From the NCBI RefSeq assembly GCF_900188185.1, contig NZ_FZPA01000005.1, positions 124,001-188,000 on the forward strand: a DNA stretch of 64,000 nt. Reading direction: 5' to 3'. This stretch comes from Sphingopyxis indica. GTDB lineage: Bacteria > Pseudomonadota > Alphaproteobacteria > Sphingomonadales > Sphingomonadaceae. Position 1 is the stretch's first letter. Every line of letters starts with the position of its first letter. This document shows positions 1-64,000 of the stretch, one piece after another. Made by a program: the position numbers and the translations under genes. The notes below the pieces were generated by a model. The model saw only the letters and a list, made by a program, of their open reading frames with translations, was not told the origin of the DNA and did not search any database.

Positions 1-264
1 GACGGGGCGGATCGGCGCCGGCGCCTTCGTCAAAATGTCCAGCAGCTCGTCCTCGCTGCGCGGTGCCGCACGCTTTTGCGGATAGCTGTGCGCGATGCCC
101 GACCAGTTGGTCCAGAGCAGGCGTCCGTTGGCATCCGCCGCCGGGAGAACCGGCGGCTCGCGGTCGCGGAGCCAGTTGCGTCCCGCGAGGCCGCCGACCC
201 CGAGCGCGCCGGCGCCGATCACGCCGCCGCTGGCGAGCAATGCTCGCCGCGTTACCTTGTTCAT
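1..264 (-). CDS. FAD-linked oxidoreductase, aldonolactone-oxidase type (N-terminal 88 residues, runs off the left edge)
   Basis: Only the N-terminus is present. It opens with a twin-arginine-like leader (MNKVTRRALLASGG, then a Gly/Ala hydrophobic run), so export as a folded flavoprotein is likely. Residues about 50-60 read LLWTNWSGIAHSYP, the Asn-Trp-Ser-Gly stretch typical of the start of the FAD domain in L-gulonolactone/D-arabinono-lactone oxidases, followed by RSEDELLDIL, matching the helix where these proteins begin the PCMH fold. The ATG overlaps the cytochrome c stop by 4 nt, so the two are translationally coupled. By inference it may pass electrons to that cytochrome. The substrate cannot be named, and the catalytic region is outside the window. 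Confidence 0.75.
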   Translation of the reverse strand, partial: MNKVTRRALLASGGVIGAGALGVGGLAGRNWLRDREPPVLPAADANGRLLWTNWSGIAHSYPQKRAAPRSEDELLDILTKAPAPIRPV

Positions 265-611
265 TTGTCCCTCCCCGCCATGAAGCGTATCAGCGCCTTG
301 TAATCGTCGGGGGTGCAGGCGAAACATTGTCCGCCCGCAGGCATCCCGTTGAAGCCGGCGATCGTATTCTTGAGCAGCCTGTCCTCACCCTTGGCCCAGC
401 GCGGGTTCCATTGCGTGCGATCGCCGGCGAGCGGCGCGCCGGTGTCGCGCACGGTGTGACAGGATTTGCACGACTGTTCGTAAATGCCGGCGATGCGCGC
501 ATCGGCGGGCCGCAGCGCGTCGCTCTGTTCGGGCGTCAACGGCGTGGCGGGCGGTTCCTGCTGGCACGCCGCCAGCAGGAAGGCCGCACAGAGAAGAGGC
601 GCCGCGCGCAT
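261..611 (-). CDS. Class I (c5-like) cytochrome c, lipoprotein
   Basis: A 116-residue protein with a lipobox leader (LLAAC, Cys16) that predicts a lipid-anchored periplasmic cytochrome. The haem site is CKSCH near residue 50 and a likely axial Met lies in GMPAGG near residue 91. A further CFAC pair just after it resembles the disulfide of c5-type cytochromes. The ATG shares its first base with the stop of the upstream TonB receptor (TGATG), and its own stop overlaps the next ATG. The three genes therefore look like one coupled operon: outer-membrane uptake, periplasmic oxidation and electron transfer. The electron donor is inferred from position only. Confidence 0.9.
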   Translation of the reverse strand: MRAAPLLCAAFLLAACQQEPPATPLTPEQSDALRPADARIAGIYEQSCKSCHTVRDTGAPLAGDRTQWNPRWAKGEDRLLKNTIAGFNGMPAGGQCFACTPDDYKALIRFMAGRDK

Positions 612-2920
612 CAGTAATTGACCCGCAACTCGACGCCGAACATCCGGGGCTCGCCGCGGAACTGTTCGATGAAGCCAAAGTCGGACAGGTCGATCGCGAA
701 GTTGATATATTTCTTTCGCGTCAGATTGCGGCCGAACAGCGCTACTTCCCAGCGGCCGTCCTCATCCTTGACCGCGAGCCGTCCCCCGACCAGCCAATAT
801 CCATTCTGCTTCAAAAGCGGATTGTTGTCGGTCGAGAAGAACTGACTGCTGCGGTACGAGACCGAAGGCTGAATACCAAGCAGGACGCCGGGCGACAGCG
901 GCACGTCGTAATTCACGATGCCGCTGAAGGTGACGGTCGGCGACAGGGGAATCCGGTTGCCCGAATAGTCGGTCCCGGCGCTCGAGAAATCCTTGATCTT
1001 GGTATCGAGGAGCCCGAGATTGAGCGTCATGTCGAGCCGGTCGGCCGGCTGCGCGATCACCTCGAACTCGGCGCCATAGATGCGCGCATCGGCCGCATTG
1101 TCGAGCAGCGAAAGCGGCAGCGCGCCGGTGTTGACCAGCGTGTAGAGCTGCAGGTCCTTATAGTCGTAATAGAAGCCCGCCGCATTGAGGCGCAGGCGCC
1201 GGTCGAGCAATGTGGACTTCAGGCCAATTTCATAGGCGGTGAGCGTTTCCTCGTCGAACGGCTGCGCCTGGACCGCCGCTTCGGCGGGGTCGAAACTCAG
1301 GAAGCCGCCGTTGAACCCGCCGCTCTTGAACCCGGTCGAAACGCTGGCATAGGCCATGACATCGTCGGCGACGTCATAGTCGAGGCCGGCGCGGAACGAG
1401 AAATTTTCATAGGTGTCGCTGTTGTCGAACGCATAGAGCGGGAGGACCCCGCCGGGGATCGGGAAGCCGTCGATCACCGCATCCTCGAACTGCGCCGAGG
1501 CCTCGAAACGCTTGCGCTCGTAATTGTAGCGCCCGCCGAGCGTTGCGCGCAGCGCAGGGGATATCTCGATCTCGACCTGGCCGAAACCGGCCGCCGCTTC
1601 GGTCGTCTGGCGATTGATGGTGCGCGAAAAGAGCACGGGGGCGCCGCCGGTCGTCGCGCCGGTCGGGTCGGCGCCGCCATCGGGCGTCAGCGGGCGCAGT
1701 TCGCGGAACAGATCGACGGTCTGGTTCTGCTTCAGCACCTCGTGAAGATAATAGCCCCCCGCGACCCAGGTGAGGATTCCAGTCGAACCGGCCAGGCGAA
1801 GCTCCTGCGTGAAAGTCTTGGACGCGACATGATAGTCGATGTGCAGAATGGCGAAGGGGCTGGCGTCGGAATCCTCGCGATGCGTCTTGTCATTGTCGTC
1901 ATAGCTGGTGATCGAGGTCAGGGTGACGCCCCCCAGATCCCAATTGAAGCGCGCCGATGCGCCCAGATTTCCGACCTCGAGCGGTTCGCTCTTGTCGTAG
2001 TTGCCGTCATAGAAGCGCGGCGGGCTGACATAGCCGAGGACATTGCCGCATTGATTCGCCATTACCGCATCGGCCGCGCAGGGCGCCGTAAAGCCGGTAT
2101 CGGGATCGAGCATGCCGAGGCTGCGATATTGCGGCGCGCGCACATCGACCTTGCCGCCGTGGACGTTGAGCAGCGCATCGAACGTGTCGCTGATGTCGAA
2201 CGCCAGCTGGCCGCGCAGCGCGAAGCTATTTTGCCCATTCTCGCGCCGGCCGGTGAAAAGATTGTGGACATAGCCCTTTGCGTGGGTGCCCGTCCCCGCG
2301 ATGCGAAAGCGCACGCCCTCGCTGATCGGGCCGCCGACCGCCGCCTCGCCGGTGACCGCATCGAACGACCCATAGGACAGCGAGGCGTGCGCCTCGAAAT
2401 CACGGCTCGGTTTTGCCGTGATGAAGTTGATCGCGCCGCCGGTCGCATTGCGCCCATAGAGCGTCCCCTGCGGCCCCTTGAGCACCTCGACGCGGTCGAG
2501 ATCGAAAAGCTGGAAGGTCTGGGCGCCAGGCGAGCTGACATAGACTTCGTCGACATAGACGCCGTTCGGCCCCGAATTGTTCGAATTGAAGTCGGCGAGC
2601 CCGACGCCGCGGATATAGATCAGCGGCTGATTGCCTTCGCCGCCGGGCAGGCCGATCTCGAGATTGGGAACGACTCCGCCGATATCCGCGCTCGACTGGA
2701 TGCCGAGGTTCGCGATCGTGTCGCCCGAAAAGGCGGTGACGGCGACGGGCACATCCTGCAGATTCTGCTCGCGGCGCTGCGCGGTGACGACGATATCGCC
2801 GATGCCCTGTTGAACCGATTCGGCCTCGACCGCCTGTTGCGCGCCGGCCGTCACCGGGATCAGAGCTGCCGCGGTGACGAGCATCGCGGTCGAGATTCGC
2901 AATTTATCCCCTTTTTTCAT
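611..2920 (-). CDS. TonB-dependent outer-membrane receptor
   Basis: A 769-residue outer-membrane transporter with a signal peptide (about residues 1-28), a TonB-box-like segment (DIVVTAQRR near residue 43), a plug domain (DVPVAVTAF; TGGAINFITAKPS near residue 160) and a 22-strand-type barrel ending in a C-terminal aromatic (Tyr). Length and motifs fit the large sphingomonad receptor families for plant or aromatic-derived compounds; no substrate is visible. It heads the receptor-cytochrome-oxidase operon and diverges from a TetR gene over a gap of about 140 bp holding two matched palindromes. Repression by that TetR protein is therefore the simplest expectation. An AGGG just upstream of the ATG is a weak ribosome site. 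Confidence 0.95.
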   Translation of the reverse strand: MKKGDKLRISTAMLVTAAALIPVTAGAQQAVEAESVQQGIGDIVVTAQRREQNLQDVPVAVTAFSGDTIANLGIQSSADIGGVVPNLEIGLPGGEGNQPLIYIRGVGLADFNSNNSGPNGVYVDEVYVSSPGAQTFQLFDLDRVEVLKGPQGTLYGRNATGGAINFITAKPSRDFEAHASLSYGSFDAVTGEAAVGGPISEGVRFRIAGTGTHAKGYVHNLFTGRRENGQNSFALRGQLAFDISDTFDALLNVHGGKVDVRAPQYRSLGMLDPDTGFTAPCAADAVMANQCGNVLGYVSPPRFYDGNYDKSEPLEVGNLGASARFNWDLGGVTLTSITSYDDNDKTHREDSDASPFAILHIDYHVASKTFTQELRLAGSTGILTWVAGGYYLHEVLKQNQTVDLFRELRPLTPDGGADPTGATTGGAPVLFSRTINRQTTEAAAGFGQVEIEISPALRATLGGRYNYERKRFEASAQFEDAVIDGFPIPGGVLPLYAFDNSDTYENFSFRAGLDYDVADDVMAYASVSTGFKSGGFNGGFLSFDPAEAAVQAQPFDEETLTAYEIGLKSTLLDRRLRLNAAGFYYDYKDLQLYTLVNTGALPLSLLDNAADARIYGAEFEVIAQPADRLDMTLNLGLLDTKIKDFSSAGTDYSGNRIPLSPTVTFSGIVNYDVPLSPGVLLGIQPSVSYRSSQFFSTDNNPLLKQNGYWLVGGRLAVKDEDGRWEVALFGRNLTRKKYINFAIDLSDFGFIEQFRGEPRMFGVELRVNY

Positions 2921-2943
2921 GTCCCTGTTTCCCTCAATCCTGT

Positions 2944-2976
2944 TATAGCTTTCGCTACATTATAGTGACAGCTATA
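2944..2976. promoter_or_regulatory. Two tandem 16-bp palindromic operators in the TonB receptor/TetR divergent promoter
   Basis: Two copies of TATAGY-N4-GCTAYA lie at 2944-2959 and 2961-2976, 17 bp centre to centre. They sit 24 bp upstream of the receptor start codon. Position and symmetry fit binding of two TetR dimers on a shared divergent promoter. Binding itself is inferred. Confidence 0.65.
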
Positions 2977-3060
2977 TTAAATCAACGCTGAAAGGCGACG
3001 AGATGGAACGGTTCATGCTAGGCGCTGGGAACCGGAGCGACGCGCAGGGAGGTGCAAGCG

Positions 3061-3681
3061 GTGGCGAGGCCGAAGTTGAAGGATGCCGACAAGAATCGAC
3101 AATCCACGCGCGAGCGCCTGCTCGACACCGCGGGCGCCCTGCTCGCCGAGGTCGGCATGGACCGGATTTCGACAAACATGATCTGCGAGCGCGCCGGGGT
3201 TACGCCCCCGGCGCTCTATTATTATTTCGGCGATAAATATGAGGTGATCGCGGCGCTCGGCGAACGGCTGATGGACCGCCAGAATCACGTCCTGACAAGC
3301 TGGCTCGCGCAGCATGCTCCGGGCGGGCTCGCGGCCTATATGGACAATTTCCGCGAGCTGCTCCGCCAGTCGATCGAAGTCACCGAACGCGAAGCGGGCG
3401 GGGTCTGGATCGAGCGCGCGCTTCACGCGACGCCGCGCCTCGAACATGTCCGGCTCGAATCGCACAATTATGCCACCGAACGGCTGGTCGAGGCCTATGC
3501 GCCGCTAATCCCCGGCCGGTCGCGCGAGGAGATTTGGCAGCATATGCGCATGATGGTCGAATTCGGCTATGCCGCGATGGAAATGTCGAACGCGGGAACC
3601 GGAATGACGCGCGATGCGATCCTCGATCATACGGCCAGCATGTTGAAAACCGCGACCGCTCAGCTGATCGACGGGAGCTGA
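3061..3681 (+). CDS. TetR/AcrR family transcriptional regulator
   Basis: A 206-residue regulator. The N-terminal helix-turn-helix is clear: STRERLLDTAGALLAEVG, ISTNMICERAGVTPPALYYYF (residues about 15-60), with the family hallmark ALYYYFGDK. The C-terminal ligand and dimer domain is variable. An upstream in-frame GTG at 3052 abuts the AGGGAGG ribosome site (3046-3052), whereas the GTG at 3061 is spaced 8 nt from it, so 3061 is preferred. It diverges from the TonB receptor operon and probably represses it and itself through the two palindromes at 2944-2976. The inducer is unknown. Confidence 0.92.
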   Translation: MARPKLKDADKNRQSTRERLLDTAGALLAEVGMDRISTNMICERAGVTPPALYYYFGDKYEVIAALGERLMDRQNHVLTSWLAQHAPGGLAAYMDNFRELLRQSIEVTEREAGGVWIERALHATPRLEHVRLESHNYATERLVEAYAPLIPGRSREEIWQHMRMMVEFGYAAMEMSNAGTGMTRDAILDHTASMLKTATAQLIDGS

Positions 3682-3778
3682 CGAGCCGGGATCAGAGGCG
3701 CGCGGTCCGGCGCTCCGCCGAACTCGCCCCGGCGATCCTCGACGATCGGCGCGAACGGGGCGTGACCGCCGCCGGTAT

Positions 3779-4549
3779 TCAATCCGCGTCGGGTTCCTTT
3801 TCAGCATCCGACGGATCGCCGTCGCTGAACGGGCGCAGCCGCAGCCGGCTTTGATGCCCCTCGCCCGCGGGGCGCCCCGAGGGCATGATGCCGCGAAAGT
3901 AGTTTTTCTGCCACCGCTCGCGCGAGGCGTCCGAATCGGGCCGCGCGAGATCCGCGTTGAAGCTGCTGCGGCTTTCGGACCACAGCCGATATTCCTGTTC
4001 GAGCTCGGGTTTTTCGGACAGTTTCCGCACCGTCGGCGCCACGGTCTCGATCTCGCCCAGACGCACGGGAAAGATGTGGCAGATGGGCTCGCCCGTTTCG
4101 AACCGCACCGGATGGTGCGGGCGCGTGAACATCCAATTCATCGTGAAGGTATAGGGCGACCAGTCGGTTTCTATGATGCCGGAAAGCGGCGCGATGCCGT
4201 CCTTGGGCTGGTTGACGGGGCCGCCGACATAAAGATCGACGCCGGAGTCGGTTTGAAACAGGCACGGGACATGGAAGGTCAGGATCGCATTGCCGAAATG
4301 GCTGATCGCGGGTGTCGGCTTGTCCGATAGCGGCGTTATCGCGATCGCCTCGCGAGCCAGGGTGCCGTCCCAGACCGCCGAAAAGCCCGCCGGGCAAAGC
4401 AGCTCCCAGCCATAGGTGTTGGCGATGGTGATCGGCAGGCAGCGATAGGCGAAGCGCTGGTCGGTTGCGTCCATCCATCGCCGGTCGGTGCGCGCCGGCC
4501 GGATATGCAGGTCATGGCCGTCGATCACATAGGCGGTCAGTTCCTTCAC
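3779..4549 (-). CDS. DUF6065-like protein of unknown function
   Basis: A 256-residue soluble protein without signal peptide or membrane segment. Recognisable stretches are NTYGWELLCPAGFSAVW (about residues 43-60), DWSPYTFTMNWMFTRP (about 128-143) and a C-terminal Arg/Lys-rich tail. This pattern resembles the DUF6065 family, whose function is not established; the assignment is from memory of the family and moderate. The GTG start lies 4 nt after the stop of the autotransporter, so the two are coupled. The neighbour suggests a role tied to surface-protein production, but that is guesswork. The tail after about residue 220 is low complexity. Confidence 0.75.
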   Translation of the reverse strand: MKELTAYVIDGHDLHIRPARTDRRWMDATDQRFAYRCLPITIANTYGWELLCPAGFSAVWDGTLAREAIAITPLSDKPTPAISHFGNAILTFHVPCLFQTDSGVDLYVGGPVNQPKDGIAPLSGIIETDWSPYTFTMNWMFTRPHHPVRFETGEPICHIFPVRLGEIETVAPTVRKLSEKPELEQEYRLWSESRSSFNADLARPDSDASRERWQKNYFRGIMPSGRPAGEGHQSRLRLRPFSDGDPSDAEKEPDAD

Positions 4550-4553
4550 GATG

Positions 4554-7500
4554 TTACCAGCGGATGCGGAGGCCGGCCGTGCCGCTCAGGCTGCTATTCT
4601 TCTCGTCCGCCAGGCTCGCCGTGTACCCGACCGAACCGAAGAGCGAGAGGCTGGGCGCCAACCGGACCGCGACGCCCCCGCGCAGCTCGAGAGAGGTATT
4701 GCCGAGCGCGGTCTCCATATATTGGTCGTTGAACTGCACCTTCACCGTTTGCGAGAAATTGTGCCACAGATCAACGCTGCCGAAATATTGCCACGGCCTG
4801 TTCGCCGTGATCGTGTCCCCTTCGATCCGGAACCCCAGCCTGCCCGTGAAGGCGTCGAAACGGGGATAGCCGATCGTCGAAAATGGATCGACCCTGTCGT
4901 CCAGCCGCACGCGCTGCCAGATGATCTGGCCCTGCGGCTCGATCGACCAGCCATCGCCGATCGGGAAAGGCGCGCCCGCTTCGAGCGACGCGGCCATGGC
5001 CTCGCCCTTGGCATCCATCGCGATCCCGGTATCGGCCAGAACCTCGCCGTCGATCCAGCTGTAAAGCAGAACGGCATCGAGATACCGGCCGCTCTCGCCG
5101 ATGTGCGTCCAATAGGCGCCGGCGCTGTCGCTATCGAGCGACAGATGGCCCGAGCGACTGTCGCGCGTCGCCAGCGTGTTGCCATAGATCGTCCCATTTG
5201 CCTCGCCATGGGAATAGAATAACCCGATCCGTCCGTCGGCGTCCTCGCCCCCATAGCCGATCAGGTCGAGACCGAACTGGAACCCCCACATCTTCCCGTC
5301 GACGCGCGGGGCAATGTCGAATCCCGCCTGGCCCAGGGTCGATGTCCAACCCTGATCCTGGTCTTCGCCCAAAATCCGCATCCAGATCGCCTGGGGCTTC
5401 CCGTCGCTGATCACCAGCGACTGATCCCCGCGCCGCTCGTGAAAAGTGCCCAGCGACGCGACACCCAGCTGCTGCACCATCGCCGGAACGACCACATATC
5501 CCGGAATTTCGGGCCGGATGATCGGCGTTGGCGGCGGTGGCGGCGGCGGTGGCGGCGATGGTGCGACCGGCGGCGGCGATACGGGCGGCGGTGACACCGG
5601 CGGAGGCGATACCGGCGGAGGCGATACCGGCGGTGGCGACACGGGCGGTGGCGATACCGGCGGAGGCGACACCGGCGGAGGCGACACGGGCGGCGGTGAC
5701 ACCGGCGGAGGTGACACCGGCGGCGGCGACACCGGCGGCGGTGACACCGGCGGCGGTGACACCGGCGGAGGCGACACCGGCGGCGGTGACACCGGCGGAG
5801 GCGATACCGGCGGAGGCGACACCGGCGGCGGTGACACCGGCGGTGGCGACACGGGCGGTGGCGATACCGGCGGAGGCGACACCGGCGGCGGTGACACCGG
5901 CGGTGGCGACACGGGCGGCGGCGACACGGGCGGCGGCGACACGGGCGGCGGCGACACCGGCGGTGGCGATACCGGCGGAGGCGATACCGGCGGCGGTGAC
6001 ACCGGCGGTGGCGATACCGGCGGTGGCGGCTCCACGGGCGGCGGCGGGGGCGGTGGTGGCGGCGGCGGCGGCGGGGGCGGTGGCGGTGGCGGTGGCGGTG
6101 GGGGCGGTGGGAGCGGCGGCGGCTCTATCGGCGGCGGCGGCGGCGGCGACACAGGCGGCGGCGGGGGCGATACGGGCACGGTCGGCATCGGCGACAAAAG
6201 GACGCTCGACCGCAGGAACCAGTCATCATCGGTCGCCGGGTCCTGCGTCACGCCGCCGCGAAACAGCTGATATTCGAACACGCCGGCCGCAACCCTGTCG
6301 CCGAGCACAAAGGCCTGCGCCGTCGTCGCGGCCCCATTGACGGCATCGACGACCCTGATCCCGTTGGCGAGCGTCTGGTCGCCCGGCCCGCCGAGATTGG
6401 TGATGCGGATCCGGGTGACGCCCGACGCCGTCGGCGTTTCGGTGGCGTTCGAATCGCGCTGGATGACCAGCTGATCGGACGGCGAATCGTCGCCGGCCAG
6501 CACCGTCTGCAAACCGAGCCGCCCGTTCCGCCCGGAATAATTGCCGTAAATAACGAACCGGTCGGTCGCGACCGCCGGGCCATTGGTCAGATCGATGATA
6601 CCGGCATTGACCACCGAAGCGAGCGCGGCCGGGTCCCACGGCCGAACGACATGCGTGCCGCCACCGGCCTGCACCGAGCTTATGTTGCTGATCCCCAGAT
6701 TGCCGGTCTGGGTCCCGGGGTCGCCGAGCGTCAGCGTGCTGTAATTCTTGAATGTGAGGACCGAATTGAAGGTCAGGTCGATCCGTTCCCAATAAGTGAT
6801 CGAGCCGACGTCGATGCCGGTGCCGTTCTGCGTATTCTCCCAGATCAGGCGATCGTTGCCGAGCCCGCCATCGACGGCCAGCCCGACGGGGAGATTGCTG
6901 GAGGTGAGCCCGGAAAATTGCGCGACATCGTCGCCCTCGCCCATGCGCACGCCGGCGACGATCGAGCCGCCTTGCCAGAATAGATGATCGTTCCCGGCGC
7001 CCGCCTGGATATCCGAACTGATCACGCCGTCGAAAACGAAGGCGTCATCGTCGCCGTTGCCGAGCGCGACGGTGCAGCACATCGTGCCCGCGGAGAGGAC
7101 GAACAGATCGTTACCGTCGCCTAGGTCGACACCGCCGCTCGTTTGTGCGCGGTTCACATAGCGGTCGTCGCCCGCGCCGAGGTTGATCGCGCCGTTGATC
7201 GTCCCGCTGTTGTCGACGCTGTCGAACGATCCGCCGCTACTGCTGATGCCGTTGATCACCCCGCCAGTGCGGTTGGTGACGATGTTGTCGGCATTGTCGG
7301 GGCGATCAGAATCGGTATGGCCATTTCCAAAGCTGATGCCCTGGTTGAACAGTCCGCTGTTGTCCACCGTATTGAAGGGTCCGATCAGGTTGACCTGGTT
7401 GACCGCGGCGCCCGCGCGATTGACGATCGTGTTGAGAAGGGTCGCGTCGAGCGTCAGGCTGGTGTTCAGAACGCCGAAATTCTCGACCTCATTCTGCTCG

Positions 7501-8085
7501 CCGGTCAGGCTGATGTTGTTGACCGAACGCCCCGCGCGAACGAGCAGAAGGTTCGATCCGGAGCCGGTGACCGAAACCGCCGTTCCGCCGAAGGTCCCGT
7601 TCTGATCGAGCAGGAAATCGCCGTTGTTGGTGACCGTGATGTTCCCGTTGACCTGCCCATTGTTGTTGACGATCAACGACGACAGGCCATCGACCACGAT
7701 GGGGCCGTTGACGGTCGCGCCGGGGGGTGACCGTGAGCTCAACATCGGGGCCGGGCGGCGGCGGGGGCGATATGGTGACGCCGTCGGGATCGGTTCCGGA
7801 ACAGGTCACGCTGGCGTCGTCGACCGTGCATTGCGCAAAGGCCGGCTCCTCCGCCAGGCAAAGCAGCGCGATCGACGCCGCCGAGGTCAGCAGCAATCGC
7901 GACAGGGCCGGTATGCGCGCGCGCCGATTGTCGTGGCGCGGCCGCACCGACAAGAAAAAGCCGGCGCCTTGCGGCTCCGGCATGTAACGGGTGGTGGGCG
8001 GCGCGCCCCCCGCAGCATCCGCGAAGCGGTCGGGCGGACTGAATGCCCGTGACGGGCCATCCGGGGGGGAAAATCGCATCGCCAT
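4554..8085 (-). CDS. Autotransporter (type V secreted) protein with apparent frameshift at codon ~119
   Basis: Read through one correction this is about 1,176 residues: a long leader (residues 1-85, hydrophobic core LLLTSAASIALLCLA, cleavage near AFAQ), a beta-solenoid-like passenger of short Asn/Gly-rich repeats (NNGQVNGNITV, GDDRYVNRAQ), a Pro-rich stalk with about 30 PPPVS units (about 690-840), and a C-terminal beta-barrel (about 880-1176) ending in Trp. The start at 8085 has AGGAGG spaced 7 nt. The leader and the rest are in different frames: dropping one G from the six-G run at 7722-7727 joins TVTP to GATVNGPIVVDG without a break. As given, translation from 8085 stops at about 7489. It may be a decayed gene, a phase-variable switch or a sequencing error. 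The DUF6065-like gene follows immediately. Confidence 0.85.
5566..6015 (-). repeat. 15-bp minisatellite, 30 perfect-register copies, encoding the PPPVS stalk of the autotransporter
   Basis: Thirty consecutive 15-bp units run without a single register break. Only plus-strand positions 3, 9, 12 and 15 of the unit vary, all silent third codon positions in the PPPVS frame. Polyproline and Gly-codon-rich flanks (5528-5565 and 6016-6180) extend the low-complexity stalk. Copy number is likely to differ between strains. Confidence 0.95.
7722..7727 (-). other. Six-base G (coding-strand C) homopolymer at the autotransporter frame break
   Basis: The coding strand reads GTCACC followed by further Cs then GGCGCGACC. 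With five Cs the leader frame continues into the passenger frame; with the six present it does not. The tract is the only place where a single-base change reconciles the two frames. Confidence 0.75.
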
Positions 8086-8249
8086 GCGTGGGCCTCCTAG
8101 CCGCGGCGGCAGCATATGTTATTTTGCGATCCCCAGCAACGGCGTGCGCCGGCCTTAGGATCGAAAAAATGGACATTATTATAGGCGCCATTCGGTCGCG
8201 CGAAGAATCTCGCTGCGGATGTGCCCGGCCGGGGGCTTCGTTCGGGGGG

Positions 8250-8396
8250 GCATACATCCGCCGTCGGCTTCCCCGCCTCATGCTCCTTCAATCTCGCGAT
8301 GATCTGCTCTTCGTTGAACCTGCTTCGCTTCATTACGTCCGACTCCTTCGCGTCGGACTCTACTCAAAATCGGTCACATTTCAGGGGAGCACGTCA
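8250..8396 (-). mobile_element. IS3-family insertion sequence remnant (left end plus first 28 codons of orfA)
   Basis: Reading on the minus strand, a terminal-repeat-like end (TGACGTGCTCCCCTGA, ending at 8396) is followed by an inverted repeat GTCCGAC...GTCGGAC and an ATG at 8333. The ATG opens MKRSRFNEEQIIARLKEHEA and then GKPTADVC, the well-conserved N-terminus of IS3-family orfA (HTH) proteins. Similarity ends abruptly near 8250. The helix-turn-helix remainder, orfB and the right end are missing, so this is an inactive fragment. It marks the edge of the accessory region. Confidence 0.8.
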
Positions 8397-8709
8397 GGGC
8401 ACGCGCCGCGATATCGCTGAGGAAGCGGATATGACAATGATCGCGCAGCTCTGTTCCATCGGTTTTCTTTCTTTCGCGGCAGCGCCTGGCGGCGGTTATG
8501 GCTTCTGGCGCAAAGACGTCATTCATAGTTTTGCGACGCGAAAACTGAGATACTGCCCTTCGACGAACGAAGTGGTTCGACTCCAAGCAGAACGCGGATG
8601 ATGAATCCGCGTGCCCGACGATTGGTTAGCCGGGAAAAGCTGAGAACTTTGCGGTTCACAGTACGTCGGCAAACTGGCTTATTCGAGCACCTCACCTCAA
8701 TCGTCGCGC
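8397..8709. other. Gene-free stretch between IS remnant and HTH gene
   Basis: No convincing reading frame. The only structure seen is a perfect 7-bp hairpin (CGCGGAT at 8593-8599 with ATCCGCG at 8605-8611). The left junction of the island may lie here, but no copy of the tRNA-Met 3' end was found. Confidence 0.5.
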
Positions 8710-8949
8710 CTACCAGAGCGCCCGCGTCTCCATCCAAGCAAGGACATCTGCCAGCTTGAACCGCGGCCGCGGCACCCTGCCCCGGCTCACGTCATACTCC
8801 TTGGGGAAGCCAACAGGGCGGTCGCGCCGGTAGCGGTCGATCGTCCGGCGCGAGAGCCGGGCTACGCGAGCAAAATCCTCCACAGTGATGAAGCGCTCGC
8901 TTGGCGCCGGGGGCTGGGCAGTACGGCGCGGAGCGCGATCGCCGCGCAT
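8710..8949 (-). CDS. AlpA/excisionase-type helix-turn-helix DNA-binding protein
   Basis: A 79-residue protein with a MerR-like winged HTH: FITVEDFARVARLSRRTIDRY (about residues 20-40), then RDRPVGFPKEY and the wing RFKLADVLAWMETRALW. The FPK...DVLAWM pattern is the hallmark of AlpA-like regulators and excisionases on integrative elements. Its ATG follows directly on the stop of the DUF2274 remnant (TAG-ATG). In sphingomonad integrative conjugative elements a small HTH gene often follows the trb-DUF2274 block, so this gene probably sits in its original place while the genes before it have been deleted. It could control integrase expression or excision. Confidence 0.8.
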   Translation of the reverse strand: MRGDRAPRRTAQPPAPSERFITVEDFARVARLSRRTIDRYRRDRPVGFPKEYDVSRGRVPRPRFKLADVLAWMETRALW

Positions 8950-9060
8950 CTACGATTCCCTGCGCCGCTGTTTGCCGAACTCCCGATCGCTTGCAATGAA
9001 GCGCTCGATCATTGGACCAATCAGTCGCTCGGGGGGCAGCGGCGTCACCAGACCGGTCAG
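8950..9060 (-). pseudogene. DUF2274 C-terminal remnant (trb-cluster companion gene)
   Basis: In the frame after the ParB-TrbG stop, 36 codons end at TAG 8950-8952 and include LPPERLIGPMIERFIASDREF. This closely matches the C-terminal helix of DUF2274 proteins encoded just after trbI in conjugative trb clusters. No start codon or N-terminal part remains. It overlaps the stop of the chimera by 4 nt, which places the deletion junction at about 9060. This is recognition by motif, not a database match. Confidence 0.6.
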
Positions 9061-10535
9061 CTTGGCGTGTAGCGCCACGAAACCGCCGCCATATAGGTCG
9101 AAGGCGTCGCGCGCAGCTCGATGTGATATGTCCGACGGCTCGTGTTGATGATCAAATTCGTGACGATGTCGGGCCGGGTTGGTTTCACGAGGATATGAAC
9201 GCGTCGCGTCGCGCCCTCGCCGCTCAGCGTGTCACCAATAATCCACCGTACCGTATCGCCCGCGGCGACGGGACCCGGGCCGACCAGCTCCTCGCCTTCC
9301 TGCAGGGCGATATCGGTAACCTGGCCCGGCGCTGTATAGACTTGGAACAGTGCGCCCTCGGCCCAGGCATAACCCCGGTCGATGCGGATCGAACCGTCGC
9401 GCTCGAGCGACACGAACACGCCGGCGATCGCGATCTCCTCCGGCGCGAAGGTCAGCGGCCGCTTCGCGATCTCCGCATATTCGGCATTGATCGCGTCGAC
9501 GCGCGCGTGGATGTCGTCGGGCACTTCCTCGGCTTCCGACCATAAGCGATCGATTTCTTCGCCCTCGGCTTCGAGCTCGGCAATCCGCGTCTCCTCCTCG
9601 GCCGTCATCGGTATCTCGTCGCGGTCGATCTCGCGGTGGTCACGCAGCGCGTCCCACGGCAGGTCGACCGAAGTCGCCACCCATTTCCAGCCTTCCCCGA
9701 GCAGAGCCTCGCCCTCGGCCTTCAGCTTCTCGTCGACGAGCCGGTCGAGTAGCGCGGGATCGGTGAGCCAGCCGCCGCCATCGGCCTCGAAAAGGTCGCG
9801 CACGATCCCGCCGCCGGCTTCGACATAAGCGTCGGGCGTCACGAAGCGCGCCCGCTTGTCGGCGGCGCGGACGACATTCTCGGTCAGCTTCTGGCGGATG
9901 AGATGAGGCGCGAGACTACGGCTTTCGGTCAACAGTTCGAAGACCTGGACCTGCCGCTCGAAATCATCCGAGATCGTGAAGGCCATCAGCTGTTCGAGGC
10001 CGATCCGGTCGTCGGCATAGGCATCGTGCAGCACCGGCGACACTGAGGCGAGCTTGAGCCGCTGCCGCACCACCGCGGGCGTCACGAAGAAATTGGCCGC
10101 GACGGCCTCGATATCCTGGCCCTTTTCGACCATGGCGTGCATCGCCCGAAACTGGTCGAGCGGATGGAGCGCTTCGCGCATCGCGTTCTCGGCGAGGCTG
10201 TCGTCTTCAGCGAGGATGTCGTCGTTCGCCGCTTTCACAATGCACGGGACCGGCGTGTCCTTAGCGAGCAGCTTTCGCTTCACGAGCAGCTCGAGCGCAC
10301 GGTAGCGGCGTCCGCCGGCCGGTACCTCGTACCGGCCAGTTTCCTGGCCCGTGTCATCGAGAATGGGCCGGACGTTGAGGCTCTGGAGCAATTTCCGCCT
10401 GGCGATGTCGTCGGCCAAGGCATCGATCGAGACGCCGGCTTTCACGCGCCGCACATTGGACTGGGACAGGACGAGCCTGTCGAGCGGAATGTCGCGTGAA
10501 GAATTGAGGGTGAGTTTGGGTGCCGATTTGGCCAT
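9057..10535 (-). CDS. Chimeric protein: ParB-family partition protein N-terminus fused in frame to a TrbG/VirB9 C-terminal domain
   Basis: A 492-residue frame with two unrelated parts. Residues 1-389 are a ParB/RepB-type protein: IPLDRLVLSQSNVR, the ParB box VPAGGRRYRAL (about 70-80), SLAENAMREALHPLDQF (box II, about 113-129) and an HTH (FFVTPAVVRQRLKLA, about 147-161). Relatives on integrative elements run to about 700 residues. At residue 390 (about 9368) the sequence switches to a TrbG/VirB9 C-terminal domain: AWAEGALFQVYTAPGQVTDI, AGDTVRWIIGDT, then VHILVKP and TYMAAVSWRY. The frame is intact across the junction. The ATG at 10535 has GGAGA upstream. Whether the product folds or acts is unknown; the likeliest origin is a deletion joining two ICE genes. 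Confidence 0.85.
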   Translation of the reverse strand: MAKSAPKLTLNSSRDIPLDRLVLSQSNVRRVKAGVSIDALADDIARRKLLQSLNVRPILDDTGQETGRYEVPAGGRRYRALELLVKRKLLAKDTPVPCIVKAANDDILAEDDSLAENAMREALHPLDQFRAMHAMVEKGQDIEAVAANFFVTPAVVRQRLKLASVSPVLHDAYADDRIGLEQLMAFTISDDFERQVQVFELLTESRSLAPHLIRQKLTENVVRAADKRARFVTPDAYVEAGGGIVRDLFEADGGGWLTDPALLDRLVDEKLKAEGEALLGEGWKWVATSVDLPWDALRDHREIDRDEIPMTAEEETRIAELEAEGEEIDRLWSEAEEVPDDIHARVDAINAEYAEIAKRPLTFAPEEIAIAGVFVSLERDGSIRIDRGYAWAEGALFQVYTAPGQVTDIALQEGEELVGPGPVAAGDTVRWIIGDTLSGEGATRRVHILVKPTRPDIVTNLIINTSRRTYHIELRATPSTYMAAVSWRYTPS

Positions 10536-10691
10536 GCCATTTCTCCATGGCGGGCCGCCGGAAGCCTCTCTCCCGGCTTGCTACCCGCCACGAGAATCGT
10601 TCACCCTCTCCCTCTTCGGGCCGCCGAAGGCGGCCGCTTGTGAAAGACCACCGCCGCACCGCACCGCGAGCTGGCGATCGTGGACGTGTTT

Positions 10692-10790
10692 TATGTCATT
10701 AGGAGCATAGAGTTTGCTTATGCTCTTTTATGCATATTTTTTCTTTATGTTAAAAATAGCATATTGACACTTTATGCGATTTAGAGCATA
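10692..10790 (+). promoter_or_regulatory. hipBA control region: four HipB-type operators at exact 27-bp spacing, overlapping the promoter
   Basis: Four 18-bp sites TATGY-N8-GCATA start at 10692, 10719, 10746 and 10773. The architecture matches the E. coli HipB operator TATCC-N8-GGATA with one changed base per half-site. A TTGACA -35 (10764-10769) lies between the last two sites, and a weak -10 (CATAGG, 10787-10792) overlaps the last one. Confidence 0.85.
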
Positions 10791-10811
10791 GGGTCTTCCA
10801 AGGAGACCATC

Positions 10812-11063
10812 ATGACTCAAGTCGCACGCTCACCAAAGCAATTGGGGAATCTGATTCAGAGAGCACGCCGGCAAAAAGGGCTCACCCAGACCGAATTGGC
10901 CGGTCTGTCCGGACTCCGCCAGGAACTGATATCGAAGATCGAGGGCGGCCATGACGGCACAAAGCTCTCTTCAATATACACATTGTTTGCCGCGCTCGGT
11001 CTGGACCTGCTGGTCGATAGCCGATCGCATGGCGCAGCAGTCGAAATCGAAGACATTTTCTGA
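10812..11063 (+). CDS. hipB: HipB-like antitoxin (Xre-type HTH repressor)
   Basis: An 83-residue HTH_3 protein: LGNLIQRARRQKGLTQTELA, then LSGLRQELISKIEGG (residues about 10-46), the classic Xre DNA-binding fold, followed by a HipB-like C-terminal strand (LGLDLLVDSR). The ATG follows AAGGAG with 6-nt spacing. Its stop overlaps the hipA ATG by one base (TGATG), giving coupled translation. It should bind the four upstream TATGY-N8-GCATA sites, repress its own operon and neutralise HipA. The module lies inside the integrase-tRNA island, where toxin-antitoxin pairs often stabilise the element. Confidence 0.92.
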   Translation: MTQVARSPKQLGNLIQRARRQKGLTQTELAGLSGLRQELISKIEGGHDGTKLSSIYTLFAALGLDLLVDSRSHGAAVEIEDIF

Positions 11064-12391
11064 TGCCTCGTCACCGCGCCCATGTCCCTCTCGATGTCCT
11101 CGTCAACAACCGCCCTGTCGGGCAACTCATCAAGGAGCGGAGTGGAGCAACGAGCTTCCGATACGTCCAAAGCTGGCTGGACTGGCAGCATGCGTTCGCG
11201 ATCTCATTATCGCTGCCGCTACGCGAACCCGCCTACAGCGGCGCCCCCGTCACCGCGGTTTTCGAAAATCTCCTTCCCGACAATCCGAATGTTCGCAAAA
11301 CGGTCGCTGAGCGAACCGGAGCCGAAGGCGCCGATTATTACAGCCTGCTCGAACGCATTGGCCGCGATTGTGTGGGCGCGATGCAGTTCCTGCCCGAGGG
11401 GACGGCGGTCGAAGCGCTTCCGGAAATCGAAGGCGAGGTCGTCGATGAAGGCGAGATAGAGGCGATGCTCGCCAATCTGGCGCGAACGCCGCTCGGCATC
11501 GATCTTGACCATGAATTCCGCATCTCCGTCGCCGGCGCTCAGGAAAAGACCGCTCTTCTCTTCAGCGAAGGGCGCTGGATGCGTCCCCTCGGCACGACCC
11601 CGACGACCCATATCTTGAAGCCCCAGCTCGGGGAAATACCGACGGCCTTTGGTATCATCGACATGCAGAACAGCGTGGACAATGAGCATTATTGCCTGCA
11701 TCTGCTGGCTGCCTTCGGCCTGCCGGTCGCGCCCAGCCATATCGAAACCTTCGGAAAACGCCGGGTACTCGTGGTAGAGCGCTTCGATCGCCAGCGACGC
11801 GGAAACCGTATTCTGCGCTTGCCGCAAGAAGATTGCTGCCAGGCGCTCACGGTTCCTCCGGCCCAGAAGTATCAGAACAATGGTGGGCCGAGCGCGACCG
11901 ACATCCTCAAATTGCTCCGCGGGGCGGATGAGCCGCTCCGCGATCAGGCCGCCTTCTTCAAGAGCCAATTGCTTTTCTGGCTGATCGGCGCGACCGATGG
12001 CCATGGAAAGAATTTCAGCATCTTCCTCCGTCCGGGGGGACGCTACGGCTTGACCCCTTTCTATGACGTCCTCTCTGCGCAAGGCGCTTTCGATCTCAAA
12101 CAAATCCCGAACAACAAGTATAAACTCGCCATGTCGGTAGGCGCGAGCGGCAAATACCGGATCCTCGAAATCGTCGGTCGCCATTTCATCGAGACCGCCC
12201 AAGAGGCGGGACTCGGCGCGACGACGATAAAGGCGGTCCTGACGGAAATATTGGAGGCAGCACCCAAAGCCGCGGCAACCGCACTGTCCGAAATGCCCGC
12301 TGACTTTCATCCGGCGATCCACGACAGCGTCGCAAAAGCGATCGACGCGCGGTTACCACGGCTGGAAACCGCGCTCGCGTCGATCCGATAG
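11063..12391 (+). CDS. hipA: HipA-family serine/threonine kinase toxin
   Basis: A 442-residue protein of full E. coli HipA length. N-terminal subdomain: VLVNNRPVGQL and FENLLPDNPNVR. The Gly-rich loop SVAGAQEKTALL holds Ser155, equivalent to the autophosphorylated Ser150 of E. coli HipA. ATP-site HILKP follows. Catalytic DGHGKNFSIF (Asp312) and metal-binding FYDVLSA (Asp335) keep the 23-residue spacing of Asp309 and Asp332 in E. coli. E. coli HipA phosphorylates glutamyl-tRNA synthetase and causes growth arrest; the target here is not known. All key residues are present, so the kinase looks active. It starts within the hipB stop codon. Confidence 0.93.
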   Translation: MPRHRAHVPLDVLVNNRPVGQLIKERSGATSFRYVQSWLDWQHAFAISLSLPLREPAYSGAPVTAVFENLLPDNPNVRKTVAERTGAEGADYYSLLERIGRDCVGAMQFLPEGTAVEALPEIEGEVVDEGEIEAMLANLARTPLGIDLDHEFRISVAGAQEKTALLFSEGRWMRPLGTTPTTHILKPQLGEIPTAFGIIDMQNSVDNEHYCLHLLAAFGLPVAPSHIETFGKRRVLVVERFDRQRRGNRILRLPQEDCCQALTVPPAQKYQNNGGPSATDILKLLRGADEPLRDQAAFFKSQLLFWLIGATDGHGKNFSIFLRPGGRYGLTPFYDVLSAQGAFDLKQIPNNKYKLAMSVGASGKYRILEIVGRHFIETAQEAGLGATTIKAVLTEILEAAPKAAATALSEMPADFHPAIHDSVAKAIDARLPRLETALASIR

Positions 12392-12417
12392 AGACCAGGC
12401 GCCGAAAAAGGGGACCG

Positions 12418-12894
12418 TCAGCCGGCGCTCGTCTGAGCGGCCGGCATATAAATACCCACAATCGGCCCGAGCAGCATGTCGCCCCGGCATCCGTTTATAT
12501 AGGGACCTTCAGGAACGGCATAACGGCGCACCCCGCGGATCACTTTGGATTTCAGGGAAATATATTCCCAGCAATCCTTTATCTTGGGATGATCCCGCGC
12601 ATAGACGACCTCGCGCTCGACGATGCGCGGGCTCTCGGGAAACGGCGAACTTGCGACCGGTCGCTGCCGCTCGATACAATAAAGGCCCGGAATGAGGTCC
12701 CGCGGCGTCTCCTCCTTATAGACTGCGACTTCCCCCGGCCGAAAATAGCTGCATCCCTCTTCGAACACCGGGACAACGCCATAGCCCTTTTCCACTACGG
12801 GTATCAAAAACAGCCGGAGTTTAAGCGCTTCCAGTTCGCGCCCCATGTCACCGCAGCTTTCATGCGGCATCGCATTCATCACGTCCAACGACAT
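12418..12894 (-). CDS. Hypothetical protein of the integrase island
   Basis: A 158-residue soluble protein. The start at 12894 (MSLDVMNAMPHESCG) is chosen because GGAGGGAG precedes it by about 6 nt; the frame stays open further upstream but without a good ribosome site. No family is recognised with certainty. The middle (YFRPGEVAVYKEETPRDLIP, then GLYCIERQR) faintly recalls the beta-rich S24/LexA fold, but no Ser/Lys dyad was identified. It converges on hipA with only 26 bp between stops and lies 186 bp downstream of the integrase on the same strand. It is probably element cargo. Confidence 0.7.
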   Translation of the reverse strand: MSLDVMNAMPHESCGDMGRELEALKLRLFLIPVVEKGYGVVPVFEEGCSYFRPGEVAVYKEETPRDLIPGLYCIERQRPVASSPFPESPRIVEREVVYARDHPKIKDCWEYISLKSKVIRGVRRYAVPEGPYINGCRGDMLLGPIVGIYMPAAQTSAG

Positions 12895-13079
12895 GTCGGT
12901 CTCCCTCCAGGGGAGCGATCGACGGCGAAGACCCCGCCCGCTCCGGAACTTGAGACTAGCTCGCCCGACATCGTTGGCACGCACGGAAAAGCGAGCCGTG
13001 CCTCTCTTGCGGCAGGCCCCGCCCAACCTCTTTCTTTCGGCGATCGACCTCCCCCACAAAGTCGGTTCGCCGATCCCTG

Positions 13080-14324
13080 CTAACCGGGGTCCGGTTCGCA
13101 CGGTGGCGCGAGCAGGCTCTCCGCGGCGTCTGCGCTATGCGCCAGGCCAACGAGATGCCGCTCCCATGCAGCGAACCCCTCGGCGCGCAATTCGAGTTCC
13201 TGGTTCCTGTTATAGATACCTTCAATGCCCTTGCGCTTGTGATTGAGCATCAGTTCGGCGATTTCATTGTCGATACCGACCCGCCGTGCGTGCGATCGGA
13301 AGGTGCGCCTCAGATCATGAAAGTGCCACCGTGAGATGATGCGGCCGGCGAAGGCTTCCATCCGCGCATGAATCCGATCGCGCGCCTTGAACCATCCCGC
13401 GCGCTGCGGACCGTCGATGCACGGCGATGGAAACAGCCATTCATAGTTGGTCTGCGCAAGGCGCTGACCCCAAGGTCCGAGCGCCACGACATTCTCCTCA
13501 TTGTTCTTCGATCGCCCGGGCGGCAGTGTCCAGATACCCGCCACGACCTCGTCCGAGGGCGCTTCGAAGAGTTCGCTACGGCGAGCGGCCGTCAGCAACA
13601 GGAGGATGAACCCGCGTCGATAGGTCAGTTCCTCATCGACGAGCGCACGAAACAACCACTCGATTTCCTCGTCCGACAGGAAGCGCTTGTTGGCCTTTGG
13701 CCCGGTATCGAACCAGTTCGAGTTGAGGGTGGTTGCCGGATGCTCTTTCAGCATGATGCCCGCCATCCGGCCTTCACGACCCGCACACCATTTCAGGAAG
13801 CAGCTGAGTTCTCCCGCCATCTTGTTCGCACGATGCTTGGAGGCCTTGGCTTTGTCATAGACCGCATCCCAGCAGTCGTCTTCGGTGAGTTGGGCCAGCA
13901 CCTTCGATCCGATCCTCGGTCCGATGTCGCGCGTATACATCTTGTCCTTGTCGGAGATTGTCCGCGGTTTCAGCTTCTTTCGGTCGCCGCGACGCATTGC
14001 AGCCATGTAAATTATATGCGCATCGGCAACCGACATCGCCAACGCCTCTTCGGCGCGCTTGATCGTCCGCGGATCTTCCCCGCGGGACACGGCCTTGCTG
14101 AGCGGCCCGGCCCATTCGCGAGCTTCGTCGATCGAAAAGGCCGGGTAGACCCCAAGGATCAGTTCGACGGTCTTCTTTGTGCCGGCGACAACGCGCTTGA
14201 AGCGCCACTGCTTTTTTGCAGCGCCAGCGACGATGATGGAAAGGCCCGGGACTTCGCGGTCGGCTAGCGCGCCACTCTTCAACCGCTCGATATGGGCGGG
14301 GGTCAATATTACTGCTTTGCTCAT
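13080..14324 (-). CDS. Tyrosine recombinase/integrase (P4-like) adjacent to tRNA-Met
   Basis: A 414-residue integrase: an N-terminal DUF4102-like arm-binding domain (LTPAHIERLKSG...GLSIIVAGAAKKQWRFKR), a core-binding SAM-like domain, and a C-terminal catalytic domain with the first Arg in TAARRSE, HDLRRTFRSHARR (His-x-x-Arg), LNH, and nucleophile Tyr in GIYNRN. All catalytic residues are present. The ATG at 14324 has GAGG spaced 6 nt; a longer start at 14357 lacks a ribosome site. It lies about 190 bp from the 3' end of tRNA-Met, the usual layout for an element integrated into a tRNA gene. Repeats between the two resemble integrase arm sites. Confidence 0.92.
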   Translation of the reverse strand: MSKAVILTPAHIERLKSGALADREVPGLSIIVAGAAKKQWRFKRVVAGTKKTVELILGVYPAFSIDEAREWAGPLSKAVSRGEDPRTIKRAEEALAMSVADAHIIYMAAMRRGDRKKLKPRTISDKDKMYTRDIGPRIGSKVLAQLTEDDCWDAVYDKAKASKHRANKMAGELSCFLKWCAGREGRMAGIMLKEHPATTLNSNWFDTGPKANKRFLSDEEIEWLFRALVDEELTYRRGFILLLLTAARRSELFEAPSDEVVAGIWTLPPGRSKNNEENVVALGPWGQRLAQTNYEWLFPSPCIDGPQRAGWFKARDRIHARMEAFAGRIISRWHFHDLRRTFRSHARRVGIDNEIAELMLNHKRKGIEGIYNRNQELELRAEGFAAWERHLVGLAHSADAAESLLAPPCEPDPG

Positions 14325-14381
14325 GATAACCTCGAGGGGATCGAGGCCATGAAACACTCGCGAAAATTCTCGCGAAACCTG

Positions 14382-14436
14382 TGTCCAAACGGGTCCAAAT
14401 CTGACGTGAGTTGTCCAAATAACTCACTTCTGGACA
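14382..14436. promoter_or_regulatory. Putative integrase arm-type binding sites
   Basis: KGTCCAAA occurs at 14382, 14392 and 14412, spaced 10 and 20 bp (whole helical turns), with an inverted TGGACA at 14431-14436. The last direct copy sits inside the palindrome GAGTT...AACTC (14408-14425). The position between int and the tRNA target fits arm sites or an Xis/Int operator. This is inferred from pattern only. Confidence 0.5.
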
Positions 14437-14515
14437 GCTATTTGTCACCATTGGAACGACCTCGATGAATGGCAGAAAACTGCCGGAAATGCGAGGTTTG
14501 AAGGTGATTCGCGAG

Positions 14516-14592
14516 TGGTAGCGGAGGAGGGACTCGAACCCCCGACACGCGGATTATGATTCCGCTGCTCTAACCAGCTGAGCTACTCCGCC
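14516..14592 (-). tRNA. tRNA-Met (CAU)
   Basis: A 77-nt cloverleaf with encoded CCA. Acceptor GGCGGAG/CTCCGCT (G-U first pair), D arm GCTC...GAGC, anticodon stem GCGGA/TCCGC with loop ATCATAA giving anticodon CAT, T stem GGGGG/CCCTC around TTCGAGT. It lacks the three G-C pairs of initiator tRNA next to the anticodon loop, so it is elongator-type. A CAU anticodon could also be tRNA-Ile2, but the body resembles alphaproteobacterial elongator Met. The 3' end faces the integrase. Confidence 0.95.
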
Positions 14593-14647
14593 CCGAAAGG
14601 CCGCCGCTGCGGGCGAGCAGCGCCTATAGGCATGGCGGCGGCGGCGG

Positions 14648-15139
14648 TCAATATCGTGCGTGCGGTCCGCGAAAATTCCGCGCGAAGGCGAACTCCCACG
14701 GGCCGCCGCGATAGAAATGCGCGGCGAGCCCCGTGACAGCGAGAGGGCGCGCGCGGAAATCCTGCGCCAGCTCGGCGAGCAGCGCGCGCGCCGCCTCGGG
14801 CGTCACCTTGTTCTGCACCGTGATGTGGAGCCGCGGCGTGCCGCGATCCTGCGCCGGCAGCATCCCGGCAAAGCGCTCGGCCATGCGCGCGCGGATGTCG
14901 AGCAGGTCGGGGCTCTCGATCCGAAAGGCGACGCCGCGGCCGAGCGAATAGACCTCGCGCAGCATCGCGCGCGGCGGCGGCGTGTCGGCGGCGATCGTGC
15001 GGATCAGCCGCTCGAGCTCGGCGCGCGCCGACGGCGGCAGCTGATGAAAGAGCGTGATATGCGCGGCGAGATAGTTACGTTCGGGCGGAAAATGCGCGGC
15101 GCGCAATGCGTCGAAATGGCGCTGGTCCGCCGCACCCAT
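14648..15139 (-). CDS. 2'-5' RNA ligase family (2H phosphoesterase) protein
   Basis: At least 163 residues with the two signature His-x-Thr motifs, AAHITLFHQLP (about residue 27) and RLHITVQNK (about 104), in the symmetric arrangement of 2H phosphoesterases acting on RNA 2'-5' or cyclic phosphate ends. The ATG at 15139 is probably internal: upstream in-frame codons read APIVVTGT, matching the first beta-strand that family members have before DQxxFDALR. No ATG, GTG or TTG with a ribosome site was found further up, so the real start is unresolved. It sits alone beside tRNA-Met. Confidence 0.8.
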   Translation of the reverse strand: MGAADQRHFDALRAAHFPPERNYLAAHITLFHQLPPSARAELERLIRTIAADTPPPRAMLREVYSLGRGVAFRIESPDLLDIRARMAERFAGMLPAQDRGTPRLHITVQNKVTPEAARALLAELAQDFRARPLAVTGLAAHFYRGGPWEFAFARNFRGPHARY

Positions 15140-15332
15140 CGTTCCAGTGACGACGATGGGCGCGGCGCCAGCGGCGCGGTCGGGAGGGGGGATGGCCGCG
15201 CCGGCTATTTCGGGGTTCTCGCGCAGGGGCGGCGGGGTGCCGGCCCCGATTGTCGGGAACGGAGGCGCAAATGGTCGCTCGCGGCGCCGAAAGCCAATCG
15301 ATAAATTGGCTCACAATGATCGATTGAGCCGT

Positions 15333-16103
15333 TCAATCGCGCGCCTCCCTATCGAGTCCGTCCCAAAAGGCGCGTAGCGCCGCCGCGACCGTAAGGGGAC
15401 GCTCGGCGATCGCCCAATGCCCCGCGTCCTCGATCATCGTGAGCGGAAAGCCCCGCGCCGCGGCAAAACGACTGGCGACGGACCGGTCGACATAGGGATC
15501 GTCGGCGCCCCAGATCAGCGCGCCGCGACGCGGCAAGCGGTCGAGGTCGCGCGCCCAGTCGCGCGAAAAATCGAGCCCGTGCGCCGAGCGATAGAGCCTC
15601 AGGATCGCGCGGCGCTTGTCCTTGTTCGCCCATTGGCGGGCTTCTTCGGCAGCGAGCGCGGCGGGCACACCCTGCTCGGCGAGCCCCCTGGCGAGCGCGG
15701 CGGGCCGGCTCAGCGCCATGAAGATCTCGCCGAGCAGCGGCGTGTTCCAGATGCGCGCGATGCGATGGCCGCGATAGTCGGGATCGATCACGGCGTTCGA
15801 CACCGCCCAGCTGCGGATGAGGTCGGGGCGCAACGTCGCGGCGCGCTGCGCGATCAGCGCGCCCCAGTCGTGGCCGACGATGTCGATCGGACCGTGCGCC
15901 GCTGCGAGCGCCTCGGCCTCGCCCACCGCCCAGTCGGCATAGGCCTCCTTGGTGGCAGCGAAGCCCGCGGGCAGCGGACCGGTGAAACCGGGCAGCGCGG
16001 GCAACGCGACGGGCGTGTCGTCAAGCTCGAGCGCGTCGATCAAGGGTCGCCAGATCGCCGGGCTGTCGGGAACGCCGTGGAGGAACAGCTTCGCGGTGGT
16101 CAT
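15333..16103 (-). CDS. Alpha/beta-fold hydrolase (epoxide hydrolase/haloalkane dehalogenase-like)
   Basis: A 256-residue alpha/beta hydrolase. The oxyanion region is LFLHGVPDS (about residue 7). The nucleophile elbow is GHDWG (about residue 96), with Asp rather than Ser as nucleophile, as in epoxide hydrolases and haloalkane dehalogenases. The acid is in WGADDPYVD and the base is His in DAGHWAIAERP. The ATG at 16103 has GGAGGGAGC upstream and is preferred over 16115. The substrate is unknown. A large inverted repeat separates it from mltG. Confidence 0.88.
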   Translation of the reverse strand: MTTAKLFLHGVPDSPAIWRPLIDALELDDTPVALPALPGFTGPLPAGFAATKEAYADWAVGEAEALAAAHGPIDIVGHDWGALIAQRAATLRPDLIRSWAVSNAVIDPDYRGHRIARIWNTPLLGEIFMALSRPAALARGLAEQGVPAALAAEEARQWANKDKRRAILRLYRSAHGLDFSRDWARDLDRLPRRGALIWGADDPYVDRSVASRFAAARGFPLTMIEDAGHWAIAERPLTVAAALRAFWDGLDREARD

Positions 16104-16120
16104 GCTCCCTCCCATCTTCC

Positions 16121-16196
16121 GTCGCCCCAGCGAAAGCTGGGGCCGCGATCGGCGCAGCGCAGGGCTTCCAGCGGCCCCAGCTTCCGCTGGGGCGAC
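16121..16196. repeat. Intergenic inverted repeat, 24-bp arms
   Basis: Arms 16121-16144 and 16173-16196 pair with one mismatch. Each arm is itself a small hairpin (CCCCAGC...GCTGGGG). It lies between mltG and the hydrolase. Confidence 0.9.
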
Positions 16197-16202
16197 GTTT
16201 TT

Positions 16203-17132
16203 CTACATCTCTCCCCGCGCGCGCCGGATCTCATACCATTTCTGCACATTGGCGCTGTGCTCGGCGAGCGTGCGCGCAAAGACGTGGCCGCCGTCGCCCT
16301 TGGCGACGAAATAGAGATAGTCGTTCGGCGCGGGGTCGAGCACCGCGGCGATCGACGCCTTGCCGGGATTGGCGATCGGCCCCTTGGGCAGCCCCGCCAT
16401 GCTATAGGTGTTATAGTCGTTCACCGCCTCGATCTCCGACCGCTTGATGCGGCGGCCGAGCGGCTTGCCCCTGGTGATCGGATAGATGATCGTCGGATCG
16501 GCCTGCAGCCGCATCCCGACCGCGAGCCGATTGGTATAGACCCCCGCGACCGCACGGCGCTCGGCGGGCACCGCGGTCTCTTTTTCGACGATCGAGGCGA
16601 GCGTCAGCGCCTCGTTGCGGTTCTTCGCCGCGGTGCGCGGGCTGCGTTTCGCCCACAATTCCGCAAAGGCCTTGTCCATCGCCGCCTGCATCCGCTTGAG
16701 CACCGCGGCGCGCGTCTCGCCGCGCGTATAGGCATAGGTGTCGGGCAGCACGCTGCCTTCGGCCGGCACCGCGACCTTGCCGGTCAACCGCTTTTCGGCC
16801 ATCAGCCGCTCCCACACCATGATCGAGGGCATGCCTTCGGGAATGGTGACGAAGCGCTGGACGGTCCTGCCCGCCTGCATCAGCGCAAGGATGTCGCCCG
16901 CGCTCATCCCCTTTTTCACTTCATATTCACCGGGCTTGATGGGCGCGTCGCCGCCGAAGAAGCGCGCGTGGTTGACGAAGGCCGAGGCCGAAGTCGCCCC
17001 CGCCTCCTCCAATATCTCGCCCGCCTTTGCGATGCTCGCGCCCGGCGGGATGACGACCACCGTGTCGCGCGGCGCGCCGCCCGAACAGGCGGTCAGCGCC
17101 ATGGCGAGCAAGGCTGCAAGCAGCCAGCGCAT
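16203..17132 (-). CDS. mltG: Endolytic murein transglycosylase MltG
   Basis: A 309-residue YceG-family enzyme that cuts nascent glycan strands next to the inner membrane and sets their length. The N-terminus has a hydrophobic stretch ending LTACSG, a lipobox-like signal; most MltG proteins have a plain membrane anchor. A LysM-like part is followed by the catalytic region with ASIVEKET (the Glu is the expected catalytic residue), RRAVAGVYTNRL, LQADPTIIY and NTYSMAGLPKGPIANPG, all family signatures. It starts 4 nt after the fabF stop, so acpP-fabF-mltG form one transcription unit linking fatty-acid and wall synthesis, a common alphaproteobacterial arrangement. Confidence 0.95.
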   Translation of the reverse strand: MRWLLAALLAMALTACSGGAPRDTVVVIPPGASIAKAGEILEEAGATSASAFVNHARFFGGDAPIKPGEYEVKKGMSAGDILALMQAGRTVQRFVTIPEGMPSIMVWERLMAEKRLTGKVAVPAEGSVLPDTYAYTRGETRAAVLKRMQAAMDKAFAELWAKRSPRTAAKNRNEALTLASIVEKETAVPAERRAVAGVYTNRLAVGMRLQADPTIIYPITRGKPLGRRIKRSEIEAVNDYNTYSMAGLPKGPIANPGKASIAAVLDPAPNDYLYFVAKGDGGHVFARTLAEHSANVQKWYEIRRARGEM

Positions 17133-17136
17133 CGCG

Positions 17137-18399
17137 TCAGGCTTCGACCGCCTTGACGATCAGGCTCGCATTGGTGCCGCCGAAACCGAAGCTGTTGTTG
17201 AGCGCGGCCTTGACGGGGCGTGCCTTCGCCTTGTGCGGGACCAGGTCGACGCCTTCGGTGCCTTCGTCGGGGTTGTCGAGATTGAGTGTCGGCGGAACGA
17301 TCTGGTCGCGGATCGCGAGGATGCAGAAGATCGTCTCGACCGCGCCGGCGCCGCCGAGCAGGTGGCCGATCGCCGATTTGGTCGAACTCATCGACACGGT
17401 GCCGATCGCATCGCCGAACAGCCGCTTGACCGCGCCGAGCTCGATCGTGTCGGCCATGGTCGAGGTGCCGTGTGCGTTGATATAGTCGATGTCGGCGGGG
17501 GTCATGCCCGCCTTTTTCAGCGCCATCTCCATCGAACGATAGGCGCCGAAACCTTCGGGGTGCGGCGCGGTGACGTGATAGGCGTCGCCCGACAGGCCAT
17601 AGCCGACGACCTCGGCATAGATTTTGGCGCCGCGCGCCTTGGCATGTTCATATTCCTCGAGCACGACGACGCCCGCGCCCTCGCCCATCACGAAACCGTC
17701 GCGGTCCTTGTCATAGGGACGGCTCGCCTTTTCGGGGGCGTCGTTGCTGCTCATGTTGAGCGCGCGCGCCTGCGCGAAGCCCGCGATGCCGATCGGGCAG
17801 ATCGTCGATTCGGACCCGCCCGCGAGCATGATGTCGGCGTCGCCGTCCTTGATCATCCGCGCCGCGTCGCCGATCGAATGCGCGCCGGTCGAACAGGCGG
17901 TGACGACCGCATGGTTCGGGCCCATCAGGCCGTATTTGATACTGACCTGCCCCGAGATGAGGTTGATGAGGCGGCCGTGGACGAAGTGCGGGCTGACGCG
18001 CCCCGGCCCCTTTTCGGCGAGCAGCAGGCTTTCGCTCTCGATCCCCGGCAGCCCGCCGATCCCCGAGCCGATCGAGCAGCCGGTACGCAGCCGGTCCTCT
18101 TCGCTCATCTCGGTCAGCCCGGCGTCCTCGATCGCCTGGCCCGCGGCGTCGATGCCATAGATGATGAAGGGATCGACCTGGCGCTGCACCTTATGATCGA
18201 CGCGCTTGTTCGGGTCGAAACCATAGTCATGGTCGGCGGGCTTCACCTCGCACGCGATCGTGCATTTCTGGTCCGACGCGTCGAAGCGGGTGATGGTTCC
18301 CGCGCCCGATTTTCCGGCAAGCAGATTGGCCCAGCTGGTTTCGACGTCTCCGCCCAGCGGCGTCACCAATCCCAAACCCGTCACCACAACGCGGCGCAT
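17137..18399 (-). CDS. fabF: 3-oxoacyl-ACP synthase II
   Basis: A 420-residue condensing enzyme of fatty-acid elongation, extending acyl-ACP with malonyl-ACP. The active-site Cys is in VTACSTGAHSIG, the first His in NAHGTSTMADTIE, the Lys in SSTKSAIGH and the second His in that same motif. Length and spacing are standard for FabF. It lies downstream of acpP (its substrate carrier) with an intrinsic terminator in between, and immediately upstream of mltG. A GGAAC stretch before the ATG is a weak ribosome site. Confidence 0.97.
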   Translation of the reverse strand: MRRVVVTGLGLVTPLGGDVETSWANLLAGKSGAGTITRFDASDQKCTIACEVKPADHDYGFDPNKRVDHKVQRQVDPFIIYGIDAAGQAIEDAGLTEMSEEDRLRTGCSIGSGIGGLPGIESESLLLAEKGPGRVSPHFVHGRLINLISGQVSIKYGLMGPNHAVVTACSTGAHSIGDAARMIKDGDADIMLAGGSESTICPIGIAGFAQARALNMSSNDAPEKASRPYDKDRDGFVMGEGAGVVVLEEYEHAKARGAKIYAEVVGYGLSGDAYHVTAPHPEGFGAYRSMEMALKKAGMTPADIDYINAHGTSTMADTIELGAVKRLFGDAIGTVSMSSTKSAIGHLLGGAGAVETIFCILAIRDQIVPPTLNLDNPDEGTEGVDLVPHKAKARPVKAALNNSFGFGGTNASLIVKAVEA

Positions 18400-18483
18400 A
18401 GTCGTTCCTTTCGTCGGTCCCCGGTCCCGCGGGGACGCGTTTCATATAGCCGTCGGCGCGCAGCCTTCAAAACACCGGCGCAT

Positions 18484-18531
18484 AAAAAAAGCTTCCCGGC
18501 CGCAGCGCCGAAACGCCCTGGACCGGGAAGC
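18484..18531 (-). terminator. Intrinsic terminator between acpP and fabF
   Basis: On the minus strand, a perfect 9-bp stem GCTTCCCGG/CCGGGAAGC (18523-18531 with 18491-18499) is followed by seven T (18484-18490). It would attenuate readthrough from the highly expressed acpP gene into fabF. Confidence 0.85.
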
Positions 18532-18586
18532 CGGAAACGCGTGGGCAGCGTCGCCGCCGCGTCCGGCCGCGCCGGACCGGGCAGCC

Positions 18587-18823
18587 TTAGCCCTTGTTCG
18601 CTTCGATATAGTCGATCGCATCCTTGACGGTCGCGATCTTTTCCGCCGCATCGTCGGGGATTTCGACGCCGAATTCTTCCTCGAACGCCATCACCAGTTC
18701 GACGATATCGAGGCTGTCGGCGCCCAGATCGTCGATGAAGCTCGCTTCTTCGGTGACCTTGTCGGCTTCGACACCCAGATGTTCGACGACGATCTTTTTA
18801 ACCTTTTCAGCCGAATCGCTCAT
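18587..18823 (-). CDS. acpP: Acyl carrier protein
   Basis: A 78-residue acidic four-helix carrier. The phosphopantetheine site is Ser37 in [20 protein letters not shown], the ACP consensus. It carries growing acyl chains for FabF (next gene) and other fatty-acid and lipid A enzymes. An AAAGGAAC ribosome site lies upstream of the ATG. A strong terminator after the gene suggests that acpP transcripts mostly end before fabF, allowing a high ACP to synthase ratio. Confidence 0.97.
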
Positions 18824-18950
18824 GCACAGTTCCTTTTTCTGGCTATGTCGTGAATGTTGGGATTTGCCCTAGAGCCCAGCGGCGGGGCTGGCAAGAGGGC
18901 TGGCGCGATCCGGGCGCTGCCCCGCCGTCGCCTTCGAAGATGCAAGCCGG

Positions 18951-20684
18951 TCAATCGGGGGGCTCCGCGGACACCACGCCGGAAGCCCGGAGCACCTCCG
19001 CCGCGCGGGCGATCACCGCCGGGGTGATCATGAACTGGCGCAGCACCTCTTCGGGCGGCGTGCCCACGGGTTTGCGGGTGTAATCGAGCAACTGCCGCCA
19101 GAGCCGCCGCGCTTGCGCCATATCGCCCTTGCGCGCGAAGACGATCGCGCGAACCATCAGATATTGCGGCTCGAGATTGCTCGGCGCCGGCATCCGGTCG
19201 AGCAGCGCGAGCGCCCCGTCGGCGTCGCCGCTTTGCGCGAGCATGAAGGCGAGCGTGACCGCGGGAACCCCGGCATAGCTCGGGTCGAGTTCGACCGACC
19301 GCTTGAGCAGCGGCAGCGCGGCGGCCGCGTCGCCGCATGCCGCCTTGAACAGCCCCAGAAAGCCCGCGATGTCGGCGTCATAGGGATTGAGCAGGCGCGC
19401 CGCATCGCCCATCGCCACGCCCGACTGGCAGTCGCCGGCATAGAAATGGGCGCGCGCCATCGCGAACAGCCCGACCGTGCTGTTCGGGGCATTTTCATAG
19501 GCGGCCCTCGCCAGCCGTCGCGCTTCGGCGAACGCCGCCTTGCCTTCCGGGGTCTCGCGCCGCGGCTGCCAGTCGCCGAAGCGCAGCCACGACAGCGCGC
19601 CGAGAAGCGCCGCGTCGCGCGGTTTGTCCTCGATCGAGGCGCGCAGACACGCCTCGACCTGCCGCGCATTGGTCATGCTCCGCATCTGCCGCATGCGGTT
19701 GAACTGCGCGAGACAGGGGTAGCCGGGTGCAAAATTTTCGGGCTCGCGCTGCACCTGATCGCGGACGATGATCCCGTAATCGCCGGCAATCTGCGCGATC
19801 GCGGGGGCCAGCGTGCCGAATTCGGGGATCTGGTCGTCGGTGACGCGAAGCTGCGTCGACCAGATCGCGCGCTGGTCGGAAACGCGATTGAGCACGAGGG
19901 TGACGTCGACGGGACCCTCAGAGGTCCGTACGATCGACGAATCGAGCCGGTAGTCGGCGCCGCGCGCCGAGACGCCGGTGCCGGGCCGCCGCGCGCTCAG
20001 CAGGTCGACGAGATCGAAACGGCGCAATCCGTCGCGCAACTTGCCGTCGAGCGCCCGCGCGATCGCGCGCGATACCGGTGTGTCGCCCGCCGAGGGTGCG
20101 CTGACCTCGAGGATCGGCAGAGGTTCGGGACCGCGCAGGTCTTCGCGGCCGTCGAACCACCACCAGGCAGCGAGGGCGGCAAGCAGCGCGGCCGCCGCCG
20201 CAATACCCCATGCCCGCCAGCGCCGGCGCTGCCTTGACGTCACGCCGGCGCCGGTGGCCGGATCGGCAACAGGCGCCGCCGCTGTTACGTCATCTTCCTC
20301 AGCCGCGACACGCGCGGGCGGTGAGGCCCGGTGCTGGACGACCAGTTCGTAACTACCCTGTGGAACGCGCAGACGATGGACCCACGCGGTGTCGGCATAA
20401 TAGCGATCGAGCAGGCTGCGCAGCCGGCCGACCATGACGCGCGGATAGCTGTCGACCGCGGGATCGAAATCGGCGCTGCGACCCAGCGCCTCGGTCGCAA
20501 TCGCATAGGCCTTGGGCACGCCGCGGCCGCCGCGAAGCTGATGTTCGGCCAGAAACTGGAGCAGCCGCGACAGGACCGGCGAGCGCACGAAAAGCGGCGA
20601 TGCGAGGAGCCGTTCGAGCTCCTCGCCAATGATCCGCTCGGCGTCGGCGGCGGCATCAATGTCATTAGCCTTGGTGCGGTCCAT
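18951..20684 (-). CDS. Membrane-anchored TPR protein with N-terminal winged-helix-like domain
   Basis: About 577 residues. The N-terminal 110 residues (SPLFVRSPVLSRLLQFLAEH, then PRVMVGRLRSLLDRYY) match a domain found at the start of many CadC-like or adenylate-cyclase-associated TPR proteins and thought to bind DNA. A single transmembrane segment follows (about 165-180, AAAAALLAALAAWWWF). The outer part has a FlgO/TolB-like strand region (about 200-320) and TPR-type repeats (about 380-540). This predicts a one-component sensor with a cytoplasmic DNA-binding end and a periplasmic TPR end. The ATG at 20684 is preferred over a GTG two codons earlier. Target genes are unknown. Confidence 0.85.
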   Translation of the reverse strand: MDRTKANDIDAAADAERIIGEELERLLASPLFVRSPVLSRLLQFLAEHQLRGGRGVPKAYAIATEALGRSADFDPAVDSYPRVMVGRLRSLLDRYYADTAWVHRLRVPQGSYELVVQHRASPPARVAAEEDDVTAAAPVADPATGAGVTSRQRRRWRAWGIAAAAALLAALAAWWWFDGREDLRGPEPLPILEVSAPSAGDTPVSRAIARALDGKLRDGLRRFDLVDLLSARRPGTGVSARGADYRLDSSIVRTSEGPVDVTLVLNRVSDQRAIWSTQLRVTDDQIPEFGTLAPAIAQIAGDYGIIVRDQVQREPENFAPGYPCLAQFNRMRQMRSMTNARQVEACLRASIEDKPRDAALLGALSWLRFGDWQPRRETPEGKAAFAEARRLARAAYENAPNSTVGLFAMARAHFYAGDCQSGVAMGDAARLLNPYDADIAGFLGLFKAACGDAAAALPLLKRSVELDPSYAGVPAVTLAFMLAQSGDADGALALLDRMPAPSNLEPQYLMVRAIVFARKGDMAQARRLWRQLLDYTRKPVGTPPEEVLRQFMITPAVIARAAEVLRASGVVSAEPPD

Positions 20685-20992
20685 TTCCACCCTATAGCGT
20701 CCCCCGCGTTGCCGAGCGCGGTAGATACGACAATCTTCGTCCCCTACCAGCCATTGTCGCCCTCATGTAACGGTAACAAGCGACCGGAAACGCGCTTTCC
20801 GGCCATTTGTTCCGGCAAACTCTTCCCAAAAAACCAGCAAAAAAAGTTAATATAATCCAAACATCCGGCTACACGCCGATACGTGACCCCTTGTAACTGC
20901 TCCGACGAGCACTCCTCTGCCAGATTTGCATCGTCGCGACGCCCCCCACAGCGCCGCGGTCTGGTCTGAGATTTTTCTCAGGTGGACGAATT

Positions 20993-21115
20993 GGAACCGG
21001 TGGGTCGAAGGATGCGAGCTGGTCCCTGGCGTCCTTCGCCGGACTTGCCGGTTCCATACACTGAGACTTCGCCGGTCGGCAACGTAGCCCCACCTACCTG
21101 CCGGCCGGCAAGTCC
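20993..21115. repeat. Nested and alternative hairpins in a 480-bp gap
   Basis: GGAACCGG (20993-21000) pairs with CCGGTTCC (21048-21055), enclosing CGAAGGATGC (21006-21015) paired with GCGTCCTTCG (21030-21039, one mismatch). GGACTTGCCGG (21041-21051) can instead pair with CCGGCAAGTCC (21105-21115), excluding the first outer stem. A small hairpin CTGAGA/TCTCAG lies at about 20966-20981. The rest of 20685-21171 shows no gene. Confidence 0.65.
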
Positions 21116-21171
21116 GCTCCTGCCCCTGCCTCCCCTCTCATTCCCGGCGCCCGTTCGGGCAGCCCGCGCGA

Positions 21172-21732
21172 TCAGCTTTCGCCGGCCTTGCATTCGCCGA
21201 CCCGCCGCGCCGACATTTCCATATCCATCGACATCGCGGCGGGGCCGGCCCCGTCGCCGCGGGCCGACATCTTCATGTCATAGCTGTCGCGGCTATAGGT
21301 GCCGTTCATCGTCATCACGCGTTTCGCACCGCCGGCGTTGCACGTCATCTTTGCGTCGATAACGCCATTCGCCATCTCGAAATGATCATAGGTGCATTGG
21401 CCACCCTGATTCTCGGCCAGATTCTTGCGCGGATCACGCGCTTCCTCGGGGGTCAGGCAATTTTCGAAACTATGCCCTTTCGCCATCTGCGCCTTCATCT
21501 GGTCGCGCATCGCCGCGGGCAATTTCTCCTCTTCGGGAAAGGACAGGTTGGTGACCTTCATCGCCCCCTTCCACTGGCCGGGCGCCATGAATTCGCCCGA
21601 CCTTGCAGCGGCCGCGACCTTTTCCTGAACCTCGTCGACCGATGCGTTCTTCGCCGATACGCCTTCGTCCGATTTTCCACACGCCGCCAGCACCAGAATC
21701 GATATCGCTGCCGCGATCACAGGCTTGCTCAT
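21172..21732 (-). CDS. DUF3617-family lipoprotein
   Basis: A 186-residue exported protein. The lipobox is LVLAACGK (about residues 10-17). The mature part has the DUF3617 pattern: [17 protein letters not shown], a Cys in [28 protein letters not shown] and a closing CKAGES. Family members are common in sphingomonads, often in several copies, and have no established function; the four conserved Cys probably form disulfides. The ATG at 21732 gives the correct signal peptide; the frame is open upstream but overlaps the uvrB promoter region. It diverges from uvrB by 52 bp. Confidence 0.85.
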
Positions 21733-21784
21733 CGTCGGTCTCCCGTCATTGCCGAAGCCCTTCATCCTCCCCATATTGACCGCG

Positions 21785-23977
21785 ATGGCAATTCAGATTC
21801 GCACGTCGCTCGACGAAATCGAAACGGCGGAGGATTATGTCCCCCACCGCCCCGCGCGTCCCGACAAGGTCGAGGGCGGCAAGGCCTTCGAGCTGGTCAG
21901 CGACTATCAGCCCGCGGGCGATCAGCCGGCCGCGATCCGCGAACTGGTCGACACCGCGCGCGCGGGCGAGCGCGATCAGGTGCTGCTCGGCGTCACCGGA
22001 TCGGGCAAGACCTTCACCATGGCAAAGGTGATCGAGGAATTGCAGCGCCCCGCGCTGATTCTCGCCCCCAACAAGATCCTCGCGGCACAGCTCTATGGCG
22101 AGTTCAAGAGCTTCTTTCCGAACAATGCGGTCGAATATTTCGTCAGCTATTACGACTATTATCAGCCCGAGGCCTATGTGCCGCGCAGCGACACCTATAT
22201 CGAGAAGGAGTCGAGCGTAAACGAGGCGATCGACCGCATGCGCCACTCGGCGACGCGCGCGCTGCTCGAACGCGACGACGTCATCATCGTCGCCTCGGTG
22301 TCGTGCCTCTATGGCATCGGCTCGGTCGAGACTTACTCCGCGATGATCTTCGATCTCAAGAAAGGCCAGGTCGCCGACAATCGCGAGATCATCCGCAAGC
22401 TCGTCGCACTGCAGTACAAGCGCAACGACCAGGCGTTCGCGCGCGGCAATTTCCGCGTGCGCGGCGACAGCCTCGAAATCTTCCCCTCGCACTATGAGGA
22501 TATGGCGTGGCGCGTCAGCTTCTTCGGCGACGAGATCGAGGAGATCACCGAGTTCGATCCGCTGACCGGCAAGAAGATCGCCAATCTCAATTCGATCCGC
22601 ATCTATGCGAACAGCCACTATGTGACCCCCGGCCCGACGCTGAAGCAGGCGACCGAGGCGATCCGCCATGAACTCGCCGAGCGGCTCAAGGAACTCGAGG
22701 CCGAAGGGCGGTTGCTCGAGGCGCAACGGCTCGAACAGCGCACCAATTTCGACCTCGAAATGATCGCCGCGACCGGAAGCTGCGCGGGGATCGAGAACTA
22801 CAGCCGCTTCCTGACCGGCCGCCTGCCCGGCGAGCCGCCGCCGACCCTGTTCGAATATCTTCCCGACAACGCGCTGCTCTTCGTCGACGAAAGCCACCAG
22901 ACGATCCCGCAGATCGGCGCGATGTCGAAGGGCGACCATCGCCGCAAGATCACCCTCGCCGAATATGGCTTCCGCCTGCCGAGCTGTATCGACAACCGGC
23001 CGCTGCGTTTTGCCGAGTGGGATCTGATGCGCCCGCAGACGGTCAGCGTCTCGGCGACGCCGGGGACGTGGGAAATGGACCGCACGCAGGGCGTCTTCGC
23101 CGAACAGGTGATCCGCCCCACCGGCCTCATCGACCCGCCGGTCGAGATCAAGCCGGTCGAGGAGCAGGTCGATGACCTCATAGCCGAGGCGAAAAAGACC
23201 GCCGCGGCGGGCTACCGCACGCTCGTCACCACGCTCACCAAGCGCATGGCCGAGGACCTCACCGAATTCCTCCACGAAGCCGGGCTCAAGGTCCGCTACA
23301 TGCACTCGGACGTCGAGACGCTGGAGCGCATCGAGATCATCCGCGACCTCAGGCTCGGCGTGTTCGATGTGCTCGTCGGCATCAACCTGCTGCGCGAGGG
23401 CCTCGACATTCCCGAATGCGGTCTCGTCGCGATCCTCGACGCCGACAAGGAAGGCTTTCTGCGCAGCGAAACATCGCTGGTGCAAACCATCGGCCGCGCC
23501 GCGCGCAACGTCGACGGCCGCGTCATCCTCTACGCCGACCGCATCACCGGCAGCATGGAGCGCGCGCTGCGCGAAACCGACCGCCGCCGCGAAAAGCAGC
23601 AGGCGTATAACGAAGAGCATGGCATCACGCCGCAGACGATCAAGCGCAACATCGGCGACATCATCGCGCATGTCGCATCAAAGGATGGCGTCGTCATCGA
23701 CATCGGCGAGGATAAGCCCGCGCACATGGTCGGCCACAACCTGCGCGCCTATATCCAGGAGCTCGAAAAGAAGATGCGCGACGCCGCAGCGGACCTGGAA
23801 TTCGAGGAAGCCGGGCGGCTGCGCGACGAAATCCGCAAGCTGGAGGCGGATGAGCTAGGCCTGCCGCCGGACGAGCAGGTGGCGCCGCGCGTGGGGCGCT
23901 CGAACGAGGGCAAGCCGGGGACAAGGAAGGGCCGGTTCGGGAAGTCGAGCAGGACGAAGTGGGGGCGAGGAACCTGA
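21785..23977 (+). CDS. uvrB: Excinuclease ABC subunit B
   Basis: A 730-residue helicase-like damage-verification subunit of nucleotide excision repair, which receives lesions from UvrA and recruits UvrC. Visible features: Walker A GVTGSGKT (about residue 72), the beta-hairpin [12 protein letters not shown] that clamps DNA, helicase box DESH (in [13 protein letters not shown]), motif [11 protein letters not shown], and the C-terminal UVR motif ([15 protein letters not shown], about 675-690) for UvrC contact. The start at 21785 ([13 protein letters not shown]) is chosen over an upstream ATG because it matches the family N-terminus. The basic tail after residue 700 is typical. Confidence 0.97.
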
Positions 23978-24024
23978 TTGACATACCACTTTTTCTCTCG
24001 TAGATTCTCCGGGAGAAAAGGTGG
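23978..24024 (+). promoter_or_regulatory. Promoter and overlapping operator of the RHH/RAMA-higBA operon
   Basis: TTGACA (23978-23983) begins right after the uvrB stop; a 17-bp spacer leads to TAGATT (24001-24006). A 12-bp inverted repeat (23986-23997 with 24013-24024, one mismatch) and an inner palindrome TTCTCC-G-GGAGAA (24005-24017) straddle the -10. This is the expected layout for an autorepressed toxin-antitoxin promoter. Confidence 0.7.
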
Positions 24025-24028
24025 CGCC

Positions 24029-24478
24029 ATGCAGATCGAAGTTGATTTTGACGTATATAAAGCCTTGACCCTCCTCAGGCGAAACGAGGAGGACAGTTAC
24101 AACGACGTAGTTCGCCGGTTGCTCAACATAGCGGAAGAAGCCCCCAACCTTCTCGATTGTGATGAAAACCTCAAGCCCGTTGGGATAATCCCTGAAGATC
24201 AGATTGCTCGACTCTTGGCCGGCCTGGACGCTCCCGGAGTCTGGATGGGCAACGTATTCTTGCCTGACGGAACGAAGTTTCGAGCAACTTATAAGGGCCA
24301 AACTTTTCGCGCCGAGATAAAGGATCAGCGCTGGCAGGATGAAGAAGGGAATGTTCGCCATAGTCCTTCAGACGCCGCCGGAGCAATTTCCGGTACTAAA
24401 GTTAATGGATGGCGCTTCTGGTATGTAAAGCGCCCCAATGATGACGATTGGCTCCGCTTGGACGACCTTCGCAGATGA
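24029..24478 (+). CDS. SeqA-like ribbon-helix-helix protein with C-terminal RAMA-like domain
   Basis: A 149-residue protein. The N-terminus (MQIEVDFDVYKALTLLRRNE, then SYNDVVRRLL) has the beta-strand plus two-helix pattern of ribbon-helix-helix DNA-binding domains, close to the SeqA N-terminus. The C-terminal half (TKFRATYKGQTFRAEIKDQ, SPSDAAGAISG, VNGWRFWYV) matches the RAMA/DUF2924-like fold linked to modified-DNA recognition. The ATG at 24029 follows AAAAGG and lies beyond a promoter-operator. It overlaps higB by 4 nt, making a three-gene operon. Codons are clearly more A/T-rich than in uvrB, suggesting transfer. It may be the operon repressor; this is inferred. Confidence 0.8.
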   Translation: MQIEVDFDVYKALTLLRRNEEDSYNDVVRRLLNIAEEAPNLLDCDENLKPVGIIPEDQIARLLAGLDAPGVWMGNVFLPDGTKFRATYKGQTFRAEIKDQRWQDEEGNVRHSPSDAAGAISGTKVNGWRFWYVKRPNDDDWLRLDDLRR

Positions 24479-24756
24479 TCCACTCCTTCGCCGATCCCGA
24501 AACCGAAAAAATCTGGAACGGCGAACGCAGCCGGAAGCTGCCTCATGACATCCAGAAGCGCGCCTTGGACAAGCTCAAACTACTCAATCGCGCCCGGACA
24601 CTCGACGACCTGCGCAATCCGCCGTCGAACCGCCTTCACGCACTGGAGCGCGATCGGGCCGGGCAACATTCGATTTCCATTAATATGAAATGGCGTATAT
24701 GCTTCGTCTGGAAAGACGAACATGCCGAGCAGGTCGAAATCACGGACTACCACTAA
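24475..24756 (+). CDS. higB: HigB-type (RelE superfamily) toxin
   Basis: A 93-residue toxin: MIHSFADPETEKIWNGERSR at the start, ALDKLKLLNRARTLDDLR in the middle and HALERDRAGQHSISINMKWR, then ICFVW, at the end, all standard HigB (PF05015) features. HigB enzymes cut mRNA at the ribosome. Toxin precedes antitoxin, as in known higBA loci. The ATG overlaps the stop of the RHH/RAMA gene (ATGA), and its 3' end overlaps higA by 35 nt. It shares the moderately A/T-rich composition of the small insert between uvrB and the S10 peptidase gene. Confidence 0.93.
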   Translation: MIHSFADPETEKIWNGERSRKLPHDIQKRALDKLKLLNRARTLDDLRNPPSNRLHALERDRAGQHSISINMKWRICFVWKDEHAEQVEITDYH

Positions 24757-25048
24757 TCCCGACTGGCTGCACAACAGCCACGCCGGTGAATTGCTGCTGT
24801 CCGAGTTCATGGAACCGCTTGGCATGGACGCGGCGGCGCTCGGCAGGGCACTCGGGGTCTCGGCAGGGCAAATACAGGCCGTGATCGATGGCGATGCCGA
24901 TATGGATGCGGAGCTTGATCTGCGCCTCGCCCGATATTTCCGTATGTCGGAAGGTTTTTTCCTTGGCTTGCAACTCGACCACGAGTTGCTCGAAGCCAAG
25001 CGAGCGCTGAATGGCGAGCTTGACCGGATCGTCCCGCGCGCCGCCTGA
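24722..25048 (+). CDS. higA: HigA-type antitoxin (HTH)
   Basis: A 108-residue antitoxin. After a short leader comes NSHAGELLLSEFMEPLGMD, the hallmark HigA start (HPGEIL...EFLEPLG), then the HTH AALGRALGVSAGQIQAVIDG (about residues 37-57) and a C-terminal helix DHELLEAKRALNGEL. It binds and neutralises HigB and normally represses the operon. Here a second DNA-binding protein (the RHH/RAMA gene) leads the operon, so repression may be shared. The ATG at 24722 lies inside higB; translation is probably coupled. Confidence 0.92.
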   Translation: MPSRSKSRTTTNPDWLHNSHAGELLLSEFMEPLGMDAAALGRALGVSAGQIQAVIDGDADMDAELDLRLARYFRMSEGFFLGLQLDHELLEAKRALNGELDRIVPRAA

Positions 25049-25143
25049 CACCTTCGACCAAAACCCTATTGTAACCGACGAGCACCCTTGCCCCCTCCCC
25101 GCGCGCGGCTTAGCGTTCGCGCCTCAAACGGGGAGACAAGTTT

Positions 25144-26649
25144 ATGAAATCGGGTCTGTCGCTGATCGCGCTGGCGCTTGCCGTTGCGGTTCCTGCCATC
25201 GTCCATGCCGCGGACCAGAATGACAAGGCAAAGGCCGAAAAGCCCGCCGCCGATGTCGAACCCCAAATCCATACCACCAAACTCAGCGGCACCTTCGGCG
25301 GCCAGCGCATCGACTATGCCGCGACGATCGGCGAGACGATCCTGAAGAACAAGGATGGCGTGCCCGAAGCCGCGGTCGTCACCACCTCCTATGTCAAGGA
25401 ACCGCGCGATCCGTCGCGCCCCGTCACCTTCCTGTTCAACGGCGGCCCCGGATCGGGCACCGTCTGGCTGATGATGGGCGCGTTCGGGCCGAAGCGGGTC
25501 GCGATTCCCGGCGACGGCACCGACGATGGCGCGCCGCCCTATCCCATTGTCGACAATCCCGACTCGCTGCTCGACGCCACCGACATCGTCTTCATCGACC
25601 CGCCGGGAACGGGCTTCTCGCACCTGATCGGCAAGGCCGACCCCAAGGACTATTACGGCGTGACGCAGGATGCAAAGCTCGTCGCCGAGGTGATCCGCCG
25701 CTGGCTGAACGAGAATGGCCGCTGGAACAGCCCCAAATATCTCGGCGGCGAAAGCTATGGCACGACGCGGTCGGCCGCGGTCGCGAACCAGTTGATGAAC
25801 GAGACATATAATGACGTCGCGCTCAACGGCATCATCCTGATCTCGACCGTGCTCGATTTTGCGGCGGGCGCCGACACGCCGGGTAACGAACTCTCATACA
25901 TCACCAACCTGCCGTCGATGGCGGTAACCGCGCTCTATCACGGCAAGGCGACCGCCGCCTCGCCCGAGGCCTTTGCCGAAGAAGCGCGGCAATGGGCGAT
26001 CGGCCCCTATGCCGCTGCGCTGCTCAAGGGCCAGAAATTGCAGGGCGAGGAGCGCGCGAAGATCCGCCGCGAGCTGGCGCGCTTCACCGGTCTTTCGGAA
26101 ACCTATCTCGAAAGCGCCGACCTGCGCGTGACGCCCGGCCGCTTCTACAAGGAATTGCTGCGCGATCGCGGGCTGACGATCGGCCGCCTCGACAGCCGCT
26201 ATACCGGCAAGGACTATGACAATGCCGGCGAAACGCCCGACAACGACCCCAGCTTCTATGGCATCGACGCGGGCTATACCGCCGCGATCAACAGCTGGGC
26301 GCGCGATACGCTGGGATTCAAGACGGATCGCGAATATCAGTCGATCGGCTCCATCGGCAGCCAGTGGGACTGGCGCCTCGGCGGCCGCGACACCAACGCC
26401 TATCTGAACGTCGCGCCCTATATCGGCCAGGCGCTGCGCGAAAATTCGGGGCTGCGCGTGCTCGTCGCGCAGGGCTATTATGATTTCGCGACGCCCTTTT
26501 TCGCCGCTGAATATGCGCTGTCGCGCACCGGCATCCCGCAGGACCGGATCGAGTATGAATATTATGACGCGGGGCACATGATGTATATCCGCGACGAGGA
26601 CCGGCACAAATTATCGGCCGACATCCGCGCCTTCATCCGCGCGCGATAG
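25144..26649 (+). CDS. S10-family serine carboxypeptidase-like protein
   Basis: A 501-residue secreted peptidase with a signal peptide (residues 1-22, ALALAVAVPAIVHAA). Oxyanion motif FLFNGGPGSG (about residue 97), nucleophile Ser204 in GGESYGTTR, likely acid Asp in LVAQGYYDFATPF and base His in DAGHMMYI give the full Ser-Asp-His set of peptidase family S10. Bacterial members are periplasmic or extracellular and remove C-terminal residues from peptides. GGGGAGACAAG upstream of the ATG serves as ribosome site. It stands alone, converging on a small membrane protein gene. Confidence 0.93.
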   Translation: MKSGLSLIALALAVAVPAIVHAADQNDKAKAEKPAADVEPQIHTTKLSGTFGGQRIDYAATIGETILKNKDGVPEAAVVTTSYVKEPRDPSRPVTFLFNGGPGSGTVWLMMGAFGPKRVAIPGDGTDDGAPPYPIVDNPDSLLDATDIVFIDPPGTGFSHLIGKADPKDYYGVTQDAKLVAEVIRRWLNENGRWNSPKYLGGESYGTTRSAAVANQLMNETYNDVALNGIILISTVLDFAAGADTPGNELSYITNLPSMAVTALYHGKATAASPEAFAEEARQWAIGPYAAALLKGQKLQGEERAKIRRELARFTGLSETYLESADLRVTPGRFYKELLRDRGLTIGRLDSRYTGKDYDNAGETPDNDPSFYGIDAGYTAAINSWARDTLGFKTDREYQSIGSIGSQWDWRLGGRDTNAYLNVAPYIGQALRENSGLRVLVAQGYYDFATPFFAAEYALSRTGIPQDRIEYEYYDAGHMMYIRDEDRHKLSADIRAFIRAR

Positions 26650-26689
26650 GACAGGCGGGGGCGCCGTTAACGGCGCGTGCCGCCTTTCG

Positions 26690-27127
26690 TCAGCGCAAGA
26701 CCCCGCTCGCTGCCTGGCGCCGCGCGTAAAGGAACAGCGCAATCGCGACGATCCAGATGATCGCGGTAAAGATCATCGGAAAGGCCCCGAACATGTGCAT
26801 CAGCTCGCCCCAGTGCAGGCCGAACTGATAGACGCTGCTGATCGCGAGGCCGAGCAGCGACACCGCGAAGGCGGTGACCGCGTGACGGCTGCGCGCGAGC
26901 AGCAGCAGCGAGCCGAGCACCGCCCCCCACACGCCGAGCGCCCAGCCGGTGTTGGCCCAGAGCGGAAAGCTTTGAAAATAGGCGATCTGTTCGGGCGTGA
27001 ACCCCGCTAGATAGGCCGCGTTGTCCATCTTGGTCATCGTATAATCGAACGCGCCGATCGCGTTCCACAGCAGCGAAAGCCCGCCGACCACCCACAGATG
27101 CCACGGCGTTTTGACAGTCGTATTCAT
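26690..27127 (-). CDS. Small integral membrane protein (four predicted helices), unknown function
   Basis: 145 residues with four hydrophobic segments: HLWVVGGLSLLWNAIGAFDY (about 10-29), TGWALGVWGAVLGSLLLLA (about 60-78), AVTAFAVSLLGLAISSVYQF (about 83-102) and FPMIFTAIIWIVAIALFLYA (about 115-134). Similar short membrane proteins annotated as hypothetical occur widely in Caulobacter and sphingomonads; the Trp-Asn and DYxMT patterns recur. No catalytic motif is visible. ATG 27127 is preceded by GGGGAGGGG. No operon partner is evident. Confidence 0.85.
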   Translation of the reverse strand: MNTTVKTPWHLWVVGGLSLLWNAIGAFDYTMTKMDNAAYLAGFTPEQIAYFQSFPLWANTGWALGVWGAVLGSLLLLARSRHAVTAFAVSLLGLAISSVYQFGLHWGELMHMFGAFPMIFTAIIWIVAIALFLYARRQAASGVLR

Positions 27128-27251
27128 GGCGAACCCCTCCCCATTGAACGCGCACAATCTATCATCATTTGCGGGCACGGGGAACTGTATTATTTTGCCA
27201 TGACAGCATCGCCCCCTTGGCAATCGCGCGCCCAGCGGCGATAGCGCGCGC

Positions 27252-27947
27252 ATGTGCGTCGTCGCCCTCGCCTGGCGGGTCCATCGGGACTGGCCCTTGA
27301 TCCTCGTCGGCAACCGCGACGAATTCCACGACCGGCCGAGCGCGCCGCTCGCCGCGTGGGACGACGGCAGCGGCATCGTCGCGGGCCGCGACCTTCAGGC
27401 GGGCGGCACGTGGATGGGCCTCCATGCGCCGAGCGGGCGCGCCGTCGTCGTCACCAACGTCCGCGGCGCGATGCCCGATCCGGCGAAGGAGTCGCGCGGT
27501 GCGCTCGTCACCGACCTGCTGCGCGGCGGCGGACGCTTCGCCGCGCCGGTCGAGGCCGACCTCGATCGTTTCAACGCCTTCAACCTGTTCGCGGCCGATG
27601 GCACGGCAAGGCTGATGACCAACCGCCCAAAGCCGCGCATTGCCTCGCTCGCCCCCGGCGTCCATGCGATCGCCAACGAACCCGTCGATCGCCCCTGCCC
27701 CCGCGCCGAGCGGCTCCGCGCCGCGCTCGAAGCGGTGGTCGAGGCAGCAAGCGATCCCGCCGGCCTGCTCGACACGCTGGCCGCGACCGGCGACCCCGCG
27801 CTCTTCCTGCACGGTGATGTCTATGGCACGCGCGCGTCGACGCTGATCGCGATCGACGGCAAGGGCACGGCGCACATGGTCGAGCGGCGCTACGAAAAGG
27901 GCGGCCGTCCCGCCGGAACGACCGCCCTTCAAATTCGTATCGGCTGA
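27252..27947 (+). CDS. NRDE (TANGO2-like) family protein
   Basis: A 231-residue protein with Cys2 exposed after Met removal (MCVVALAW), which could act as an N-terminal nucleophile as in Ntn hydrolases, and the family-naming motif VGNRDEFHDRPSAPLAAW (about residues 18-35), followed by GGTWMGLH and VTNVRG. The family is found from bacteria to humans (TANGO2, proposed roles in haem or lipid handling); the molecular activity is not settled. The last codons form part of a hairpin that probably terminates infC transcription from the other strand. Confidence 0.92.
   Translation: MCVVALAWRVHRDWPLILVGNRDEFHDRPSAPLAAWDDGSGIVAGRDLQAGGTWMGLHAPSGRAVVVTNVRGAMPDPAKESRGALVTDLLRGGGRFAAPVEADLDRFNAFNLFAADGTARLMTNRPKPRIASLAPGVHAIANEPVDRPCPRAERLRAALEAVVEAASDPAGLLDTLAATGDPALFLHGDVYGTRASTLIAIDGKGTAHMVERRYEKGGRPAGTTALQIRIG
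27893..27929 (-). terminator. Terminator hairpin overlapping the 3' end of the NRDE gene
   Basis: AAGGGCGGCCGT (27897-27908) pairs with ACGACCGCCCTT (27918-27929) with one mismatch. On the minus strand the stem is followed by TTTTCG. It fits a terminator for infC placed inside the convergent coding sequence. Confidence 0.65.
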
Positions 27948-27956
27948 CGCTGCACC

Positions 27957-28493
27957 TTACTTCGGCGCGAGCACCATCAGCATCTGGCGGCCTTCGGTGC
28001 GCGGGTGCGCTTCGATTTTCGCGATTTCGGCGGTCATCTCGGCGACGCGTTGGAGCACGTTGAGGCCAAGCTGCGTATGGCTCATCTCGCGGCCGCGGAA
28101 GCGCATCGTCATCTTGACCTTGTCGCCTTCCTCGAGGAAGTGAAAGACCTTCTTCATCTTCACGTCGAAATCGTGATCGTCGATGTTCGGACGCATCTTG
28201 ATCTCCTTGATCTCCTGCGTCTTCTGGGTCTTGCGCGCGGCGTTGGCCTTTTTCTGGGCCTCATATTTATATTTGCCGACGTCGAGGAACTTGCACACCG
28301 GCGGATCGGCGTTCGGAGAGACTTCGACCAGATCGAGCCCGACTTCGGCCGCCTGTTCGATCGCTTCGGCAGTCAGCATTACGCCCAGATTTTCGCCTTC
28401 CTCGTCGATCACGCGGACCTTGGGCGAGGCGATGAACTCATTGTATCGCGGGCCGTTCTTCGGTGGCATCGGGGCCAGCGGGCGGCGGGTCAT
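27957..28493 (-). CDS. infC: Translation initiation factor IF-3
   Basis: A 178-residue factor that binds the 30S subunit and proofreads initiator tRNA selection. The N-domain begins [20 protein letters not shown], a Lys-rich linker joins ([20 protein letters not shown]), and the C-domain has [18 protein letters not shown] and [12 protein letters not shown], all strongly conserved. The start is an ATG at 28493 with no clear ribosome site; 28469 is an alternative. The usual AUU start was not seen. Downstream rpmI-rplT are not adjacent here. Confidence 0.96.
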
Positions 28494-28681
28494 GGGCGGG
28501 CGTATAGCTGTATCTCCTCAGATCGTTTCAAATGCGCGCACGGCACCCCACGCCGATGCGCCTCGTGGTCATATAGTGAACGCGCGGCCGGCGTAAAGGC
28601 CGCGCGTGTCGGCGCGCCCACGCTTTTCGCCGGACTGTGGCGGCTTTGCCACGCCCCGGGGGTCAGCGAATTACCCGCATC

Positions 28682-29890
28682 CTACCATTTTGCGGGCGCC
28701 GGGTCGATCACCCGGAAGCCGCCGGCGCCGACCTCGCTGACCTCGAGCGCGCGGATCGCGATGCCCTGATTGTCGAAGCGGAAGATGCCGTCGATCCCGC
28801 CGAAGCCGTCGGCCGCGAGCAGCCGCGTGACCGGGAAATTGGTCCCCGGCTTCCAGTCGCGCGCGATGCGCACCGTCAGCAGCACCGAATCATAGCCGAG
28901 GCTCGCGAGCCGATAGGGCGCCTTGCCATAGCGCTGGCGATATTTGGTCGCGAGCTGGCCATAGAGACCGTCCGAGACGCTGGCGAACCAGGCGCCGCGC
29001 ATCGCCGGGCTGGTGCCGAGCGACGCGTCGGTGTTCCACAGCTCGGGGCCGAGGATCTGCCGGTCGCCAGCCTCGCGCAGCACGGGCACCGCGCGGACCG
29101 CGTTGCCGCCGACGTCGGCGATCAGCACGGCGTCCATCTCGCCCGCATTGGCGAGCCGCCGCGCCGCCCCCGACAGCGCGGTCGCGCTGCGGTCATAGCT
29201 TTCGACCGCGACAAGCGTGCCGCCGGCCTGCTTGACCGCGGCGCGGAACGCCGCGACCGAGCGATCGCCATAGACATTTTTGGGGACCAGCGCGCCGAAG
29301 CGCGTGTGCCCTTTACCGCGGGCGAAAGCGACGACGCGCTCGACCGACTGGCCGGGGACGAAGCCCATGATGAAGACACCATTGCCCGCCACCGCACTGT
29401 CGTTCGAGAAGCTCAGCACCGGAACCTTCGCGGCGCGCGCGATCGGCGCGACCGCCGCGACATCTTCGCTGAGCAGCGGGCCGAGGATCAGCTTGTTGCC
29501 GTCGGCGACCGCCTGCCGCGCCGCCGCCGCCGCGCCGAGCGCGGTGTCATAGGTGGTGATGCGCAGCTTCTCGGTCCTGGTATCGAGCAGCGCCATCGTC
29601 GTCGCATTGGCGATCGCGGTGCCGACGTCGGCGTTCCGTCCCGTCTCGGGCACGAGCAGCGCGACGCGGTGGCGGTCGGTGTCGGTCGGCAGGCCGGGTT
29701 CGATCGTCTCGCCCCCGTTCGGCGGCGGCGGCGGCGGACCCGCGGTTTTCGGCACGACCTGGCACGCCGCGAGCAGCCCGCCGAGCGCCAGCGTCGCCAG
29801 CCCGCGCAGCATGCGGCGGCGGGGCGACGCAATCTCTTGGCGCTCTGCCCCAGTTTCTGCCATTTTCGGCGTCATGCCGGATTCGACCAT
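28682..29890 (-). CDS. Penicillin-binding protein activator (LpoA-like) lipoprotein
   Basis: About 402 residues. A lipobox (GGLLAACQ, about residues 38-45) follows a long basic leader, then a Pro-rich linker (PPPPPP). The rest is a type I periplasmic-binding fold as in LpoA and LivJ: RHRVALLVPETGRNADVG, LILGPLLSEDVAAVAP, SFSNDSAVAGNGVFIMGF, LASLGYDSV. LpoA activates PBP1A from the outer membrane in gammaproteobacteria; the alphaproteobacterial role is inferred. The ATG at 29890 has AAGGGAG spaced 8 nt. It diverges from rsmI with 17 nt of overlap between the two 5' ends, the same pairing (lpoA next to rsmI) seen in many bacteria. Confidence 0.88.
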   Translation of the reverse strand: MVESGMTPKMAETGAERQEIASPRRRMLRGLATLALGGLLAACQVVPKTAGPPPPPPNGGETIEPGLPTDTDRHRVALLVPETGRNADVGTAIANATTMALLDTRTEKLRITTYDTALGAAAAARQAVADGNKLILGPLLSEDVAAVAPIARAAKVPVLSFSNDSAVAGNGVFIMGFVPGQSVERVVAFARGKGHTRFGALVPKNVYGDRSVAAFRAAVKQAGGTLVAVESYDRSATALSGAARRLANAGEMDAVLIADVGGNAVRAVPVLREAGDRQILGPELWNTDASLGTSPAMRGAWFASVSDGLYGQLATKYRQRYGKAPYRLASLGYDSVLLTVRIARDWKPGTNFPVTRLLAADGFGGIDGIFRFDNQGIAIRALEVSEVGAGGFRVIDPAPAKW

Positions 29891-30734
29891 ATCCAATACT
29901 CCCTTGCCCGGTCTCTATATCGTGGCGACGCCCATCGGCAACCTCGGCGACATCGGCGCGCGCGCCGCGGCGGTCCTCGCCCGCGCCGACCTGATCGCCG
30001 CCGAAGACACGCGCGTGACGGCGAAGCTGCTGTCACACCTCGGCTTGCGGATAAAGATGACCCCCTATCACGACCATAGCGACGAACGCGCGCGCGCCGA
30101 TCTGGTTGCGCGCATGGAAAATCAGGTCGTCGTGCTGGTGTCGGATGCGGGAACGCCGCTGATTTCGGACCCCGGCTACAAGCTGGTGCGCGATGCGCGC
30201 GCGGCGGGGCGGCACGTCACCACCCTGCCCGGCCCGTGCGCCGCGATCGCCGCGATCACCCTGTCGGGGCTGCCGAGCGATCGCTTCCTTTTCGCGGGTT
30301 TCCTGCCGAACAAGGCCAAGGCGCGCGCCGACACGATCGCCGAATTTGCGGGACTGCGCGCGAGCTTGGTCTTCTACGAAAGCGGCCCGCGCCTCGCCGC
30401 AACGCTGGCGGCGCTCGCCGAAGGGCTCGGCAACCGCGAGGCCGCGGTCGCGCGCGAGATCACCAAACTCTATGAGGAATGCGTGACCGGCCCGCTCGCC
30501 GAGCTTGCTACGCGCTATGCCGACGCGCCGCCGAAGGGCGAAATCGTCATCGTCGTCGCGCCGCCCGCCGACGATATGACCGAAGAGGCCGACGAGGCGA
30601 CCGTCGATGCCGCGCTCCGCGAAGCGCTCGCCGACGAGCCGGTTGCAAAGGCCGCAAAGGCGGTCGCCAAACGCTTCGGCCGCGACCGCCACGCGGTCTA
30701 TGCCCGCGCGCTCGAGCTGAAGGCCGAGGCTTGA
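29874..30734 (+). CDS. rsmI: 16S rRNA (cytidine1402-2'-O)-methyltransferase
   Basis: A 286-residue SAM-dependent tetrapyrrole-methylase-fold enzyme. GLYIVATPIGNLGDI (about residue 12), the AEDTRVT loop, SDAGTPLISDPGYKLV and LPGPCAAIAA are RsmI signatures. It methylates the ribose of C1402 in the ribosomal P site. The ATG at 29874 has no clear ribosome site, and the start region overlaps the divergent lpoA-like gene. It is followed by yraN with a TTGA overlap, giving the common rsmI-yraN pair. Confidence 0.95.
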   Translation: MPDSTISNTPLPGLYIVATPIGNLGDIGARAAAVLARADLIAAEDTRVTAKLLSHLGLRIKMTPYHDHSDERARADLVARMENQVVVLVSDAGTPLISDPGYKLVRDARAAGRHVTTLPGPCAAIAAITLSGLPSDRFLFAGFLPNKAKARADTIAEFAGLRASLVFYESGPRLAATLAALAEGLGNREAAVAREITKLYEECVTGPLAELATRYADAPPKGEIVIVVAPPADDMTEEADEATVDAALREALADEPVAKAAKAVAKRFGRDRHAVYARALELKAEA

Positions 30735-31081
30735 GCCGCGCCGCGGCCGAAGCGCGCGGACGCAAGGCCGAGCGCCGCGCGGCGTGGTGGCTGCGCCTCC
30801 ACGGCTGGCGCATCCTGGGACAGCGGCTGCGCGTCCCCGCGGGCGAGGTCGACCTCGTCGCGCGGCGCGGGCGCACCGTCGCCTTCGTCGAAGTGAAGTG
30901 GCGCGACCGCGCGGCGGACCTCGACCATGCGATCGACCAATATCGGCTGCGCCGCGTCGCCGCGGCCGCCGAAATGCTGAGCGCGCGCTTCGCCGGCCCC
31001 CGCGACGACATCAGGATCGACGTGATGCTCCTTGCACCGCGCCGCCTGCCACGCCATCTGGTCCACGTCTGGCAACCGTGA
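30731..31081 (+). CDS. yraN: UPF0102 (YraN) family nuclease-like protein
   Basis: A 116-residue protein starting at TTG 30731, which overlaps the rsmI stop (TTGA). Basic N-terminus (ARGRKAERRAAWWLRLHGWRI) followed by the restriction-endonuclease-like core VPAGEVDLVARRGRTVAFVE, then VKWR. Glu, Asp and the Glu-Val-Lys pattern match the catalytic D...ExK of PD-(D/E)XK nucleases. Cellular role unproven; usually next to rsmI, as here. A perfect hairpin follows the stop. Confidence 0.92.
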   Translation: MSRAAAEARGRKAERRAAWWLRLHGWRILGQRLRVPAGEVDLVARRGRTVAFVEVKWRDRAADLDHAIDQYRLRRVAAAAEMLSARFAGPRDDIRIDVMLLAPRRLPRHLVHVWQP

Positions 31082-31096
31082 GGCGGTGAAGCCGCA

Positions 31097-31122
31097 AACC
31101 CCTCCTCCGAAGAGGAGGGGTT
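31097..31122. repeat. Perfect 11-bp hairpin between yraN and gshB
   Basis: AACCCCTCCTC (31097-31107) and GAGGAGGGGTT (31112-31122) around a CGAA tetraloop. There is no T-run, so it may stabilise RNA ends or act with Rho rather than as a classic terminator. Confidence 0.75.
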
Positions 31123-31139
31123 GAATATGGAGAAACAAT

Positions 31140-32090
31140 ATGACCCTGCGCGCCGCCGTGCAAATGGACCCGCTGGACCAGATCAACATCGGGGGCGACA
31201 GCAGCTTCGCCCTGATGCTCAAGGCGCTCGAACGCGGCTACAGCCTCTTTCACTACGACGTCCGCGGCCTGACATGGGAGGCCGGGCGGCTGACGACGCG
31301 CGCGCACCCTGTCCTCGACGTCAAGCGCGAGGCGGGCGATCATTATCGCTTCGGCGAGGCGCTGACGCTCGATCTCGGCCGCGATGTCGATGTCGTGCTG
31401 ATGCGGCAGGACCCGCCCTTCGACCTCGGCTATCTGACCGGCACCTGGCTGCTCGAGCGCATCCGCGGCGAAACGCTGGTGGTCAACGATCCGGTCTCGG
31501 TCCGCAACGCGCCCGAAAAGGTCTTCGTGCTCGACTTCCCGCAGTTCATGCCGCCGACGATGGTGACGCGCGATCTGGACGCGGTGAAGGATTTCCATAA
31601 GCGTCACGGCGCGATCGTCGTCAAGCCGCTCCACGGCAACGGCGGCAAGGCGGTGTTCCGCATCGACGAAGACGGCAGCAATCTCGGCGCGCTCGTCGAG
31701 CTGTTCGGTCAGGTGTGGCCCGAACCCTTCATGGTCCAGCAGTTCCTGCCCAGCGTATCGGCGGGCGACAAGCGCATCGTCCTTGTCGACGGCGAGGTCG
31801 CGGGGGCGATCAACCGCAAGCCCGGCGAGGGCGAATTCCGATCGAACCTCGCGGTCGGCGGCTTTGCCGAAGCCGCCGAACTCAGCCCGCGCGAGCAGGA
31901 AATCTGCGCCGCGCTCGGCCCTGCGCTCAAGGAACGCGGGCTGATCTTCGTCGGCATCGACGTGATCGGCGGCGAATGGCTGACCGAGATCAACGTCACC
32001 TCGCCCACCGGCATCGTCGCGATCGACCGCTTCAACAACAGCGACACGGCGGGGATGATCTGGGACGCGATCGCGCGCCGGATCGTTTGA
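31140..32090 (+). CDS. gshB: Glutathione synthetase
   Basis: A 316-residue ATP-grasp ligase joining gamma-glutamylcysteine and glycine. N-domain: VQMDPLDQINIGGDSSFALM and VLMRQDPPFDLGYLTGTWLL (both GshB signatures). ATP-grasp: IVVKPLHGNGGKAVFRI, FMVQQFLPSVSAGDKRIVLV and LTEINVTSPTGIVAIDRFN with the Mg2+ ligands Glu and Asn. Full family length. GGAG is spaced 7 nt from the ATG. GshA is not in the window. Neighbours yraN and a DedA protein show no functional link. Confidence 0.97.
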   Translation: MTLRAAVQMDPLDQINIGGDSSFALMLKALERGYSLFHYDVRGLTWEAGRLTTRAHPVLDVKREAGDHYRFGEALTLDLGRDVDVVLMRQDPPFDLGYLTGTWLLERIRGETLVVNDPVSVRNAPEKVFVLDFPQFMPPTMVTRDLDAVKDFHKRHGAIVVKPLHGNGGKAVFRIDEDGSNLGALVELFGQVWPEPFMVQQFLPSVSAGDKRIVLVDGEVAGAINRKPGEGEFRSNLAVGGFAEAAELSPREQEICAALGPALKERGLIFVGIDVIGGEWLTEINVTSPTGIVAIDRFNNSDTAGMIWDAIARRIV

Positions 32091-32114
32091 CGCACGCGCT
32101 GCGTTAGCCTCCCC

Positions 32115-32723
32115 ATGACCGGCTTCATTCTCGACCTGATCCAGGGCTGGGGTTATTTCGGCATCTTCGTGCTGATGGTGCTCGAAAACGTCTTTCCGCC
32201 GATCCCCAGCGAGGTGATCATGGCGCTCGGCGGCATCGCAGCGGCGCAGGGGCGCTTCGATTTCTGGACGCTGATCGCGGTCGCGGTCGTGGGCACGACG
32301 CTCGGCAACTGGGTCTGGTACGGCATCGGCCGCTGGATCGGCTATCGACGCCTCAAGCCCTTCATCGACCGCCACGGCCGCTGGTTGACGCTCGACTGGC
32401 GCGAGGTCGAGCGGCTGCACGAGGGCTTCCTGCGCTTCGGCCCCGGCATCGTCTTCGCCGCGCGTTTCATGCCCGTGGCGCGCACCATGGTGTCGCTGCC
32501 CGCGGGCATGGTGCATATGAACCAGGCGAAATTTCTGATCTGGACCGCGGCGGGATCGACGATCTGGATCACCGCGCTCGCCGGGGCGGGAAGCTGGTTC
32601 GGCAAGCGCTTCGCCAACCTCGACGCCGTCGTCGGTCCGGTGGCGGTCGCGGCGATCGGGGCGCTGATTCTGCTCTATCTCTGGCGCGTCATCACGTGGA
32701 GGCCAAAGACCAAGAACGAATGA
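32115..32723 (+). CDS. DedA (VTT domain) membrane protein
   Basis: A 202-residue inner-membrane protein. VLENVFPPIPSEVIMALGG (about residues 21-39) and the FAARFMPVARTMVSLPAGMVHM motif region (about 115-136; key residues Phe, Arg, Pro, Ala, Arg) are DedA hallmarks, with four to five membrane helices. DedA proteins include lipid flippases for undecaprenyl phosphate and phosphatidylethanolamine; which lipid applies here cannot be told. It starts 24 bp after gshB. Confidence 0.93.
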   Translation: MTGFILDLIQGWGYFGIFVLMVLENVFPPIPSEVIMALGGIAAAQGRFDFWTLIAVAVVGTTLGNWVWYGIGRWIGYRRLKPFIDRHGRWLTLDWREVERLHEGFLRFGPGIVFAARFMPVARTMVSLPAGMVHMNQAKFLIWTAAGSTIWITALAGAGSWFGKRFANLDAVVGPVAVAAIGALILLYLWRVITWRPKTKNE

Positions 32724-32785
32724 TCGGTCTTTATCGTCACGCTGCGCCGACGACCGCTATCGACCGATTGCTGCCCCATTGATCA

Positions 32786-32860
32786 TCGTCACCCCGGACT
32801 TGATCCGGGGTCCATGACTTCGGCGCTGCTGTGGATCCCGGATCAAGTCCGGGATGACGA
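32786..32860. repeat. Intergenic inverted repeat, 29-bp arms
   Basis: Arms 32786-32814 and 32832-32860 pair with two mismatches; each contains a CCGGACTTGATCCGG palindrome. A related half-element occurs at 41864-41893. Confidence 0.9.
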
Positions 32861-33147
32861 AAGAGAGCAGGCGAACGTCCGCTCCCCACCCCAAAACCGC
32901 CATCGCAAAAAAACCGCTGTCCTACATTGTCCGGCTGTGCCAGCCTTCGTCTCGGCTCTTTCGAGATGTGGATAAAAGCGGTCACGGCCCGGCTTGCGGA
33001 TGCGGGGAACCGGCGCGGCATGGTCGCCGAACGCGGCCTATCGGCGGCCGCACAAGGCTGAACTTCACTGAACTTTGAAACGACGGCGCGGACCCAGCCC
33101 GCGATTACCATAGACGGCGATGGCAACTGGCCACCCCATAGCCGCCG
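32861..33147. other. Gene-free stretch between DedA gene and xerC
   Basis: No convincing gene. A 31-codon frame at 32966-33061 lacks a ribosome site and any recognisable similarity. Short direct repeats TGAACTT/TGAACTT occur near 33060-33078. No dif-like site was seen although xerC is adjacent. Confidence 0.5.
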
Positions 33148-34038
33148 TCACGCCCGCGGATGGGCATTCCGATAGATGTCGAGCAAATGCGCCGCGTCGA
33201 CCGCGGTATAAACCTGCGTCGAGGCAAGGCTCGCGTGACCGAGCAGTTCCTGCAGGCTCCGGAGGTCGGCGCCCCCCGCGAGCAGATGCGTCGCAAAGCT
33301 GTGCCGCAGCGCGTGCGGCGTCGTGCGTTCGGGCAATCCCAGCGCGCGGCGCGCCGACCGCACGCTCGCACGCACCACGCCGGGCTGGAGCGGCCCGCCG
33401 CGCGCGCCGAGGAACAGCGGGCTGTCTTTCGCGATCGGCCAGGGGCAGGCCGCGACATAGCGCTCCACCGCCGCCGCGACCGCGGGCAGGATCGGCACGA
33501 TCCGGGTCTTGGCGCGCTTGCCCGTGACGCGCAGCGTCTCGCCGAGCGGCAGCGCCGCGCCGGTCAGCGACAGTGCTTCGCCGATGCGCAGCCCCGCGCC
33601 ATAGAGCAAAAGCAGCAGCGCGAAGTCGCGCGCGCCGACCCAGCCCTCGCGCGCATTGTCCTCGACATCCTGCGCAAGCTGCATCGCCTCGTGCGGCGCG
33701 ACGGGGCGCGGCAGCCCCTTTTTGACGCGCGGCCCGCGCATCTGCGGCACGGCGGCGTTCGACCCGCCGACGAAGCGCAGAAAGCTGCGCAGCGCCGACA
33801 ATTCGCGCGCCGCCGACGCATTGCCCAGCCCCTCGCCGCGGCGCGCCGCAAGGTAAGCACGCAAATCATTAGGGGTCAGCGCCCTCAGCATCGCGCCATC
33901 GACCGCGCCGCCCTGATGCCGCGACAGAAAGGCGCAAAACCGCTCCGCCGTTGCGACATAGGCGCGGCGCGTGTGATCGGACCGGCGCTTTTCGTTCGCC
34001 AGATGCGCGTCCCATTCGCGGATCAAGTCCAAAGCCAC
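33148..34038 (-). CDS. xerC: Tyrosine recombinase XerC
   Basis: A 296-residue chromosome-dimer-resolution recombinase. SAM-like N-domain (LIREWDAHLANEKRRSDHTR, YVATAERFCAFL), then catalytic residues: Arg in GAGLRIGEALSL, Lys in VTGKRAKTRIVP, HALRHSFATHLL (His-x-x-Arg), His in LLGHASLASTQ and nucleophile Tyr in VYTAVDAAHLL. The GTG at 34038 is chosen because AAGGG precedes it and because longer versions would run into the inverted repeat at 34055-34136. XerD is not in the window. Confidence 0.94.
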   Translation of the reverse strand: MALDLIREWDAHLANEKRRSDHTRRAYVATAERFCAFLSRHQGGAVDGAMLRALTPNDLRAYLAARRGEGLGNASAARELSALRSFLRFVGGSNAAVPQMRGPRVKKGLPRPVAPHEAMQLAQDVEDNAREGWVGARDFALLLLLYGAGLRIGEALSLTGAALPLGETLRVTGKRAKTRIVPILPAVAAAVERYVAACPWPIAKDSPLFLGARGGPLQPGVVRASVRSARRALGLPERTTPHALRHSFATHLLAGGADLRSLQELLGHASLASTQVYTAVDAAHLLDIYRNAHPRA

Positions 34039-34054
34039 CCTTGCCCTTCCCTTT

Positions 34055-34136
34055 CCGTTCGTGTCGAGCGAAGTCGAGACACCCATCGGGCCGGCGTAAA
34101 GCTGAGGGGCACCTCGACTTCGCTCGATGCGAACGG
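34055..34136. repeat. Intergenic inverted repeat, 24-bp arms (GTCGAGCGAAGTCGAG family)
   Basis: Arms 34055-34078 and 34113-34136 pair with two mismatches. A related GAGCGAAGTCGAG word recurs inside the element at 52175-52338. Confidence 0.88.
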
Positions 34137-34147
34137 GTCTGGGGAGA

Positions 34148-35293
34148 CTAGTGGGTTTTCACCACCTCCGAAAGGATCGAGTCGAGCAACAATATCCCCG
34201 CGTCGGTGACCGCCAACCGGTCGCGCTCCTGCACCATCAGCCCCTGCACCGCCAACCGCGCTACCGCACCCGCATCGACGAAATCCTCGCGCGCCAGCCC
34301 GCTCCGCGCCTCGACGCGGCTCAGGTCGACGCCCTCGGTCAGCCGCAGCCCCATCAGCATCGCCTCGGTCGCACGCTCCTGCGGCGGCAAGTCGGCCTCG
34401 ACCTTCAGTCCTTGCCCGTTGCGCACGACCGCGGAGAGAAAATTTTCGGGCTTCTTGTGCCGCTCGGTCGCCTGCGTGAGCCGCCGCCCGTGCGCACCGG
34501 GGCCAATGCCGGCATAGTCGCCATAGCGCCAATAGGTCAGATTGTGCCGGCTCTCCTCGCCGGGGCGCGCATGGTTCGATACCTCGTAGCGCGGCAGGCC
34601 CGCCGCGCGCGTCAGCGCCTGCGTCGCGTCGAACAGGTCGGCGGCGGCGTCGCCGTCGGGAATGGTCAGCGCGCCCTTCGCCGCGAGCGTGGCGAAGCGC
34701 GTCCCCGGCTCGATCGTCAACTGATAGAGCGACAGGTGCCCGGTCCCGAACGCCAGCGCCTCGGCCAGTTCGGCCTCCCACGCGCCCACCGGCTGCCCCG
34801 GCCGGGCATAGATCAAATCGAAGCTCACGCGCGCGAAATGCGCCTGCGCCGCCGCGATCGCGCGCCGCGCCTCGTCGTCGCTATGCGCGCGGCCCAGAAA
34901 GCCGAGTGCCTCGGCATCGAAGCTCTGCACGCCGATCGACACGCGGTTGACGCCCGCCGATGCGAGCGCCGCGAAATTCGCGACCTCGACCGAATTGGGG
35001 TTCGCCTCGAGCGTGATTTCACAGTCCTCGGCCAGTCCCCAAAGCGCATCGGCCTCGGTAATCACCGCCGCCACCGTCGCGGGCGGCATCAGGCTCGGCG
35101 TGCCGCCGCCGAAGAAGATCGACGACACGGCCCGCCCCGGCAACTGCGCCGCCTCGTGCCGCAAGTCGGCGAGCAGCGCTTCGCGCCACGCCGCCTGATC
35201 GACGCTCTCGCGCACATGGCTGTTAAAGTCGCAATAGGGGCATTTCGACACGCAGAACGGCCAATGGACATAAAGGGCGAGCGGTTCGGCCAT
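34148..35293 (-). CDS. hemW: Radical SAM haem chaperone HemW (coproporphyrinogen III oxidase-like)
   Basis: A 381-residue radical SAM protein. The 4Fe-4S site is CVSKCPYCDFNSH (Cys-x3-Cys-x2-Cys, about residue 14). FFGGGTPSLMP, ITLEANPNS, GVNRVSIGVQSFD and FDLIYARPGQP follow in family order. HemW binds and delivers haem rather than oxidising coproporphyrinogen; the residues after the cluster fit HemW better than HemN. rdgB, often directly upstream, is here separated from it by a divergent protease gene. Confidence 0.95.
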   Translation of the reverse strand: MAEPLALYVHWPFCVSKCPYCDFNSHVRESVDQAAWREALLADLRHEAAQLPGRAVSSIFFGGGTPSLMPPATVAAVITEADALWGLAEDCEITLEANPNSVEVANFAALASAGVNRVSIGVQSFDAEALGFLGRAHSDDEARRAIAAAQAHFARVSFDLIYARPGQPVGAWEAELAEALAFGTGHLSLYQLTIEPGTRFATLAAKGALTIPDGDAAADLFDATQALTRAAGLPRYEVSNHARPGEESRHNLTYWRYGDYAGIGPGAHGRRLTQATERHKKPENFLSAVVRNGQGLKVEADLPPQERATEAMLMGLRLTEGVDLSRVEARSGLAREDFVDAGAVARLAVQGLMVQERDRLAVTDAGILLLDSILSEVVKTH

Positions 35294-35361
35294 GCGCAGC
35301 CCTATAGCGACTTTGCGGGCAAAGTCAGCGGGCGCGCTTGACGGCTCCCTCTGTCTTAGGC

Positions 35362-36279
35362 ATGCAATACAGCATGAAGTGCGCCGCCGTCGGTCTTGTT
35401 GCCTTGCTTGGCGGGTCGTTCGTCGCTCCGTCGACGATGGCCGCGGAGCAGGGGGCGCCGACCTGCCTGCCCATCGAAGCCGGCGACGACGGCACGCCGA
35501 TCATCCGCGCGAACATCAATGGAGCCGGCCCTTTCGCCTTCGTGCTCGACACCGCCGCCAGCGGGACGACGATCGATCCCGCGCGCGCCGACGCGCTGGC
35601 GCTGCCATACGATCCCGAAAGCGACGAAGCGCAGGGCCTGGGCGGCGCGATCACCGTCTCCTTCCGCCGGGTCGCCGCGTTCGAGGCCGGCCCCGTCCGC
35701 CTGCGCGGCATCGTCGTTCCGTCGTTGCCCGCCCCCGATTTCGACAGCCACGACGTCGCGGGCCTCGCGGGCGTCGATCTGTTCGAGAAGCGGCTCGCCG
35801 TCTGGTCGCCCGGCGGGCGCTGCGTCGATTTGAAAAGCAGCGGATCGGCGCTTCCCGGCGACGGATGGCGGGCGGTCGACGCCCGCTGGCTTCGGCCGTG
35901 GAAAATCATGCTGCCGATGCGGATCGGCGGCGTATCGGGGTGGGCTCTACTCGACACCGGCGCGCAATATACGACACTGAACCCTGCTTTCGCCGAACGG
36001 ATCGGACTGACAGGCGCGGCGGTGCAGCCGGGCGGGTCGATCGCGGGTATCGACGGACGCGACCTGCCGCTCGGCGAAGGCGAGGTTCGCAATGTCGCGA
36101 TCGGGCCATGGCATTGGAACAAGCGCCGCATTCGCGTCGGCGCGCTGCCGGTCTTCGGCCGTCTCGACGCCGCGGGCAACCATCTCGCCATCCTCGGCAT
36201 TGATTGGCTGGCCGCCGAGGGCTTCGCGATCGACTATGGCCGTCAATCGCTGTGGCTGCGCGCCCGGCCCGCGCGCTGA
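35362..36279 (+). CDS. Secreted retropepsin-like aspartic protease with two active-site motifs in one chain
   Basis: A 305-residue protein with a signal peptide (about residues 1-28, cleavage near TMAAEQ). Two aspartyl-protease motifs lie in one chain: VLDTAASGTTID (Asp63, with Ala-Ala after Asp-Thr) and LLDTGAQYTTLN (Asp198, classic Asp-Thr-Gly). Each is followed later by a hydrophobic-Gly strand (VAGLAGVDLF; LAILGIDWLA) as expected for the two lobes. The arrangement suggests a self-contained pseudo-dimer, unlike single-lobed retropepsins. The first lobe lacks the Gly, so activity is uncertain. Start 35362 is favoured over 35338 for the signal peptide. It separates hemW from rdgB and points against both. 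Confidence 0.85.
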   Translation: MQYSMKCAAVGLVALLGGSFVAPSTMAAEQGAPTCLPIEAGDDGTPIIRANINGAGPFAFVLDTAASGTTIDPARADALALPYDPESDEAQGLGGAITVSFRRVAAFEAGPVRLRGIVVPSLPAPDFDSHDVAGLAGVDLFEKRLAVWSPGGRCVDLKSSGSALPGDGWRAVDARWLRPWKIMLPMRIGGVSGWALLDTGAQYTTLNPAFAERIGLTGAAVQPGGSIAGIDGRDLPLGEGEVRNVAIGPWHWNKRRIRVGALPVFGRLDAAGNHLAILGIDWLAAEGFAIDYGRQSLWLRARPAR

Positions 36280-36283
36280 CGCG

Positions 36284-36913
36284 TCAAAACACCCCCGCCA
36301 CCAGCTTGGCAAAGGCATCGGCGCGGTGGCTGATCGCATGTTTTTCGGCCGGGTCGATTTCGGCGAAGGTCTGCGCCCTTCCCGCAGGCACGAACACCGG
36401 ATCATAACCGAAGCCCAGCGTGCCGCGCGGCGGCCAGGTCAGGCTGCCCGACGCGCGCCCCTCGAAAACCTCGGTATGGCCGTCGGGCCAGGCAAGCGCG
36501 AGGGTGCAGACGAAGGCGGCGCTGCGATCGACGTCCGGCCCTTGCGCGGCGAGCAGCCCCTCGACCTTGCCCATCGCCATATACCAGTCGCGGCCCTTTT
36601 CCCCCTCGAACCACTGCCGTTCGGCCCAGTCGGCGGTATAGACCCCCGGCCGCCCGCCGAGCGCCGCGACCTCGAGCCCGCTGTCGTCGGCGAGCGCGGG
36701 AAGGCCCGCCGCCGACGCGCTCGCGTGCGCCTTGAGCAGAGCATTCTCGCGGAACGTCGTCCCCGTCTCCTCGGGCTCGGGCAGGCCGAGATCGCCCGCC
36801 GACACCGGCTCGATCCCATAGGGTTCGAGCAGCGCCCGAATCTCGCGCACTTTGCCCGCATTGTGACTCGCGATGACGAGCCGCCCGGGGGCGAGTTTGC
36901 GAAAGGCCGTCAC
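36284..36913 (-). CDS. rdgB: XTP/dITP diphosphatase
   Basis: A 209-residue house-cleaning pyrophosphatase hydrolysing non-canonical purine triphosphates. [18 protein letters not shown] (about residue 10), [46 protein letters not shown] and [11 protein letters not shown] are the family motifs. The GTG start at 36913 overlaps the stop of the upstream membrane-protein gene by 4 nt (GTGA) and has GAGGAG upstream, so a longer ATG start is rejected. Together with rph it forms the familiar rph-rdgB set, interrupted here by two small membrane protein genes. Confidence 0.95.
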
Positions 36914-37332
36914 AACAACTCCTCGATCCATTCGGACAGGCTGATCAGCATGTCCCGTCGCAGCCGCGCCTGACGGTCGGCATATTGGTTGCGCAGCAGC
37001 ACGCCGAACGACACCGCGCTGACGGCCCATGAAAATGGGACGCTGACAAAGGCGGCCAACCCCAAGCCGACATCGACGCGGCCGCGCCAGCGCGACTTTC
37101 GCTGGTCCTGACGCAATGCGCGCGCATAGTCGCGAAACAGGACAAGAAGGTCGTTCCGTTCGTGTGGCAACAGTGCAGCAACCGGCGGAATGCGCGAAAA
37201 ATAGCGCGGCGCCCGCTCGAAAAAGGCATCAATGCTCCATGCATTTCGGGCCGGCAGCAAAGGGACGAGCGCGAGCCAGTGGCGCCATTCTTCGTCGCCC
37301 ACGGGATATTGCCGAAGCCGAATATCCGGCAT
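36910..37332 (-). CDS. Hypothetical membrane protein in the rph-rdgB operon
   Basis: A 140-residue protein from ATG 37332 ([20 protein letters not shown]), just after the previous stop. A soluble N-terminal part with a basic helix ([20 protein letters not shown]) is followed by one or two hydrophobic segments ([20 protein letters not shown], then SFGVLL, about 92-117) and a charged C-terminal helix ([16 protein letters not shown]). No family recognised. It is wedged between another small membrane protein gene and rdgB with tight couplings on both sides, so the two membrane proteins probably work together. Confidence 0.8.
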
Positions 37333-37333
37333 G

Positions 37334-37687
37334 TCAGTCGGAATGCAGCCGTGCATTTATCCTGTCGTCGAGCGCGATAAAGCGCTCTTCGATCAGGTCC
37401 ATTTCGCGCTCGCGGCGTATGACCGAGCGACTGACCCACAGATAGACCAGGCCCGAAAAAATGAAGGCCGCAATCTCGATCGGCTTGCTCACGTCGAGCG
37501 TCAGGCCCGGCACATAGTGGAACACCGCAAACAACAGCGCCCCTCCCACGGCGATTGCCATTGCCCACTGCGCCAGATGCACGAAACCTTCCGACAAGGC
37601 GGCCGCGCTCTCGGCCGCCTCGCGCCGCGCCGCGGTGGCTGCGATTTCCCGCAGCACTTCCATATCGACATGACGCAGATCGCTCAT
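37334..37687 (-). CDS. Hypothetical small membrane protein in the rph-rdgB operon
   Basis: 117 residues. A predicted N-terminal helix (VLREIAATAARREAAESAAALSE; Ala/Glu/Arg-rich, coiled-coil-like) leads to two transmembrane segments, WAMAIAVGGALLFAVFHYV (about 41-59) and IEIAAFIFSGLVYLWVS (about 71-87), and a charged tail (REREMDLIEERFIALDDRIN). Stop and next start are one base apart. No family was recognised. It lies 38 bp downstream of rph on the same strand. Confidence 0.8.
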   Translation of the reverse strand: MSDLRHVDMEVLREIAATAARREAAESAAALSEGFVHLAQWAMAIAVGGALLFAVFHYVPGLTLDVSKPIEIAAFIFSGLVYLWVSRSVIRREREMDLIEERFIALDDRINARLHSD

Positions 37688-37725
37688 GGTCCTCAGGATA
37701 GTCCCTTTGCGGCCCGATGGAAAGC

Positions 37726-38442
37726 CTATCGCCCCACCGCCTTCGCCTGCGCCGCGAAAATCTCACCGCAGCCGATGCGCGCGAGGCGGAGCAGGCGCAA
37801 GAGGCCTTCCTCGTCGTAGGTCGCGCCCTCGGCGCTCGCCTGCACCTCGACGATCCGGCCCTTGCCGGTCAGCACGAAATTGCCGTCGGCCTCCGCGACC
37901 GAATCCTCGTCATAATCGAGGTCGAGCACCGCGGTGCCCTGATAATTGCCGCACGAGATCGCCGCGACCTGGTCGGCGATCGGATCTTCGGCGATCGCCT
38001 TCGCTTCCAGCAACTTGTCGACCGCGAGCCGCAGCGCGACCCACGCGCCCGAAATCGAGGCAGTGCGCGTGCCGCCGTCGGCCTGAATCACGTCGCAGTC
38101 GATCAATATCTGCCGCTCGCTGAGCTTTTCCATGTCGACGACGGCGCGCAAGGACCGGCCGATCAGCCGCTGGATTTCCTGCGTGCGCCCCGACTGCTTG
38201 CCGCGCGCCGCCTCGCGGCTGCCGCGCGTGTGCGTCGCGCGGGGCAACATGCCATATTCGGCGGTCACCCAGCCCTGCCCCTTGCCGCGCAGGAAGGGCG
38301 GCACCTTTTCCTCGACGCTCGCGGTCACCAGCACCTTGGTGTTGCCGAAGCCGACGAGCACGCTGCCCTCGGCGTGCATGGTGAAGTTGGTTTCGATGGC
38401 GATGGGGCGCATCTGGTCGGGCGCGCGGCCGGAGGGTCGCAT
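37726..38442 (-). CDS. rph: Ribonuclease PH
   Basis: A 238-residue phosphorolytic 3'-5' exoribonuclease that trims tRNA 3' ends. [20 protein letters not shown] at the start, [40 protein letters not shown] (phosphate-binding Arg region), [20 protein letters not shown] and LDLDYDEDS are all diagnostic. It opens the minus-strand operon with two membrane protein genes and rdgB, and diverges from hrcA across a perfect 32-bp inverted repeat. Confidence 0.97.
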
Positions 38443-38528
38443 GGGGATCCTTTCGATTGAAGATTGCCGCGGCTCTTAGGCGTGCGCCGTCAATCGCTCA
38501 ACCGCATCTTGAAGAAATCCAGGATTTT

Positions 38529-38605
38529 CGTCATTGCGAGCGAAGCGAAGCAATCCAGAGCGGTTTACGCACACTCTGGATTGCTTCGCTTCGCTCGCAA
38601 TGACG
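38529..38605. repeat. Perfect 32-bp intergenic inverted repeat
   Basis: Arms 38529-38560 and 38574-38605 match 32 of 32, with a 13-nt loop. A second copy of the same family, including the loop, is at 55050-55125. Confidence 0.95.
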
Positions 38606-38718
38606 GGGTAAACTATGCGAAAGGTCGGCACGCACGACGTCTTCGCGGCGTCGTGGCTTCGTGCGAGCCTATTCCAGCGATGCTTGCCCCATCCCCCCGC
38701 CATCCCTAAATCCATGCT

Positions 38719-39762
38719 ATGACGACCCCGCCGATCACCGAACTGACGACGCGCGCGCGCGACGTGTTCCGGCTCGTCGTCGATGCCTATCTCGAAACCG
38801 GCCATCCGGTCGGGTCGCGCACCCTGTCGAAGCTCGCCACGCTCAACCTGTCGCCCGCGTCGATCCGCAACGTCATGCAGGATCTGGAAGAACTCGGCCT
38901 TCTCGCGAGTCCGCATACCAGCGCCGGGCGGCTGCCCACCGAACAGGGGCTGCGCCTGTTCGTCGACGGCATGATGCAGGTCGCCGAACCGTCGGCAGAG
39001 GATCGCGCGCAGATCGAGGCGAGCCTGGCCGACGGCGGCCCGATCGAAAGCGCACTCGCGCAGGCGACCTCGGCGCTCTCGGGCCTCTCGGCCTGCGCCG
39101 GGCTCGTCCTCGTGCCGAAGCACGAGCGCGTGCTCAAACAGCTCGCCTTCGTGCCGATGTCGGACGCCCAGGCGCTCGTCATCCTCGTCGCCGGCGACGG
39201 CACGGTCGAAAATCGCGTCATCGACATTCCCGCCGGCGTCACCCCGTCGGCGCTGGTCGAGGCGGGCAATTACATCTCGTCGATGCTCGGCGGCCTGACG
39301 CTCGCCGAGGCTCAGGCGCGCGTGCGGCGCGAGATCGAGGCCGAGCGCATCGCGATCGACCGCGCCGCGCAGGACCTCGTTTCGCGCGGCCTCGCGCTCT
39401 GGTCGACCGACGGCGCCGACCGCCCGGTGCTGATCGTGCGCGGGCAGGCGAACCTGCTCGACGACAGCGCGGTCGGCGACCTCGACCGCGTCCGCCTTCT
39501 CCTCGACGAGCTCGAAACCAAGCAGGACATCGCACAATTGCTCGACAGCGCGCGCGAAGGCAGCGCGACGCGCATTTTCATCGGGTCGGAGAATAAGCTC
39601 TTCTCGCTGTCGGGATCGTCGGTTATCGCCGCGCCCTATCATGGCAGCGACGGCCGCGTGGTCGGCGTGGTCGGGGTGATTGGCCCGACGCGCTTGAACT
39701 ATGCGCGCATCGTTCCCATGGTGGATTTCACCGCACAATCGCTTTCAAGACTGATACGATAG
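38719..39762 (+). CDS. hrcA: Heat-inducible transcription repressor HrcA
   Basis: A 347-residue repressor. The N-terminal winged helix contains TGHPVGSRTLSKLATLNLSP, ASIRNVMQDLEELGLLASPH and TSAGRLPTEQGLRLFVDGMM, the classic HrcA DNA-binding block. GAF-like middle and C-terminal FIGSENKL...VGVVGVIGPTRLNYARIVPMVD are also typical. HrcA binds CIRCE elements at groES-groEL and related operons. No CIRCE copy was found upstream of hrcA itself. grpE follows 4 bp later. Confidence 0.96.
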   Translation: MTTPPITELTTRARDVFRLVVDAYLETGHPVGSRTLSKLATLNLSPASIRNVMQDLEELGLLASPHTSAGRLPTEQGLRLFVDGMMQVAEPSAEDRAQIEASLADGGPIESALAQATSALSGLSACAGLVLVPKHERVLKQLAFVPMSDAQALVILVAGDGTVENRVIDIPAGVTPSALVEAGNYISSMLGGLTLAEAQARVRREIEAERIAIDRAAQDLVSRGLALWSTDGADRPVLIVRGQANLLDDSAVGDLDRVRLLLDELETKQDIAQLLDSAREGSATRIFIGSENKLFSLSGSSVIAAPYHGSDGRVVGVVGVIGPTRLNYARIVPMVDFTAQSLSRLIR

Positions 39763-39766
39763 GCCC

Positions 39767-40336
39767 ATGACTGACATCGAAAACGAGACCCCCGTCGACA
39801 ACGGCACGCCCCCCGAAGCCGAAGCGCCCGAAACCGAAGGCGAGACCGCGACCGTCGAAGCGGCGCCCCAGGACGAGGCGGCCAGGCTCGCCGAGCAGCT
39901 CGCCGCGGTGCAGCAGGACCTGCTCTATGCGCGCGCCGAGACGCAGAATGTCCGCCGCCGCGCCGAAAAGGAGGTCGCCGACGCGCACGCCTATGCCGCG
40001 ACCAAATTCGCGCGCGACATCCTCTCGGTCGCCGACAATCTGGGCCGCGCGCTCGCCTCGCTCAGCGAGGAGCAGCGCGCCGACGAGGCGATCAAGCCGC
40101 TGCTCACCGGGCTCGAGGCCACCGAGCGCGAACTGATGAGCGTGTTCGAACGCCACGGCATCACCCGCATCGCCGCGGTCGGCCTGCCGCTCGACCCGAA
40201 CCAGCACCAGGCGATGCTCGAAATCCCGAGCGAAAAGGACCCCGGCACGATCGTGCAGGAAATGCAGGCCGGCTATATGATGAAGGACCGTCTGCTGCGC
40301 CCCGCGATGGTGGGGGTCGCCAAGAAGGCGGAGTAG
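39767..40336 (+). CDS. grpE: Nucleotide exchange factor GrpE
   Basis: A 189-residue DnaK cofactor. An acidic, disordered N-terminus (about 40 residues rich in Glu/Pro/Thr) leads to a long coiled coil (LAEQLAAVQQDLLYARAETQ, then NVRRRAEKEV) and the beta-wing domain with VGLPLDPNQHQAMLEIPSE and GTIVQEMQAGYMMKDRLLRP, family signatures. It promotes ADP release from DnaK and acts as a thermosensor. It is the second gene of the hrcA-grpE operon; dnaK is not in the window. Confidence 0.96.
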   Translation: MTDIENETPVDNGTPPEAEAPETEGETATVEAAPQDEAARLAEQLAAVQQDLLYARAETQNVRRRAEKEVADAHAYAATKFARDILSVADNLGRALASLSEEQRADEAIKPLLTGLEATERELMSVFERHGITRIAAVGLPLDPNQHQAMLEIPSEKDPGTIVQEMQAGYMMKDRLLRPAMVGVAKKAE

Positions 40337-40356
40337 GACGCGCCGCAACGATTAGG

Positions 40357-40442
40357 TGTATCCCCGCGAAGGCGGGGATCCATCTCCCGATGGCGGGATT
40401 CCGAAGCGACCGGCGATGGGTCCCCGCCTTCGCGGGGACACA
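40357..40442. repeat. Intergenic inverted repeat, 28-bp arms (CCCCGCGAAGGCGGGG family)
   Basis: Arms 40357-40384 and 40415-40442 pair with two mismatches; each arm is itself a hairpin. Confidence 0.9.
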
Positions 40443-40459
40443 TGCAATTTCAATGTCGG

Positions 40460-40567
40460 CTTAGAGTGCGTTCGATTTTGATAGAATCAAAACCGGCACT
40501 CTAGATACCTGTTTTGCCGTGATTTCCGAGCCGTGAAATGTTCCATTTCACTCGAAATCACTCTAAG
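40460..40567. repeat. 108-bp MITE-like element with CTTAGAGTG terminal repeats, ending at the def stop codon
   Basis: CTTAGAGTGCGTTCGAT at the left end and an inverted relative at 40551-40567 form terminal repeats. Inside are two hairpins: ATTTTGAT/ATCAAAAC with outer TAGAGTGC/GCACTCTA (40462-40503), and GTGAAATG-TTC-CATTTCAC (about 40533-40551). The right end supplies the last base(s) of the def stop TAG. Confidence 0.7.
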
Positions 40568-41096
40568 CCGCCTTGCGCAGCTTCGCGAGCTTCTTCAGCA
40601 CCATGTCGCGCTTCAGCCGCGACAGATGGTCGATGAAGAGTATGCCCTCCAGATGGTCGTGCTCGTGCTGGATGCACGTCGCCATCAGCCCGGTCATGCG
40701 TTCCTGATGATGCTTGCCGTCCTCGTCCTGCCAATCGACCGTGACCTCGGCGGGACGTGATACCTCGGCATATTGTTCGGGGACCGACAGGCAGCCTTCC
40801 TGATAGACGCTATGCTCCTCCGAAAAGTCGGAGAAGACGGGGTTGATGAACACCCGCGGCTCGCGGATCACGCGCTTGCCCTCGGGGTCCTCGGGATCGC
40901 TCTCCTGCAGATCGATCACCAGGATACGTTGCGGCACCCCGACCTGGATCGCGGCGAGGCCGATGCCGGGCGCGTCGTACATCGTCTCGAACATGTCGGC
41001 GACGAGCCGCTTCAGCTCGGCGTCGAACGTCTCGACGGGTTTCGAAATGACGCGCAGCCGCGGATCGGGCGTCTCTATGATGGGTAGCAGGGCCAT
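40563..41096 (-). CDS. def: Peptide deformylase
   Basis: A 177-residue metal hydrolase removing the formyl group from nascent proteins. Motif 1 [10 protein letters not shown] (about residue 46), motif 2 EGCLSVPE with the metal-binding Cys (about 98) and motif 3 QHEHDHLEG with the two metal His and catalytic Glu (about 140). The start [15 protein letters not shown] at 41096 matches relatives; 41105 adds three residues. The stop codon lies inside the terminal repeat of a MITE-like element. fmt, its functional partner, is about 850 bp away on the other strand. Confidence 0.95.
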
Positions 41097-41150
41097 GGAT
41101 GCCATTTAGGTATGCACGACCGGGCGGTCAATGATCGGCGCGATGCAGCC

Positions 41151-41747
41151 TCACCCCACCGGCCGCCGCGCCCGCAGTGCCTGCGCCAGCGTCCCCTCAT
41201 CCAGATAATCGAGTTCGCCCCCGACCGGCAAACCATGCGCAAGCTGGGTCAGCCGCACCGGATAGCCCTCAAGCCGCTCGGCGAGGTAATGCGCGGTTGT
41301 CTGCCCTTCGAGGGTCGCGTTCATCGCCAGCACCACCTCGTCGATCCCGCCCGCCGACACGCGCGCGACCAGCGCGTCGATGCTCAGGTCCTGCGGCCGC
41401 ACGCCTTCGAGCGCCGACAGCCGGCCGCCGAGGACATGATATTTACCGGGGAAGAGCCGCGACTTGTCGAGCGCCCACAGGTCCGACACTTCCTCGACGA
41501 CGCACAAGGACCGCGCGTCGCGGCGCGGGTCGGCGCAGATCGCGCACGGGTCCTGCGTGTCGACATTGCCGCAGATGCCGCAGGTCACCAGCCGTTCGGA
41601 CACCGTCTGCAGCGCCGCGAGCAGCGGCGCGAAGGCACTCTCGCGTTTCTTCATCAGATGCAGCACCGCACGCCGCGCCGACCGCGGGCCGAGCCCCGGC
41701 AGGCGGGCGAGTTGCTGGACGAGCGCTTCGATTTCGGTGGACGCCAT
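41151..41747 (-). CDS. recR: Recombination mediator RecR
   Basis: A 198-residue protein of the RecFOR pathway that helps load RecA at gaps. Helix-hairpin-helix at the start ([20 protein letters not shown]), four-Cys zinc finger [16 protein letters not shown] (about residues 57-72), Toprim domain ([13 protein letters not shown], then [10 protein letters not shown]) and Walker-like C-terminus. The ATG at 41747 matches relatives; the upstream extension (to 41810) runs into the intergenic repeat zone. The usual dnaX and ybaB neighbours are absent. Confidence 0.95.
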
Positions 41748-41803
41748 GGCGGGGTGGTAGTGACCTCCGCCCTCGCCCGCAATATCCCTTCCCTGCAACT
41801 TCC

Positions 41804-41893
41804 TCGTCACCCCGGCCCTTCGACAAGCTCAGGAGATCCGGGGTCCATGACAGCGGCGCCGCAATGGATGCCGGATCAAGTCCGGCATGACGA
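41804..41893. repeat. Compound inverted repeat: one family interrupted by a second
   Basis: Outer arms (TCGTCACCCCGG... and ...CCGGCATGACGA) belong to the family at 32786-32860. The left arm is split by CCCTTCGACAAGCTCAGGA, the arm word of the element at 45661-45723. Confidence 0.75.
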
Positions 41894-41948
41894 AGAAGGG
41901 GAGCATCAATCTTGCACTCCCCTCCATCCTCCGCCAAAGCGCGCAGCC

Positions 41949-42869
41949 ATGCGCATCGCCTTCATGGGAACCCCGCCCTTTGCGGTACCGACGCTCGCCG
42001 CGCTGCACGCCGCGGGGCATGACATAGCGGCGGTCTATACCCAGCCGCCGCGCCCCGCGCAGCGCGGCAAGAAGCTGCAGAAGAGCGCGGTCCACCTCTG
42101 GGCCGAGGCGCATGGCCTGCCTGTCCGCACGCCGAAGAGCCTGAAAGACGCCGAGGCGCAGGCCGAATTCGCCGCCCTCGACCTCGACGTCGCGGTGGTC
42201 GCGGCATACGGCCTGATCCTGCCGCGGCCGATCCTCGATGCCCCGCGCGACGGCTGCCTCAACGTCCACGGCTCGATCCTGCCGCGCTGGCGCGGTGCGG
42301 CGCCGGTGCAGCGCGCGATCCTCGCCGGCGATACCGAGACCGGCGTGACGATCATGCAGATGGACGCGGGGCTCGACACCGGCGGCATGCGGCGCGTCGG
42401 CCGCACGCCGGTGGACGGCAAGAGCGCGGGCGACCTGACCGATGAACTCGCCGACATGGGCGCGGCATTGATGGTCGAGGTGCTCGGCGATCTGCCCGCC
42501 TTCCCACCCGAACCGCAGCCCGAGGCGGGCGTCACCTATGCCGCGAAGATCGACAAGAGCGAGGCGCGGCTCGATTTCCTGGTGAGCGCGGTGCAGGTCG
42601 AACGCCAGATCCGCGCCTTCAACCCGGCGCCCGGTGCCTTCTTCGAACTCGAGGGCGAGCGGTTCAAGCTGCTCGCCGCCGAGGTCATCCATCCAGCGGA
42701 CACCACCCCCGGCGCCGCCCCGGGCGTCACCCTCGACGACGCGCTGACCATCGCCTGCAACCCCGGCGCGATCCGCGCCACCCGTGTCCAGCGTGCGGGC
42801 AAGCCCGCGATGGATGCCGTCGACCTGCTGCGCGGGCGGGCGATCGCGAAGGGCACGCGGCTCGCATGA
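41949..42869 (+). CDS. fmt: Methionyl-tRNA formyltransferase
   Basis: A 306-residue enzyme formylating initiator Met-tRNA with 10-formyl-THF. [19 protein letters not shown] start, [37 protein letters not shown] (catalytic Asn-His in the active-site block, about residues 108-127), DAGLDTGGM and the C-terminal OB-fold ([12 protein letters not shown]). Length is standard. truA overlaps its stop by 4 nt (ATGA). Confidence 0.97.
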
Positions 42870-43606
42870 CCCGCTTCGCGCTCACCATCGAATATGACGG
42901 CCGCCCCTTCATGGGCTGGCAGCGCCAGTCGCACGGCCCCAGCGTCCAGCAGGCGATCGAGGAAGCGATCGCGCGCATCACCGGCGGGGAGGCCGCGGTG
43001 CATGGCGCGGGGCGCACCGACGCCGGCGTCCATGCGATCGCGATGCGCGCGCATGTCGACATCGAGAAACCGCTCACCCCCTTCCGGCTGATGGAGGCGC
43101 TCAACGCGCAGCTGCGTCCCGCGCCGGTCGCGATTCTCGCCTGTGAAACCGTCGCGGGTGACTGGCATGCGCGCTTTTCGTGCATCGGGCGCGCCTATGA
43201 ATATCGCATCGTCAACCGCCGCGCGCCGCTGACGTGGGACAAGGGGCTGTCGTGGCAGGTCGCAAAGCCTCTGGATGCCGAAGCGATGCACGGCGCGGCG
43301 CAGGCGCTCGTCGGACGGCACGACTTCACGACCTTCCGCTCGGCGCATTGCCAGTCGCAAAGCCCGGTGAAGACGCTCGACCGGCTGAGCGTCAGCCGCC
43401 ACGGCGACGAAATCATCGTCGAAACCGCGGCGCGCAGCTTCCTGCACCATCAGGTACGCTCGATGGTCGGCTGCCTCACCCTCGTCGGCCAGGGCAAATG
43501 GTCGGCGCGCGACCTGAAGGCCGCACTCGACGCGGCGGACAGAAACGCCCTCGGCCTCAACGCCCCGCCCGACGGGCTTTATTTCGTGGGCGCGACCTAT
43601 CCCTGA
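42866..43606 (+). CDS. truA: tRNA pseudouridine(38-40) synthase
   Basis: A 246-residue enzyme modifying U38-U40 of the anticodon arm. [19 protein letters not shown] start, catalytic Asp in [11 protein letters not shown] (about residue 52), [28 protein letters not shown] and [14 protein letters not shown] are all TruA signatures. It is translationally coupled to fmt, so initiator formylation and tRNA modification share a transcript. Confidence 0.97.
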
Positions 43607-43671
43607 TCCCTCGTCGGAAAACGGGGCCGGCATGGCCGTATTCCAGCTGCCGGCCAGCGTGCCATTCTCAT

Positions 43672-43874
43672 TTCGCGCAGAGATCGCAGAGGATTTGATT
43701 CACGCGGAGACGCGGAGACGCGGAGCGGGTCGGGGCCGACAGGCCCTCCTTTTCGATCAACGCTGCGCCATACCGCAGTGCCGAAGGGACAAAGCCGCTT
43801 CGCGGCGAACGCTACATCTCCGCGCCTCCGCGTCTCCGCGTGAGCATTCTTCTTCTCTGCGATCTCTGCGCGAA
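43672..43874. repeat. 203-bp element with two pairs of inverted arms and internal GGAGACGC direct repeats
   Basis: Outer arms 43672-43691 and 43855-43874 match 20 of 20. Inner arms (43699-43725 and 43818-43843) are built from ACGCGGAG words repeated three times. The loop of about 90 bp holds no gene. Confidence 0.88.
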
Positions 43875-43916
43875 TCCCGAATAGCGCCCAACCCATTTCC
43901 GGGCGTGCGGTCGCGG

Positions 43917-43958
43917 CCCAAAAAAAAAGAAAAGGGCGGCCCCGCAGGACCGCCCTTT
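43917..43958 (-). terminator. Intrinsic terminator of carD
   Basis: On the minus strand, stem AAAGGGCGG/CCGCCCTTT (43950-43958 with 43931-43939) is followed by a long T-rich run (to 43917). It lies 23 bp after the carD stop. Confidence 0.88.
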
Positions 43959-43980
43959 CATGTTTCACCGGGCTCGGCGC

Positions 43981-44508
43981 TTACGCCTTCTCGGTGTAAT
44001 ATTTCGGCGCGTGCTCGTTGAGGATCTCGAGGATCTTCGCCTGCGCGGTCTTTTCGTCGCTTTCCTCCATCGCGCCGAGTTCGCGCGCGAGGCGGCTCGA
44101 CGCCGCTTCGAAAATCTGGCGCTCCGAATAGCTCTGTTCGGGCTGGTCGTCGGCGCGGAACAGGTCGCGCGTCACCTCGGCGATCGACACGAGGTCGCCC
44201 GAGTTGATCTTCGCTTCATATTCCTGTGCGCGGCGCGACCACATGGTGCGCTTCACCTTGGGCTTGGTCGTCAGCACCTGCAGCGCTTCCTTCAGCGTCT
44301 TGTCCGACGACAGCTTGCGCATCCCCACGCCTTCGGCCTTGTTGGTCGGGACGCGAAGGGTCATTTTTTCCTTTTCGAAGCGGAGGACATAGAGTTCCAG
44401 CTGCATGCCCGCGATCTCGGACTTTTGCAGCTCGATGACGCGCCCCACGCCATGCTTTGGATAAACGACATAATCCCCGACTTCAAAGACGAGCGAGTTT
44501 GCGGACAT
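43981..44508 (-). CDS. carD: CarD/CdnL family RNA polymerase-binding regulator
   Basis: A 175-residue protein. An N-terminal Tudor-like RNAP-interaction domain (FEVGDYVVYPKHGVGRVIEL, about residues 7-26; LYVLRFEKEKMTLRVP) is followed by a helical DNA-binding C-domain (MWSRRAQEYEAKINSGDL and RDLFRADDQPEQSYSERQI). It stabilises open complexes at rRNA and housekeeping promoters; in Caulobacter it is called CdnL. The start at 44508 follows AAAGGAAG. A strong intrinsic terminator closes the gene. Confidence 0.95.
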   Translation of the reverse strand: MSANSLVFEVGDYVVYPKHGVGRVIELQKSEIAGMQLELYVLRFEKEKMTLRVPTNKAEGVGMRKLSSDKTLKEALQVLTTKPKVKRTMWSRRAQEYEAKINSGDLVSIAEVTRDLFRADDQPEQSYSERQIFEAASSRLARELGAMEESDEKTAQAKILEILNEHAPKYYTEKA

Positions 44509-44824
44509 GCAGCTTCCTTTCATTGGCCTTGTCGGGACGGGAAAGCGCGTGAACACCGGTGTATCCGGCCCTCGCGGGAGGGGGATCAGGGCAGTTCGGG
44601 CGGCGCTCGCCAGTCTATCGTGACAAGGGATTTGGCTCCATCGGATGCGCCGAATGTGCCTCGGCCCGGCGGCGGGAAGAGGCGGATTGGCGGCGCGTTG
44701 ATATTTCCTATAGCGGATTCGCAACAAAATTGCCACCCCCCGCACGGAAATCCGTGCCTCTGCGCCTTGACGCCCCGGCAAACGCGTTTCACCTTGAGAC
44801 GAAATCATGGATGGGGATGCCGAA
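44509..44824. other. Gene-free divergent gap between carD and the SDR gene
   Basis: About 316 bp with no supported gene. The only clear structure is the small palindrome GCACGGA-AA-TCCGTGC (about 44741-44756). It presumably holds both promoters. Confidence 0.5.
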
Positions 44825-45637
44825 ATGCATGAGCAAATCTGGTGGGTTACGGGCGCATCGTCGGGAATCGGCGCGGCGCTGGCGCGCGGGCTGGCGGCGC
44901 GCGGCGCGCGGCTGATCCTGTCGGGCCGCAACGTCGCCGCGCTCGAAGCGGTGGCAAAGGATTGCGGCGCCGGAACGATGATCCTGCCCTTCGAGGCGAC
45001 CGACTATGCGGCGATCCCGCAGATGGTGCAGGAAGCGTGGGACTGGTGCGGGCGAATCGACGGGCTCGTCAACAACGCCGGCATTTCGCAGCGCAGCCTG
45101 GCGATCGAAACCGGCTTTTCGGTCTATCAGAAGATCATCGACGTCGACCTGCTCGCGCCGATCGCACTGACGCAGGCGCTCTTGCCGCGTATGATCGCGG
45201 CGGGCGGCGGCCGGATCGTCGCCATATCGAGCGTCGCGGGCATGGCGGGCATTCCCGTCCGCAGCGCCTATTGCGCCGCCAAGCACGGGCTGATCGGCTA
45301 TCACGACGCGGTGCGCGCCGAAAATGAGCATCTCGGCCTGAAGGTGCTCGTGGTCGCGCCCGGGTCGGTGCGCACCAACGTCAGCCGCAACGCGCTGAAT
45401 GCCGATGGCAGCGTGCGCGGGACGAGCGACAAGGCGATCGACAACGGCCTTCCCGCCGAGGTCGCGGCGGCGCAGATCCTGGACGCCGTCGAGAACGGCA
45501 AGCGCGAAATCGTCGTCGCCGAGGGCGCCGAAGCCGAAATCCCCGCGCTCCGCCGCAGCGATCCCGACGCGCTTTTCGACCGGATGAGCGCGATGGTGCA
45601 GGCGGGCTATGCACAGCAGATGGGTGCGAAGCGGTAG
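44825..45637 (+). CDS. Short-chain dehydrogenase/reductase
   Basis: A 270-residue classical SDR. NAD(P)-binding VTGASSGIGAAL (about residues 8-19), NNAGISQRS, catalytic Ser in ISSVAGMAG, YCAAKHGLIGY (Tyr-x3-Lys) and APGSVRTNVS. An Arg at the end of strand 2 (SGRN) suggests NADPH. The C-terminal half resembles DHRS7-like SDRs; substrate unknown. The ATG at 44825 is used; 44807 adds six residues. A perfect 24-bp inverted repeat follows the gene. Confidence 0.92.
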   Translation: MHEQIWWVTGASSGIGAALARGLAARGARLILSGRNVAALEAVAKDCGAGTMILPFEATDYAAIPQMVQEAWDWCGRIDGLVNNAGISQRSLAIETGFSVYQKIIDVDLLAPIALTQALLPRMIAAGGGRIVAISSVAGMAGIPVRSAYCAAKHGLIGYHDAVRAENEHLGLKVLVVAPGSVRTNVSRNALNADGSVRGTSDKAIDNGLPAEVAAAQILDAVENGKREIVVAEGAEAEIPALRRSDPDALFDRMSAMVQAGYAQQMGAKR

Positions 45638-45660
45638 GCGCGCTCGTTCGGATGAAGCCA

Positions 45661-45723
45661 TAGCCCTGAGCTTGTCGAAGGGCGCTTCCCGTCGATAGTC
45701 GCCCTTCGACAAGCTCAGGGCTA
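45661..45723. repeat. Perfect 24-bp intergenic inverted repeat (CTTCGACAAGCTCAGG family)
   Basis: Arms 45661-45684 and 45700-45723 match 24 of 24, 15-nt loop. It lies between convergent SDR and rcdA genes. The same arm word interrupts the element at 41804-41893. Confidence 0.93.
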
Positions 45724-45740
45724 CGGTTCGATCTGACGTT

Positions 45741-46211
45741 CTAGAGCCGCGCCTCGAGCTGCGCGAGCAGCGCCTGAACCGGGCGCGGGGCTTCGGGGCG
45801 GGCCCAGCCCGCTTCGATCCGCGCGATGCGGTCGAACAGCCGTTCGCTCGCCGCCACGATGTCGCGGATCGGCGCGTCGAAACGCGCGCAGACCGACCAG
45901 TCGGCAGCGATGGGCTCCCCGAGGCACGCAGCCTTGTCGCGCTTGCCGACGCCGGGCTCGCGCGCGATCATCGCGCGGCGGTGGAGCAGCCAGGCGATGA
46001 TATGCATCAGCCGCGTCGTCGTCTTCAGCGATTCGCACGCCAGGCTGATCTGGAGCAGCGCGTCGCGCGGGACGCCGCCGAAATCGCGCGCCGCGGCAAA
46101 GGCCGCATGCGCCTCGTCGGCGAGCAGCATCGCCTCGACATAGAGCGCCTCGACCTGCGCCCGGTGGACGGGCGAGGTCAGCTCGGGCGGAACGGACGGT
46201 CCCCTGTTCAT
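45741..46211 (-). CDS. rcdA: RcdA-like adaptor (DUF1465)
   Basis: A 156-residue helical protein. VHRAQVEALYVEAMLLADEA and ALLQISLACESLKTTTRLMH, then IIAWLL, match the DUF1465 family, whose Caulobacter member RcdA is an adaptor delivering CtrA and other substrates to ClpXP during the cell cycle. The C-terminus is Ala/Leu/Arg-rich and flexible, as in RcdA. ATG 46211 (MNRGPSV) is chosen; 46247 is a longer possibility. The DUF465 genes nearby are a common neighbour in sphingomonads. The cell-cycle role is inferred from the family. Confidence 0.85.
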   Translation of the reverse strand: MNRGPSVPPELTSPVHRAQVEALYVEAMLLADEAHAAFAAARDFGGVPRDALLQISLACESLKTTTRLMHIIAWLLHRRAMIAREPGVGKRDKAACLGEPIAADWSVCARFDAPIRDIVAASERLFDRIARIEAGWARPEAPRPVQALLAQLEARL

Positions 46212-46302
46212 CACGGGGGGATGCCACGGGGCGGGCCGCGGCCGCAATGCCGCTAACCATCTTTCCTTGTCGCGTCCCGTTTTGAATCAGGCTCTCAGCC
46301 GC

Positions 46303-46500
46303 TCAGGCGATGATGTCGGGAAGCAGCTGATCCTCGCACCAGGCGATCTCGTCGCGCAGCTTGAGCTTCTTTTTCTTGAGCCGTGCGAGCTGAAGCTGGT
46401 CGGGAACCGCCCCTTCCCCCAGCGCGATGATCGCGGCGTCGAGGTCGCGATGTTCGATGCGAAGCAGTTCGAGGCGCTGGGCGATATCTTCGGGGTTCAC
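46303..46500 (-). CDS. DUF465 (YdcH-like) small protein
   Basis: A 65-residue coiled-coil protein starting at GTG 46500 (MNPEDIAQRLELLRIEHRDL), with DQLQLARLKKKKLKLRDEI in the second half. The HRDLD and RLKKxKLxLRDEI signatures define DUF465. Function unknown. It diverges from a second, shorter DUF465 gene 126 bp away. An upstream TTG (46536) is less likely. Confidence 0.88.
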   Translation of the reverse strand: MNPEDIAQRLELLRIEHRDLDAAIIALGEGAVPDQLQLARLKKKKLKLRDEIAWCEDQLLPDIIA

Positions 46501-46625
46501 GCGGCTGTTTCTGCCACGTTCACGTCCCGTCCGCAACGGGCACCGGGTGGCCGAATCGGCACGACATCGCCGCCGATTCGTGATTTAATCGGCGGTCCCC
46601 ATCGAGTCGAAAAGGAGAATGGTCC

Positions 46626-46784
46626 ATGAGCACATCGCACCTTTCCGCCCTGAGGTCCCGCCACGCGGATCTCGACGCGAAAATTGCGAATGAAGAGCGC
46701 CGGCCTGCCCCCGATACGGCCCGGCTGGCGCAGATGAAGAAGCAGAAGCTCAAGCTCAAGGAAGAGATGCTGACGACGGGCTGA
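46626..46784 (+). CDS. DUF465 (YdcH-like) small protein, second copy
   Basis: A 52-residue protein. MSTSHLSALRSRHADLDAKI opens it and RLAQMKKQKLKLKEEM closes it, the DUF465 pattern (His-x-Asp-Leu-Asp then Lys/Leu-rich helix). AAAGGAGA precedes the ATG with good spacing. Being under 60 codons it is easily missed. It is paired head to head with the longer DUF465 gene on the other strand. Confidence 0.88.
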   Translation: MSTSHLSALRSRHADLDAKIANEERRPAPDTARLAQMKKQKLKLKEEMLTTG

Positions 46785-46830
46785 ACCGGCCCGACGCGAC
46801 ATGCCGCCGGCTGGCGCCTCCTTGCGAGCG

Positions 46831-47220
46831 TCAGCCCCGGGGGCGGAAGGGCGCGCGTTCGAGTCCCGTCCGCCGCAGATGCGGCGGCAGATCCGATTCG
46901 GCCTTCACCTGACGCCGTACCACCTGCGGGTTGACCTGCCGGTCGAAGGCGATGCCGAACTTCCCCTCGCCCACCCAGACGACGCGGCCCGGAACCGGGC
47001 CGATGTTGCGCAGTTCGACTTCGATCGCCGCGCCTTCGGCGACGCGCACCGGCCCTTCGGCCAGCATTCCGCCCGGCGACAGGTTGCGCACGCGCACCAG
47101 CGCGGGCTGCCCGCCGTTCGTCACATAGAGATTGGCCTGCATGAACAGGCTGTCGCGATCGGCACTGCGTGACAGCGCGGCGACTTCCTCATCCAGCGTT
47201 CGCGACCCTTGCGATTCCAT
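46831..47220 (-). CDS. PilZ-domain protein
   Basis: A 129-residue protein. Residues about 25-100 have the PilZ layout: a strand with Arg (LVRVRNLSPGGMLAEGP, the D/NxSxxG-type motif here N-L-S-P-G-G), VEVELRNIGPVPGRVVWVGE and GIAFD. The upstream RxxxR signature of c-di-GMP binders is not obvious, so it may be a non-binding PilZ. Start ATG 47220 (MESQGSRTL). It probably links to motility or envelope control, but no partner gene is nearby. Confidence 0.85.
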   Translation of the reverse strand: MESQGSRTLDEEVAALSRSADRDSLFMQANLYVTNGGQPALVRVRNLSPGGMLAEGPVRVAEGAAIEVELRNIGPVPGRVVWVGEGKFGIAFDRQVNPQVVRRQVKAESDLPPHLRRTGLERAPFRPRG

Positions 47221-47324
47221 GCGACCCGTCCCTCGCTTCTGCCTCGAATATTCCAAGGCGGAGAATCTAGGGATGAGCCCTTGCCGAAATGTAAATGAAA
47301 GCCGGGGAATAGCCCGGCCCGCGA

Positions 47325-47786
47325 TCAATCCTCGCGCGAGACGCGTTCGTTGCGCTCGTGACGCTCCTGCGCCTCCAGCGTCATCGTCGCGATCGGACGC
47401 GCCTGGAGCCGCGCGAACGAGATCGGCTCGCCGGTGACCGCGCAATAGCCATATTCGCCCTCGTCGATGCGGCGGATCGCCGAATCGATCTTGGCGATCA
47501 GCTTGCGCTGGCGGTCGCGGGTCCTCAGCTCGATCGCCCAGTCGGTCTCGCTCGACGCGCGATCGGCAAGGTCGGGTTCGCGCAGCGGCCCGTCCTGCAA
47601 TTGCGCCAGCGTCGATTCGGCTTCGGAGAGGATCGACTTCTTCCAGGCGATCAGGAGTCCCCGAAAATACTCCTGCTGCCGTTCGTTCATGAACGGCTCG
47701 TCTTCGCTGGGACTATAGTCCGAATCGAGGTTCGATTTGGCTTCGCGGAGCGCGTCGGCGCCAACGTCGGCAATCTGGGTTGGCAT
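47325..47786 (-). CDS. dksA: DksA/TraR family RNA polymerase secondary-channel factor
   Basis: A 153-residue protein. Coiled coil with the tip (about residues 33-115; RQQEYFRGLLIAWKKSILSE, SDRASSETDWAIELRTRDRQ-like helix) and a C-terminal finger GEYGYCAVTGEPISFARLQA, then RPIATMTLEAQERHER. Only one of the four zinc Cys remains, the normal state in many alphaproteobacterial DksA proteins. It acts with ppGpp to adjust rRNA and stress transcription. ATG 47786. Confidence 0.95.
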   Translation of the reverse strand: MPTQIADVGADALREAKSNLDSDYSPSEDEPFMNERQQEYFRGLLIAWKKSILSEAESTLAQLQDGPLREPDLADRASSETDWAIELRTRDRQRKLIAKIDSAIRRIDEGEYGYCAVTGEPISFARLQARPIATMTLEAQERHERNERVSRED

Positions 47787-48210
47787 AAGGGGCTTCTCGC
47801 GTCCTTTCCTGTCGCAGGACCGCCGCGGCTGGCGATCCGGGGATTGCGCCGCGCCTATACCGGGCCCTCGGGAGCGATACAAGCGCCGAAGCAACCAATG
47901 CGGCCGGGTGAGTGAAGCGGCGCTGAACCGGGGCCGCGGCGCGGGGGATAAATCTCTCTCCGCTGTCTGGTTACAACCCAGCCGCTCGTTAGGAATTCGG
48001 ATCAAATTTCCATTTTTCTGTTCCGATACGGGACAGAAATGGTCGGAATGCTTGATTTTGCCGCTCTAATCCCGTCTTCGGACACTCTATCGCGGTTAAC
48101 GCGATGGACGCATTCACAAAGCTTTGGCCTTTTGGGTCTAGCCGAACAGCGAGCGGGGTGCCGGGGGTCGGGGCCTTTTTCGCCAAACAGCCGGAAAAGA
48201 AAGAATATCC
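47787..48210. other. Long upstream region of the PEP-CTERM-like gene
   Basis: About 420 bp without a gene between divergent dksA and the PEP-CTERM-like gene. An imperfect hairpin (about 48010-48042; CCATTT...AAATGG, TCTGT...ACAGA) lies about 170 bp before the start codon. Such a long 5' region may hold regulatory RNA structure. Confidence 0.5.
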
Positions 48211-49311
48211 ATGTCTGTCCGAATGGCTCTAGCCAAGCTTGGCGCTTATACATGCGGCGGTGCGCTTCTGGGGGGCGGCGCGATGCAGGTCGCCGAGCCG
48301 CCCGCCGCGACCTGTTGCTGCTGCCAGACCTCCTGTTGCGGCAAGCCCGCGCCCAAGAAGGTCGTGCGCCAACGGCACGCGCCAAAGAAGGTGAAGCGCG
48401 TCCGCCGTGTCGTCACCACCAAAAAAACGGTGCGCACCGAAACCCCGCAGGTCGTCACCCAGACGATCCCCCTGCCGCCGATCCCCTATGCCCCCTTCCC
48501 GCAGCAGAGCGGCTTCGAAGGCGGCGGTGGCGGCAGCGGCGTGACGGTGATCGGCGGCGGCTTTGGCGGCGGCTTCGGCGGCGGTTTCTTCGGGGGCTTC
48601 TTCGGCGGATCGAGCGGCGGCAGCAGCGGCAGCATCGTCGTCACCTCGACCACGACCGGCGGATTGAGCTCGACCACAAGCAGCACCTCGGGCGGCGTCT
48701 CGACCTCGACCGGCGGTGTGTCGACGTCGACTTCCACCGGGGGCGTATCGACCTCGACCGGCGGCATCAGCTCGACCACCTCGACCGGAGGCGTTTCGAC
48801 CTCGACCGGCGGTGTCAGCACCTCGACGGGCGGCGTGAGCACGTCGACCGGCGGCGTCTCGACGTCCACCGGCGGCGTCTCTACCTCCTCGGGCAACGTC
48901 AGCTCCTCTTCGTCGAGCAGCAGTTCGTCGTCCAGTTCCTCGTCGTCCTCATCCTCCTCGAGTTCCTCCTCGTCGGGCGGCAGCGGGTCGAGCGGCAGCT
49001 CGGGCGGCAGTTCGTCGTCGAGCAGCAGCTCCTCTTCCTCTTCGTCGAGCGGTTCCTCCTCGACCTCGTCGGGCGCGACCGGCGGCAGCAGCAGTTTCGG
49101 GGCGTCGAGTTCGTCCTCCTCTTCTTCGTCGAGCAGCAGCTCGTCGAGTTCGTCCTCCTCGTCGAGTTCGGGCGGCAGCAGCGGCAACCCGCCGGGCGAT
49201 CCGACTCCGGTTCCCGCGCCGCCGATGATGCTGCTGTTCGGCGCCGCTGCCGCAGCGCTCGTCGCGCGCCGCCGCGCCGCGAATCAGGCGGACGAGGCCG
49301 ACGCGGCCTGA
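48211..49311 (+). CDS. Cys- and Ser-rich surface protein with PEP-CTERM-like sorting signal
   Basis: 366 residues of strong compositional bias. An N-terminal hydrophobic stretch is followed by CCCCQTSCC (residues 35-43), a basic segment (KKVVRQRHAPKKVKRVRR), a Gly-rich part, about eight STSTGGV repeats (about 150-230), then long polyserine tracts (about 230-330). The end is PTPVPAPPMMLLFGAAAAAL followed by VARRR, the motif-helix-basic layout of exosortase substrates (VPxPAP variant). It may be exported, cut by an exosortase and heavily glycosylated. Ser is encoded by a mix of TCN and AGY codons. A strong terminator follows. The gene for the sortase is not in the window. Confidence 0.85.
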   Translation: MSVRMALAKLGAYTCGGALLGGGAMQVAEPPAATCCCCQTSCCGKPAPKKVVRQRHAPKKVKRVRRVVTTKKTVRTETPQVVTQTIPLPPIPYAPFPQQSGFEGGGGGSGVTVIGGGFGGGFGGGFFGGFFGGSSGGSSGSIVVTSTTTGGLSSTTSSTSGGVSTSTGGVSTSTSTGGVSTSTGGISSTTSTGGVSTSTGGVSTSTGGVSTSTGGVSTSTGGVSTSSGNVSSSSSSSSSSSSSSSSSSSSSSSSSGGSGSSGSSGGSSSSSSSSSSSSSSGSSSTSSGATGGSSSFGASSSSSSSSSSSSSSSSSSSSSSGGSSGNPPGDPTPVPAPPMMLLFGAAAAALVARRRAANQADEADAA

Positions 49312-49348
49312 AATCCACTGGAGGCCGGCCCGTCCGGCCGCCGATCGA

Positions 49349-49374
49349 GGGCCGCCCCGGGGCGGCCCTTTTTT
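49349..49374 (+). terminator. Intrinsic terminator after the PEP-CTERM-like gene
   Basis: Stem GGGCCGCC (49349-49356) and GGCGGCCC (49361-49368) with CCGG loop, followed by six T (49369-49374). Confidence 0.92.
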
Positions 49375-49473
49375 CGTGCCGGTGGCACGCCGGTCGCGAA
49401 AGCCGGAACGACGGTCGCGCATTGCAACGCGCCTCCGGCCGGGTTAGCCCATGCGCGATCAAGGGAGGCCGCA

Positions 49474-49686
49474 ATGCGCCGAAGCGCGATGCTTTTGTTT
49501 TTCCCGCTGCTGCTCGGGGGATGCGCGACGAGTGACCACGGCTGGACCGGCTCGGGCGCCGAGCCCTTCAATCAGGCGATGGCCGACTGCAAGGGCCGCA
49601 CCGCCGCGCTCGGCGGCAAACCCGAACGCCGGTTCGCGATTGACACCTGCATGGCGGGCAAGGGCTGGACGCCGCCCGATCGCTGA
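49474..49686 (+). CDS. Small lipoprotein, unknown function
   Basis: A 70-residue protein with a lipobox (FFPLLLGGCAT, Cys17) and a short mature part carrying two Cys (ADCKGRTAAL, DTCMAGKGW) that may pair. AAGGGAGG precedes the ATG. The C-terminal CMxxKGW pattern recurs in small Gram-negative lipoproteins of unknown role. It lies upstream of serS on the same strand. Confidence 0.85.
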   Translation: MRRSAMLLFFPLLLGGCATSDHGWTGSGAEPFNQAMADCKGRTAALGGKPERRFAIDTCMAGKGWTPPDR

Positions 49687-51021
<1,335 letters not shown>

Positions 51022-51025
51022 CACC

Positions 51026-51131
51026 CCGTTCGTGCTGAGGAGGGACTGAGCCCCGGCGAAGGCCCGTCTCGAAGCATGGGTCCTTCGAGACGCCATTTCG
51101 ACGGGGCTCAATGGCTCCTCAGGACGAACGG
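51026..51131. repeat. Intergenic inverted repeat between serS and surE
   Basis: Arms 51026-51055 and 51102-51131 pair with about five mismatches. An inner hairpin GTCTCGAAG/CTTCGAGAC lies at 51066-51091. Confidence 0.8.
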
Positions 51132-51151
51132 ATAAAAGAAGGATTGAAAGC

Positions 51152-51922
51152 GTGCGCATCCTCCTCACCAACGACGACGGCTATCACGCCCCCGGCTTCG
51201 CGGTGCTCGAGGCGATCGCGCGGCAGCTTTCGGACGACATCTGGGTCTGCGCGCCGTCGGAGGAACAGTCGGGCGCCGGCCATTCGCTCACCCTCTCGCG
51301 CCCGGTGCGCGTGCGCCAGCATGGCGAGCGGCGCTGGTCCTGCACCGGCACCCCGACCGATTCGGTGATGATCGCGATCGGCAAGCTGATGCCCGAAAAG
51401 CCCGATCTGATCCTCTCGGGCGTCAACCGCGGCGCCAATCTCGGCGACGACATCACCTATTCGGGCACCGTCTCGGCGGCGATCGAAGGGGCGCTCGCCG
51501 GCATCCCCGCTATCGCGCTCAGCCAGGTCTATGCGCGCGAGGGCATGGGCGACACCGTGCCCTTCGAGGCGGCCGAGGCGTGGGGCGCGAAGGCGCTCGC
51601 GCCGCTGCTGAAAACCCCGATGCCGCCGCGCACGCTGGTCAATATCAACTTCCCCGCGCTGCCCGCCGCCGCGGTCAAGGGCATCCGCGTCGTCCGCCAG
51701 GGCTTTCACGATTACAGCCGCGGCTCGATCGTCGAGGGCACCGACCCGCGCGGCTATACCTATTATTGGTTCGGACTGCACGGCATCGAACATTCGCTCG
51801 CGCACGACAGCGACCTCGAAGCGATCGACGACGGCTATATTTCGGTCACCCCGCTCCAGCTCGACCTGACCCACGACGCCTCGCTCGCCGCGCTGCGGAG
51901 CGCCTATGAGGGGGATCGGTAG
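51152..51922 (+). CDS. surE: 5'/3'-nucleotidase SurE
   Basis: A 256-residue metal-dependent nucleotidase, starting at GTG 51152. MRILLTNDDGYHAPG (metal-binding Asp-Asp), APSEEQSGAGHSLTLSRPVR (Ser in the metal site), GTPTDSVMIAI, SGVNRGANLGDDITYSGTVS and AAIEG are the SurE motifs. It hydrolyses nucleoside monophosphates in stationary-phase survival. surE is often followed by pcm and nlpD, but here it is followed by repeats and small genes. Confidence 0.96.
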   Translation: MRILLTNDDGYHAPGFAVLEAIARQLSDDIWVCAPSEEQSGAGHSLTLSRPVRVRQHGERRWSCTGTPTDSVMIAIGKLMPEKPDLILSGVNRGANLGDDITYSGTVSAAIEGALAGIPAIALSQVYAREGMGDTVPFEAAEAWGAKALAPLLKTPMPPRTLVNINFPALPAAAVKGIRVVRQGFHDYSRGSIVEGTDPRGYTYYWFGLHGIEHSLAHDSDLEAIDDGYISVTPLQLDLTHDASLAALRSAYEGDR

Positions 51923-51946
51923 CGGGCGGAGGCGGTCATTCCAGTT

Positions 51947-52119
51947 CCTCCCCGGAACGGGGAGGTGGCAGCCCCCCCCTCGACTGCCTTGCAGGCGCTC
52001 AGGATAAACTGCGCCGTAGGCGCAGGGCTGACGGAGGGGTCGGAGCCTCTCGTCATGGCGCAGCGTTTCGGCCCCTCCACCACCGTTTCGCGGCGGTCCC
52101 CCTCCCCGTTCCGGCGAGG
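51947..52119. repeat. Intergenic element with CCTCCCCGGAACGGGGAGG arms
   Basis: Left arm 51947-51965 is a self-hairpin; right arm 52101-52119 is its inverted copy with one mismatch. A single copy of the arm (one base different) lies at 56985-57003. The interior (51966-52100) holds no gene. Confidence 0.8.
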
Positions 52120-52174
52120 AAATTGAAACTCCACGCCCCACGCCGGAACCGCCACGCGCTCGCAAAGGCAACGC

Positions 52175-52338
52175 CTAGAGCATCGTGCCGGAAATCTGCA
52201 CCGTTTCCCCGAGCGAAGACGAGGGGCATTGCCGAGCGAAGTCGAGGCGGCGACGCTGCGGTTCTCGCTCCGCTCGAACGAGCCCCTCGTCTTCGCTCGG
52301 GGATGCGGATGATTCAGATTTCGCGCAATTTGCTCTAG
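52175..52338. repeat. Nested element: CTAGAGCA terminal repeats enclosing a perfect 21-bp inverted repeat
   Basis: Outer arms 52175-52198 and 52315-52338 share CTAGAGCA and GAAATCTG. Inner arms 52207-52227 and 52282-52302 match 21 of 21 (CCCCGAGCGAAGACGAGGGG). Further GAGCGAAGTCGAG words fill the centre. Confidence 0.8.
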
Positions 52339-52350
52339 AAGGAGGACGCC

Positions 52351-52461
52351 ATGGCAGGGCAGCCCAGGGCCGGCGGGCCTATGTTCCTCGCCTGCGACGA
52401 CAGCAGCTATATGTCGGGCCAGGTGTTGCATCCCAACGGCGGGATGATCGTTAACGGATAG
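52351..52461 (+). pseudogene. SDR C-terminal fragment (36 codons) with its own strong ribosome site
   Basis: ATG 52351 follows AAGGAGG and encodes 36 residues, of which MFLACDDSSYMSGQVLHPNG matches the extreme C-terminus of SDR enzymes (FLAS-D-SSY-TGQ-HPNGG). The Rossmann fold and active site are absent. It is either debris from a deleted SDR gene that acquired a ribosome site or a translated micropeptide. It sits 12 bp after a nested repeat element. Confidence 0.6.
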
Positions 52462-52484
52462 AGGGGGCAGACAGGAGATATGTC

Positions 52485-52667
52485 ATGCCAGCCAAATCCA
52501 AAGCCCAGCAAAAGGCCGCGGGCGCGGCGCTGAGCGCCAAGCGCGGCGATACGCCGAAATCCGAACTCAAAGGCGCCTCGCGCGAAATGTACGACAGCAT
52601 GAGCGAAAAGCAGCTCGAGGATTTCGCCGAAGGCTCGCGCAAGGGCAAACCCGAACACGTCGACTGA
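52485..52667 (+). CDS. DUF3008-family small protein
   Basis: A 60-residue, highly charged protein: MPAKSKAQQKAAGAALSAKR, then MYDSMSEKQLEDFAEGSRKG. This is the whole DUF3008 pattern. AGGAGATATGTC gives a good ribosome site before the ATG. Function unknown; members resemble small stress-induced, mostly disordered proteins. It stands between the SDR fragment and a lipoprotein gene. Confidence 0.9.
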   Translation: MPAKSKAQQKAAGAALSAKRGDTPKSELKGASREMYDSMSEKQLEDFAEGSRKGKPEHVD

Positions 52668-52725
52668 CCCCGCTGGCCAGTTGCGCCGCGATCCGGCATA
52701 ATCCCCCCGCCAGGGGAGGATCGCG

Positions 52726-53295
52726 ATGCGTATGTGGCGGCGGATTTTCGCGGGCGGAGCGCTGCTGGGTGTCGCGCTTGCGGGCTGCAGCTTTCAGGCG
52801 GCGCTCGACCGGATGGTGCCGCGCGAACGTCAGGACGAGATCATCGCCCTGGCGCGCGACTTCTGCACCGACCCGGCAGCGGTCCTGCCCGCCCTCCATT
52901 CCGAACTTGTCGGCAGCGTCCGCAGCGCCGCGGCGAAATTGCCCGGCGAATGTCCCGGCCGCGGCGCGACATGGCGGATCGCCTCCTATGAATGGGGCGC
53001 CGACCTCGCCGATGGCGCCTCGCGGCGGCGCGAGGACGCCGTGGTCGTCGGCACCGGCACGGGCAAATGGACGACGGTTTCGCTCCGCTTCCATGCCGAG
53101 AACGGCAAGCCGATGCAGATCGTCGCATGGAACGTGCTCGGCAGCACGACCAAGCCCGAGGCGCTGAGCTTCGCCGAAAGCTATGACGATATGGCGCGGC
53201 TGATGGCGATCGCGGTGCCGGTGACGCTGCTGTTGCTGGCGGCGCTCGCGGGCTGGCTGGTCTGGCGGTGGCGCCAGCGGCGCCGCGCGGCTTGA
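52726..53295 (+). CDS. Lipoprotein-like protein with C-terminal membrane helix, unknown function
   Basis: A 189-residue protein. The N-terminus has a lipobox-like signal (GVALAGCSF, Cys22). The middle is soluble (RQDEIIALARDFCTDPAAVL; two further Cys could pair). The C-terminus has a transmembrane helix (AIAVPVTLLLLAALAGWLVW, about 163-182) and a basic tail RWRQRRRAA. Lipid anchor plus C-terminal helix is unusual; one of the two may not be used. GGGGAGG precedes the ATG. No family recognised. Confidence 0.8.
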   Translation: MRMWRRIFAGGALLGVALAGCSFQAALDRMVPRERQDEIIALARDFCTDPAAVLPALHSELVGSVRSAAAKLPGECPGRGATWRIASYEWGADLADGASRRREDAVVVGTGTGKWTTVSLRFHAENGKPMQIVAWNVLGSTTKPEALSFAESYDDMARLMAIAVPVTLLLLAALAGWLVWRWRQRRRAA

Positions 53296-53302
53296 GCCGC
53301 CG

Positions 53303-53518
53303 TCAATGCACCGTATCGAGCGGCGCATCGACCGACAAATAGGTGATCAGCCGTTCGATCTGCCGCCAGCGCGCGAAATGGATATGGTTGCCGAGCACCC
53401 GAAACTGCTCGGCGCGCGCCGCCGCCGCAAAGCCCGCTTCCTCGCCATGTTCGCGGATCAACGCTTCGGCGTCGTCGACCGCGGCGCGATCGGACAGATA
53501 GGGGGCGGGAAGCTGCAT
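53303..53518 (-). CDS. Small conserved hypothetical protein
   Basis: 71 residues, soluble, beginning MQLPAPYLSDRAAVDDAEAL and containing NHIHFARWRQIERLITYLS. The pattern AxxRAxxxRxxxNHIHFARWRQIERLI recurs in short sphingomonad proteins of unknown function. It converges on the lipoprotein gene with 7 bp between stops. Start ATG 53518. Confidence 0.75.
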   Translation of the reverse strand: MQLPAPYLSDRAAVDDAEALIREHGEEAGFAAAARAEQFRVLGNHIHFARWRQIERLITYLSVDAPLDTVH

Positions 53519-53692
53519 CGGATCTCCGGCGGGCTGCGGGACGCCTTCCCTATCGCGCCAGCCTCACCGCGCCGTTCCCGAGCGTGATGAACATCGGGGT
53601 AAGGTTAATCGAACCGCACCCCCGCTTAACCATGGCGCCGCGCCGCGTTTCGCCCCTTTGCCGCCACGGCTCGCCGGTGTAAGCAGAGCGTC

Positions 53693-55033
53693 ATGCGCAA
53701 GATCCTGAAATATGTCGCCATCGCCCTGCTGCTGATCCTCGTGATCGGCGGCATCGTCTTCTACGCGATGTCGCGCCCCGACGTTGCGCGCTTCTCGACC
53801 GCCGAGACGAGCGGCCGCGTCCCGGTGATGGCCTCGCAGCATCCGCAAACCCTGCCGACGATGAATGTCCCCGAGGCGACGAGCTGGCCCGCCGATGCGG
53901 CCCCGGCCCCGGCGCAGGGGCTGTCCGTTGCGCGCTTCGCCGAGGGACTCGACCATCCGCGCTCGATGCTCGTGCTCCCGAACGGCGACGTTCTCGTGGC
54001 AGAGGCCGAAAGCCCGCCGCGCCAGGACAGCGGCATCGAAGGCGCGGTGATGAAGCGGATGATGAGCAAGGCCGGCGCGGGCGGTGCCTCGGCGAACCGC
54101 ATCACCCTGCTCCGCGACGCCGACGGCGACGGCAGGGCCGAGGTGAAGAGCGCCTATATCACGGGGCTCAACTCGCCCTATGGCATGGCGCTCGTCGGCG
54201 ACACGCTCTACGTCGCGAACACCGACGCGCTGCTCGCCTTCCCCTATGTCGAGGGCGCGACGAAGATGGCGGGCAAGCCGAAGAAGATCGCCGACCTGCC
54301 CGCGGCGGGCACCAACCGCCACTGGACCAAGAGCCTCGCCGCCGCGCCCAACGGCTGGCTCTATGTCGGCGTCGGTGCCGACAGCAATATCGGCGAAAAG
54401 GGCATGGCGAACGAAGCGCGCCGCGCCCGCGTGCTCGAGGTGCGGCCCGAGAATGGCTATGTGCGCACCTGGGCCGCCGGGCTGCGCAACCCCGTCGGCC
54501 TCGCCTTCTATCCGGGCAGCGACGAGCTATGGGGCGTGGTCAACGAGCGCGACATGCTCGGCAGCGACCTCGTCCCCGATTATCTGACCGACATCGACGA
54601 AGGCGATACCTTCGGCTGGCCCTGGTATTATTGGGGCGGCTTCGTCGATCCGCGCGTCGACCCGCCCGAAGAGGATAATCGCCAATATGTGAAGCGGCCC
54701 GCCTATGCGCTCGGCGCGCACACCGCGCCGCTCGGCATGACCTTCACCCAGGGGCTCGATCTCGGCGACCGCTGGGCGAACGGCGCGCTGATCGCGCGGC
54801 ACGGATCGTGGAACCGCGAGCCGGTGTCGGGCTATGACGTGGTGTTCGTGAAGTTCGGCGCCAACGGCAAGCCGGTCGACGCGCTCCCCATCCCCTTCCT
54901 CACCGGCTTCCTCGCGAAAGACGCCGAAACGACGCGCGGCCGGCCCGCCGACGTCAAGGTCGCGAGGGACGGAACCGCGCTCGTCGCCGACGACACCGGC
55001 GGCGTGATCTGGCGGGTGGCGAAGGCGGGATAA
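53693..55033 (+). CDS. PQQ-type sorbosone/glucose dehydrogenase-like beta-propeller protein
   Basis: A 446-residue exported protein with an N-terminal anchor (YVAIALLLILVIGGIVFYAM, about residues 5-24). The six-bladed propeller motifs of the L-sorbosone dehydrogenase/soluble GDH family are present: LDHPRSMLVLPNGDVLVAEA, GLNSPYGMALVGDTLYVANT, TNRHWTKSLAAAPNGWLYVG, WAAGLRNPVGLAFYPG and GDTFGWPWYYWG. PQQ and the substrate are inferred from the family. It stands alone, followed by an inverted repeat. Confidence 0.92.
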   Translation: MRKILKYVAIALLLILVIGGIVFYAMSRPDVARFSTAETSGRVPVMASQHPQTLPTMNVPEATSWPADAAPAPAQGLSVARFAEGLDHPRSMLVLPNGDVLVAEAESPPRQDSGIEGAVMKRMMSKAGAGGASANRITLLRDADGDGRAEVKSAYITGLNSPYGMALVGDTLYVANTDALLAFPYVEGATKMAGKPKKIADLPAAGTNRHWTKSLAAAPNGWLYVGVGADSNIGEKGMANEARRARVLEVRPENGYVRTWAAGLRNPVGLAFYPGSDELWGVVNERDMLGSDLVPDYLTDIDEGDTFGWPWYYWGGFVDPRVDPPEEDNRQYVKRPAYALGAHTAPLGMTFTQGLDLGDRWANGALIARHGSWNREPVSGYDVVFVKFGANGKPVDALPIPFLTGFLAKDAETTRGRPADVKVARDGTALVADDTGGVIWRVAKAG

Positions 55034-55049
55034 CGCCAAGCCCCCTCGT

Positions 55050-55125
55050 CGTCATTGCGGGCGCAGCGAAGCAATCCAGAGCGGTTTACGCTACTCTGGA
55101 TTGCTTCGCTGCGCTCGCAATGACG
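55050..55125. repeat. Intergenic inverted repeat, 32-bp arms (same family as 38529-38605)
   Basis: Arms 55050-55081 and 55094-55125 pair with one mismatch. The arm sequence and the CGGTTTACGC loop are shared with the copy 16.5 kb away. Confidence 0.95.
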
Positions 55126-55155
55126 AATGCCTGCCGGCGGATAGCTACGCGGGCG

Positions 55156-56271
55156 CTACACCCGCATCGGCATCAGCACGTAAAGCGCCGGGCTCTTCTC
55201 GGTCTCGCGGATCAGGGTCGGCGCGTTCGCGTCGGCGAGGTGCAGCTCGACATTGTCGCCGTCGACCTGCGCCAAAATGTCCGAAAGATAGCGCGCGTTG
55301 AAGCCGATCTCGAGCGGCTCGCTGTCGTATCCCGCGGGCAGTTCCTCGGCCGCGGTGCCGTTCTCGGGGCTGGTGACGCTCAAGGTGATGCGGTCCTTGT
55401 CGAGCCCGACCTTCACCGCGCGCGTCTTTTCGCTGGCGATCGTCGAGACGCGGTCGACGCCCTGGAACAGGCTCTTCGGATCGACCTTCAACAGCTTGTC
55501 GTTCGCGGTCGGGATGACGCGGCTGTAATCGGGGAAGGTGCCGTCGATCAGCTTCGAGGTCAGCACGGCATGGCCGAGCTGAAAGCGGATTTTCGACGCC
55601 GACAGGCTGATCTCGACATTGCCCTCGGCCTCGTCGAGCAGCTTGCGAATCTCGCCGACGCATTTGCGCGGCACGATCACGTCGGGCATCCCCGTCGCGC
55701 CCTCGGGGCGCGTCACCGTGTAGCGCGCGAGGCGGTGGCCGTCGGTCGCCGCGGCCTTGAGCACCGGCCCCGACGCATCCTCGGCGACGTGGAAGAAGAT
55801 GCCGTTCAGATAATAGCGCGTTTCCTCGGTCGAGATGGCGAAGCGCGTCTTGTCGATGATCTGGATCAGCTCGGCGACGGGCAGCTCGAAGCTCGTCGGC
55901 AGTTCGCCCTCGGCGATCACCGGGAAATCGTCGCGCGGCAGGGTCGGCAGGTTGAAGTTCGAACGGCCGGCCTTGACCTGCATCTTGCCCTCGGCGGCCG
56001 ACAGGCTGACTTCCGACCCTTCGGGCAGCTTGCGCGCGATCTCGAACAAGGTGTGCGCCGAAACGGTGGTGGTGCCCGGCGTCTCGACCTTTGCCGCGAC
56101 GGTTTCGACGACCTGCAGGTCGAGGTCGGTCGCCATCAGCTTCAATTGGCCCGAGGCATCGGCCTCGATCAGCACGTTCGACAGGATCGGAATGGTGTTA
56201 CGCCGCTCGACCACCGACTGGACGTGGCCAAGGCTTTTCAGGAGCACTGCGCGTTCGATCGTCGCTTTCAT
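55156..56271 (-). CDS. dnaN: DNA polymerase III beta subunit (sliding clamp)
   Basis: A 371-residue clamp protein. MKATIERAVLLKSLGHVQSV at the start, RRNTIPILSNVLIEA, EETRYYLNGIFFHV, DGHRLARYTV and a C-terminal PMRV (the clamp ends PM-R-V/L) are diagnostic. It rings DNA as a dimer of three-domain subunits. dnaA and recF are not adjacent, so the dnaA-dnaN origin cluster is split in this genome. Confidence 0.97.
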   Translation of the reverse strand: MKATIERAVLLKSLGHVQSVVERRNTIPILSNVLIEADASGQLKLMATDLDLQVVETVAAKVETPGTTTVSAHTLFEIARKLPEGSEVSLSAAEGKMQVKAGRSNFNLPTLPRDDFPVIAEGELPTSFELPVAELIQIIDKTRFAISTEETRYYLNGIFFHVAEDASGPVLKAAATDGHRLARYTVTRPEGATGMPDVIVPRKCVGEIRKLLDEAEGNVEISLSASKIRFQLGHAVLTSKLIDGTFPDYSRVIPTANDKLLKVDPKSLFQGVDRVSTIASEKTRAVKVGLDKDRITLSVTSPENGTAAEELPAGYDSEPLEIGFNARYLSDILAQVDGDNVELHLADANAPTLIRETEKSPALYVLMPMRV

Positions 56272-56455
56272 TCTGATTCTTTATCCCTGTCTTGCGGGCC
56301 CGTCCGGTGGAGAGAAGTCCCTGAAAGGCAGGGCGCCGCGGACGATTCGGCGTCCGACTCCCTACCCCCGAAAATGTCCACCTTCCTTAACGAACGCACC
56401 GCACGGTGCAAGCCATGCTTGCAATGCACCGCCAATCGCGCGAACGCAGGCGGCG

Positions 56456-56953
56456 ATGCGGCGCGCGCTTTTCCCGGTTTCGATCCTGCTGGCCCTTCCG
56501 GCCGCCGCCATCGCCGCGGCGCCCACCGCGCTCGGCGTGTTCGAAGGCTGGGGCGCTTTCCGCGACCCCGCGACCCCGCGCTGCTATGCGATCGCCGCGC
56601 CCTCGGCGACGATCGGCCGGCCCGAAGCAAAGGGCTATGCGAGCATCGGCTATTGGCCGAAGTCGGGGATTCGCGGTCAATTTTACGTCCGCCTGTCGCG
56701 CCCGCGCCGCGACGGCGCCGAGCTGCGGCTGACGATCGGGTCGCGGCGCTTCATCCTGACCGGAAACGGCGTCCACGGCTGGGCGAGCGACGCGCGCATG
56801 GACGCGGGCATCATCGCCGCGATGCGCGCGGCGCCGAGCATGAGCGTCGAAAGCACCTCGACAACCGGCCGCGCGATCGCCGACACCTACAAGCTGCGCG
56901 GCGCCGCGACCGCCATCGACGCCGCGGCCCTCGGCTGCGCACGCATCCGCTGA
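56456..56953 (+). CDS. Exported hypothetical protein
   Basis: A 165-residue protein with a signal peptide (MRRALFPVSILLALPAAAIA). The mature part contains GWGAFRDPATPRCYAIAAPS and a second Cys in ALGCARIR; the two may pair. The pattern (W-x-x-F-R, CYAIA, YVRLSRP, MRAA) matches short sphingomonad exported proteins related to invasion-associated locus B-like (IalB) folds, an uncertain assignment. It diverges from dnaN. ATG 56456. Confidence 0.82.
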   Translation: MRRALFPVSILLALPAAAIAAAPTALGVFEGWGAFRDPATPRCYAIAAPSATIGRPEAKGYASIGYWPKSGIRGQFYVRLSRPRRDGAELRLTIGSRRFILTGNGVHGWASDARMDAGIIAAMRAAPSMSVESTSTTGRAIADTYKLRGAATAIDAAALGCARIR

Positions 56954-56984
56954 GGCGGGTAACAACCGATTGCGGCCAAAGGAT

Positions 56985-57003
56985 CCTCCCCGGCACGGGG
57001 AGG
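56985..57003. repeat. Single hairpin copy of the CCTCCCCGG family
   Basis: Self-complementary CCTCCCCGGCACGGGGAGG, one base different from 51947-51965. No partner arm was found here. Confidence 0.75.
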
Positions 57004-57112
57004 ACCGTCCGCCCCCCACCCCTAAACCGCGATCGGGTTCGAGGGCGGCAACGGCATTTCCAGTCGCACGCAAATCGGGTAGCGATGGGGCGATGAAGCA
57101 GTTGCCGCCGCG

Positions 57113-58159
57113 ATGAGCGATCGCAGACAGACCAGGGTGAAAAGCCAGCGCCGGTTCCAGCCGCTTCGCCGTGCGAGCCGCTGGCCGGTCTGGGCCGACG
57201 TCGCGGCGCGGCTCGGGCTCGCCTTCCTGCTCATCTTCTTCGTGATCATGGTCCACTGGATCGACCGCGAAGGGCTGGTCGACCATCACGACGGTCACGT
57301 CAGCTTCCTCGACGTCGTCTATTTCACGATGATTTCGGTCACGACGACCGGTTTCGGCGACATCGCGCCGATCTCCGACCGCTCGCGGCTGATCGAATCG
57401 GTGATCGTGACGCCGATCCGCATCGCGGTGCTCTTCATCTTCGTCGGCACCGCCTATAGCTTCGTCATCAAACGCACATGGGAAAAATGGCGCATGGCCC
57501 GCATCCAGGCAAAGCTCACCAACCATATCGTCGTCCTCGGCTTTGGCATCAGCGGCTCCGAAGCGGTGAAGGAGCTGATCGCGCGCGGCACCGATCCCGC
57601 GGACATCGTCGTCATCGACCCGTCGAACTCGCGGATCGCGGCGGCGGAGGAGATGGGCTGCAACGTGCTGCAGGGCGATGCGTCGAGCGACGAGACGCTG
57701 CTCGACGTCCGCATCGCGGCGGCGCAGACCGTCCTCGTTTCGGCGGGGCGCGACGACACCTCGATCCTGATCGTCCTCACCGTCCGCCACCTCGCGCCGC
57801 AGGTGCCGATCAGCGTCGTCATCCGCGCGCAGGACAATGAGCTGCTCGCGCGGCAGGCGGGCGCAAACAATGTCATCAACCCGGTCAATTTCACCGGCCT
57901 GCTGCTCGCGGGATCGGCGCAAGGGGCGCATGTCGCCGACTATATGGCCGACCTCGCCTCGGTGACGGGCAAGGTGCAGCTCAATGAACGGCCGGTGCAT
58001 CCCGAAGAGGTCGGCAAGAGCCTCGACGCGCTCGCGAGCGGCGGCCGCGGCCTGCGCATCTATCGCGGCGGCCGGCCTTATGGCTTCTGGGAAGCGGAGG
58101 CACAGAATCTCAAGCTCGGCGACCTCGTCGTCGAGGTGATACCGTGCGAGGCGGGATAA
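57113..58159 (+). CDS. Potassium channel with RCK (TrkA-N) domain
   Basis: A 348-residue channel. Two transmembrane helices (LGLAFLLIFFVIMVHWI about 41-57; RIAVLFIFVGTAYSFV about 103-118) flank a pore loop with selectivity filter TTTGFGD. A cytoplasmic Rossmann RCK domain follows (VVLGFGISGSEAVKELIARG, IDPSNSRIAAAEEMGCNVLQ), which binds nucleotide or ions and gates the pore, and then a TrkA-C-like end. Layout is the MthK type. A soluble-only start is unlikely. It converges on a DUF423 gene with 4 bp between stops. Confidence 0.94.
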   Translation: MSDRRQTRVKSQRRFQPLRRASRWPVWADVAARLGLAFLLIFFVIMVHWIDREGLVDHHDGHVSFLDVVYFTMISVTTTGFGDIAPISDRSRLIESVIVTPIRIAVLFIFVGTAYSFVIKRTWEKWRMARIQAKLTNHIVVLGFGISGSEAVKELIARGTDPADIVVIDPSNSRIAAAEEMGCNVLQGDASSDETLLDVRIAAAQTVLVSAGRDDTSILIVLTVRHLAPQVPISVVIRAQDNELLARQAGANNVINPVNFTGLLLAGSAQGAHVADYMADLASVTGKVQLNERPVHPEEVGKSLDALASGGRGLRIYRGGRPYGFWEAEAQNLKLGDLVVEVIPCEAG

Positions 58160-58163
58160 TCCC

Positions 58164-58490
58164 TCACCCCCGCCAATAGAGCCACGCCGCCCACAGCCAG
58201 CCGATGATCAGCAGGGCGCCGCCGAGCGGCGTCACCGCGCCGAGCCAGCGCGGCGCGCCGAGCGCCATCGCATAGAGGGTGGCCGCAAAGATCGCCGCGC
58301 CGACGAGCAGCAGGATCGCAGGGCCCCGCGCAAAGTCCATGATCGCGAGCGCGGCGACCGCATGCACCAGCTGATAGATTCCGCCCGTCCGCAGCCAGTC
58401 GGCTTCCTGCACCCCCGCGGCGCCATGCGCCCCGAACGCGCCCGCCGCGACGGCAAGTGCCGCCGAGATTGCCGCCCACACTCCGATCAT
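58164..58490 (-). CDS. DUF423 (YgdD family) membrane protein
   Basis: A 108-residue membrane protein with four helices. AAGAFGAHGA (about residues 16-25), GIYQLVHAVAAL and TPLGGALLIIGWLWAAWLYW fit DUF423. ATG 58490 (MIGVWAAISAAL) is chosen; 58547 adds a charged leader with no ribosome site. Function unknown. Confidence 0.93.
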   Translation of the reverse strand: MIGVWAAISAALAVAAGAFGAHGAAGVQEADWLRTGGIYQLVHAVAALAIMDFARGPAILLLVGAAIFAATLYAMALGAPRWLGAVTPLGGALLIIGWLWAAWLYWRG

Positions 58491-58580
58491 TGCGTTTCCT
58501 TTCGTCCTGCGCAGCTTTTCCATGCCCAAACGCGCCGCGCGTGACAAAGCCGCAAAAATCGCCTATGGGCGCGCCCGATC

Positions 58581-59951
58581 ATGATAACCAGGACCCTCCC
58601 CGCCCAGCCGAAAGTCGGCATGGTTTCGCTCGGCTGTCCGAAAGCGCTCGTCGACAGCGAACGGATTCTAACCAGGCTCCGCGCCGACGGCTATGGTTTG
58701 TCGCCCGACTATGCGGGCGCCGACGTCGTGCTCGTCAACACCTGCGGCTTCCTCGATTCGGCGAAGGAGGAAAGCCTCGAGGCGATCGGCGAGGCGATGG
58801 CCGAGAATGGCCGCGTCATCGTCACCGGCTGCATGGGCAATGAGGCCGAGGCGATCCGCGCGCGCTTCCCCAAGGTGCTCGCGGTCACCGGCGCGCATCA
58901 ATATGAGCAGGTCGTCGATGCCGTCCACGACGCCGCACCGCCGACGCAGGGGCCGTTCGTCGATCTCGTCCCCGAGGGCGGGCTGAAGCTGACGCCGCGC
59001 CACTACAGCTATCTGAAGATCTCCGAGGGCTGCAACCATAGCTGCTCCTTCTGCATCATCCCCGACCTGCGCGGCAAGCTCGTCAGCCGCCGCATCGACG
59101 CGGTGCTGCGCGAAGCCGAAAAACTCGTCGCGGCGGGGACGAAGGAGTTGCTGGTCATCAGCCAGGATACCTCGGCCTATGGCGTCGATATCCGCCACAA
59201 CCCGCGCCAGTGGCACGGTCGCGAGGTGCGCGCGCACATGACCGACCTCGCGCGCGAACTCGGCCAGCTCCGCACCGGCGAGGGCCACGCGCCGTGGGTG
59301 CGCCTCCACTATGTCTATCCCTATCCGCACGTCGATGCGGTGATCCCGTTGATGGCCGAGGGGCTGCTCACCCCCTATCTCGACATTCCCTTCCAGCACG
59401 CGAGCCCGAGCGTGCTCAAGCGCATGAAGCGCCCCGCGAACGAAGCGAAGGTGCTCGAGCGGCTCAAGGCATGGCGCGCCATCGCCCCCGACATCGCGAT
59501 CCGGTCGAGCTTCGTCGTCGGCTTCCCCGGCGAGACCGAGGCGGACTTTCAATATCTCCTCGACTGGCTCGACGAAGCGCAGCTCGACCGCGTCGGCGCC
59601 TTCCGCTTCGAACCCGTCGCGGGCGCGCAGGCGAATGCGCTCGACAATCCGGTGCCCGAAGAGGTCAAGGAAGAACGCTATCAGCGGATCATGGCCAAGA
59701 CCGCCGCGATCAGCGCCGCCAAGCTGGAAGCCAAAATCGGCCGCACCCTCCCCGTCATCATCGACGAGGTCGGCGAGGCCGACGAAGAGGGCAGCATCGG
59801 CGCGACCGGCCGCAGCCAGGCCGACGCGCCCGAAATCGACGGCCATGTCTATCTGCGCGACGTCGCCGCGAGCCTGAAGGCCGGCGATATCATCGATGTC
59901 GTCGTCGAGGACGCCGACGAGCATGATCTTTACGGGGTGGTCGCGGCCTGA
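58581..59951 (+). CDS. rimO: Ribosomal protein S12 methylthiotransferase
   Basis: A 456-residue radical SAM enzyme adding a methylthio group to S12 Asp88. UPF0004 domain ([43 protein letters not shown] with its three Cys), radical SAM site [14 protein letters not shown] (about residue 150), and a C-terminal TRAM domain. The order is standard for RimO. It has a 22-nt convergent overlap with the TPR gene on the other strand. Confidence 0.96.
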
Positions 59952-61528
59952 CTTTGGTTCGGCACGGCATTCCCGCCGTGCGCCGCCAGTTCTTCGCGCC
60001 TTGTTCCAAAGGCGGGAGCATATTCGAGCGGAATATCGCGCGCGACCCTTTCGAAAACGGGAGCCACATCGGCGCGCGGTCGAACCCGCAGCGCGAGCGA
60101 GGGCGTCACCGACGACGTGCCGTACAGATCGAAACTCTGCTTTTGCAGCGCTCTTATCATGGGCATCGCGCGGTATCGGTCGTTCAGTTCATTGCGGACG
60201 ATCTCTGCGGCGCGATCCTCGGCGCCGCCACACAGCATGGCGGCCGCCGCCACGGGCGCCGAATCGGCCAGATGTTGCTCGACATCCATCATGACGGCCT
60301 TGGCCTCGCCCTCGCGCCCGAGCGCCGTCAACGCGCACAGCTTGGCGCGCCGCACAAGCATGCGAGCATAGCCGTTCCCACCCTCCTCGGCGATGCGTCC
60401 CGCCAATTCGGCCGCTTCCAATCCCCGCTCATATTGCCCGAGATCGACCAGCCGCTCGCCGCGATTGATCGCGAAATTGACCATCCACGCGCTTGTGGAG
60501 GGGTCGTCTGCCTGAGCGACGATGCGGTCGAAGATGTCGCCGGCCGCGTCGTGACGGCCCAGCGCATCGAGCGCATAGACTTTGGCGTTGAGCGCCCAGC
60601 CCATATCCTCCGACAAGCCGGTAAAATCAGAAGGTTGATGTTTGTCGAGAAGCGCAACGACCTCCTCGAAACGTCCGTTGCGCAGATAGGCCAGCGCCAG
60701 GCTCCTGATCGCGCCGGGCTTGTCGGGTTGACTCTGGTAATTCGCAACGGCTCGGCGGAGCTCGGCCTCGAGAAACACCTGCAGATGGAGGCCAGCCTTG
60801 GCCTCGAGCTGCGGCCAGTATTTTTCGAACCGTCGATCACCAAGCACGTCGATCACCGAATCGGCCAGCACGGTCTGATCCACCAGCTCGATGGCTCGGT
60901 CGGGGTGGCCCGCCTCGACCTCCGCGGTAAAATGATCCGACTTGATCGAGATCTGCATGTCCTCGGAAAAGCTGGCCAGATGGCCGGGCGTATCCAAGCC
61001 GCGCATCAGTGCGAGCAGTCCTTCGTAATCTTTGGCCTGGCGATGGGAGTGGAACAGGTTGCGCGCGGTTTGCGCCAGCGGCTCAGTCTGCCCTTCGGCT
61101 TCCGGAGAGTCGAGAAAGGCAATCAGGTCGGCGGAAGCGGCCGCGCGATCGCCCGCCAGCGCGGCGATGTTGATCGACGCAATCCTGTCCAGCTCGATCT
61201 TTCCCGAGCCGCGAACATATTTCAGCTTCTGATAGGCATCGGTCCAGCGCTCTTCCGAAACCGCACAACTCATCTCCGCAGCGGCGCGCATATATTTCAC
61301 ATTCGGATTGAAGCTGCCGCGCATCTCCATCTGCCAATAGAGCGGAACAAGGAAGCCGCAGAAGTCGGTTTCCTTGCGCTGGGCTGCGTCGGCGAAGGCG
61401 GACAACAGCTCGGCATCGGTCATGCGCGTGAAGTCGGGGCGCTCCGGCGCGGCGCCCGTCTGCGCCGCCATCGCCACGCCGAGCGAAAGCGACGCCCCCA
61501 GCAGCGCCATCAGCCGAACGACTGCGAT
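59930..61528 (-). CDS. Exported tetratricopeptide-like protein, unknown function
   Basis: About 532 residues with a signal peptide ([18 protein letters not shown], about residues 7-24). The mature part is all-helical with repeated A/L/G-rich 34-residue periodicity ([69 protein letters not shown]), the look of TPR repeats. No catalytic motif. The stop overlaps rimO by 22 nt. It lies 116 bp downstream of pitA, so it could be the last gene of that operon or stand alone. Confidence 0.82.
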
Positions 61529-61643
61529 CATTCCGGATTTCCCCTGCCTCTTACCTGCGGCCTTGCCTAGCGCGGACGCGCAGCGCGGCAAAGACCGAAG
61601 AAAAATTGCCGCCAGAATGGCACCGATCGCCGCGGAAGCGGGC

Positions 61644-62657
61644 TTAGAACAGCCGCGTCAGCGAATAGAAGATCGCGGCGACCACCGCGCTCGCGGGGAT
61701 GGTGATGAACCAGGCGACGACGACGTTGCTCGCGACGCCCCAGCGCACCGCGCTCGCGCGGCGCGCGACGCCGGCGCCGATGATGCTGCCGGTGATCGTG
61801 TGCGTCGTCGACACCGGAATGCCGAGCAGGCTCGCGGCAAAGACCATGATCGAGCCGCCGGTCGAGGCGGCGAAGCCCTGATGGTGCGACAGCTTGGTGA
61901 TCCGCCCGCCCATCGTCTCGATGATCTTCCACCCGCCCGACAAGGTCCCCAGCGCGATCGCGATATAGCAGGCGAAGGCGACCCAGTGCGGGACGTGGAA
62001 ATCGCCGGTCATATAGCCGGTCGAATAGAGCAATACCGCGATCACCCCCATCGTCTTCTGCGCGTCGTTGAGCCCGTGGCTCAGCGAATAGGCTGCCGAG
62101 GAAAAGAGGTGCAGCGTGCGGAAGGTCCGCTCGGCGAATTTCGCGGTGGCACCGCGCAGCGCCCAGCTGCTCGCGAGCATCACGAGCATCGACAGCAGCA
62201 TCCCGAGCAGCGGCGAGAGGAAGATCGCGATGACGGTCTTGTTGAGCCCAGACCATTCGATGCCCTCGAACCCCGCATGCGCGACCCCGGCGCCGACGAT
62301 GCCGCCGACGAGCGCGTGGCTCGACGAGGAGGGAATGCCCTTGAGCCAGGTGACGACGTTCCAGAACATCGCCCCGACGAGCGCGCCGAACACCACCGCC
62401 GGCGTCACCAGATCCTTGTCGATCAGCCCCGCGCCGATCGTCTCGGCGACCTTGTGCAGCGCCGGAAAGACGAGGCTGAGGAAATAGGCCGCGAAATTGA
62501 AGAAGGCGGCGAACATCACCGCCTGCACCGGCCTGAGGAGCCGCGTCGCGACGACGGTCGCGATGCTGTTCGCGGCGTCGTGCAGGCCGTTCAGAAAATC
62601 GAACGCCAGCGCAAGGACGATCAGTCCGGCAAGGAAGGGAAAGGCGAGTTCATGCAT
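61644..62657 (-). CDS. pitA: Low-affinity inorganic phosphate transporter (Pit family)
   Basis: A 337-residue permease with the two Pit signatures: FDFLNGLHDAANSIATVVAT (about residues 19-38) near the N-terminus and SHGLNDAQKTMGVIAVLLY (about 190) in the second half. Ten or so membrane helices. It carries metal-phosphate or phosphate with protons. It follows the Nudix-DUF47 gene by 14 bp, giving the usual DUF47-pit pair, here probably under PhoB control through the upstream boxes. Confidence 0.95.
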   Translation of the reverse strand: MHELAFPFLAGLIVLALAFDFLNGLHDAANSIATVVATRLLRPVQAVMFAAFFNFAAYFLSLVFPALHKVAETIGAGLIDKDLVTPAVVFGALVGAMFWNVVTWLKGIPSSSSHALVGGIVGAGVAHAGFEGIEWSGLNKTVIAIFLSPLLGMLLSMLVMLASSWALRGATAKFAERTFRTLHLFSSAAYSLSHGLNDAQKTMGVIAVLLYSTGYMTGDFHVPHWVAFACYIAIALGTLSGGWKIIETMGGRITKLSHHQGFAASTGGSIMVFAASLLGIPVSTTHTITGSIIGAGVARRASAVRWGVASNVVVAWFITIPASAVVAAIFYSLTRLF

Positions 62658-62671
62658 GGCGGCGCCCCCGC

Positions 62672-63796
62672 TTACGCGTGGTCGATGACCAGGCCGTCGA
62701 TCTCGTTCGCGACATCCTCGAATCGGTCGACGACGCGTTCGAGGTGGCTGTAAAGCTCACGCGCGATCATGAAGTGGATCGTGTTCTGCTCGCCATGTTC
62801 GCGGAACAGCCGCTTGAGCCCCGCCGCGTGGATCTCGTCGGCATGGCCTTCCATGCGCACCAGCCGCTCGGTCAGCTCGTGCAGCCGCGGGCCGTTCGCC
62901 GAAATATTGCGCAGGAGCGGCAGCGCCTCGACCGTCAGCCGCGCCGAATCGACGATGATGCCCGCGATGTCGCGCATTTCGGGATCGAATTCGCGGACGT
63001 CGTAAAGGTCGACCGCCCCCGCGGTCTTCTGCATCTCGTCGATCGCATCGTCCATCGAGGCGATCAGGTCGGTGATCGCGCTGCGGTCGAAGGGGGTCAG
63101 GAAGGTGCGGCGCACCGTCTGCAGCACTTCGCGGGTGATCGCGTCGGCGTCGTGCTCGCGCTCGACGATTTCCTGAATATGGTCCGCCATGCCGTCGCCG
63201 CCCTGGAGCAGCCGCGCGAGCGCCTCCGATCCTGCGGCGAGCGTCGCCGCATGGCGTTCGAACAGCTCGAAGAAATTGCCCTGCCGCGGCAGCAGGCGCT
63301 GGAACCAGGCGAACATGCGGCTAACCCCCGTCTTGTCTGCAATCGTATCGACGACGCCGCTCGTGCGCGCAGCCGCGCGAAAGCCGCTGTCGCCGAAGGA
63401 GCGGATCATCGCCTGCAGGTCGGGCTCATCGACGACCTCGGCGGCCTTGTCGAGCGCGAACCAGCGCCGCTCGCGCTCGTCCTGCTCCTTCCATTCGCCG
63501 AGTTCCTTGGTCACCGCGAGCGGAAACACCTCGACGTTGAGCATCACCGACGCGCCATTGGCGCGGCGCTTGCGATAATGATAGCTGCCGATCGCGGTCG
63601 GGCAGACCGCGCCGAGCACTCCGGCTTCCTCCTCGGCCTCGATCGCCGCCGAGGCGTGGCGCGACAGGCCGGTGAGCGGATTGCCCTTGGGAATCACCCA
63701 GCGCCCGGTGCCGCGCGAGGTGATGAGCAATATCTCGGTCGGGCCGTCGCGCCCGGGGCCGCCGAAGCGATAGGGGAGAACCGCGATCTGTCGCAT
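62672..63796 (-). CDS. Fusion protein: Nudix hydrolase domain plus DUF47 (PhoU-like) domain
   Basis: 374 residues. Residues 1-140 are a DIPP-type Nudix domain: RGTGRWVIPKGNPLTGLSRH then ASAAIEAEEEAGVLG. The box (G-x5-E-x7-REUxEExGU) is degenerate: the first Glu is missing and Arg is Ile, while Glu-Glu-Glu-Ala-Gly is kept. Residues about 160-374 are DUF47/PhoU-like helices (FFELFERHAATLAAGSEALA, EREHDADAITREVLQ, FDRSAITDLIASMDDAIDEM). DUF47 proteins normally stand alone beside Pit carriers as likely regulators. GGAGGAGG precedes the ATG. A double Pho box lies 46 bp upstream. A polyphosphate or inositol-pyrophosphate-like ligand is conceivable, not shown. Confidence 0.92.
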   Translation of the reverse strand: MRQIAVLPYRFGGPGRDGPTEILLITSRGTGRWVIPKGNPLTGLSRHASAAIEAEEEAGVLGAVCPTAIGSYHYRKRRANGASVMLNVEVFPLAVTKELGEWKEQDERERRWFALDKAAEVVDEPDLQAMIRSFGDSGFRAAARTSGVVDTIADKTGVSRMFAWFQRLLPRQGNFFELFERHAATLAAGSEALARLLQGGDGMADHIQEIVEREHDADAITREVLQTVRRTFLTPFDRSAITDLIASMDDAIDEMQKTAGAVDLYDVREFDPEMRDIAGIIVDSARLTVEALPLLRNISANGPRLHELTERLVRMEGHADEIHAAGLKRLFREHGEQNTIHFMIARELYSHLERVVDRFEDVANEIDGLVIDHA

Positions 63797-63842
63797 GACG
63801 CCTCCTCCTTTCCTGACCGGCGGCCGGGGGCAGCGGCCGTTG

Positions 63843-63882
63843 ATGACAATTGGGTGACGCCCCTATGACAATATCGTGACAG
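63843..63882 (-). promoter_or_regulatory. Double Pho box (four 7-bp repeats at 11-bp period)
   Basis: On the minus strand: CTGTCAC, TTGTCAT, GCGTCAC and TTGTCAT, each separated by exactly 4 bp (plus-strand starts 63843, 63854, 63865, 63876). This is the PhoB-binding layout (CTGTCAT direct repeats). It precedes the Nudix-DUF47-pitA operon and faces a possible divergent gene at 63951. Confidence 0.82.
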
Positions 63883-63950
63883 CGGCAATGGGCTGCGTTC
63901 CAGGCCTCGCAGTTTCCGTAAACGTCAATTCGATTGCAAAATGCAACGCT

Positions 63951-64000
63951 ATGCGTAAGCTGCTGCTCGAAGCGAGCCAGGGCACCGACCCGCTCGATAG
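63951..64000 (+). CDS. Possible start of a divergent gene (16 codons, runs off the right edge)
   Basis: ATG 63951 opens MRKLLLEASQGTDPLD and stays open to the window end. No ribosome site stands out and no family can be named from 16 residues. It would share the Pho-box region with the Nudix-DUF47 operon. Treat as tentative. Confidence 0.3.
   Translation, partial: MRKLLLEASQGTDPLD

Follow-up and report, generated by a model that had tools for sequence, protein, structure and literature searches.

A predicted PhoB operator within the core promoter of a nudix-DUF47-pit operon in Sphingopyxis indica

The pstS promoter of E. coli is activated by PhoB. In activated promoters of E. coli, the Pho box replaces the -35 element, as an excerpt of PMC3616915 describes. 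Control of the phosphate permease Pit varies among species according to a portion of PMC4415409, and the transporter is called constitutive in Agrobacterium in an excerpt of PMC12501420. In S. meliloti, the orfA-pit operon is repressed on phosphate starvation and has its Pho box immediately before the putative start of translation (a passage of PMC3131613), while pit is listed as one of the genes most strongly repressed under phosphate stress and SMc02862 is named as a pit accessory protein (both in passages of PMC8829014). Part of PMC3616915 places the boxes of SMc02862 farther upstream of the transcription start and suggests that such boxes may serve repression; the arrangement in S. meliloti may therefore not be the same as at the locus described here.

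The window, that is, the whole 64-kb stretch of Sphingopyxis indica DNA that was analysed, contains a nudix-DUF47-pit operon preceded by an array of Pho half-sites (Table 1). We take orfA of S. meliloti to be a DUF47 gene. As in the orfA-pit operon (SMc02862-SMc02861), at least in the excerpts that describe it, an accessory gene stands before pit and a Pho box lies upstream. Those excerpts report repression of the S. meliloti operon on phosphate starvation, whereas repression of the window operon is predicted from sequence. The window further differs from S. meliloti in that Nudix is fused to DUF47, four half-sites lie in the promoter spacer, and an internal translation start is likely. A literature search covering titles and abstract openings of the best-ranked open-access matches returned no Nudix-DUF47 fusion and no PhoB control of pit in sphingomonads.

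Table 1. Features of the operon and its upstream region, in window coordinates
Feature	Position	Strand	Basis or remark
Four Pho half-sites, 11-bp period	63843..63882	(-)	sequence reading, pst-derived weights, genome pattern search
Half-sites 1-4	63876-63882, 63865-63871, 63854-63860, 63843-63849	(-)	
Predicted -35 TTGCCG of the nudix-DUF47-pit promoter	63883..63888	(-)	tRNA-derived promoter weights
Predicted -10 TAGGGG, 17 bp from -35	63860..63865	(-)	tRNA-derived weights; overlaps last base of half-site 2
Fused Nudix-DUF47, 374 aa	62672..63796	(-)	Pfam PF00293 + PF01865
Internal in-frame ATG, Met161	63314..63316	(-)	invariant in 81/81 rows
SD-like GGGGGTT	63323..63329	(-)	six bases before internal ATG
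Pit phosphate permease (PHO4 family), 337 aa	61644..62657	(-)	PF01384, 306.8 bits

Read on the minus strand from 63882 to 63843, the array is CTGTCAC-GATA-TTGTCAT-AGGG-GCGTCAC-CCAA-TTGTCAT, a series of 7-bp direct repeats near CTGTCAY with an 11-bp period, and its half-sites are oriented toward the pit operon. The initial annotation had described four 7-bp repeats at an exact 11-bp period matching the PhoB box and lying 46 bp upstream of the start codon. Both statements were borne out: the four-site array is by far the best in the window, scoring 38.9 against 5.4 for the next-best non-overlapping array on either strand of the 64 kb, and 46 bp (63797-63842) separate it from the ATG (63794-63796). 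The half-site weights behind these scores were learned from pst promoters, without use of pit sequences, and derive from 28 of a sample of 30 pst loci, since L111 and L112 do not match the box expression and are excluded from the 28-promoter set; 29 further genomes have a pst match outside the sample. Across the 4.15-Mb genome, the pattern TGACAN6TGACRN6TGACA matches only once, at the array, compared with about 0.005 occurrences expected from base composition alone.

A single PhoB in the genome exceeds the curated cut-off (TIGR02154, 339.6 bits against 296.2; C12:6261-6932). Its gene shares a contig with that of the one PstS-type binding protein, at a distance of 4.3 kb, and pstS also carries its own Pho boxes. 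The PhoB model has 31 matches in the genome with one over the cut-off, so the sites might in principle bind another OmpR/PhoB-family regulator, and the regulator at C31:104278 is indeed adjoined by closely similar CTGTCACCAAGCTGTCAC sites. We regard this as quite unlikely, because half-site weights taken from the archetypal PhoB target, pst, put the array above all else in the window and because the target operon is one for phosphate transport. At the C31 locus itself (L090 1501-1569; G000:C31:104089-104157), a pair of identical, oppositely oriented CTGTCACCAAGCTGTCAC sites lies between a TonB-receptor-like ORF, recognised by eye, and the OmpR-family regulator, and perhaps constitutes that regulator's own operator.

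The expected Nudix-DUF47-Pit operon is present, with two genes rather than three: Nudix and DUF47 form one 374-aa ORF, which makes two ORFs in total, and the fused gene is separated from pit by 14 bp. The fused protein comprises a Nudix domain (aa 17-122), a linker (aa 136-171), and a DUF47/PhoU_div domain (aa 170-371); its structure model has a mean pLDDT of 81, with aa 136-171 below 50. The PF00293 match reaches 25.2 bits against a cut-off of 21.1. In Nudix proteins, the catalytic glutamates lie in the helix motif REUXEEXGU; here E53, E56, and E57 are invariant in 81 of 81 rows, and two positions of the classical Nudix box, the R and the upstream E, are replaced. The best solved relative of the Nudix half is human DIPP1 (NUDT3), a diphosphoinositol polyphosphate phosphohydrolase, with an E-value of only 3e-5, and that of the DUF47 half is the PhoU-like 3l39 (1e-20); these are separate proteins, whereas in the window both halves are joined in one.

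Comparison with relatives was based on 80 named loci, the best 80 of 219, among which the highest protein identity is 93%, to Sphingopyxis sp. GW247-27LB, and the nearest named relatives are Sphingopyxis. The matched frame is stop-free in all 80 of these best orthologs out of 219, with pit behind the fused gene in 79 of them; the remaining locus (L014) is cut off at its contig end. Within the family, a match was found in 109 of 298 genomes, and 91 of the 109 matches span residue 19 or earlier to residue 374 (counted by hand). Within the class, 54 of 385 genomes have a match; besides the S. indica genome itself, it is full-length in three, all of one other family, and the others are partial. 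Fifteen part-match regions were fetched, 13 of which have a separate DUF47 gene, with pit adjoining in 13 of 13, and two of which have the Nudix gene only.

Weights for ordinary promoters were trained on tRNA upstreams of the same genome, again without pit sequences; 30 of the 43 tRNA genes found had their upstream DNA included. The pattern TTGnnn-N16-18-TAnnnn occurs within 90 bp upstream in 18 of these 30 genes, with a spacing of 17 in 12 of 30 (for example, TTGTCA-17-TAGGGG and TTGCCA-17-TAAGGG), compared with a mean of 1.3 and a maximum of 5 of 30 in 300 shuffles. By these weights, TTGCCG-N17-TAGGGG in front of the fused gene scores 16.0, which is equalled by none of 972 shuffled upstreams, the shuffles used for promoter and box statistics preserving base composition only. 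Half-sites 1 and 2 occupy the 17-bp spacer between -35 and -10, and the transcription start is predicted at about 63852-63854, under half-sites 3 and 4. The locus is thus laid out as a Pho box over the predicted core promoter of an accessory-pit operon, and the TTG of the -35 element is kept across the 44 aligned Sphingopyxis-clade sequences. A dRNA-seq study of S. granuli TFA is mentioned in an excerpt of PMC7713065.

A significant box (p<=0.003) was detected in 67 of the 80 named orthologs (best 80 of 219 relatives), and at the same threshold 43 of the 44 Sphingopyxis-clade members have it, 74-110 bp ahead of the matched start. The geometry of the window, with a forward box at +6 that fills the spacer, recurs in 40 of the 44, and in the three other box-bearing loci of the clade the -35 is worn. 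In these three, L013, L014, and L017 (Sphingopyxis), the usual register can be recognised by eye and the promoter weights favour an upstream site (+38); they are not in the count of 40 and were given the common label by hand for the tree. Many Sphingopyxis have weak half-sites 3 and 4. In Sphingopyxis flava (L005, protein 91% identical), which is among the closest relatives, no significant box was found and TTGCCG-17-TAGGGG is retained, which reads as a box lost and a promoter kept.

Outside the Sphingopyxis clade, the box is shifted, reversed, or absent and, if present, usually lies on the best promoter, although exceptions exist. Among the best 80 of 219, a reversed box at -7, over the -35, occurs in 16 loci that belong to a clade of mostly Novosphingobium; a forward box stands at -11 in three loci and at 0 in two, and single loci have it at +10, +18, and -13. 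In 57 of these best 80 of 219 loci, a significant box (p<=0.003) overlaps a best promoter that is itself significant (p<=0.03), and the geometry classes need eight changes on the protein tree, with three rows hand-labelled. No significant box was found in 13 of the 80 named orthologs (best 80 of 219), ten of the 13 being Sphingomonas by record name. These Sphingomonas-recorded loci (L051-L053, L056, L060-L062, L081, L083, and L084) have the same operon; because ten Sphingomonas loci are without a significant Pho box, pit control probably differs within the family.

The sites had also been said to face a possible divergent gene. Such a gene exists, identified through weak NCBIfam matches as a flavin-dependent monooxygenase with its ATG at about 64015, just outside the window, and the box does sit between the members of this divergent pair. 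Its control of the monooxygenase is nevertheless very unlikely. Among the best 80 of 219 loci, the gene is found in 44 of 44 from the Sphingopyxis clade and in 0 of 36 others, yet 24 of those 36 have the box; moreover, the conserved core promoter around the box is oriented toward pit and not toward the monooxygenase. The gene was ruled out as the box target on its distribution across these 80 loci, and the box is considered to go with pit because the monooxygenase is confined to the Sphingopyxis clade while loci without it have the box. Within the monooxygenase promoter region, window positions 63913-63928 hold TTTCCGTAAACGTCAA, the reverse complement of which occurs exactly in 27 of the 44 Sphingopyxis-clade loci; we take this sequence to resemble LiuR-type sites.

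A second set comprised 45 further loci (32 fused, 13 with stand-alone DUF47), scored at a box cut-off of p<=0.005 with 200 shuffles each; unnamed loci in this set may be of the same species as named ones. A box was detected in 26 of the 45, and in 10 of those 26 the best promoter is also significant (p<=0.03), with the box at +6 in four, at 0 in two, at -11 in one, at +28 in one (L148), at -46 in L135, and at -19 in L219. The reversed -7 form is represented by L142, with a promoter p of 0.05. In these 45 further loci, the +10 and +18 forms have no significant promoter, and L220 and L226 have a box with no credible promoter.

The direction of control is best judged against the pst promoters of Sphingopyxis, which are PhoB-activated and share the half-sites and the 11-bp period with the pit array. 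In the 28 pst upstreams, an ordinary promoter does not stand out, the best score of 7.7 being reached by about one in ten shuffles. A -10-like hexamer lies 10 bp after the box instead (CATTGG in 18 of 28); the best -10 score at +9 to +12 averages 4.0, against a null 95% value of 3.3, and no -10 overlaps the box end (score -5.9). At pit, by contrast, the -10 overlaps the end of half-site 2, with a mean score of 7.2 over 44 sequences, and no -10-like element is found 9-12 bp after half-site 2 (-3.9) or half-site 4 (-2.9). Rather than standing in place of the -35 with a -10 about 10 bp later, the pit box lies between or on the two elements of an ordinary -35/-10 pair. The pst promoters of the genus have an activator-like spacing, opposite to that of pit. 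The Sphingopyxis pstS promoters (L098 763-801, G000:C12) carry two back-to-back Pho boxes, one of which faces away from pstS, and such a pair, captured by one expression, is present in 28 of 30 pst loci.

It had initially been left open whether this Pit is induced or repressed on phosphate starvation. Activation by PhoB, with the array working as in the pst promoters, would agree with half-sites that face the operon in the window and throughout the Sphingopyxis clade, like the forward pst box. It would also agree with the three loci in which a forward -11 box overlaps the -35, close to where an activator would bind, and with L135 and L219, where the box is upstream of a significant promoter, as it likewise is upstream of the promoter in L134 and L221. 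Yet activation seems improbable: a -10 at activator spacing was sought after half-sites 2 and 4 and none was found, unlike in pst, and the pit operon has a full ordinary promoter. The box is, moreover, reversed in 16 of the 80 loci (best 80 of 219) and lies at the end of the -10 in L148 (+28) and just after it in L189 (+29, promoter p 0.05), positions from which activation is implausible. Repression, on the other hand, is favoured by the promoter geometry, the contrast with pst, and the S. meliloti precedent. Weighing against it are the 13 of the 80 named orthologs (best 80 of 219) that have no significant box, the further loci whose box is upstream of the promoter or has no credible promoter, the weakness of half-sites 3 and 4 in many Sphingopyxis, and an uneven precedent. 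We infer both PhoB binding to the array and the direction of control, and we consider it quite probable, from sequence and by analogy, that PhoB represses the nudix-DUF47-pit operon by promoter occlusion on phosphate starvation.

The fused gene also appears to be under selection at the nucleotide level around an internal start. Its strongest synonymous bias falls at window positions 63314-63334 on the minus strand. Of the 374 codon columns, the two most biased are 156 and then 157, and the top five four-codon windows begin at codons 153-157, the best scoring 1.70 against a median of 0.26 and a 95% value of 0.59. Thr156 is encoded by ACA in 51 of 62 Thr rows, compared with 6.6% of Thr codons overall, and Gly157 by GGG in 63 of 68 rows, compared with 18.5% overall. 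The resulting stretch AAGACAGGGGT...ATG is Shine-Dalgarno-like and lies at a normal distance from the start codon. In the window, Thr156 is encoded by ACG and the stretch is GGGGGTT. A different, weaker form such as AAAGGT occurs in the 13 of 81 rows of the Sphingomonas clade, where residue 157 is other than Gly. In the structure model, the first DUF47 helix begins at Met161, which falls within the low-confidence stretch. A stand-alone DUF47 gene, L222 (of the same genus by its handle), begins with acaggggtaagccgATG; because this stands behind an in-frame stop, its ATG is a true start, and its stretch, shared with several fused genes, sits one base closer to the ATG than in those. Several of the codons shortly downstream of Met161 and of Met1 show bias too, as is expected near starts. 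Taken with the SD-like sequence, the selected start codon makes translation initiation at Met161 likely. Since the invariant Met161 follows the most biased codons, which are SD-like and nearly identical to a true DUF47 start, the fused gene probably also makes free DUF47.

It is proposed that the array serves as a PhoB operator inside the core promoter of the nudix-DUF47-pit operon. When phosphate is plentiful, RNA polymerase would use TTGCCG-N17-TAGGGG, so that Pit and its DUF47 partner are made. On phosphate starvation, phosphorylated PhoB, which turns on pst, would bind the array as up to two dimers; by covering spacer, -10, and start site, these would shut the operon off. As the same regulator would turn on pst and shut off the pit operon, low- and high-affinity uptake would be reciprocal. 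Transport by Pit can run in either direction, and phosphate could leak out through it when the outside concentration is low. The internal translation start in the fused first gene would provide free DUF47 as well. We tentatively suggest, as possible rather than probable, a fuller picture in which a DIPP-like Nudix-DUF47 fusion and free DUF47, both from one reading frame, form a phosphate/pyrophosphate-sensing gate of Pit, with a PhoB off-switch in the promoter spacer whose operator has been moved or reversed during evolution, usually remaining on the promoter.

A PhoB-repressed pit is itself known; what would be new here is a PhoB-repressed pit with its operator in the spacer, together with a fused Nudix-DUF47 and a probable internal start. 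The contrast between a box situated between -35 and -10 and a box situated 10 bp before a -10 may offer a testable rule by which the sign of PhoB control could be read off a sequence. Such a rule would be of value because Pit control differs among bacteria, as a portion of PMC4415409 indicates. The apparent loss of the box in S. flava represents a natural experiment, and the conserved, probably dual-product Nudix-DUF47 gene links a pyrophosphatase-like domain to a phosphate transporter.
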